A DNA stretch of 36,581 nucleotides from an uncultured Clostridia bacterium (lineage in GTDB: Bacteria; Bacillota; Clostridia; Lachnospirales; Lachnospiraceae). How positions within the stretch are numbered: position 1 is the stretch's first letter; the number at the start of each line of letters is the position of its first letter. The position numbers and the translations under genes are program-made. The notes beneath the pieces were generated by a model. The model saw only the letters and a program-made list of their open reading frames with translations, ran no database searches and had not been told where the DNA came from. Below are positions 1 through 36,581 of the stretch, piece after piece. The stretch spans positions 1 to 36,581 of the forward strand of contig CAMOCO010000004.1 of NCBI GenBank assembly GCA_946610715.1. The letters are read 5' to 3'.

Positions 1-612
1 TATTATTCCATGAATGATACCCAGCTGGTTCATCATGAATTTTTCACCTTTAACTACCACTGCCCTCTGGGTCTTATAGGTTTTCTTTGCTTTTTCCTTA
101 TAATTCTGCACATAGCTGTCCTCGGAATTAAGGGATGTATCCGCAGCCAGAAAATCAGTAACTTTTCCTTTAAGCTCCGGGTGAGCATTTCTTATATATT
201 GATAGGTTATTTCCTTAAGAAATGTGAGGGCCCCGTTTCCATCCGTTACCGCGTGAAAGACCTCCAGATTTATCCTGTTTTTATAATATGTAAGTCTGAA
301 AAGGTGATTACGGTTATTATCCGGATCTATATACATACATGGATAAGTATGTTCCATTTCAACCTTGGGGAAGGGATTGGGATTTGCCTCAAGATAATAC
401 CAGAAAATCCCCTTCTTCAGACAAAACTGAAACATATCAAAATAAGGCAGCACCTGTTCCAGTGCTTTCTGCAGGAGATTTTCATGAATATTCTCCTTTA
501 AAAGCACGGAAACTCTGTAGACATTACTAAGCCCCTGCCTTGCAATTACCGGGAACAGATTACCCGTATTATCCAGTTTATCCCATTTTAAATGTTTTCT
601 ACGTCCTGCCAT
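1..612 (-). CDS. Partial condensation/alcohol-acetyltransferase-like protein (C-terminus beyond window)
   Basis: Manual minus-strand translation from ATG at 612: MAGRRKHLKWDKLDNTGNLFPVIARQGLSNVYRVSVLLKENIHENLLQKALEQ...LEVFHAVTDGNGALTFLKEITYQYIRN...; open to window edge; HxxxDG motif (HAVTDG). Missed by the ORF track because it is truncated. Confidence 0.72.
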   Translation of the reverse strand, partial: MAGRRKHLKWDKLDNTGNLFPVIARQGLSNVYRVSVLLKENIHENLLQKALEQVLPYFDMFQFCLKKGIFWYYLEANPNPFPKVEMEHTYPCMYIDPDNNRNHLFRLTYYKNRINLEVFHAVTDGNGALTFLKEITYQYIRNAHPELKGKVTDFLAADTSLNSEDSYVQNYKEKAKKTYKTQRAVVVKGEKFMMNQLGIIHGII

Positions 613-636
613 ATTATCATCCGCCACTACGTAATA

Positions 637-673
637 TTGGGGATTACGGCACACCCCGGCCGTAATCCCCCAA
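637..673 (-). terminator. Stem-loop downstream of the GH5 gene
   Basis: 11-bp perfect stem ggggattacgg (639-649) / ccgtaatcccc (660-670); weak U-tract. Confidence 0.5.
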
Positions 674-690
674 ATAATGCATAAAACCGA

Positions 691-1719
691 TTAAAGATAC
701 TTTATAATTTTATCAAGAACACCCTTCATATGTTCATCAACCAATCCGAAATCCATTTCCCTGAAGCTCCATGCCGCTCTTCCGATTCCGTATTTTTCAA
801 ATATCTCATTAATATATTGATACCATATTAAAGTATCCTCCGGGGAAGCAAGATTTATAACTCCGTATTCTCCGCAATAAAGAGGAACATTCCTTTCCTC
901 TGCCACATCTATAGCTTCTTTAAACTGAAGTTCAAAATACTCCGCACTCATTTTAGCTTCGGGATCAAGTCCGTCAAACCCCAGTGCAACATGGGACATT
1001 TCCTTCTCGGAAGCTTTTTTCATCTCATCATAAGTGGCATCTATTGAAATCCTGAACTCGGGTCTCATGCCCTGAACCCAGTAAGCTCCCTGATGCGTAA
1101 AGATAAGCGGCTCATAGCAATGAAAATTATAAATTATATTTTCATCATAAGGATCTCTCAGATCCTTAACCGCTTCTACGGAATTATTCCAGTATCCCCC
1201 TACCAGAATTTTCACATCCGGTGCTATGGCACGTATTCTTTCTATACATTTATAGGAGATATCATTCCACTTCTCTGAATATTCTTTATCCGTAACCTCA
1301 TTAAGCAGTTCAAAAGCCACTCTTTCGCCTATGTTACCGTATTTTTCGGCAAATTTTTCCCATAATCTATAGAATCTTTCCTGATAATCATTATTATCGA
1401 AAAAGCCTTCTTCCTTTTCTCCGTCATCGAAGGAATATCCGAAGGTCTTATGAAGATCCAAGATCATGTTAAGACCGTATTTTTCGCACCACTGCACGGC
1501 ATTGTCGATATAGCCGAAACCGGATTCCTTATAGGTGCCGTCAGTCTCTTCAACCAGATTATAATCAACCGGAACTCTGACATGATCAAGACCCCATTCA
1601 CTGATGGTTTTTATATCCTCTTCTTTTATAAAATTATCATATCTTTCCTTTGTATGATCACACTGTGACAGCCATCCCCCAAGATTTATCCCATGCTTAT
1701 ACCCTTTCCATTCTTTCAT
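691..1719 (-). CDS. Glycoside hydrolase family 5-like (cellulase/glucanase fold), no obvious signal peptide
   Basis: INLGGWLSQ, DHVRVPVDYNLVE, LDLHKTFGYSF, FELLNEV (acid/base Glu), YCGEYGV (nucleophile Glu). Confidence 0.85.
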   Translation of the reverse strand: MKEWKGYKHGINLGGWLSQCDHTKERYDNFIKEEDIKTISEWGLDHVRVPVDYNLVEETDGTYKESGFGYIDNAVQWCEKYGLNMILDLHKTFGYSFDDGEKEEGFFDNNDYQERFYRLWEKFAEKYGNIGERVAFELLNEVTDKEYSEKWNDISYKCIERIRAIAPDVKILVGGYWNNSVEAVKDLRDPYDENIIYNFHCYEPLIFTHQGAYWVQGMRPEFRISIDATYDEMKKASEKEMSHVALGFDGLDPEAKMSAEYFELQFKEAIDVAEERNVPLYCGEYGVINLASPEDTLIWYQYINEIFEKYGIGRAAWSFREMDFGLVDEHMKGVLDKIIKYL

Positions 1720-1743
1720 TGCATCTCTCCTTAAATCTAAATC

Positions 1744-2160
1744 TTACTTATCCGCTTCGCAATAAATGCATCTGTAGATTCTTCTTTCAGAATCCGTCAG
1801 CTTGAATATATGATCGATTCCGGGCTCAATAGCGGTGATACATCTGGGATTCTTGCATTTTTTAATATTAACAAGCCTCTCCGGAAGATCAACTCTCTTT
1901 TTCTCAATTGTAACCCCGTCCTTTATTATGCTGACTGTAACTGTGGGATCTATATATCCGATAACATCCAGATTTATATCATATTCATCTTTATCAATCT
2001 TGATGATATCCTTTTTGCCCATTTTCTCGGACTTAACATTCTGTATCAGCGCAACGCTGCAGTCCAGCTTGTCCAGCCCCAGGTCATAATATATTTTCAT
2101 GGCATTTCCCGCTGTAATATGATCCAGTACTATGCCGTTTTGAATACTGTCAATTTTCAT
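1744..2160 (-). CDS. pyrI: Aspartate carbamoyltransferase regulatory subunit
   Basis: 138 aa; C-terminal Zn site CKNPRCIT...YRCIYCEA; immediately downstream of pyrB. Confidence 0.93.
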   Translation of the reverse strand: MKIDSIQNGIVLDHITAGNAMKIYYDLGLDKLDCSVALIQNVKSEKMGKKDIIKIDKDEYDINLDVIGYIDPTVTVSIIKDGVTIEKKRVDLPERLVNIKKCKNPRCITAIEPGIDHIFKLTDSERRIYRCIYCEADK

Positions 2161-2203
2161 AATCCGAACCCCTTCCTTATTTTACTAAAAACACAGCAGC
2201 CTG

Positions 2204-3121
2204 TCACTCCGAAATCCCCAGCAGTGTAAGTATAAGCGCCATTCTGACATATTTTCCGTTCATAACCTGTCTGAAATATGCGGCTCTCGGATCTTTATCG
2301 ACCGCTGTGGCAATTTCATTTACTCTCGGAAGCGGATGAAGTATTCTCATATCCTCTTTTGCCAGCTTCATTTTCGCCTTATCGAGTATATATGTATCTT
2401 TAAGTCTTACATAATCAGCTTCATTAAAGAATCTCTCCCTTTGTACTCTTGTCATATAAAGTACATCCAGTTTTCCGATATTTTCTTCCAGCGACTCCAC
2501 TTCTTCGTACATAAGACCCGCAGGCTTTATAACCTCGGTAATAATATACTCCGGGACCTTAAGTTCCTTGGGTGAGATGAGGACGAATTTTACATTTTTA
2601 TATCTTGATAATGCTTTGATGAGACTGTGTACCGTACGTCCGAATTTAAGGTCACCGCAAAGTCCTATGGTAAAATCATCCAGATGTCCTTTTTCTTCTA
2701 TTATGGTAAGAAGGTCTGTAAGTGTCTGAGTGGGATGATTATGACCACCATCGCCGGCATTTATAACAGGCACCGGTGAATACATGGAAGCCAGTTTCGG
2801 CGCACCCTCATTTGGATGACGCATGGCTATTATATCAGCGAAGCAGCCCACTACTCGTACCGTATCCTCAACACTCTCACCCTTTGTTGCCGAAGATGAA
2901 GATGCCTCGGAAAAACCAAGAACATTTCCGCCGAGCTCCATCATAGCCGATTCAAAACTCAGTCTCGTCCTGGTGCTTGGCTCATAGAAAAGTGTTGCCA
3001 ATTTTTTACCATGACACTTATCGCTGTATTTTTCTTTATCTTTAATAATATTCTGTGCAAGGTGAAGAATTCCGTCTATCTCCTCCTTGGTCAGATCCAT
3101 GGGATCTATTAAATGCTGCAT
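2204..3121 (-). CDS. pyrB: Aspartate carbamoyltransferase catalytic subunit
   Basis: [37 protein letters not shown]; start chosen at MQHLIDP with upstream GGGAGGAA Shine-Dalgarno. Confidence 0.95.
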
Positions 3122-3186
3122 TTTAATTCCTCCCTGTAAAATCAATTATGATAAAGCCCCGAGAAATGTCCCAGGGCTGATCATTA

Positions 3187-4188
3187 TCAATAATTATTAA
3201 TAAGTGTATACATAACCGCCTTTTCTGCATGGCGTCTGTTCTCTGCCTCGTCCAGAATAGTTTCAAGATGCTTTTTCTCAACACTCTCGGAAATCTCAAA
3301 ACCGACATGCATAGGCATGTCATGGAATACTATGGCATTGCTGCCTTCCAGAAGCTCATCATTTATCTGATACGGCATCATCTTGGCAAGGGTTTCTTCC
3401 TTCTGCTTCTGATATGCCGGGTTGTTAAAGAATTCCATATCAACCCATGTGTCGGTATACAGAATGTCCATATCCTTCACATATGTCTTCGCTTCTTCCA
3501 TTGACATTGTAGGATCAAGTTCAATATAATATCCGCCGGCCTTTGCTTCCTCATAAAAATCAGGACCGCATGCCGTGTTATTTACAAGCGGTGTAAGACC
3601 GTAAATGGTGCCCATCTTCATCTTGGCAAAGAATTCCACCAAAGAATTAAATACATTATTCTTTGCTCCGATATAGAGAAGCTTCACATTCAGGCTTCCG
3701 AACTTTTCCAGAATCGTAAGTGCATCGGCAAGAATCTGACACGGATGGAATGAACTGTCACATCCGTTGATGAAAGGAACCGTAACATTTTCACCAAACA
3801 GTTCCACTGTTTCATTTTTCACCAGACGGGCCATGATAATGTCAACATTTCTGCAAACATACTTTATTTCGGAAACCGGTTCTCCCAAAACAAAATTGGA
3901 ATCCTCCCACAACTGGTTAAAATAGCTTCCTCCCAGCTCTGTAATACCTGTAGCAAAGGAAAGGAAGGTTCTTGTAGAGGTCTTTTCAAACAAGGAATAA
4001 AGCTTCTTCCCTTTAAGTGATTCAGCATATTTTGCCGGATCCTTCTTCATATCAAGTGCCAGCTCAAGAATCCCCATCAGCTCCTCAGCAGTAAAATTCT
4101 TGAAATTCAGCATATTTTTCATATTCTTATCCTCGCATCTTTTTTCTATTCTCATATCTGAGTATATAAACTCTTCGCTGCTATTCAC
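3187..4188 (-). CDS. Ornithine/aspartate carbamoyltransferase superfamily protein, divergent (substrate uncertain)
   Basis: FEKTSTRTFLSFATGI, HPCQILADALTI, FHDMPMHVGFEIS; start may be internal (MKNMLNFKNF). Confidence 0.85.
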   Translation of the reverse strand: MNSSEEFIYSDMRIEKRCEDKNMKNMLNFKNFTAEELMGILELALDMKKDPAKYAESLKGKKLYSLFEKTSTRTFLSFATGITELGGSYFNQLWEDSNFVLGEPVSEIKYVCRNVDIIMARLVKNETVELFGENVTVPFINGCDSSFHPCQILADALTILEKFGSLNVKLLYIGAKNNVFNSLVEFFAKMKMGTIYGLTPLVNNTACGPDFYEEAKAGGYYIELDPTMSMEEAKTYVKDMDILYTDTWVDMEFFNNPAYQKQKEETLAKMMPYQINDELLEGSNAIVFHDMPMHVGFEISESVEKKHLETILDEAENRRHAEKAVMYTLINNY

Positions 4189-4235
4189 AGCAGCAACTCT
4201 TCTGCCATTCTAACATACACCTATGGTGAGGGCAA

Positions 4236-5123
4236 TTATTTTCCAGTCAGGTCTTCCACCTTCGGAAAATCATTTTCCACAAGGGTAATACGTACTTTAT
4301 ATTCCTTTCCGTTCGGATCGGTAAGTATAAATATTCCCGGCTCCTTTTTAAGGAATTCAACATTCAAATCACAATGCTTTCCTGCGTCATCTTCGAATTC
4401 CACAATCTTTCCCTTGAAATATTTCTCGTCCTCTGAAGTGACCGTCCAGTCACTCTGCATCTCAATTCCCAGCTCTGCATTAACATCGATTACTGTTATG
4501 ACATCAACCTCCGGTACTATAAATTTGCTATATCCGCCAAAACCCAAAATAACCGCAAGTGTTATGCAGGTTGCTATGATTCTTGTTTTCTTCTGACCCA
4601 GCACTCCCGCTATGAACAGCGCTATAACTGCTGCACAGTATATAACATTAATAATGTTATTCACCGGATTGGTGCTGAGATTTCTGATGGATGCCACAAT
4701 ATGTATTCCAAGTATTCCCGTTGCAACAGACAGTATAATTGCCGAAAGGATGTTATCCTTCTTAATGAACCAGGCTATAAAAGCTCCCGGAAGGGTAAGG
4801 CAGGTTATGATAAACCAGTATTTGTAATAACCGAAAAGCTGCCACCCCATACTGTTAAATGGAACCTGTACAAGATATACCAGCGGCTGGGAAATCAGAA
4901 AGAATACAAATGTCTTAAGAGCTGCTTCCCAATGCTTTTTACAATTGACAATGATTATTACGGCAGGAAGAAGCCATCTCTCCTCCGTAACAGCTATATT
5001 ATGTAAAAAATTTTTATCGGGAACCAGAAGCGCTATAAGCCCTACATATATTCCCATTATAATGGCAAAGATAATAACCTTTACCCATGTCATATTAATT
5101 CCGCCGAACAGCTTCTTCAGCAT
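4236..5123 (-). CDS. Hypothetical multi-pass membrane protein with C-terminal soluble domain
   Basis: Several hydrophobic segments followed by a polar C-terminus; no family recognised; start may be at internal M11. Confidence 0.65.
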   Translation of the reverse strand: MLKKLFGGINMTWVKVIIFAIIMGIYVGLIALLVPDKNFLHNIAVTEERWLLPAVIIIVNCKKHWEAALKTFVFFLISQPLVYLVQVPFNSMGWQLFGYYKYWFIITCLTLPGAFIAWFIKKDNILSAIILSVATGILGIHIVASIRNLSTNPVNNIINVIYCAAVIALFIAGVLGQKKTRIIATCITLAVILGFGGYSKFIVPEVDVITVIDVNAELGIEMQSDWTVTSEDEKYFKGKIVEFEDDAGKHCDLNVEFLKKEPGIFILTDPNGKEYKVRITLVENDFPKVEDLTGK

Positions 5124-5155
5124 ATCAGTCCACCATCCTGAATAATTATTATAGT

Positions 5156-6349
5156 TTAAGCATTCTTATATTCTGCCAGTTTTTCAGCCAGATCCGTCTT
5201 CTCCCAGGGAAGATCTATATCAGTTCTTCCAAAATGTCCGTAAGCAGCCGTCTGCTTATATATCGGTCTTCTGAGATCCAGCATTTTTATGATTCCCGCC
5301 GGGCGCAGATCAAAATTCTCTCTTATGATTTCAACCAGCTTTTCATCGGATATAACGCCTGTTCCAAAGGTATCCACATATACGGATGTAGGTCTCGCAA
5401 CACCGATTGCATAGGACAGCTGGACCTCACACTTTTCGGCAAGCCCCGCTGCAACAATATTCTTGGCCACATATCTTGCTGCATAAGCTGCAGATCTGTC
5501 AACCTTTGTAGGATCCTTTCCCGAAAATGCTCCGCCACCGTGACGCGCATATCCGCCGTAGGTATCCACTATTATCTTTCTTCCCGTCAGACCCGAATCA
5601 CCATGTGGTCCTCCGATCACGAAACGTCCTGTAGGATTAATATAAAATTTTGTATTCTCATCAACCATTTCTTCCGGAAGCACTTCATCAAATACATATT
5701 TTTTGATGTCATTATGAATCTGCTCCTGTGTAACCTCTTCACCATGCTGGGTGGAAAGAACCACCGCATCAAGTCTTGCGGGATGTCCCTCCTCATCATA
5801 TTCAACAGTAACCTGTGTCTTTCCGTCAGGTCTGAGATACGGCAGGGTTCCGTTCTTTCTGACTTCTGTAAGCTTTCTCGAAAGTTTATGAGCAAGCGAT
5901 ATCGGGTATGGCATAAGCTCAGGTGTTTCGGTTGTGGCATAACCGAACATCATTCCCTGATCTCCTGCACCTATAGCCTCTATCTCTTCATCACTCATCT
6001 GATTTTCTTTTGCCTCAAGTGCCTTATCAACTCCCATGGCTATATCAGCACTCTGTTCATCTATGGCTACTATAACTCCACAGGTGTCACAGTCAAAACC
6101 GTATTTTGCTCTGTCGTAGCCTATTTCTCTTATAGTATCTCTCACGGTTTTCTGAATATCTACGTATGCACTGGTGGATATTTCTCCCATGATCATAACC
6201 AGGCCTGTCGTGACCGTTGTCTCACAGGCAACACGACTGTTGGGGTCCTGACGAAGCATCTCATCAAGAATCGCATCTGATATCTGGTCGCATATCTTAT
6301 CCGGATGTCCCTCCGTAACTGACTCAGATGTAAATAGTCTTCTTTCCAT
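5156..6349 (-). CDS. metK: S-adenosylmethionine synthetase
   Basis: [56 protein letters not shown]; start after AAGGAGG. Confidence 0.97.
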
Positions 6350-6360
6350 TTTTTCCTCCT

Positions 6361-6390
6361 TAAAAAATCCGGCTGCCAGCACAGCCGGAT
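6361..6390 (-). terminator. Rho-independent terminator-like hairpin directly upstream of the metK SD
   Basis: Minus strand: ATCCGGCTG-tgctgg-CAGCCGGAT-TTTTT then AAGGAGGAAAAAATG. Confidence 0.8.
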
Positions 6391-6412
6391 CAGATTTTCT
6401 GGTTGCTACACT

Positions 6413-7426
6413 TTATAATTTTTGTATAGAGTAAATATGTTCTTTTATGGTTCTTGCTTCACCCGGAGCAAGCTCTGCATAACCTGATTCCTCATTATGC
6501 ATAGGCAGATTAGGTGCATCTATCATCCAGGTTATGGGTTCGGGACATATAAATCCCTTGTCTCCCTGATAATTCCAGAATATCCAGAACATAAATCCCC
6601 TGTCAACCTCATAACGTATTTCCTTGCGGGATGAAACATCAGATATAATGGCTCCTCTGAACTCTTTTCCATCCACATCAGAAGTTACTACAGGATATAC
6701 ATCATTGTCAATAACATGTTCTACCGGAACCATGGAGCCTGTCTGATACTGCTTATCATGATTATCCAGCGGTACTGTCTCAGTGGTAGGCAGGAACTTT
6801 GGTCCAAGAAGCCACCTTTCTTCTCCGATAGTGGCAAATATTCTGGTATCCAGCGCTTTTCCATCCTCTGTAAACGGAGCATTGATACATGTATGATTAC
6901 AGATACTGTAAGGCAGCTGCCTGTCTGAATTATTGGTTATCGTAACCTCATAATTCATGCCGTCATCATTTAGAACAAAAGTAAAATCCGCAGTGAATTT
7001 TACCGGAAATACAGAAAACAGCGGGTCCTTCTCATCATAGACATATCTTGTTTTCCCTATCGCCTGACTGTTTCTTACTTCAGTACTTACTATATCATGT
7101 TCTCTGTTATGAAGGAAACCGTGGAGAAAATTCCCCTCCGGATCATTTGGTTCAAAACGGTATGTATAATCTGTCGCCTTAAGCACACCATTTCCCAGCC
7201 TGTTCCCATAGAATAGTGTCGGCAGTCCGTAGAGAACCGATTCTTTTTTTAATTCTTCGATTGAAAGCTTTTCATCAAATCTGAAAAACTCTATTCCCAT
7301 CTTTTCATTTCTCATACGAAGCAGATTACTTCCCATAAAAGGCGCGATCATTGCATTATAATCACCCGATTTTAGTAATATCACGTCCTTATCTTTATAT
7401 TTTCCAACTTCTGCAGATACTGACAT
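6413..7426 (-). CDS. Aldose 1-epimerase/galactose mutarotase-like protein
   Basis: Mutarotase-like sequence: GNRLGNGVLKATDYTYRFEPND...NFLHGFLHNREHDIV...MNYEVTITNNSDRQLPYSICNHTCINAPF. Confidence 0.78.
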   Translation of the reverse strand: MSVSAEVGKYKDKDVILLKSGDYNAMIAPFMGSNLLRMRNEKMGIEFFRFDEKLSIEELKKESVLYGLPTLFYGNRLGNGVLKATDYTYRFEPNDPEGNFLHGFLHNREHDIVSTEVRNSQAIGKTRYVYDEKDPLFSVFPVKFTADFTFVLNDDGMNYEVTITNNSDRQLPYSICNHTCINAPFTEDGKALDTRIFATIGEERWLLGPKFLPTTETVPLDNHDKQYQTGSMVPVEHVIDNDVYPVVTSDVDGKEFRGAIISDVSSRKEIRYEVDRGFMFWIFWNYQGDKGFICPEPITWMIDAPNLPMHNEESGYAELAPGEARTIKEHIYSIQKL

Positions 7427-7467
7427 TTACCTCACCTCCCGTAATATGATCCTTTTAACCTTACATA

Positions 7468-7890
7468 TTATAAATCAATTGCTTTTCTTAACTCTTCGGC
7501 AGTAGCTGACTGTTCCTCATCCGTAAAACTTTTATGGCTCCACTCAAGTCCGAGTTTATCATCATCAAATCTCGGAATAATATGAACATGGAGATGGAAT
7601 ACAGTCTGTCCTGCAGCTTCCCCGTTATTCTGGAGAACATTAACTCCGTCACAGCCTGTGACCTTTTTTACTGCTGCTGCTATCTTCTTTGCCAGTGGCA
7701 TAATCTTCGCAGCAACCTCATCATCTGCCTGAAACAGATTGTCAAAATGCTGTTTGGGGATAATAAGAGCATGGCCCCTGTTTGCGGGACTTGCATCCAG
7801 TATAACATTAAATTCTTCATCTTCATATATGCTGTTCGTAGGAAAAACTCCATTTGCCAGCTTACAGAAAATACAATCATCCTTTATCAT
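7468..7890 (-). CDS. HIT family nucleotide-binding protein
   Basis: CIFCKLANG, HALIIPKQH, histidine triad HLHVHIIPR. Confidence 0.94.
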   Translation of the reverse strand: MIKDDCIFCKLANGVFPTNSIYEDEEFNVILDASPANRGHALIIPKQHFDNLFQADDEVAAKIMPLAKKIAAAVKKVTGCDGVNVLQNNGEAAGQTVFHLHVHIIPRFDDDKLGLEWSHKSFTDEEQSATAEELRKAIDL

Positions 7891-7976
7891 TTTTCATCCT
7901 CCTCAATGTTAAGAAAATGTACTGTAGAAAATTATATCATTTCCACCTGCTAATATCAAAAGTATATTTAATCTCC

Positions 7977-8005
7977 TTGAGTTTTAAGTGTCACTATTAT
8001 ATAAT
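7977..8005 (+). promoter_or_regulatory. Candidate sigma-70-type promoter for the GH94 gene
   Basis: TTGAGT (7977-7982), 17-bp spacer, TATAAT (8000-8005). Confidence 0.6.
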
Positions 8006-8070
8006 CTAAGGTAGCTGTTTTTTGTAAAAAACGTGTGAACAAAGACTAAAGAAGGGAAGGTATCAAACTT

Positions 8071-10518
8071 ATGAAATTCGGTTACTTTGATGATGCTGCA
8101 AAAGAGTATGTCATCACTTCGCCAAGAACTCCCTATCCATGGATCAACTACCTTGGAACAGAGAGTTTCTTTTCACTGATCTCAAATACGGCCGGTGGAT
8201 ATCATTTCTACAAAGATGCCCGTATGAGACGTATCACAAGATATCGTTACAACAATGTACCGGTGGATTTAGGAGGACGTTATTTTTATATTAACGATGA
8301 TGGAGTTGTATGGAATCCCGGCTGGTCTCCTGTTAAGACCGAGCTTGACTTTTATCAGTGCCGTCACGGAATGGGCTATACCGTGATCACAGGTAAGAAA
8401 AAAGAGCTTAAAGCCGAAGTTACATTCTTTGTACCTCAGGGTTATAACGGAGAGATCCAGAAAGTAGTTCTCAAGAACGAAGGAACAACACCAAAATCAT
8501 TTACACTTTTCTCATTCCTTGAATGGTGCTTATGGAATGCCGAAGATGATTCTACAAACTTCCAGAGAAACTTCAATACCGGTGAAGTTGAAGTTGAAGG
8601 ATCTACTCTTTTCCATAAAACTGAATATAAAGAGCGTCGCGATCATTTTGCATTCTATACTGTCAACAGCGATATTGATGGTTATGACTGTGACAGAGAG
8701 AGCTTCCTTGGTCTTTATAACGGATTTGATAAGCCTGATGCAGTTTTTGCTGATGAATCCAAGAATTCAAAGGCTGACGGCTGGTCACCTATCGCATCAC
8801 ATTCAATCAAGATTTCTCTTGCCCCCGGTGAAGAAAAAGCCCTTATCTTCATACTCGGCTATGTTGAAAACGGTGAGAACAAGTGGAATGCTGACGGAAC
8901 CATGAATAAATCCAAGGCTTATGACATGATTGCCCAGTTTGACAGCGTTGAAAAGGTAGACGCTGCATTCGACGCAAATAAGGCAATGTGGGATGAGCTC
9001 CTTTCAAAATATAAGGTTGATACTCCTGATGACAAGGTTAACAGAATGGTTAACATCTGGAATCAGTATCAGTGCATGGTTACATTCAATATGTCAAGAA
9101 GTGCTTCTTACTTCGAGTCCGGTATCGGACGTGGAATGGGCTTCCGTGATTCAAATCAGGATCTTCTCGGATTCGTTCACCAGATTCCTGACAGAGCCCG
9201 TGAAAGAATTCTCGATCTTGCCGCTACTCAGTTTGAAGACGGCGGATGTTTCCATCAGTATCAGCCTCTTACAAAGAAGGGAAATGATACTCTCGGCGGT
9301 AACTTCTCAGATGATCCGATGTGGATGATAATGTCTACAGCTGCATATATCAAAGAAACAGGTGATTATTCAATTCTTGATGAGCAGGTTCCTTATCGTA
9401 ATGATCCGTCTCTTGCTCAGTCAATGATGCACCACCTGAAGCAGTCCTTCTACAAGGTTACAAAGGAAGTTGGTCCTCACGGACTTCCGCTTTCAATGAG
9501 AGCTGACTGGAACGACTGTCTGAACCTTTCATGCTGGTCAGATACTCCGGGAGAAAGCTTCCAGACATATACATCTCCTAAGTATGGAGACAAAGGATTT
9601 TCAGATGTAGCTGAATCTATATTCGTTGCAACACTCTTTACTTATGCAGGACCGGATTATGTGGCACTTTGCAAATATAAGGGTGATGAAGAAGAAGCTG
9701 CAAAAGCTCAGGCTGAAATCGACAAGATGAAAGAAACCATTAAGAAGTTCGGTTGGGACGGCGACTGGTTCATCAGAGCTTATGATGATCTTGGACGTAA
9801 GGTAGGTTCCAAGGAATGTGAAGAAGGTAAGATATTCATCGAGCCTCAGGGCTTCGGTATCATGTCTGATATCGGTAAAGAAGAAGGATGGGCAGAAAAG
9901 GTTATCGATTCTGTTGAAGAACGTCTCGGTTGCAAATACGGTCTCGTACTCAATAACCCTGCTTTCACAAAGTACTATATCGAGTATGGTGAAATCTCCA
10001 CTTATCCGGCCGGTTACAAGGAAAATGCCGGTGTATTCTGCCACAACAATGCATGGATGATCTGTGCGGCAGCTTATGCAGGACATGGTAATAAGGCATT
10101 TGACTGGTATTCAAGAATAGCTCCTGCTTTTCTTGAGGACATTTCAGATCTTCACAGAACAGAGCCATATGTATATGCACAGATGATAGCCGGTAAGGAT
10201 GCCGGAAGAAGCGGTGAGGCTAAGAACTCATGGCTTACAGGTACAGCTGCATGGAACTTTGTGGCAATCAGCCAGTACATTCTCGGTATCAAGGCTGACT
10301 GGGACGGACTTAAGGTTAATCCTTCAATTCCATCAGATTGGGACGGCTTCAAGGCTACAAGAAAATACCGCGGTGCTTCATATGAAATAGAAGTACAGAA
10401 TCCTGATCATGTTGAATCAGGCGTTAAATCTATAACTGTTGACGGACAGGCAATCGAAGGAACAGTTCTTCCTACCTTTGCTGACGGAACACATAAGGTA
10501 GTTGTAGTACTTGGTTAA
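8071..10518 (+). CDS. Cellobiose phosphorylase (GH94)
   Basis: 815 aa; [99 protein letters not shown]. Confidence 0.93.
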
Positions 10519-10523
10519 TTTTA

Positions 10524-10560
10524 AACCGGGTGATTCCATTTCGGAACCACCCGGTTACTT
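10524..10560 (+). terminator. Terminator hairpin after the GH94 gene
   Basis: AACCGGGTG ... CACCCGGTT, followed by acttttat. Confidence 0.75.
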
Positions 10561-10598
10561 TTATATCATAACAATTTTCTTATCCGATGTATCAGTTC

Positions 10599-11342
10599 TT
10601 ACAGATCAAACCGGACAATCAGTCTATTCTTATCATGTTCATCCTTCAGTATAACTGCTGCATTTTTTGAATTTGCATCATTTGGTATATATATATAAGG
10701 ATATAACGTATCTCCCTTTACCGACTGCATCTTATATTCTGCTCTAAAGCCCTTAAGTGAATCCATTTGAGAGAGAATATCCTCCGGAAGCACACTCATG
10801 GCAATAGCGACATATTGTCCGTTATTTACATGATGATTTGTATCTATATATTGTTCGGTAACCACTATGGGTTCTCCCTTAACCATCTTTGATTCATCCG
10901 AAACAATTATCTTTCCTTTTTCGAATTCTTTATCCAGCGGTTCGGAAATACCGTAAGCCTCTATCTCCTCTTCAGGAATTCTTCGCACCGGAATTCCCGT
11001 TGTCGAATTTACATATGCCCATTCGGAATATGCATATACGAGAAGTTCCCCTGTCTCAGCATTTTCAATGGTAAAATTTCTTATGCCCACAAAATATTTA
11101 AAGCCGGATGCCCAGGTTGACACTTTAATATTCTCACAATACTTCGGGAATCTGTTAACCTTTATCTGCCATGACGTCAACATCCAGACCGTTCCCTGCT
11201 GCTTCAGCCATTTAATCCCCACACCTCTGTCCTCTGATTCAAAGGTGCAGCAGTCCTGAAAATAATTAATTACTGATAATATGCCTGCTTTTTTAGTTTC
11301 CGTAATCTCACTATATCTGACTCTCGTATTGTAATAGTACAT
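10599..11342 (-). CDS. Acyl-ACP thioesterase (FatA/FatB-type)
   Basis: Hot-dog thioesterase features: YSEITETKKAGILSVINYFQDCC, GTVWMLTSWQIKVNRFPKYCE, YIDTNHHVNNGQYV. Confidence 0.88.
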   Translation of the reverse strand: MYYYNTRVRYSEITETKKAGILSVINYFQDCCTFESEDRGVGIKWLKQQGTVWMLTSWQIKVNRFPKYCENIKVSTWASGFKYFVGIRNFTIENAETGELLVYAYSEWAYVNSTTGIPVRRIPEEEIEAYGISEPLDKEFEKGKIIVSDESKMVKGEPIVVTEQYIDTNHHVNNGQYVAIAMSVLPEDILSQMDSLKGFRAEYKMQSVKGDTLYPYIYIPNDANSKNAAVILKDEHDKNRLIVRFDL

Positions 11343-11354
11343 TTTAGTCTGCCC

Positions 11355-11594
11355 CTAGTCTTCCACACCGAGTTCTTTGAGGATCCTGATCATATCCTCC
11401 ACAGTGTTTATTTCTTCATTCAGTTTTTCCGAAGGAATCTCCACGTTGAACTCCTCCTCCAAAATAACCACAAGTTCATATAGATCCAGCGAATCAAGAG
11501 CCAGATCGTCCTTGAAAGATGTATCCTGTGTGATTTCCGTGGATTGAATGGATAGAAAATCCTCAAGTATTTCTACAAATTTATCATATATCAT
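11355..11594 (-). CDS. Acyl carrier protein
   Basis: DLALDSLDLYELVVILEEEFNVEIP phosphopantetheine DSL motif; start chosen at MIYDKFVEILEDF. Confidence 0.9.
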   Translation of the reverse strand: MIYDKFVEILEDFLSIQSTEITQDTSFKDDLALDSLDLYELVVILEEEFNVEIPSEKLNEEINTVEDMIRILKELGVED

Positions 11595-11726
11595 ATTGAA
11601 TCGCCTCCTGATGCTAATATTAAAAATCAAGTTTTACCCAAGGTCATTCTATACAAATGCTAAAAGAGTGTCAAATACTATTCTATGAAAGAAGTAAGAA
11701 CCTATTCAATGAATGAATCAGGAACC

Positions 11727-12554
11727 TTACTGAAGATTTAACTTTTTATTGATTATATAAATATTTGCTATCATCACCGGCAGCAGCATTACTACATGAA
11801 CCAGCAGCACTGTCAGTACTGCCTGAATTTCAATGTTTGAAAGAGTTGTATCAGCACTTCTCATTGCCATTAATGCTATATTGTTATATTTACTCTTCTG
11901 AGAAAAGTATATTGTGATGACTGACATTATAATACCTGCTACTACAGTAATAGCTGACACTGCATACGGAAGTAATCTGCTGTTTGAATTTATAAGATTC
12001 TTGGAAATGCTGATTCCCAGCTTTATCAGCCATATATAGAATAGATAAATGATTACTATTGTTACTACCATTGCCACAAACAGCATAACCACATCAAGCT
12101 TTGATGAACCGGAATGATAATAATCTTTCATGGATGAATCCACATTATGAAAAAATTCTCTTCTCAGGTCATCATTAGTTAAAGTAGACATGAAGTAGAA
12201 GAACACCAGTAATACCCCACCTATTATCACCTGAACTATATCAGCCAGAAAGTCCGCCAGAATATGGGTTGTTCCCTTAACCGGAAGTGTATTCAGCAGA
12301 TATCCCTCATCTCCCAGAAAGGATTTATTGAATCTATTGATAGTCTGGGCAACCAGATAAAATGATGCAGCTGAAATTGCCATAAGAGAAAAAGCTCTTA
12401 CAAAACCGGACAGAAGCTCCCCTACTTCTCCGGCATATTCATTACTGTTATCCACTAGGGAAAAAATTATGCCAATTATAACGATCACTGCTGACACAAT
12501 TAAAATACTTTTCGCCCTGCTCTTCATTTCAAATTTAAATCTTTTTCCTAACAT
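11727..12554 (-). CDS. ABC transporter permease (ABC-2-like)
   Basis: Multi-TM protein; start overlaps the end of the upstream ATPase gene. Confidence 0.8.
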   Translation of the reverse strand: MLGKRFKFEMKSRAKSILIVSAVIVIIGIIFSLVDNSNEYAGEVGELLSGFVRAFSLMAISAASFYLVAQTINRFNKSFLGDEGYLLNTLPVKGTTHILADFLADIVQVIIGGVLLVFFYFMSTLTNDDLRREFFHNVDSSMKDYYHSGSSKLDVVMLFVAMVVTIVIIYLFYIWLIKLGISISKNLINSNSRLLPYAVSAITVVAGIIMSVITIYFSQKSKYNNIALMAMRSADTTLSNIEIQAVLTVLLVHVVMLLPVMIANIYIINKKLNLQ

Positions 12555-13246
12555 CTGAATTCCTCCCTGAATATCTCATCTATGGACATATTTTTCTCTT
12601 CTCTTAATTCATCTGCCGGCTTATGCTTTAGTATCTTTCCTTCTTTAATGAAAATCACATCATCCAGAATATTTTCCACATCCTGTATCAGATGAGTTGA
12701 AATAAGAATGGATGCATCCTTTTCATAATTTGTTATTATTGTACGGATGATATAATCTCTCGCAGCCGGATCCACACCTGCGATGGGCTCATCCAGCAGA
12801 TAAAGCTTTGCCCGTCTTGACATTACCATTATCAGCTGAACCTTCTCCTTAGTTCCCTTGGACATTTTTTTAATCTGCATATCCAGACTTATATCAAGGG
12901 ATTTAAGCATCTCCTCAGCTCTGGCTGCATCAAAATCCTGATAAAAGGTTTTGAATTCCTTTATCACTTCACTGACCTTCTGACTCTCGTTAAAATAAAC
13001 TCTGTCCGGAAGATAGGATACCACAGCTTTGGTTTCATGCCCCACTTTCTTACCATCTATCTGCACATCACCTTTGGAATAGCTGAGAAGCCCTGCCATT
13101 ATTTTTATCAAAGTCGTTTTTCCGCTGCCGTTGGGCCCCAGGAGACCCACGATCTTCCCGGCTTCAATCTCCAGATCAAAATCATTAAAGACCTCTGTTT
13201 TACCATATGACTTATATAAATTCTGTATACTTATCAGATTACTCAT
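12548..13246 (-). CDS. ABC transporter ATP-binding protein
   Basis: Walker A GLLGPNGSGKTT; Walker B LYLLDEP; H-loop STHLIQD. Confidence 0.94.
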   Translation of the reverse strand: MSNLISIQNLYKSYGKTEVFNDFDLEIEAGKIVGLLGPNGSGKTTLIKIMAGLLSYSKGDVQIDGKKVGHETKAVVSYLPDRVYFNESQKVSEVIKEFKTFYQDFDAARAEEMLKSLDISLDMQIKKMSKGTKEKVQLIMVMSRRAKLYLLDEPIAGVDPAARDYIIRTIITNYEKDASILISTHLIQDVENILDDVIFIKEGKILKHKPADELREEKNMSIDEIFREEFRC

Positions 13247-13627
13247 TTAATTACCTCCCGTCTTCTTTGGACTTTTCTTAAGGTAATCCTCAAGCCTCAT
13301 TACCATATCCTCATCGCTGTAACCCAGCTCATACATTTTTTCCGTAAATTTCCTAAGTATATCCTCACAAATATTATTCTTCACAGTGTCATCCACAGAC
13401 TCTGCAACGAATCTGCCTGATGTTCTTTGTGAATAGAGAATACCTTCATTTTCAAGTGTCTGAAGTGCCTTCTGCATAGTATTGGGGTTTACTCCCGCTT
13501 CAATCGCCAGCTCTCTTACTGAAGGTATCTTACTACCCGGGCTGAGTATACCGCCGGCAATATCTCTTTTTATTTTATCCATTATCTGCAGATAAATAGG
13601 CGTATCATTTTCAAACTTCCATGCCAT
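13247..13627 (-). CDS. GntR family regulator (YtrA-like)
   Basis: 126 aa; PIYLQIMDKIKRDIAGGILSPGSKIPSVRELAIEAGVNPNTMQKALQTLENEGIL; short C-terminus; first gene of the ABC operon. Confidence 0.92.
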   Translation of the reverse strand: MAWKFENDTPIYLQIMDKIKRDIAGGILSPGSKIPSVRELAIEAGVNPNTMQKALQTLENEGILYSQRTSGRFVAESVDDTVKNNICEDILRKFTEKMYELGYSDEDMVMRLEDYLKKSPKKTGGN

Positions 13628-13707
13628 ACATTATCTCCTCTCCGATGCTATATCTCCTCTCTGCTATTTTAACCATGGTTTGAATTCATACAGCTCCAAT
13701 CAAAAAA

Positions 13708-13745
13708 CTGTATTACTGTACTATTCACATAGTACAATAATACAG
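13708..13745. promoter_or_regulatory. 38-bp operator-like inverted repeat upstream of the gntR-ABC operon
   Basis: CTGTATTACTGTACTAT-tcac-ATAGTACAATAATACAG, 16/17 arm identity. Confidence 0.8.
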
Positions 13746-13762
13746 CTAATACAATTTGTCAA
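13734..13762 (-). promoter_or_regulatory. Candidate promoter of the gntR-ABC operon
   Basis: Minus-strand TTGACA (13757-13762), 17-bp spacer, TATTGT (13734-13739); -10 lies inside the palindrome. Confidence 0.65.
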
Positions 13763-13830
13763 GAATTAATTATTTCCGATCCGGCTTTTTCTCAGATTGT
13801 TCACATTTTTTCAAATACTGATCATTCACC

Positions 13831-14733
13831 TTATCTTAAGTACTCACAAGCTGCAATGGCCGCATAAGCGCCATCCGCACAGGCAGTGGTAACCTGCCTC
13901 AGTGTCTTGGCTCTGCAGTCTCCTGCAACGAATACACCGGGTGTCATGGTAATTGTATCATCCTTTGCGTCAAAATAGCCTCTCTGATCCGTGGCAGCCA
14001 CATTTGTAAATGCCTTATTATCCGGCACAAGTCCCACGGCCAGGAATACTCCGTCGCATTCTGCCACACGTTCCTCACCATTTTCCGAATAACGGACTCC
14101 TGTAATACGCCCCTCCTGTACCTCATAGGAGAGCACCTTCGTACCTGTATGAGCTTCAATGTTGGAATGTCCGAACAGCTGATCCTGAAGCTTCTGATCG
14201 GCTGTAAAATAAGGCATATCCTGAAGGATTATCAGCTTGCTTACAATATCAGCCAGCAGGTTTGCCTCTACAAATGCAGAATTACCTCCGCCAACCATCA
14301 CTACTGTCTTATCCCTGTAGAAATCGCCGTCACATACAGCGCAGAAGCTGATGCCATTTCCGATAAGCTCCTCCTCCCCGGGAAGTCCCAGTACCCTGTG
14401 GGTTGTGCCTGTGGCAAGAATGACAGTACGCCCGTCATAGGATCCACCCTCTGCAGTTTTAACTGTAAACCCTTCACCTGTTTTCTCTACTCCGTTAACC
14501 TCCTCAAAGGTCACCTTTGCTCCCTGCTTGATGGCCTGATCCAGAAACTTTTCCGCAAATTCATCTCCGCTGATGGAATCAAATCCCGGAATATTTTCCA
14601 CCTTGGGAGAATTGACTATCTGTCCTCCGAATACACTCTTTTCTATTACAAATACAGACTTTCCGCTGCGCAGTCCGTAAACTGCAGCAGTAAGTCCGGC
14701 AGGACCTCCGCCCACCACTATAATATCATACAT
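13831..14733 (-). CDS. trxB: Thioredoxin reductase-like flavoprotein
   Basis: IIVVGGGPAGLTAAVYGLRSG, CAVCDGDFYRD redox site, VVMVGGGNSAFVEANLL, GVFVAGDCRAKTLRQVTTACADGAYAA. Confidence 0.88.
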   Translation of the reverse strand: MYDIIVVGGGPAGLTAAVYGLRSGKSVFVIEKSVFGGQIVNSPKVENIPGFDSISGDEFAEKFLDQAIKQGAKVTFEEVNGVEKTGEGFTVKTAEGGSYDGRTVILATGTTHRVLGLPGEEELIGNGISFCAVCDGDFYRDKTVVMVGGGNSAFVEANLLADIVSKLIILQDMPYFTADQKLQDQLFGHSNIEAHTGTKVLSYEVQEGRITGVRYSENGEERVAECDGVFLAVGLVPDNKAFTNVAATDQRGYFDAKDDTITMTPGVFVAGDCRAKTLRQVTTACADGAYAAIAACEYLR

Positions 14734-14775
14734 ACTGTCTCCTCCGATTTATAGCCTTCTTTAATTACCTTCATA

Positions 14776-14819
14776 GTCAAATAAAAGAGCTCAGAGCCGG
14801 TAATAAATCAGCTCTGAGC
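14776..14819 (-). terminator. Terminator downstream of nrdD
   Basis: Minus: GCTCAGAGC-tgatttattaccg-GCTCTGAGC-TCTTTTATTTG. Confidence 0.75.
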
Positions 14820-14828
14820 CCGGATTAT

Positions 14829-14877
14829 ATTTCGCGTATAACCTGTTTAAATTTCTCGTATAACTTGTTTAAACAAG
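14829..14877. repeat. 22-bp tandem duplication plus a 14-bp perfect palindrome
   Basis: atttcgcgtataacctgtttaa / atttctcgtataacttgtttaa (2 mismatches); CTTGTTTAAACAAG at 14864-14877. Confidence 0.8.
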
Positions 14878-14884
14878 CTGTTAA

Positions 14885-17293
14885 TTATACGTTATGTGCC
14901 TTCATCCATTCAACAGCTGCGCTGTCTCCCTCGTATCTGGTTCCGTCCGGATCAATGATAGTCGGAGTCTGAAGAATGTTCAGTTGTCTTGCTATATCCA
15001 TATTCTGTGAGCAATTTACTTCATTATATTCAAGTCCTGCAAGGCGAAATCTCTGTTCTGCACCCTTGCACTTCGGGCAATGGTCCTTAACATACATTGT
15101 AGGTACACCTGATGCGGTATCGGCAGCTGCTGAAGTCTCCGTCTTCTCATCAGCCTTTGATACAGCTGCATTAGTGATTGTCTCCTCTTTCTCAGGTGCG
15201 GCAGGGCCTTCATGAGTCAGTCTGCTGGCAGCTATATTATATTCTACACGATCCTCAAATTCCTGAGCCTTTCCGTCATTCCAGTTCTGAACCGGTCTGT
15301 AATAGCCTGTAATACGGCTGTATACCTCTGTTTTCTCACCGCAATGAGGACATGTATATACTTCACCTACAAGATATCCATGATTTCTGCATACTGAGTA
15401 TGTAGGAGACATTGTATAATACGGAAGTCTGTAATTCTCGGCAATCTTACGAACAAGTGTTGCTGCAGACTTCCAGTCAGGAAGCTTCTCACCGAGGAAT
15501 GCATGGAATACTGTTCCTGATGTATAAAGTGTCTGAAGCTTATCCTGAACATCCAGAGCTGAGAATATATCATCTGTATATCCTACAGGAAGATGTGATG
15601 AATTTGTATAATATGGTGTTCCTTTCATATTAGCTGTAATAATGTCAGGGAACTGCTCTATATCATGCTTTGCAAAACGGTATGTTGTAGACTCTGCAGG
15701 TGTTGCTTCAAGATTGTACAGATCTCCGTACATTTCCTGATAATCCGAAAGTCTCTCTCTCATATGATTGAGAACATCAACAGCAAACTTCTGTGTCTCT
15801 TCATTTGTAAGATCCTTCTTGAGCCACTTTGCATTAAGTCCTACTTCGTTCATTCCGATAAGACCGATGGTTGAAAAATGATTATCAAATGTTCCGAGAT
15901 ATCTCTTTGTATATGGATAAAGTCCTGTCTCAAGAAGCTTTGTGATAACTGTTCTCTTGGTCTTAAGTGATCTGGCTGAAATATCCATAAGACGATCAAG
16001 TCTTGCATAGAAATCAGCTTCATCCTTAGCAAGATATGCAATACGCGGAAGGTTAATGGTAACAACGCCAACCGATCCTGTTGACTCACCGCTTCCGAAG
16101 AATCCGCCTGACTTCTTGCGAAGTTCTCTGAGGTCAAGTCTGAGACGGCAGCACATACTTCTTACATCACTTGGTTCCATATCGGAATTAATATAATTTG
16201 AAAAATACGGAGTTCCATACTTTGCCGTCATCTCGAAGAGAAGTCTGTTGTTCTCTGTATCATCCCAGTTAAAATCTCTGGTAATCGAATATGTAGGAAT
16301 AGGATACTGGAATCCACGTCCGTTGGCATCACCCTCGATCATTATCTCGATAAACGCCTTGTTGACCATATCCATTTCCTTCTGGCAGTCACCATAGGTA
16401 AAGTCAACCTGTTTTCCGCCTATCCAGCACTGCTCATCCTTCATATCTCTCGGAACTGTCCAGTCCAGAGTAATATTTGTGAAAGGTGACTGTGTACCCC
16501 ATCTTGAAGGAGTATTAACACCGAAGATAAAGGACTGGATACATTGCTTAACTTCTTTCTGTGTAAGGTTATCTATCTTGATAAATGGTGCAAGATAAGT
16601 ATCGAATGAAGAAAATGCCTGAGCTCCTGCCCATTCATTCTGCATGATACCAAGGAAGTTAACCATCTGATTGCAGAGTGTTGAAAGATGTCCTGCAGGT
16701 GCAGATGTAATCTTGCCGGGCACTCCGCCGAGGCCTTCCTGGATAAGCTGCTTAAGTGACCATCCTGCACAATAGCCTGTAAGCATGCTGAGGTCATGAA
16801 TATGAATTGCTGCACTTCTGTGTGCATCTGCAATTTCCTGATCATATATTTCGCTGAGCCAGTAATTTGCTGTAATAGCTCCCGAATTTGAAAGGATAAG
16901 TCCGCCTACACTATATGTAACCGTTGAATTCTCTTTAACTCTCCAGTCATTGATCTGAAGATAATTATCAACTATATCCTTATAGTTAAGCATAGCGTTC
17001 TTAACATTACGAACCTTCTCACGCTGCTTTCTGTAAAGGATATAAGCCTTGGCAACATCAGAATATCCTGCTTCCGAAAGAATCTTCTCAACGCTGTCCT
17101 GTATATCTTCTACGGATATTACTTCGTCCTTGATCTTGCTTTCAAAATCACTTGTTACTCTGAGCGCCAGCATATCAACAATGCTTGGATGATACTGCTT
17201 CTCACATCCGATAAACGCTTTTTCAATTGCAGCACTGATTTTGGATACATCAAAATCAACTACTACTCCGTCCCTTTTCATTACGCGGTACAT
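14885..17293 (-). CDS. nrdD: Anaerobic ribonucleoside-triphosphate reductase with fused C-terminal glutaredoxin/NrdH-like domain
   Basis: ATP-cone N-terminus MYRVMKRDGVVVDFDVSKISAAIEKAF; Zn motif CRNHGYL...CPHCGEK; glycyl radical region RITGYYRPVQNWNDGK; C-terminal MYVKDHCPKCKGAEQRFRLAG...NILQTPTIIDPDG. Confidence 0.93.
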   Translation of the reverse strand: MYRVMKRDGVVVDFDVSKISAAIEKAFIGCEKQYHPSIVDMLALRVTSDFESKIKDEVISVEDIQDSVEKILSEAGYSDVAKAYILYRKQREKVRNVKNAMLNYKDIVDNYLQINDWRVKENSTVTYSVGGLILSNSGAITANYWLSEIYDQEIADAHRSAAIHIHDLSMLTGYCAGWSLKQLIQEGLGGVPGKITSAPAGHLSTLCNQMVNFLGIMQNEWAGAQAFSSFDTYLAPFIKIDNLTQKEVKQCIQSFIFGVNTPSRWGTQSPFTNITLDWTVPRDMKDEQCWIGGKQVDFTYGDCQKEMDMVNKAFIEIMIEGDANGRGFQYPIPTYSITRDFNWDDTENNRLLFEMTAKYGTPYFSNYINSDMEPSDVRSMCCRLRLDLRELRKKSGGFFGSGESTGSVGVVTINLPRIAYLAKDEADFYARLDRLMDISARSLKTKRTVITKLLETGLYPYTKRYLGTFDNHFSTIGLIGMNEVGLNAKWLKKDLTNEETQKFAVDVLNHMRERLSDYQEMYGDLYNLEATPAESTTYRFAKHDIEQFPDIITANMKGTPYYTNSSHLPVGYTDDIFSALDVQDKLQTLYTSGTVFHAFLGEKLPDWKSAATLVRKIAENYRLPYYTMSPTYSVCRNHGYLVGEVYTCPHCGEKTEVYSRITGYYRPVQNWNDGKAQEFEDRVEYNIAASRLTHEGPAAPEKEETITNAAVSKADEKTETSAAADTASGVPTMYVKDHCPKCKGAEQRFRLAGLEYNEVNCSQNMDIARQLNILQTPTIIDPDGTRYEGDSAAVEWMKAHNV

Positions 17294-17374
17294 ATGTGGT
17301 TCCTCCCCCAATATTTTAATTATTATTTTTTCGTTACGTGGTATATTCAATAATACCATCAAAATTCGAAATGT

Positions 17375-17416
17375 CAATATCTAGTATTCATTTTTTTATA
17401 AAAACACTAGATATTG
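17375..17416. promoter_or_regulatory. Inverted repeat upstream of nrdD, possible NrdR-type boxes
   Basis: CAATATCTAGTATT (17375-17388) and AACACTAGATATTG (17403-17416), 13/14 complementary; resembles NrdR-box sequences but 28-bp centre spacing is shorter than usual. Confidence 0.45.
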
Positions 17417-17472
17417 TTATTTTTCACCAAATTCGAAAATCTGTTTTTCGGTGCCCGCGCCCCCTGAAATGC

Positions 17473-17505
17473 CGAAAAAACCGCGGTTTTTACACCGCGG
17501 TCAGT
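17473..17505 (-). terminator. Terminator downstream of nrdG
   Basis: Minus: ACCGCGGT-gtaaaa-ACCGCGGT-TTTTTC; each arm is self-palindromic. Confidence 0.82.
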
Positions 17506-17511
17506 TCTTTT

Positions 17512-18201
17512 TTATACACCTCTCAACTCAGCTGTCCCCACATATGGTTGTACAATATGTATATATTCTTTCATCTCTTTTTCGCTTCTCGGTTCAAGTC
17601 CGGCAAAAGGAACTGTCTCCCTGTCCACAAATTGCTGGAGAAAATATCTGTCCGCTCCCCGGATCCACTTTCCTATACCGATAAAACTGTCTTTGTCATG
17701 AAACTGCTTCACCACTGTGGTTCTGAATTCATATTCCACTTTTCCTTCCAGCAGAAATCTTATACTCTCATCAATTTTATCAGTCCCGAATCCCGGTATC
17801 CCTATAGTTTCTCCGTATCTCTCTCTGCAGTTTTTTACATCCATGGCCACATAGTCAATAAGTCTTTCACTTACCAGTCTCTTTAGAACATCAGGATGAT
17901 TTCCGGTCGTATCAAGTTTTATCTTAAAACCCATATCCCGTATTTTCTCTATGAATTCCGGAAGCTCCCGCCTTAATGTCGGCTCGCCGCCGGTTATTAC
18001 CACACCGTCAAGTATACCGGTTCTGGTCTTCAGAAAATCTGTAAGCTCCACATCATCCATAACGGCAGGGGCATTCATATCCAGCAGTTCCGAATTATGG
18101 CAGAATGGGCATCTGAAATCACACCCTCCCAGAAATACAGTACAAGCCACCCTGCCGGGAAAATCAAGCAATGTCATCTTTTGAAGTCCGTGAATTTTCA
18201 T
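17512..18201 (-). CDS. nrdG: Anaerobic RNR activating protein, radical SAM
   Basis: GGCDFRCPFCHNSEL (CxxxCxxC) and VVITGGEPTLRRELPEF. Confidence 0.88.
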   Translation of the reverse strand: MKIHGLQKMTLLDFPGRVACTVFLGGCDFRCPFCHNSELLDMNAPAVMDDVELTDFLKTRTGILDGVVITGGEPTLRRELPEFIEKIRDMGFKIKLDTTGNHPDVLKRLVSERLIDYVAMDVKNCRERYGETIGIPGFGTDKIDESIRFLLEGKVEYEFRTTVVKQFHDKDSFIGIGKWIRGADRYFLQQFVDRETVPFAGLEPRSEKEMKEYIHIVQPYVGTAELRGV

Positions 18202-19686
18202 TTATTTCAGCTCCTTTAACTTATCCTCAATAGCCTTGATGATAATCTTAAGAGCTTTGATCCTTGCATAGTGTTTATCATTTGATTCAAGGATATGCCA
18301 CGGCGCAAATTTGGTGCTGGTCTTTTCCAGCATTTCATCAACAGCTTCCTCATACTGATCCCATTTTTCTCTGTTGCGCCAGTCTTCATCAGTTATTTTC
18401 CACTGCTTCTCCGGAGTATTCTGTCTGTCGGTAAATCTTGCAAGCTGAGTATCCTTATCGATATGAACCCAGAACTTGATTATAACTGCATTCCAGTCAG
18501 CCAGCTCTTTTTCAAATTCATTTATTTCATTATATGCTCTCTGCCAGTCATTTTCTGAGCAGAAGCCTTCCAGGCGTTCTACCATGACTCTTCCGTACCA
18601 GGTCCTGTCAAATATTGCAATATGTCCGTCCTTCGGAAGTCTGTTCCAGAATCTCCACAGATAATGTCTTGCCTTTTCAGCCGGCTCCGGGCTGGCGATA
18701 GGATGAACCTCATAACCTCTCGGATCAAGAGCCGCTGCCACACGCTTGATATTTCCGCCTTTACCTGCCGCATCCCAGCCTTCATATGCAATGATTACAG
18801 GTATTTTCTTATGGTATATCTCATTATGCAGCTCACTGAGTCTCTCCTGAAGCTTATCAAGTTCTTTCTTGTAATCTTCTTCTTTAATAGTCTTATCAAG
18901 ATTTACTTCAGACAGCTTCGGCATTTTCTTCATGGAAAATGTATTCTGCAGCATAGGTGCCTTCTGATGTGTCTGGGCGTTTGCCAGGGCTGTATCGATA
19001 CTGTCAATAAGTATCTCCGTCATCTGAAGCTCCGACCACTTTTTACTTACAGCATCAATAAAATACCATGGTGCAACAAATTGATTTGTAGTTTCAATAT
19101 ATTCATCATATACATCAAGGCACTTATCATAATGCTTATTCTGCCATTTATCCTTTTTGGATACGCGCCAGCTGGTATTTTCATTTTTTTCCAGTTCGAC
19201 AAGTCTCTTTTTCTGAGTCTTCTCATCAATATGGAAAAACAGTTTCACAACAAGATAGCCGTTATCATTCAGCTGTCTCTCAAATCTTTTAATACTGGTA
19301 AGGTGGGATTTATACTCCTTCTCACTTATCTCCTCATGAAGAAACATGGACGTTACTTCTCCCATCCAGCTTCCGTCAAAAAATGAAATGGCTCCTTCCT
19401 TCGGAATCCTTACAAAGTAGCGATACAGAAACGGCTTTCTTTTTTCTTCATCCGTTGGAGCCGTAAGTGTTTCACATTTAAAAAATCTGGGATCAAGATT
19501 TTTAATGACCCTTCCGAGAACACTTCCCTTGCCTGCTGCCCCCCAGCCATCCATGATTACAAGAACCGGCAGCTTCTTCTCTTTAATCATCATCTGTCTC
19601 ACTGCCAGTTCCGCTCTCGCTTTTTCAAGTCTTTCCGCCAGCACCTCATCATCCGGCTTTTCTTCTTTTACCCATTCCTTTAACAT
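18202..19686 (-). CDS. pap: Polyphosphate:AMP phosphotransferase (tandem PPK2 domains)
   Basis: 494 aa with two PPK2 units: MDGWGAAGKGSVLGRVIKNLDPRFF and YEGWDAAGKGGNIKRVAAALDPRGYEVHPIASP; DRTWYGRVMVERLEGF. Confidence 0.9.
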   Translation of the reverse strand: MLKEWVKEEKPDDEVLAERLEKARAELAVRQMMIKEKKLPVLVIMDGWGAAGKGSVLGRVIKNLDPRFFKCETLTAPTDEEKRKPFLYRYFVRIPKEGAISFFDGSWMGEVTSMFLHEEISEKEYKSHLTSIKRFERQLNDNGYLVVKLFFHIDEKTQKKRLVELEKNENTSWRVSKKDKWQNKHYDKCLDVYDEYIETTNQFVAPWYFIDAVSKKWSELQMTEILIDSIDTALANAQTHQKAPMLQNTFSMKKMPKLSEVNLDKTIKEEDYKKELDKLQERLSELHNEIYHKKIPVIIAYEGWDAAGKGGNIKRVAAALDPRGYEVHPIASPEPAEKARHYLWRFWNRLPKDGHIAIFDRTWYGRVMVERLEGFCSENDWQRAYNEINEFEKELADWNAVIIKFWVHIDKDTQLARFTDRQNTPEKQWKITDEDWRNREKWDQYEEAVDEMLEKTSTKFAPWHILESNDKHYARIKALKIIIKAIEDKLKELK

Positions 19687-19726
19687 ATACCTTCCTCCTT
19701 ATAGATATCCTCTGTCAGTAATACTT

Positions 19727-20614
19727 TCACAATGAAATGATACCGCAATTCAGACCCCTTTTCCCACCTGTTGCTCTGTGCGAATGAAATATATCCGAAT
19801 TGCAGATGGTACAAATTCCCATCACGGAAATATGTTCTTCCTTAACTCCTGCGGATAAAAGCATTTTCCTATTTGCTTCCCACAGACTTAACATATATTT
19901 TCTGTCATTTTCTCCCATGGCACTTTCATTAACCTTTTGCTCCACAGGACTGATTATCCCCGGATCTTCCCCGAATACTTTTTTAAATTCACCGGCAACC
20001 TTCTCGTCAACTTCATAACAGCATTTTCCGGCAGATGGTCCTATAGCAACATAAATATCCGCGGGATCACAGCCATAGTCTGATCTGAATGTTTCGATCA
20101 TTTTGGATGCAATGCCTCCTATAGTACCGCGCCAGCCTCCGTGAGCGGTTCCTATAACCCCTTTTACCGTATCCGCAAAAAGCATGGGAACACAATCAGC
20201 CCCATAAACTATGAGGGGTATATTTGCCTTATCCGTAATCTGTCCGTCTACCGATGTGGCACGAAGTTCCTTCAGGATTCCGCTCCCCGCATCCGCTTCG
20301 TCTATTTTCCTGATATAAGTTTCATGCACCTGATGAGGCGAAGAAATTCTTGTCCAGTCAATTCCTATGGCATTCCCCAGAAGCTCATAATTTTTTAATA
20401 CATGCTCCCTGTCATCACCTATCAGGAGTCCCACACTCATATCAGCATATATCCCCCGGCTGACGCCGCCCAGTCTTGTTGAAAAGCCGTGCCTTACGCC
20501 TTCCAGTCCCTGCAGCAGTCTGCTCCTTATAACGGGAACATTATCCGTTACGGATACATCGACTTCATCATACTTTTTTACTCTTTTCAAAAAATCATCC
20601 ACGGAAACAGACAC
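19727..20614 (-). CDS. pgeF: PgeF/YfiH-family (laccase-domain) protein
   Basis: HGFSTRLGGVSRG, PHQVHETYI, GADCVPMLFAD, GTAHGGWRGTIGGI, CCYEVDEKV. Confidence 0.88.
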   Translation of the reverse strand: MSVSVDDFLKRVKKYDEVDVSVTDNVPVIRSRLLQGLEGVRHGFSTRLGGVSRGIYADMSVGLLIGDDREHVLKNYELLGNAIGIDWTRISSPHQVHETYIRKIDEADAGSGILKELRATSVDGQITDKANIPLIVYGADCVPMLFADTVKGVIGTAHGGWRGTIGGIASKMIETFRSDYGCDPADIYVAIGPSAGKCCYEVDEKVAGEFKKVFGEDPGIISPVEQKVNESAMGENDRKYMLSLWEANRKMLLSAGVKEEHISVMGICTICNSDIFHSHRATGGKRGLNCGIISL

Positions 20615-20707
20615 TTAACACTTATCCCTCCCAAAACTCCGTTTTCATAACGCACCATCATAATTTTATTGTATTCACTTTAATAATCAAATGCAAATAA
20701 TTTTCAG

Positions 20708-20738
20708 CAAAAAAAGAACCACCGGCTGCCGATGGTCC
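20708..20738 (-). terminator. Terminator downstream of hsp20
   Basis: Minus: ACCATCGG-cag-CCGGTGGT-TCTTTTTTT. Confidence 0.78.
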
Positions 20739-20757
20739 CTTATTTGCTGAAGTGACA

Positions 20758-21204
20758 TTACTCAATATCGATTATGTCGATTTTATCTTCTGCAGGTTTC
20801 TCAGGAAGTTTCGGAATATCCATAGTGAGAACCCCATTTGCAAATCTCGCCTTGATGTCTTCCTTGGTCATGTCCTTTCCTACATAAAAGCGTCTGGACA
20901 TCTTTCCGTAATAACGTTCCTTACGGATGAACTTTACGCCCTCATCCTTCTCTTCGTTATTCTCATTTCTCTCTGCGTTTATCACAAGGTAGCCTTCTTT
21001 AAGTTCAACCTTAACATCGTCCTTGGTAAATCCCGGGAGCTCCATATCCAGCTGATACTTATCATCATATTCCTTTATATCTGTGATCATTCTGCCGGTA
21101 AGAGGATGTGCCTCAGCCTTTGTCTTTACATCATATGGATATTTGAAAATCCCGTCGAGAAGATCTTCTACAAAACTGTCATTAAATAATGTTGGATAAT
21201 ACAT
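20758..21204 (-). CDS. Hsp20/alpha-crystallin small heat shock protein
   Basis: YQLDMELPGFTKDDVKVELKEGYLVINAERNE...RRFYVGKDMTKEDIKARFANGVLTMDIPKLPEK; start chosen at MYYPTLF. Confidence 0.94.
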   Translation of the reverse strand: MYYPTLFNDSFVEDLLDGIFKYPYDVKTKAEAHPLTGRMITDIKEYDDKYQLDMELPGFTKDDVKVELKEGYLVINAERNENNEEKDEGVKFIRKERYYGKMSRRFYVGKDMTKEDIKARFANGVLTMDIPKLPEKPAEDKIDIIDIE

Positions 21205-21256
21205 AATCAAATCCCCTTTCTATATAATAATTAGGTTATTTCTTAACTCTGATCAT

Positions 21257-21285
21257 ATATTACCACTCTGTTAGCACTCTGTCAA
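21257..21285 (-). promoter_or_regulatory. hsp20 promoter with -35 in the CIRCE spacer
   Basis: Minus-strand TTGACA (21280-21285), 17-bp spacer, TAATAT (21257-21262). Confidence 0.75.
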
Positions 21286-21297
21286 GGTGAGTGCTAA
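21271..21297. promoter_or_regulatory. CIRCE element (HrcA operator)
   Basis: TTAGCACTC-tgtcaaggt-GAGTGCTAA, exact consensus with N9 spacer. Confidence 0.97.
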
Positions 21298-21351
21298 CAA
21301 CTCTTTGTGAAGTTTTTGTGTCCTGCTAATATTTTGCCCTGTTTCTTCCGA

Positions 21352-22836
21352 TCAGGTGTGGAACAGCTTTTTATTCTGATATCTGGGCTCACAGGTAAGA
21401 TTCACGCCCAGCTTCTTAAATACTCCCACATCCACCTGGGAAAGGATAACCGACGAATGAACCTCCGTTCCCGCCAGCTTAGGCAGCTGCGCATATGCTT
21501 CCTTCGCAGCAGGATTCGTCAGTGCTTCTATAGATAAAGCAATCAGTATTTCGTCTATATGCAGTAAAGGATTATGATTTCCGAGATATCTGACCTTAAG
21601 ATCCATAATAGGTTCTATAACCTGCGGAGAGATAAGCTTTACGGAATCCTCAATTCCCGCCAGATACTTTAATGCATTCAGAATAAGCGCAGAAGAAGCT
21701 CCCAGCAGAGATGATGTCTTTCCCGTCATTATGGTTCCGTCGGGAAGTTCCATGGCTGCGGCGGGATTTCCCGTCTCTTCCGCTCTTACATTGGCAGCCG
21801 CAACAACTGATCTGTTGCCGATGGATACACCTGCCTTTTCCATCAGAAGCTTGGTTTTATTTACCACTGTATCTGACGCTTCGCCCTTTCTTCTGTCACA
21901 CATAGCCTGATAATAACGTCTTATTATCTCCTGATTGGCTGCTGTCTTACATGCTTCATCATCGGTTATACAGTAACCCGCCATATTTACTCCCATATCA
22001 GTAGGTGATTTATAAGGACTGGTTCCTGAAATCTTTTCAAACATTGTTTTCAGTACAGGAAATACCTCCACATCCCTGTTGTAATTTACAACTGTATCTC
22101 CATATGCTTCAAGATGCCACGGATCGATCATATTTACATCATTAAGATCTGCTGTGGCCGCTTCATATGCAAGATTTACCGGGTGGTTAAGAGGAATATT
22201 CCAGATGGGAAATGTCTCGAACTTGGCATATCCGGCCTTTACGCCCCTCTTTTGCTCATGATAAAGCTGTGAAAGACAGGTTGCCATCTTGCCGCTTCCC
22301 GGACCCGGTGCAGTTACAACAACCAGTGGTCTGGAAGTCTCAATATAATCATTTCTTCCGAACCCTTCATCACTTACAATCTTGGGAATATCAGAAGGAT
22401 AGTCCTCTATCGGATAATGTCTGTATACCTTAAGTCCCAGAGCTTTAAGCTTCTTCTCATAAGCAACTGCGGAAGGCTGTTCAGAGAACTGCGTCATAAC
22501 AACGCTTCCTACATAAAGTCCGTTATTTGTAAATGCATCGATAAGTCTGAGAAGATCCATATCATATGTAATACCGATATCCCCTCTGACTTTATTTTTC
22601 TCTATATCTCCTGCCTTGATGGCAATAACCACCTCAGTCTGATCCTTCAGCTGCTTCAGCATTGTAATCTTGGAATCAGGCTTAAATCCCGGGAGAACTC
22701 TCGATGCATGATAATCATCAAAGAGTTTTCCGCCGAATTCAAGATACAGCTTTCCGCCAAACTGGCTGATCCTCTCTTTAATATGTTTCGACTGCATATC
22801 AAGATATTTATCATTGTCGAATCCTATACGTGTCAC
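21352..22836 (-). CDS. DUF1846 family protein
   Basis: 494 aa, starts MTRIGFDNDKYLDMQSKHIKERISQFGGKLYLEFGGKLFDDYHASRVLPGF, recognised as DUF1846-like. Confidence 0.85.
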   Translation of the reverse strand: MTRIGFDNDKYLDMQSKHIKERISQFGGKLYLEFGGKLFDDYHASRVLPGFKPDSKITMLKQLKDQTEVVIAIKAGDIEKNKVRGDIGITYDMDLLRLIDAFTNNGLYVGSVVMTQFSEQPSAVAYEKKLKALGLKVYRHYPIEDYPSDIPKIVSDEGFGRNDYIETSRPLVVVTAPGPGSGKMATCLSQLYHEQKRGVKAGYAKFETFPIWNIPLNHPVNLAYEAATADLNDVNMIDPWHLEAYGDTVVNYNRDVEVFPVLKTMFEKISGTSPYKSPTDMGVNMAGYCITDDEACKTAANQEIIRRYYQAMCDRRKGEASDTVVNKTKLLMEKAGVSIGNRSVVAAANVRAEETGNPAAAMELPDGTIMTGKTSSLLGASSALILNALKYLAGIEDSVKLISPQVIEPIMDLKVRYLGNHNPLLHIDEILIALSIEALTNPAAKEAYAQLPKLAGTEVHSSVILSQVDVGVFKKLGVNLTCEPRYQNKKLFHT

Positions 22837-22858
22837 TTCTATAACCTCCTTCTGTCCC

Positions 22859-24403
22859 CTATCTTTCCTTCACATTTTTTTCTATATCCGGATCCGTCCG
22901 AAGATCCGTATCGACCACTCCGCATGCTTCATATCTGATACGCATTCGGGGCAGCTTAATTGTCGAATAATAATTTAACGCCCAGTCACTTCTGTCCGTC
23001 ACTGGATTTTCCCCTGTACACGGCGGAGCAAATATTCTCAGCCTGATAATACCGTCCTCATGTACGGGAAGCGAGTCCTCTTCAAAAAATGCAGGCATCA
23101 CATCCATTATGGTCACTCCCGGTTTTTTATAAAACCATTTTCCGTTTATCTCAAAAACAAGATTATCTTCCTTTCCAAAGGCTATATCAAAATATACGGG
23201 CTCGCCCTTCATCCTGATGTCGATTTCAATGCCCTCTGCATCTTCGGAGGAACCCCATCTCGTTTCTGCCGTCTCCTTATCACGAGGCAGCTCGGAAATC
23301 ATCTCATTTCCCGGCCGGAAATACGGCATTTCCATAATCTTCTTATAATCCTTCATAAGGGGCTGCACGATGCCCTCTCCCGGATTGTTGGGATCTTCCA
23401 TCTCCAGTCCAAGACGCCCTCTGTCACGGAATTGATACATAGACATACTGTTAAACCAGACTGGTTTTTCCTCTGCCACATATTCTGCGAATCTGAGAAT
23501 CGCCTTTCCCTGATCTACAGAACCGGTAACATCCCCGTCCGAATTAAATTCCGATGCGGAAAAAGGAACCTTCCTTCCGGTGATTTCATATAATCTGTTA
23601 ACTGTACCGGAAATAGTTTTTATATATTCACGGACCGGCATGGCATAATATGTTTTATCACCCTTCTCGCATATACTGAAAGGCCACTTGGAATGAAGAG
23701 ACAGATACCTGTCGGCAGACCAGACATCCGCCAGGTTGTAGGCTTCCCTGAACTCATCTTCATATTCAACCTTTCCTTCGCCGTCTATGAATCCGGCACA
23801 AAAAATTGTTGAAACATTCGGCGCTTCCTGCTTGATTATTTTATGGAACCTTACAAAAAACTTCCCTATTTCCTCATATGAGAATCTCCGGTTATGAGTA
23901 AACCACCTTCCCGAACATTCGTGATTTATCCTGAGACGCATTCTTCCAAAAGTACGAAGATCTCTTGCAATCCGGATAAGATACTCATCCTCCAAAGAGC
24001 AGTCGATTGTAAGAGTAAGAGTCACATCCTGACCGTGACGGCGTATATCCCTCATCTGATTAAATGGCTCATTTTCGGTACTGCCGCCTATCCCTCCACC
24101 ATACGGAAAATAGTCATCATAAGGATAATCCCACTGGTAATGCACCACCATATCCCTGCAGGCATCACTTATTCTTTCCGGCCACTGCTCATCCTTCGGA
24201 TAATATGTATACATAAGCCCCACATTTCTATGAAGTTTTCTCAAATGATTAATAATATAATCCTGATTTACATATTCCGATCTTTCGCTGCCGTCTCCTA
24301 TATCAAGGGCACATCCCGCTGGCGTTCTCCTGATTTTTCTGACCGACTCTACTTCATTTTTTCCAAATCCGTCAAGATTTATATTTATTCTTTCTAAATC
24401 CAT
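22859..24403 (-). CDS. Putative TIM-barrel glycoside hydrolase (clan GH-A, GH26-like) with C-terminal beta-rich domain
   Basis: RLRINHECSGRWFTHNRRFSYEEIGKFFVRFHKII resembles the GH26 acid/base region; PFSASEFNSDGD possible nucleophile; no signal peptide. Confidence 0.55.
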   Translation of the reverse strand: MDLERININLDGFGKNEVESVRKIRRTPAGCALDIGDGSERSEYVNQDYIINHLRKLHRNVGLMYTYYPKDEQWPERISDACRDMVVHYQWDYPYDDYFPYGGGIGGSTENEPFNQMRDIRRHGQDVTLTLTIDCSLEDEYLIRIARDLRTFGRMRLRINHECSGRWFTHNRRFSYEEIGKFFVRFHKIIKQEAPNVSTIFCAGFIDGEGKVEYEDEFREAYNLADVWSADRYLSLHSKWPFSICEKGDKTYYAMPVREYIKTISGTVNRLYEITGRKVPFSASEFNSDGDVTGSVDQGKAILRFAEYVAEEKPVWFNSMSMYQFRDRGRLGLEMEDPNNPGEGIVQPLMKDYKKIMEMPYFRPGNEMISELPRDKETAETRWGSSEDAEGIEIDIRMKGEPVYFDIAFGKEDNLVFEINGKWFYKKPGVTIMDVMPAFFEEDSLPVHEDGIIRLRIFAPPCTGENPVTDRSDWALNYYSTIKLPRMRIRYEACGVVDTDLRTDPDIEKNVKER

Positions 24404-25496
24404 TTACTAACCTCTTTAACAATAACGCAAGCCAATAGGCAGCAATCAGAACAACTAAAGCAATCGCGAAAGATATATAGACCGATGGAATTCTGATCAG
24501 GAAAGTATATAAAAATGAGATAATTATCCACTGAATAACATATATATAAGTAATATTTTTACTCATAGTCATCATAAAATTCGGAAGCCTGTCATTTGTA
24601 AGCCGGGTAATAAATGTTGCCACCAGATATTCCAGCAGAATAATTCCCCCACCGCAGATTGCATTCCATACGTCAAGTCCGTAATATGTATCATCTGTAC
24701 ATCTGATCGGGCTGATTGCCGCAGGATCGAGATCCCTGGTTATTATCACATACAGACCCACAGCCACCATTATAACCGCCAAAACAGTCATGGCAATATA
24801 TAATTTTTTCTTATCATCTGTTTTCTTATAAAAATACGCCGCCCAATAACCAAGAATAGGGAAAATGCTCCAGCTGGCAAAGGGAAAATAGGAATATGGA
24901 TTCTGTCTTGTAAAAAGTCCCAAAATTATAGTATTGAACCACTCATTTTGCGTAGTCAGCGTACCGTGCGGGAAAAATATAAGAATACAAAATGAAACCA
25001 GTAGTATCACCACTGATACTGCAGCTCGGGCAAAAGTACTTCGGCACTTCTTAATCAATGCAAACATAAGCATACAAACGGCCGCAAATGAAAAAATATC
25101 TGTTTTAAACAAAATAAATAAATTATTCTTAATATTATCAATTTCAAAATATTCCGGATCCAGAATTCTGACATAGTATCCTGAAAAGAGATTCACAAAA
25201 AGTCCCAGTAAATATATCTTTAAAGCTCTTTTTACAAATGATCCGGGAGTTGCGTCCTCTTTATAACAGGCACCCCAGCCCATGGCAAATACAAATGTTC
25301 CGGCACTTAAAATCCCTCCGCCTATTTCGATAATGGCAGCAAGAAGATAGCCCGGCACCTGAGTATAATCCTCCACACCAAGGTTATATCTTGCCATAAT
25401 AAATGTAGGCTCCACCGCATGAATCAGTACCATAAATACTATTGCCACTGCCTTTATTAATTCTATTGACTTAACTCTTGAGCTTTTTTCACTCAT
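24372..25496 (-). CDS. Acyltransferase-3/OafA-like multi-pass membrane protein
   Basis: KSIELIKAVAIVFMVLIHAVEP N-terminal helix; about 10 TM segments; KNITYIYVIQWIIISF; start chosen at MSEKSSRV. Confidence 0.68.
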   Translation of the reverse strand: MSEKSSRVKSIELIKAVAIVFMVLIHAVEPTFIMARYNLGVEDYTQVPGYLLAAIIEIGGGILSAGTFVFAMGWGACYKEDATPGSFVKRALKIYLLGLFVNLFSGYYVRILDPEYFEIDNIKNNLFILFKTDIFSFAAVCMLMFALIKKCRSTFARAAVSVVILLVSFCILIFFPHGTLTTQNEWFNTIILGLFTRQNPYSYFPFASWSIFPILGYWAAYFYKKTDDKKKLYIAMTVLAVIMVAVGLYVIITRDLDPAAISPIRCTDDTYYGLDVWNAICGGGIILLEYLVATFITRLTNDRLPNFMMTMSKNITYIYVIQWIIISFLYTFLIRIPSVYISFAIALVVLIAAYWLALLLKRLVNGFRKNKYKS

Positions 25497-25516
25497 ATCG
25501 GCTCCTCCCACACCTT

Positions 25517-25543
25517 AAAAATCCCTTGAACCAAGGGATTTTT
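25517..25543. terminator. Bidirectional terminator-like perfect hairpin between phosphatase and acyltransferase genes
   Basis: AAAAATCCCTTG-aac-CAAGGGATTTTT, 12-bp perfect stem. Confidence 0.85.
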
Positions 25544-25582
25544 AAACAAGCTCTTCATATACGGATATACTGTATAACTGTA

Positions 25583-27193
25583 TTACTGATTCTGTCCCAG
25601 ATATTTAAAGCTCAGCATAGTAATATCATCAAATTGTTCAGCATCTTTAACAAACATTGTAATGCCGTTCATTACATTTTCAAGAACCTTTTCCGGCATT
25701 GCATCAGGATCCCTATTAAGCGCTTCCAGCAGTCTGTCCGTACCAAAGAGTTCTTCCTCTTTACTTGTAGCCTCGGCAACACCGTCTGTATAAACAAAAA
25801 TACTGTCTCCCGGGTATAACTGAAACTCATGTTCTCTGAAAGGTATTCCTTCTACCGTGGACACCGCCGGAGAATGACGATATTTAACAAGTTCATACTC
25901 TCCTCCTGCACGTCTGAGTACAGGATGCTCGTGTCCCGCATTTACAGCTATACCTTTCCCCGTGGATATCTGTATGACTGCCATCCATACAGTTACGAAG
26001 AATCCCTCATTATTACCTTCCAGCAGCTGGTCATTTACGCTTCTGAGTGTATTTCCCGGACTCTCCCCATTCTGCATATGATTCTTGATAAGAATTTTTG
26101 AAATCATCATAAACAGTGCCGCAGGAACCCCTTTTCCTGAAACATCCGCCATAACAAGTACTATATGATCATCATCCGCCATGAAGAAATCATAGAAATC
26201 TCCGCCGACTTCCTTGGCGGGAGTCATGGATGCATAAACATCGAATTCACTTCTGTCGGGAAATGCCGGAAAAATACTCGGAAGCTGACTGGCCTGTATA
26301 GACTTCGCCATATCAAGCTCCGCACCGATTCGTTCTTTTTCGGCCGTAATTTCGGAATTCTTTTTTATATAACTTCTGATACCCTTATCCATCGTCTCGA
26401 AAGCATCAGACAGCGCCTCTATCTCATCACCCGTATGAATATCCGAGACATATTCTTCACCGCTTTCCAGATTATCAACTATCTCACTCGCAGCCTTATG
26501 CAGCTTCAAAAGCGGAATTATGATATTCTTTCTCATTACAAAGAAATAAGCGACAATGGAAATCAGCATGATTATTATCAACGCAGCCGAAAAACGGATT
26601 ACCATATTAAATATCGTTATCTCAACCGCAGACCTGGACATATCAACACAGACAAGCGCAATCGGGACTCCTTTACTGTTAAATACAGGAGTTGCCGCCG
26701 TGATAAGCTTACCGAACTGCTTATCATCATAACTGAAAAGCTCTTCCTCTGGGTCCCTCTTAAAGGCACTGTTAACCATCTCTTTACCCACATCCATATC
26801 CGCATAAGGTGTCTCAAACCCTATTATAGGTTCCTCAGCGGGATCGTAATGAGTCTCCCAGACATAAAGAATCTTATCAATTCTCGGTGCAATAACATAA
26901 AAATATTTTATATCAAATTCCTTTTGCAGGTCCCTCATATATTTAAGGATCCTGTAATAATCCTCATCAGCCTCGAGAGTTTCAAGATAATGAGTTACCT
27001 TATCACCGTCAATTTCATTGGCAACAGAGCGCGTCAAAGAAAAGCACTGTTCTTCCCGTGCATCCATATATGCCTTTCTGTATGAAAGCGAAAACAATGT
27101 GGCAACTACAAGGACAATGAATACCATAAATGCTTCAAGTCCCATTATATATTTTCTTTCGAAACCTTTTTTATTTAGCTTAGTGTACTCCAA
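25583..27193 (-). CDS. Membrane sensor PP2C/SpoIIE-type phosphatase (extracytoplasmic domain + HAMP + PP2C)
   Basis: TM near N-terminus and around residues 200-225; HAMP-like LHKAASEIVDNLESGEEYVSDIHTGDEIEALSDAFETM; PP2C motifs EVGGDFYDFF, MADVSGKGVPAALFM, VYTDGVAEA, FDDITMLSFKY. Confidence 0.92.
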   Translation of the reverse strand: MEYTKLNKKGFERKYIMGLEAFMVFIVLVVATLFSLSYRKAYMDAREEQCFSLTRSVANEIDGDKVTHYLETLEADEDYYRILKYMRDLQKEFDIKYFYVIAPRIDKILYVWETHYDPAEEPIIGFETPYADMDVGKEMVNSAFKRDPEEELFSYDDKQFGKLITAATPVFNSKGVPIALVCVDMSRSAVEITIFNMVIRFSAALIIIMLISIVAYFFVMRKNIIIPLLKLHKAASEIVDNLESGEEYVSDIHTGDEIEALSDAFETMDKGIRSYIKKNSEITAEKERIGAELDMAKSIQASQLPSIFPAFPDRSEFDVYASMTPAKEVGGDFYDFFMADDDHIVLVMADVSGKGVPAALFMMISKILIKNHMQNGESPGNTLRSVNDQLLEGNNEGFFVTVWMAVIQISTGKGIAVNAGHEHPVLRRAGGEYELVKYRHSPAVSTVEGIPFREHEFQLYPGDSIFVYTDGVAEATSKEEELFGTDRLLEALNRDPDAMPEKVLENVMNGITMFVKDAEQFDDITMLSFKYLGQNQ

Positions 27194-27203
27194 AATTACA
27201 ATC

Positions 27204-28322
27204 TCACTTTACAGCCTTCGACTTTTTCCACAAATCGGCAATTATTATAGAAATAATACTAATTATAATTCCTGCAATAAGCGTAGGAACAGATTCCATA
27301 TACTTTGATTTTCTGATGATCATCAAAAATACATTTGCAAACCACCATACAATGGTCCACTGAACAACATATACTTCGGTAATGTTTTTACTTATATTTG
27401 TTATCACCTGCATTATTTTATCAGGAAGAACAAGCCCGATAAAATATGAAACGGCGAACATTACAAGCGCTGCCATGATGCATAAAAGCATTTCATATGT
27501 TCTCATATGGTAAAATACGTTATCTCTGGGACCTCCCATCATTCCTATGCCATTATAATACTGGTATCTGAATATAAGGATTACCGGAATTCCGAGGATT
27601 GGAATTATCAGTCCGTATATAAGTTTTTTAGCCTTGATCCTTTTTAGCAACAGTGCAAACATATAACCTGTTGTGTACATAAAAAACCATATTATAAGCG
27701 GAAAATCAGAAAAAACCGTATATCTGGCATCTTCGGTACCGATCAAATGTCCCATTATTATATTTATCACATGATTTCCAAAGTCCCTTCCGGTAATAAA
27801 ATTGGAAATAATGCTAAGCACAAAACTTACAATCCATATATGAACAGGCTTTAGATGAAGATACGTAAGAAGTGCCATAAGCAGCATCGCAAGACATGCA
27901 AATTGAAGAATATCATTACCGAAAAAGCGATCCGGAAGCCGGTCAATATAGAATTCCTTATCACCGGTAAACAAATATCCCACCAGTGAAGGAATAAGGT
28001 AACGGCAGATATTCAGACCTATTCCCATAAGTCCTATCTTAAGACCTCTCTTTGCCAGATCCGACGGATTATTATGTCTGGAATATGCAAGACCAATACC
28101 CATACAGAACATGAATACCGGTGCACCCCACGGTCCTCCTATAACACTGTCAAAAAAGTAAGGCATTCCCTTCCAAAGCGCTTCCGGTGTTGAGCATTCA
28201 CAAAAAGTATGAACTACCGCAAGGGAAAAAATCAGAAAAGCCTTCGCTATGTCAAGCTCATTTTGCCTTCCCTTATTAACAGCTTCTTTTGAAATAATAT
28301 CTTCCAGCTTCAAAAAAATCAT
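27204..28322 (-). CDS. Acyltransferase-like multi-pass membrane protein related to 24372-25496
   Basis: NELDIAKAFLIFSLAVVHTFCE; about 10 TMs; SKNITEVYVVQWTIVW parallels SKNITYIYVIQWIIIS in the neighbour. Confidence 0.68.
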   Translation of the reverse strand: MIFLKLEDIISKEAVNKGRQNELDIAKAFLIFSLAVVHTFCECSTPEALWKGMPYFFDSVIGGPWGAPVFMFCMGIGLAYSRHNNPSDLAKRGLKIGLMGIGLNICRYLIPSLVGYLFTGDKEFYIDRLPDRFFGNDILQFACLAMLLMALLTYLHLKPVHIWIVSFVLSIISNFITGRDFGNHVINIIMGHLIGTEDARYTVFSDFPLIIWFFMYTTGYMFALLLKRIKAKKLIYGLIIPILGIPVILIFRYQYYNGIGMMGGPRDNVFYHMRTYEMLLCIMAALVMFAVSYFIGLVLPDKIMQVITNISKNITEVYVVQWTIVWWFANVFLMIIRKSKYMESVPTLIAGIIISIISIIIADLWKKSKAVK

Positions 28323-28396
28323 CCTTTAAATATTTGTTCTCAGTCTATCAGTATAGCATAAGCATCTATCCTTTGTCCAACGCTGAATGATAAGAA

Positions 28397-28423
28397 TGCA
28401 CCTCCCGGGTCAAGGGAGGTGCA
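28397..28423. terminator. Stem-loop downstream of the TM1266-like gene
   Basis: TGCACCTCCC-gggtcaa-GGGAGGTGCA, 10-bp perfect stem; poor U-tract. Confidence 0.6.
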
Positions 28424-28440
28424 CATCCAAAAATCTGTTT

Positions 28441-28677
28441 TTAATATACTGCTTTGGCAGATACTCCCTCAATCCTTCCGATCCTTCCGGCAAGAGAATT
28501 AATCACATCCATATCCGCATCTACAGCTATACTTATAATATTTATCCCCTTCTCTCTGTAGGGTATACCCATCCTCCCGATGATTACCTCATTAAAATCA
28601 TGAAGAATAGCATTTACCTCAGTCGAAGCTTTGATATCCTTTACAATAATCGCTATAACCGCTGCTTTTTTATCCAT
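28441..28677 (-). CDS. TM1266-like iron-only hydrogenase system putative regulator
   Basis: KKAAVIAIIVKDIKASTEVNAILHDFNEVIIGRMGIPYREKGINIISIAVDADMDVINSLAGRIGRIEGVSAKAVY. Confidence 0.82.
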   Translation of the reverse strand: MDKKAAVIAIIVKDIKASTEVNAILHDFNEVIIGRMGIPYREKGINIISIAVDADMDVINSLAGRIGRIEGVSAKAVY

Positions 28678-28698
28678 ACATACCTCCCTCAAGTATTA

Positions 28699-29076
28699 TT
28701 ACTTTTCCTTTGCCTTTTGCTGTTTTTTAACCGCTTTCTTTTCCAAATCATCATTGGCTGCTTTCTTAGCTTTCTTTTCATTATTATAATTCTTAAGAAT
28801 GGTCGCCTTAAGTTTTGAATCTGTTAAGCTTTTGTTTAAGCTGCTATCAATTCCGGCATTTTTCTTGGGCTTAAGCAGATTATTACGGACAAGATAATTA
28901 TTGATGCTTTTTTCCATATTTTCTAACCCTTTGGGATCCATGGCAATCCCCTGAACATAGGTTCTCATTTTCGGATTGGTAAGTATCTGAAGAGTAAGTA
29001 TCTTTGAAACCCTGTTATATAAAGAAGCTTCATTAAGACCTTTAACTTTCTTGGAAATGTTATTAACATCTCTCAT
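28699..29076 (-). CDS. Hypothetical lysine-rich protein (second of overlapping pair)
   Basis: Internal ATG at 29076 (MRDVNNISKKVKGLNEASLYNRV...) overlaps the upstream stop by 14 nt; C-terminus KKAKKAANDDLEKKAVKKQQKAKEK. Confidence 0.55.
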   Translation of the reverse strand: MRDVNNISKKVKGLNEASLYNRVSKILTLQILTNPKMRTYVQGIAMDPKGLENMEKSINNYLVRNNLLKPKKNAGIDSSLNKSLTDSKLKATILKNYNNEKKAKKAANDDLEKKAVKKQQKAKEK

Positions 29077-29281
29077 TATGGCGCTTTTCCACCAATTCCT
29101 TCGGAGGTTTTCCAAATGGGCTGAATCCTCCTGTATTTCCATTTACTATACCTACCCCATTAGCTTTAAATCCAAGGTCCATATGTTCTTCCTGAAGTTC
29201 TCTCAGGTTTAGGCTAACCTTATTCTCAAATTCATTCCACTTACTGAATCCATTCTTCGGATTATTATTTAAAGCTCTCAC
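29063..29281 (-). CDS. Hypothetical 72-aa protein (first of overlapping pair)
   Basis: MRALNNNPKNGFSKWNEFENKVSLNLRELQEEHMDLGFKANGVGIVNGNTGGFSPFGKPPKELVEKRHNERC*. Confidence 0.5.
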   Translation of the reverse strand: MRALNNNPKNGFSKWNEFENKVSLNLRELQEEHMDLGFKANGVGIVNGNTGGFSPFGKPPKELVEKRHNERC

Positions 29282-29390
29282 TTATCTGCCCCGCCTTAAC
29301 TTAATCCATATTCGGAGCATACTCGCCATATCTCATTCCTTAACTTAATTTAATGATCCACAGCCTTTCAGCTATACTTTATGCCTGAAC

Positions 29391-29440
29391 CAAAAAAACT
29401 AAAAGTGAACTTCTCTCGGTTCGAGAAACACACTTTTAGT
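29391..29440 (-). terminator. Terminator downstream of the DUF212/YuiD-like gene
   Basis: Minus: ACTAAAAGTG-tgt-TTCTC-gaaccga-GAGAA-gtt-CACTTTTAGT-TTTTTTGG, two-part stem with U-tract. Confidence 0.82.
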
Positions 29441-29446
29441 TTATGA

Positions 29447-29908
29447 TTACAATACCTCTTTAAAAATCAGCGCCATTACAATTCCCAGAATAAATCCGGC
29501 AAAAACCTGAAGCGGCGTATGACCAACGAACTCTTTAAGCTTAACTTCAACAGAAAGATTAGTATCCCCCAGTTTATCAAATACATCCATCAGCTCATTT
29601 ATCACCTGCGCCTGCTTACCTGTCTCGCGCCTTACACCCATTGCATCATGCATTACAATAATGGCAAGAATTGCGGCAATTGCAAAAAACGGGGATTCGA
29701 ATCCACATTCCAGCCCTGTAGACACCGCCACTGCAGTAACCGTAGCAGAATGCGCACTTGGCATTCCCCCGTCACCCAGAAGTCTTTCAAGCACAAGCTT
29801 ATGATTTACAATAAGATGTATAATGGTTTTTAAAATCTGCGCAGTCGCCCATCCCAAAATGCCCGAAAGAAGTATTCGGTTTGACATTATTGCATCAAAT
29901 ACTTTCAT
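29447..29908 (-). CDS. Divergent PAP2/DUF212 (YuiD-like) membrane protein
   Basis: LGWATAQILKTI, GDGGMPSAHSATVTAVA, HDAMGVRRETGKQA, LKEFVGHTPLQVFAG. Confidence 0.92.
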   Translation of the reverse strand: MKVFDAIMSNRILLSGILGWATAQILKTIIHLIVNHKLVLERLLGDGGMPSAHSATVTAVAVSTGLECGFESPFFAIAAILAIIVMHDAMGVRRETGKQAQVINELMDVFDKLGDTNLSVEVKLKEFVGHTPLQVFAGFILGIVMALIFKEVL

Positions 29909-30017
29909 TTAATCTTTTCCTCAATTCAAACTGTATTTAGTATAACTCATGATTTTTTTATAGGCAAACAAAAATTTCAGCATATCAATTACAGGCGGAT
30001 TTATTTTTTCGTAACGG

Positions 30018-30046
30018 TTGACTTTAATTAATTCAGGTCATAAAAT
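30018..30046 (+). promoter_or_regulatory. Candidate mgtE promoter
   Basis: TTGACT (30018-30023), 17-bp spacer, TAAAAT (30041-30046). Confidence 0.6.
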
Positions 30047-30104
30047 AACTGTCAGTGGCAGTTTTTTTCCACTCAATTCTAAATGAAAGCTGAGGTGTAA
30101 TAAT

Positions 30105-31451
30105 ATGGAAGAGAAAAAAGTCTCAACTGAAAAAGTCCTCGAGCTTCTTCAAAGCAGAAAGTTTTTTGATCTCAGAAATACTCTTAAGGATCTGAACCCC
30201 ATTGATATCGCCAATTTATTCAGTGACATACCCGAAGACAAGCTTCTTATGCTCTTCAGAATACTTCCAAAGGATGATGCTGCGGAAATATTCACCGAGA
30301 TGGACACCGATGATCAGGAGCTTCTTATCAAAGGTTTTACCGATAAGGAGCTTAAGGATGTCATCGAAGAAATGTATATTGACGATGCCGTTGATATGAT
30401 TGAGGAAATGCCCGCAAATGTGGTAAGCCGTATCCTGCGTCATGCAGATCCCGAAACCAGAAAACAGATAAATGAAATCCTCAAATACCCCGATGACTCA
30501 GCGGGAAGCATCATGACCACAGAATATATGAGTCTGAAGGAAGATATGTCCATCCAGGATGCATTTGACCGTATCAGAAAAACGGGAGATGAAAAAGAGG
30601 ATATATACACCTGTTATGTTATAAATGCCAACAGGAAACTTCAGGGAATCGTAACCGTAAGAGATATGCTTCTTTCTTCAAATGAAAGAACCATCGGTGA
30701 GCTGATGGAAACCAATATCATTTCCGCAAATACCACCGATGACCAGGAAGCTGTTGCCAAAACTCTGGCAAAATACGACCTCACTGCCATTCCCATAGTT
30801 GACAACGATAAACGTCTCGTAGGTATCGTTACTGTCGATGACGCTATCGATGTCATCCAGGAAGAGGCTACAGAGGACTTCGAAAAAATGGCTGCCGTTG
30901 TACCTCATGAAAAGAGTTACTTCGATACTTCGGTACTGCAGCATTACAAAAACAGAATTCCATGGCTGTTTGTACTTATGTTTTCATCAATGATGACAGG
31001 AATCATCATAGAGCATTACGAGGAAGCCTTTAAGACACTTCCTCTGCTGGTAGCATTGATGCCCATGCTTATGGACACCGGCGGAAATTCCGGTTCCCAG
31101 GCTTCAACACTTATCATAAGAGGTATGGCCGTGGACGAAATACACCTTAATGAGTATTTTAAAGCCGTCTGGAAAGAGTTCCGTGTATCTCTTCTTGTAG
31201 GTGCATCCCTTGCCATAGTAAACGGCATCCGTATCTATATCACCTACAAGAATCTGAAGCTTTCAATAGTAATAGCCATCACACTTGTATTCTGCGTAAT
31301 GGTTGCAAAGCTTCTTGGATGTTCACTTCCGATGCTGGCCAAACGCCTGCATCTGGACCCTGCCATCATGGCATCACCGCTCCTTACAACACTTGTTGAT
31401 GTAAGCAGTGTATGGATATATTTCCAAATAGCCACAATGATAATGATGTAA
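30105..31451 (+). CDS. mgtE: Magnesium transporter MgtE
   Basis: MgtE_N repeats, tandem CBS region (YPDDSAGSIMTTEYMSL... and AIPIVDNDKRLVGIVTVDDAIDV), TM domain with LMDTGGNSGSQASTLIIRG. Confidence 0.95.
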   Translation: MEEKKVSTEKVLELLQSRKFFDLRNTLKDLNPIDIANLFSDIPEDKLLMLFRILPKDDAAEIFTEMDTDDQELLIKGFTDKELKDVIEEMYIDDAVDMIEEMPANVVSRILRHADPETRKQINEILKYPDDSAGSIMTTEYMSLKEDMSIQDAFDRIRKTGDEKEDIYTCYVINANRKLQGIVTVRDMLLSSNERTIGELMETNIISANTTDDQEAVAKTLAKYDLTAIPIVDNDKRLVGIVTVDDAIDVIQEEATEDFEKMAAVVPHEKSYFDTSVLQHYKNRIPWLFVLMFSSMMTGIIIEHYEEAFKTLPLLVALMPMLMDTGGNSGSQASTLIIRGMAVDEIHLNEYFKAVWKEFRVSLLVGASLAIVNGIRIYITYKNLKLSIVIAITLVFCVMVAKLLGCSLPMLAKRLHLDPAIMASPLLTTLVDVSSVWIYFQIATMIMM

Positions 31452-31456
31452 CTAAA

Positions 31457-31497
31457 TGCAACCCCTACAGACTATAATCCGTAGGGGCTGTTCTTTA
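31457..31497 (+). terminator. Terminator after mgtE
   Basis: CCCCTAC-agactataatcc-GTAGGGG-ctgttcttt. Confidence 0.65.
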
Positions 31498-31532
31498 CTT
31501 ATCTGTTAAAACCATCCACTTGGGAAATTTAA

Positions 31533-34286
31533 TTATTTATTCATTCTGCGCTGGATAAACTTTGCTATCTCAACGATCGGTATTATAAGTATTGCTATTC
31601 CCGCAGCTGTAGCAAACTCCTTCGCATCTATGAAGGTGAAGGAGAACAGATCCCTCAGGAACGGAACATATATTATCAATATCGTAAGGCAAAGTGAAAA
31701 CGCAAATGTTCCCCAAAGCACCTTGTTCTGCTTCTTAAGCTTAAATACTGATTCTCTTCTTGAACGAAGATTGAAACTGTGGAAGACTTCCATAAGTGAA
31801 AGTGTAAGGAATGCCATTGTCATTCCGTGTTCAGAGGTTTCCACATTCCAGTTTCCTGTCTGATAATAATGACCCACAAGATAAGATATAACTGTAAGTA
31901 TCGCTATCACAGCACCCTGAAGTACAACATCGACTCCAAGTCCGCCTGAGAATATTCCTTCTGATTTCTTACGAGGCGGCTGTTTCATAACTCCTGCCTC
32001 TGCATCTTCCATTCCGAGTCCGATAGCCGGGAAGCAGTCTGTTATAAGATTTATCCAAAGCAGGTGTGCCGGCTTAAGGATAGTAAAGTTCATTATTGTT
32101 GCGATAAAGATTGCTATAACTTCTGCCAAGTTAGATGACAGAAGGAACTGAATGGATTTACGAATGTTATCATATATTCTTCTTCCTTCTGCAACTGCTG
32201 AAACTATAGTAGCGAAGTTATCATCTGCCAGGATCATATCTGCTACATTTTTAGTAACATCTGTTCCTGTAATGCCCATTCCTACGCCGATATCAGCTGA
32301 TTTGATCGAAGGTGCGTCATTAACTCCGTCACCGGTCATGGCCGTAACCTTTCCAAGCCCCTTCCATGCCTTTACTATACGCACCTTATGCTCAGGCTGA
32401 ACTCTGGCATATACAGAATAGTCACGCACATGCTCCGCAAAGTATTCATCAGAAAGTTCCGAAAGCTCTGCTCCCGTAATTGCTTCAAATGTAACAGGAT
32501 TTCCGTTCTCATCCTTACCCTCAAGGATTCCCAGCTCCTTCGCGATTGCAACTGCTGTATCCTTATGGTCACCTGTGATCATAACAGGTCTGATTCCCGC
32601 CATACGGCAGTTTTCAATAGCAACTTTAACTTCCGGTCTGATAGGATCGATCATTCCGCAAAGACCAACATATATAAGGTTTTTCTCAAGCGCTTCCGGA
32701 GCAAAGCTTTCCGGAGACTCATCAAACATCTTACATCCCAGTGCAAGAACTCTGAGAGCCTTATCAGCCATACTCTTATTGAAGCTCTTGATGTCATTCA
32801 TTACTTCTGCGGTCATTTCCTTAACCTGACCATTTTTTATATAAAATGTACAGCAGTCAAGAACACAGTCCGGAGCTCCCTTTGTAAACTGTATATAGCT
32901 TCCTTCTGACAGATTAAGACCATCTGATACATTTCCGGCTCCTGCGGAAATCTTATGAACTGTGGTCATCATCTTTCTGAGTGAATCAAACGGAGCCTCT
33001 CCGATTCTCTGATATTTTTCCTTCAGATCATACTTGGGCATTCCGAATTTTGCGGCATCTGTAACGAGGGCACATTCGGTTGCCTCACCGACTGCTTTAT
33101 CTGTCTCCCACTCTGCATCAGAGCAAAGAGCCATTCCCTTAACCAGCAGACTGTTTTCACCGATCAGCTTATTATCATCTGTAACATCTGTACTTCCTGT
33201 ATCTATTGTCACATGCTGCACAACCGTCATCTTGTTCTGGGTAAGTGTACCGGTCTTATCTGAGCAGATGATCTCGGTACATCCAAGTGTTTCAACAGCT
33301 GTAAGCTTCCTGATGATTGCCTTATTCTTCGACATCTTGGTAACACCGATGGAAAGAAGAACTGTAACAACCGCAGCAAGTCCTTCCGGTATTGCCGCAA
33401 CAGCAAGAGAAATTGCAATCATAAATGTATCAATGAAGAACGGACCGCTAAGAGGCTGCCCTGTTGCAAGGTTTCTGATTATATTAATGGCAAAAATAAC
33501 GCCGCATATAACAAGTACCATTATGGAAAGAATCTTGGAAAGTTCGTTCAGCTTAATCTGAAGCGGTGTTTCCTCATTCTCTGCCTGGGTAAGCTGATCT
33601 GCTATCTTACCCATCTCAGTGGTCATACCTGTATCAGTAACAACCGCCTTACATCTTCCGTACTGAACAGAAGATCCCATATAGATCATATTTGCTCTGT
33701 CCCCAAGAGGAACATCTGCCATTCCGCCTGTGGAAAGGACCTCCGCAGACTTATCTGAAGGAACTGACTCACCGGTAAGCGCTGCTTCCTCACATTTGAG
33801 AGATGCTGCTTCTATAATTCTTGCATCTGCCGGAACTGCGTCACCTGCTTCAAGTGAAATGATGTCTCCCGGAACAAGTTCTGAGGAATGGATAACCTTC
33901 ACTTCCCCGTCACGGATAACTTTAGTCGTGGCAGCCGCTATCTCCTGAAGCGCCGCTATAGCTGATTCAGCCTTTGATTCCTGATATACCCCAAGGATTG
34001 CATTTACGATAACAACAGTTAAAATGATGAATACATCGGCAAATCCTTCTCCTCCTGAAAAAACAGCCGTAACCGCAGAAATAATTGCTGCAACTATAAG
34101 TACAATTGTCATAGGCTCGCATATTTCCTTGAAAAACTTATGGAGCAGACTTTCCTTTTCTTTTTCAGCCAGCTTGTTCTGACCGTATTCCTCAATCCTT
34201 TTTTTCGCCTCCGCCTCAGTAAGTCCCGACTCAGAAGACTTTTTTTCTGCCAATACATCTTCCGCAGATTCAAGATAATACTTCAT
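31533..34286 (-). CDS. Calcium-translocating P-type ATPase (SERCA/PMCA-like)
   Basis: 917 aa; CSDKTGTLTQNKMTV, TGES, MITGDHKDTAVAIAKELGI, AMTGDGVNDAPSIKSADIGVGMGITGTDV, AAIPEGLAAVVT. Confidence 0.95.
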   Translation of the reverse strand: MKYYLESAEDVLAEKKSSESGLTEAEAKKRIEEYGQNKLAEKEKESLLHKFFKEICEPMTIVLIVAAIISAVTAVFSGGEGFADVFIILTVVIVNAILGVYQESKAESAIAALQEIAAATTKVIRDGEVKVIHSSELVPGDIISLEAGDAVPADARIIEAASLKCEEAALTGESVPSDKSAEVLSTGGMADVPLGDRANMIYMGSSVQYGRCKAVVTDTGMTTEMGKIADQLTQAENEETPLQIKLNELSKILSIMVLVICGVIFAINIIRNLATGQPLSGPFFIDTFMIAISLAVAAIPEGLAAVVTVLLSIGVTKMSKNKAIIRKLTAVETLGCTEIICSDKTGTLTQNKMTVVQHVTIDTGSTDVTDDNKLIGENSLLVKGMALCSDAEWETDKAVGEATECALVTDAAKFGMPKYDLKEKYQRIGEAPFDSLRKMMTTVHKISAGAGNVSDGLNLSEGSYIQFTKGAPDCVLDCCTFYIKNGQVKEMTAEVMNDIKSFNKSMADKALRVLALGCKMFDESPESFAPEALEKNLIYVGLCGMIDPIRPEVKVAIENCRMAGIRPVMITGDHKDTAVAIAKELGILEGKDENGNPVTFEAITGAELSELSDEYFAEHVRDYSVYARVQPEHKVRIVKAWKGLGKVTAMTGDGVNDAPSIKSADIGVGMGITGTDVTKNVADMILADDNFATIVSAVAEGRRIYDNIRKSIQFLLSSNLAEVIAIFIATIMNFTILKPAHLLWINLITDCFPAIGLGMEDAEAGVMKQPPRKKSEGIFSGGLGVDVVLQGAVIAILTVISYLVGHYYQTGNWNVETSEHGMTMAFLTLSLMEVFHSFNLRSRRESVFKLKKQNKVLWGTFAFSLCLTILIIYVPFLRDLFSFTFIDAKEFATAAGIAILIIPIVEIAKFIQRRMNK

Positions 34287-34360
34287 CTTTTTTGTGGTTA
34301 CTCCCTTTCCTGATTATTATTTTTCTAAGTTTATATATACAAATCACTTACTGATCAAGT

Positions 34361-35779
34361 TTACTCTATAGTCTCAACTTTAATCAGATTTGTATTTCCG
34401 GATGTACCATTAAGTACTCCACCTGTGAGAACTATATTGTCACCTGACTTAAGGTCAAATGTAACCTTTGCTTCACGCAGTGAGTTAAGGAACATTTCCT
34501 CCATAGTGTCATAAGTTCCACATAGAACCGGTGTTACTCCCCAGCTGAGATTCTGCTTTCTCCATACTCTCGTAGATGTAGTCATTCCTATGATATCTAC
34601 CGGACAGCGGAAACGGCTTACCATACGGGATGTCCGTCCACTGAGGGAATTAACCACTATTGCTTTTGCTTCAACATCAATGGCCATCTGACATATGGAA
34701 TGTGACACTGCATCCAGTACACTTCTTACGTCAAAATCAGCATTTTTAAATCTCTTCTTATAATTGATCTGATTCTCGGTGAACATCACTGTTTTCACCA
34801 TGGTTTCTACTGCCTCTACAGGATATTTACCGCTGGCGGATTCACCTGAAAGCATTACTGCAGAAGTTCCGTCATATACTGCATTTGCCACATCGGAAAT
34901 TTCCGCTCTAGTGGGACGTGGATTCTGGATCATGGATTCCAGCATTTCCGTTGCTGTTATAACCCTCGATCCCAGCATACGGCATTTGCTGATCAGATAC
35001 TTTTGAATAGAAGGAACCTCTATATTCGGTATTTCCACTCCAAGGTCACCGCGGGCAATCATGATACCGTCTGCAAGCTGACATATTTCTTCAATATTAT
35101 CAACTCCTGAACGATTCTCGATCTTGGCAATGATTTCTACATCATTTCCGCCATTTTCATCCAAGAAATCTCTGATTGCTTTAACATCACTTTTATTTGA
35201 TACAAATGAAGCTGCCACAAAATCTATTCCGTGCTTCAGTCCGAATAAGATATCATCCTTATCCTGATCACTCAGGAACGGATGATCCAGCACTTTATTA
35301 GGGAAGTTCATACTCTTTCTGTCGGAAATAACTCCGCCTGCCAGACATTTGCATCTAGCATCCGGCCCCTTTACTTCTATCACCTCAAATATAACAAGTC
35401 CGTTATTTACGAGAATCTTGTCACCTACATTCAGGTTATCTGTAAGATGCGAATAATTAACAGATACCCTTTCCTGATTTCCCACAACATCCTCAGTCGT
35501 AAAGGTAAATATGTCCCCTTCTTTCAGTTCTATCTTTTTATTTTCAAACGTCTTGATCCTGTATTCGGGTCCCTTTGTGTCAAGCATGATGGGGATCGGA
35601 AGATGCATATCCGCTCTTACTTTTTTGATTGCATCAAACTTAACCCTCTGCTCTGCATGGGTTCCGTGGGAAAAATTAAGTCTCGCAACATCCATTCCGG
35701 CCAGCATCAGTTTCCGTATCATTTCCTCGCTTTCGCTGGCAGGTCCTATAGTACATATAACCTTGGTTTTACGTTTCAT
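34361..35779 (-). CDS. pyk: Pyruvate kinase
   Basis: MKRKTKVICTIGPASESEEMIRKLMLAGMDVARLNFSHG; MIARGDLGVEIP; ITATEMLESMIQNPRPTRAEISDVANAVYDGTSAVMLSGESA. Confidence 0.97.
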   Translation of the reverse strand: MKRKTKVICTIGPASESEEMIRKLMLAGMDVARLNFSHGTHAEQRVKFDAIKKVRADMHLPIPIMLDTKGPEYRIKTFENKKIELKEGDIFTFTTEDVVGNQERVSVNYSHLTDNLNVGDKILVNNGLVIFEVIEVKGPDARCKCLAGGVISDRKSMNFPNKVLDHPFLSDQDKDDILFGLKHGIDFVAASFVSNKSDVKAIRDFLDENGGNDVEIIAKIENRSGVDNIEEICQLADGIMIARGDLGVEIPNIEVPSIQKYLISKCRMLGSRVITATEMLESMIQNPRPTRAEISDVANAVYDGTSAVMLSGESASGKYPVEAVETMVKTVMFTENQINYKKRFKNADFDVRSVLDAVSHSICQMAIDVEAKAIVVNSLSGRTSRMVSRFRCPVDIIGMTTSTRVWRKQNLSWGVTPVLCGTYDTMEEMFLNSLREAKVTFDLKSGDNIVLTGGVLNGTSGNTNLIKVETIE

Positions 35780-35808
35780 GGGCTTTGCATCTCCTGTTCA
35801 AAATATAC

Positions 35809-35831
35809 GCGCCGGCACATTGTGCGCCGGC
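35809..35831. promoter_or_regulatory. GC-rich leader hairpin just upstream of pyk
   Basis: GCGCCGGCacattgtGCGCCGGC: direct repeat of GCGCCGGC that can also pair through GCCGGC. Confidence 0.5.
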
Positions 35832-35883
35832 ATCAATAAGTTTAGTTTATCTTTTCCGATATGTCAATCATACATAAATCCGG

Positions 35884-35951
35884 TTTAATCAATGATTCAA
35901 TTTAATCAATGATTCGATTTAATCAATGATTCGATTTAATCAATGATCCGG
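35884..35951. repeat. 4 x 17-bp tandem repeat upstream of pyk
   Basis: tttaatcaatgattcaa / tttaatcaatgattcga / tttaatcaatgattcga / tttaatcaatgatccgg; each contains AATCA-a-TGATT. Confidence 0.95.
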
Positions 35952-35953
35952 TT

Positions 35954-36388
35954 TTAGTCAAATTTAAAGGTGTTGAAGAAATTGGCAAACGGCTCTACCG
36001 TGTCGGAAAGATCCTTGATGGCTTTATTAAGTCTGTCAAAATCAATGTTATTAATTTTAACAATTGCTTCGTTAAGATTATCCGTATTTGTAACAACAAG
36101 ATCATTTACATTTCCAACCATGGAGTCAATATCCTTAACCGCTTTATCCAGCTCGTCCAGGGAGTTCGAGGCATCTGAAATAAGCGTATCTGCTTTACTT
36201 ACAGCTGTCTTAAGTCCCGAAACTGTATCCAAAAGCTTTGGAACAATTATAACTGCCGCAATTATAAGAGTTGCTGCCATAATTATAGACGCAATTGCAG
36301 TTATCCTCTGCCCTCTGGCATTACTTTTCTCACTCTTTAAGATTTCAACTAAAAGTTCCTTCTCTGTCATTTCTTCGTAATTCATCAT
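35954..36388 (-). CDS. Hypothetical single-TM, coiled-coil-rich protein
   Basis: TM segment ITAIASIIMAATLIIAAVIIVPKLL followed by long helical region; SD AAGGGGGG upstream. Confidence 0.75.
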   Translation of the reverse strand: MMNYEEMTEKELLVEILKSEKSNARGQRITAIASIIMAATLIIAAVIIVPKLLDTVSGLKTAVSKADTLISDASNSLDELDKAVKDIDSMVGNVNDLVVTNTDNLNEAIVKINNIDFDRLNKAIKDLSDTVEPFANFFNTFKFD

Positions 36389-36401
36389 TACCCCCCTTAA
36401 A

Positions 36402-36547
36402 GCTTTTTTCTCCCTACTCTACCTGTTTTCATTCTTTAAAAGCAAACTTTTTCTCATTTTTTTCTTTTTTGTTTGCTTTTTTCTCCCTACTCTACCTGTT
36501 TTCATTCTTTAAAAGCAAACTTTTTCTCGTTTTTTCCTTTTTTGTTT
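36402..36547. repeat. Tandem duplication, period 73 bp, each copy with a terminator-like hairpin
   Basis: gcttttttctccctactctacctgttttcattctttaaaagcaaactttttctc... recurs exactly 73 bp later with 2 mismatches; AAAAGCAAAC...GTTTGCTTTT stem in each. Confidence 0.93.
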
Positions 36548-36581
36548 GCTTTTCATACGTCACTTGGCACTATCTAATATT

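Follow-up and report, generated by a model that had tools for sequence, protein, structure and literature searches.

The window analysed here, a stretch of 36,581 nucleotides from an uncultured Clostridia bacterium, encodes a low-Mr thioredoxin reductase in which the HRRxxxR motif is replaced by QDMPYFT. This replacement is a clade trait and no local loss, and nearly all the genes that carry it are found beside a class III ribonucleotide reductase (RNR) whose NrdD subunit bears a fused redoxin. On sequence and synteny, we propose that this nrdD-linked clostridial reductase, with Q[DN][LM]xx[FLY]T in place of HRRxxxR, probably prefers NADH and reduces the NrdD-fused redoxin. The host is a gut or rumen bacterium with a variant reductase beside its anaerobic RNR. 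If the proposal is true, many gut and rumen anaerobes couple their dNTP synthesis to the NADH pool by way of a reductase whose gene adjoins that of an RNR with a built-in redoxin.

Sequence features and family placement

The features considered are the following:

13831 to 14733, minus strand: trxB-like flavoprotein disulfide reductase, Q-motif variant (300 aa, ATG start; TIGR01292 287.6 bits)
14326 to 14343, minus strand: CAVCDG redox-active disulfide, residues 131-136
14275 to 14292, minus strand: GGGNSA dinucleotide-binding motif, kept, residues 148-153
14203 to 14223, minus strand: QDMPYFT, residues 171-177, replacing HRRxxxR
about 14785 to 14825, minus strand: GC-rich hairpin, then TTTTATTT, between nrdD and trxB (-23.6 kcal/mol, z = -5.1)
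14885 to 17377, minus strand: NrdD (class III RNR, ATP-cone, glycyl radical) with a C-terminal NrdH/glutaredoxin-like domain, CPKC (listed start TTG; the true start is probably downstream)
14888 to 15130, minus strand: fused redoxin domain of NrdD (CPKC), probable acceptor for the reductase
17512 to 18201, minus strand: NrdG2-type radical SAM activase (TIGR02495 212.8 bits, cut-off 131.15)

The initial annotation had reported an intact CAVCDG site, the absence of an HRRxxxR-type motif and a neighbouring NrdD-redoxin fusion, and all three observations hold. Indeed, ILQDMPYFTADQ (Q171, D172, T177) aligns exactly on the HRRxxxR of the Staphylococcus aureus, Streptococcus pyogenes and clostridial NADPH-dependent enzymes (NTRs), and the arginines that bind the 2'-phosphate are lost (R176 to D and R181 to T in E. 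coli numbering). The dinucleotide-binding motif reads GGGNSAFVEA from residue 148 onward; at position 8 of GGGxxAxE the window reductase has V, a sister subclade Q and canonical NTRs E. The protein thus has the CxxC, the FAD domain and the GGGxxA expected of an NADPH-dependent thioredoxin reductase (TrxR) but not the HRRxxxR; in keeping the glycine motif without HRRxxxR it resembles the NADH-type low-Mr TrxRs.

The window protein scores 287.6 bits against the NCBIfam thioredoxin-disulfide reductase profile TIGR01292, under the curated cut-off of 343.45, and the genome has another trxB (contig C113), which adjoins trxA, reads HRREGFR and passes this cut-off with 343.9 bits. The clostridial NADPH TrxRs described by this profile share the fold, the CxxC and the GGGxxA, and they are the nearest kin by tree, including HRR-type copies linked to nrdD; the window reductase differs from them by the replaced 2'-phosphate arginines and the missed cut-off. 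Its AlphaFold2 model (pLDDT 93.2, pTM 0.81), which represents the flavin-reducing form, contains a complete Rossmann NAD domain. The TM-score is 0.93-0.94 against NTR structures in the flavin-reducing form and 0.58 against the ferredoxin-dependent flavin thioredoxin reductase (FFTR) of Gloeobacter, a gap that is partly due to conformation.

Conservation and history of the replaced motif

Relatives were chosen by similarity to the window reductase, from a scan of genome contigs that gave 80 loci (54-80% identity) and from class- and family-wide genome searches. Proteins with the replaced motif (Q-types) numbered 105, and in every one of them it reads Q-[DN]-[LM]-x-x-[FLY]-T-[AG]-[DE], with Q first, T seventh, D (84 proteins) or N (21) in second place and L or M in third. 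Because Q and T are invariant and D/N stands at the first Arg position, the pattern is not due to chance; the invariant Q and T also rule out motif decay. GGGxxA is kept in 105/105 Q-types and the GxxP loop in 104/105. Q-types are present in at least 23 of the 391 sampled genomes of the class, in 12 families, and their records come from Lachnospiraceae, Ruminococcaceae, Erysipelotrichaceae and, once, Coriobacteriia.

In a tree of 98 rows from which the motif columns were left out, a Q-clade of 48 rows (support 93/94) contains all clostridial Q-types plus one HRR-type protein, and lies inside a wider group of 65 rows (88/89) with nearly all HRR-type nrdD-linked copies. The simplest reading is that an HRR-type NTR settled beside nrdD and later swapped its 2'-phosphate site. 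The redoxin fusion appears to predate this change, since NrdDs adjoining an HRR-type trxB also carry the fused redoxin. The single HRR-type member of the Q-clade (L151), itself linked to nrdD, may be a reversion or a misplaced branch, and another nrdD-linked trxB (L172) shows a further variation of the cofactor site, reading GDGNTA and VVTMFDKFFG where the two motifs would stand.

A comparable motif, QNLPYLTA replacing HRRxxxR, is found in the TrxB of Thermosipho africanus (PDB 7jyp), which is the best PDB match and the nearest solved relative by sequence. This protein belongs to another clade: the AU test rejects grouping it with the Q-clade (p 0.0017), which rules out common ancestry of the two motifs, and QNLPYLTA is therefore convergent.

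Genetic context

The Q-type gene lies directly behind nrdD, on the same strand, in 99 of the 105 cases. Among the six others, two are at contig edges where the redoxin end of nrdD is visible (L041, L079), one has nrdD 2.2 kb upstream (L075), two are at a contig edge with no upstream sequence to read (L095, L111), and one has no nrdD seen at the locus (L137). After thinning at 70% identity, 28/31 Q-types and 11/60 HRR-types are linked to nrdD (Fisher p 2e-11), a statistic that partly reflects shared descent. Conversely, no Q-type gene (0/105) stands beside trxA, as against 22/73 HRR-types.

In all 99 linked cases the redoxin is fused to the C-terminus of NrdD, with a CPKC, CPNC or, once, CPIC site. 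The 58 full-length NrdDs of these loci all combine a C-terminal CPKC or CPNC redoxin and the adjacent reductase with the Glu of NxEATPAE, a CC pair and the glycyl-radical RxTGY; the NxEATPAE Glu and the CC features mark the redoxin-type rather than the formate-using class III RNR. The fused domain resembles NrdH weakly (E 0.0013). A literature search on NrdD-redoxin fusions with trxB found no paper directly on this arrangement.

The gap between nrdD and trxB is 30 bases or less in 43 of the 99 linked relatives; the window instead has there a terminator- or attenuator-like hairpin, which counts against the proposal. An Rfam search of the window gave no matches. Directly downstream of trxB (11727-13627, minus strand) lie genes for a short GntR-type regulator, an ABC ATPase and a membrane protein of 275 aa that matches no family, and further on (10599-11630, minus strand) an acyl carrier protein gene adjoins that of a 247-aa protein whose one match, to a thioesterase (MenI), is weak.

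Electron donor

The reading that we favour is that NADH is the donor, because the characterised enzymes that have kept the glycines and lost HRRxxxR are NADH-dependent. AhpF, the peroxiredoxin reductase, which uses NADH, aligns without gaps over the cofactor-specificity region (LLEFAPEMKADQVLQDKL against ILQDMPYFTADQKLQDQL); it differs by its partner, its N-terminal domain and a Glu at the beta2 tip where the window reductase has Gln then Asp. The NADH-type low-Mr TrxRs of Thermotoga maritima, Thermoplasma acidophilum (TaTR) and Desulfovibrio vulgaris (TR3) likewise have a complete NAD domain and no HRRxxxR. NADH use is documented for T. maritima TR and DvTR3 (PMC5627308), the Thermotoga data being those of T. 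maritima and the sequence compared here that of its order-mate Thermosipho. T. acidophilum TR was first called pyridine-nucleotide-independent and was later found to be NADH-dependent (PMC6262447). This enzyme, the second-best PDB match to the NAD domain of the window reductase, reads GGGNSGAI...IIEYMPKYM, with the glycines kept and no acid at position 8, and the glycine motif is also conserved in TR3, as in the Q-types, but has degenerated in TRi, which does not depend on NAD(P)H (PMC5627308). Compared with these enzymes, the Q-motif comes from a separate clostridial lineage and is associated with nrdD and a fused redoxin, not with a stand-alone thioredoxin.

Three features count against NADH: the beta2-tip position that holds an acid in AhpF and TaTR holds Q, with D/N next; the second motif position is N, not D, in 21/105; and position 8 of the glycine motif is V or Q, not E. 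We rate NADH as probable and no higher because D/N stands one residue beyond the beta2 tip; position 8 is not decisive, since T stands there in the NTR of M. mazei, which uses NADPH.

Other donors were weighed against NADH. Continued use of NADPH, or dual use of NADH and NADPH at a rebuilt adenosine site, seems rather unlikely: the Q-clade is nested among HRR-type NTRs, an HRR member lies inside it and a TrxR from the Red Sea works with either nucleotide (PMC6544261), but both phosphate-binding arginines have become D/N and T in every Q-type, and Rossmann enzymes with an acid at the beta2 tip exclude NADP (PMC4777477). We consider distinctly unlikely a dependence on ferredoxin (or flavodoxin), in which the dinucleotide site would be vestigial and FAD reduced by an Fe-S protein. 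This was the inference of the initial annotation, which mentioned the retained GGGNSA and gave it no weight. The loss of HRRxxxR is indeed shared with FFTRs, which are also CxxC flavoproteins and are present elsewhere in this family, in genera other than that of the window (L117-L121, L123, L124; among them, L120 has matches to the solved 6gnc and 6gna with E 1e-86 and 2e-83), position 8 of GGGxxAxE is non-acidic, and a ferredoxin disulfide reductase feeds the class III RNR of Methanosarcina barkeri, according to the title of a work cited in PMC6262447. However, the FFTRs read here have lost both HRRxxxR and GGGxxA (e.g. GYSPREE), lose the GxxP loop as well and have a shortened pseudo-NAD domain, whereas Q-types keep the glycines and, almost always, the loop, have neither a shortened domain nor a C-terminal tail, and carry a new motif whose strict conservation is unlike decay. 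Furthermore, FFTRs adjoin trxA in several of these genomes and make up a 100/100 group of their own that matches 6gna/6gnc and leaves out the window reductase. The long FFTR branch can be joined to the Q-clade at a cost of only 5-7 log units, a grouping that the AU test does not reject (p 0.175 and 0.259). Although GGGxxA, domain length and also the free tree all speak against FFTR membership, its exclusion thus rests more on anatomy than on phylogeny. The initial annotation had also held that clear placement in the NADPH-dependent clade would speak against its inference, and the nesting of the Q-clade among clostridial HRR-type enzymes largely amounts to such a placement. Least probable in our view is that Q[DN][LM]xx[FLY]T marks a non-NAD(P)H donor, e.g. 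ferredoxin, acting on an intact Rossmann domain as a private low-potential supply for the class III RNR. Finally, the DvTRi type, NAD(P)H-independent, with TQ/NGK replacing HRRD and a degenerate glycine motif (PMC5627308), was ruled out for the window reductase, which has GGGNSA and QDMP.

Electron acceptor and proposed pathway

The electron path drawn by the initial annotation stands at its acceptor end and finds no support at its FFTR/ferredoxin end: the NrdD-fused redoxin is the likeliest acceptor because the reductase gene and the NrdD-redoxin fusion are conserved neighbours. It is conceivable, though doubtful, that the enzyme is instead the general thioredoxin reductase of the cell and that its position near nrdD is historical, which would be compatible with NADH as donor. 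Seven genomes that are 91-100% complete and each have a TrxA-like gene (G345, G202, G228, G454, G199, G162, G404) yielded no TrxB homolog (E <= 1e-15) other than a Q-type; for this reason the Q-type may also serve general thioredoxin there, and dedication to NrdD would not be exclusive. Against a general role, the genome of the window has a canonical HRR-type trxB adjoining trxA, no such adjacency was seen for any Q-type, and the basic thioredoxin-contact residue (GRG/GKG) is mostly N, E, S or D in Q-types. In many of them, the contact region that follows is acidic (CDGDF). These altered contact residues are consistent with a changed partner.

With the NrdD-fused redoxin as acceptor, NADH would bind the intact GGGNSA domain and its hydride would pass to FAD and from there to CAVCDG by domain rotation, as is general for TrxRs. 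The CAVCDG dithiol, judging from synteny, would then reduce the CPKC domain of NrdD, which in turn would reduce the active-site disulfide of the same class III RNR, a step that NxEATPAE and the CC pair fit. dNTP synthesis would thereby draw on the fermentative NADH pool.

Consequences for annotation

Loss of HRRxxxR alone does not mean that a TrxB is ferredoxin-dependent, and GGGxxA has to be checked too. A published survey classed every TrxB that does not carry both NAD(P)H motifs as 'non-NTR, probably FFTR' (PMC10880999), and surveys using a definition of this type could misfile the Q-clade. Other variants were met among the TrxB homologs collected. Four of them (L210, L211, L212, L122) have neither GGGxxA nor HRR and are distinct from 6gna-type FFTRs. 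Two longer TrxB-like proteins, L114 and L125 (about 536 and 597 aa), carry no HRR pair where the motif is expected. In L114 this site is VREEDF, and a redoxin-like stretch closes the protein, which resembles the AhpF-homolog family TIGR03143.
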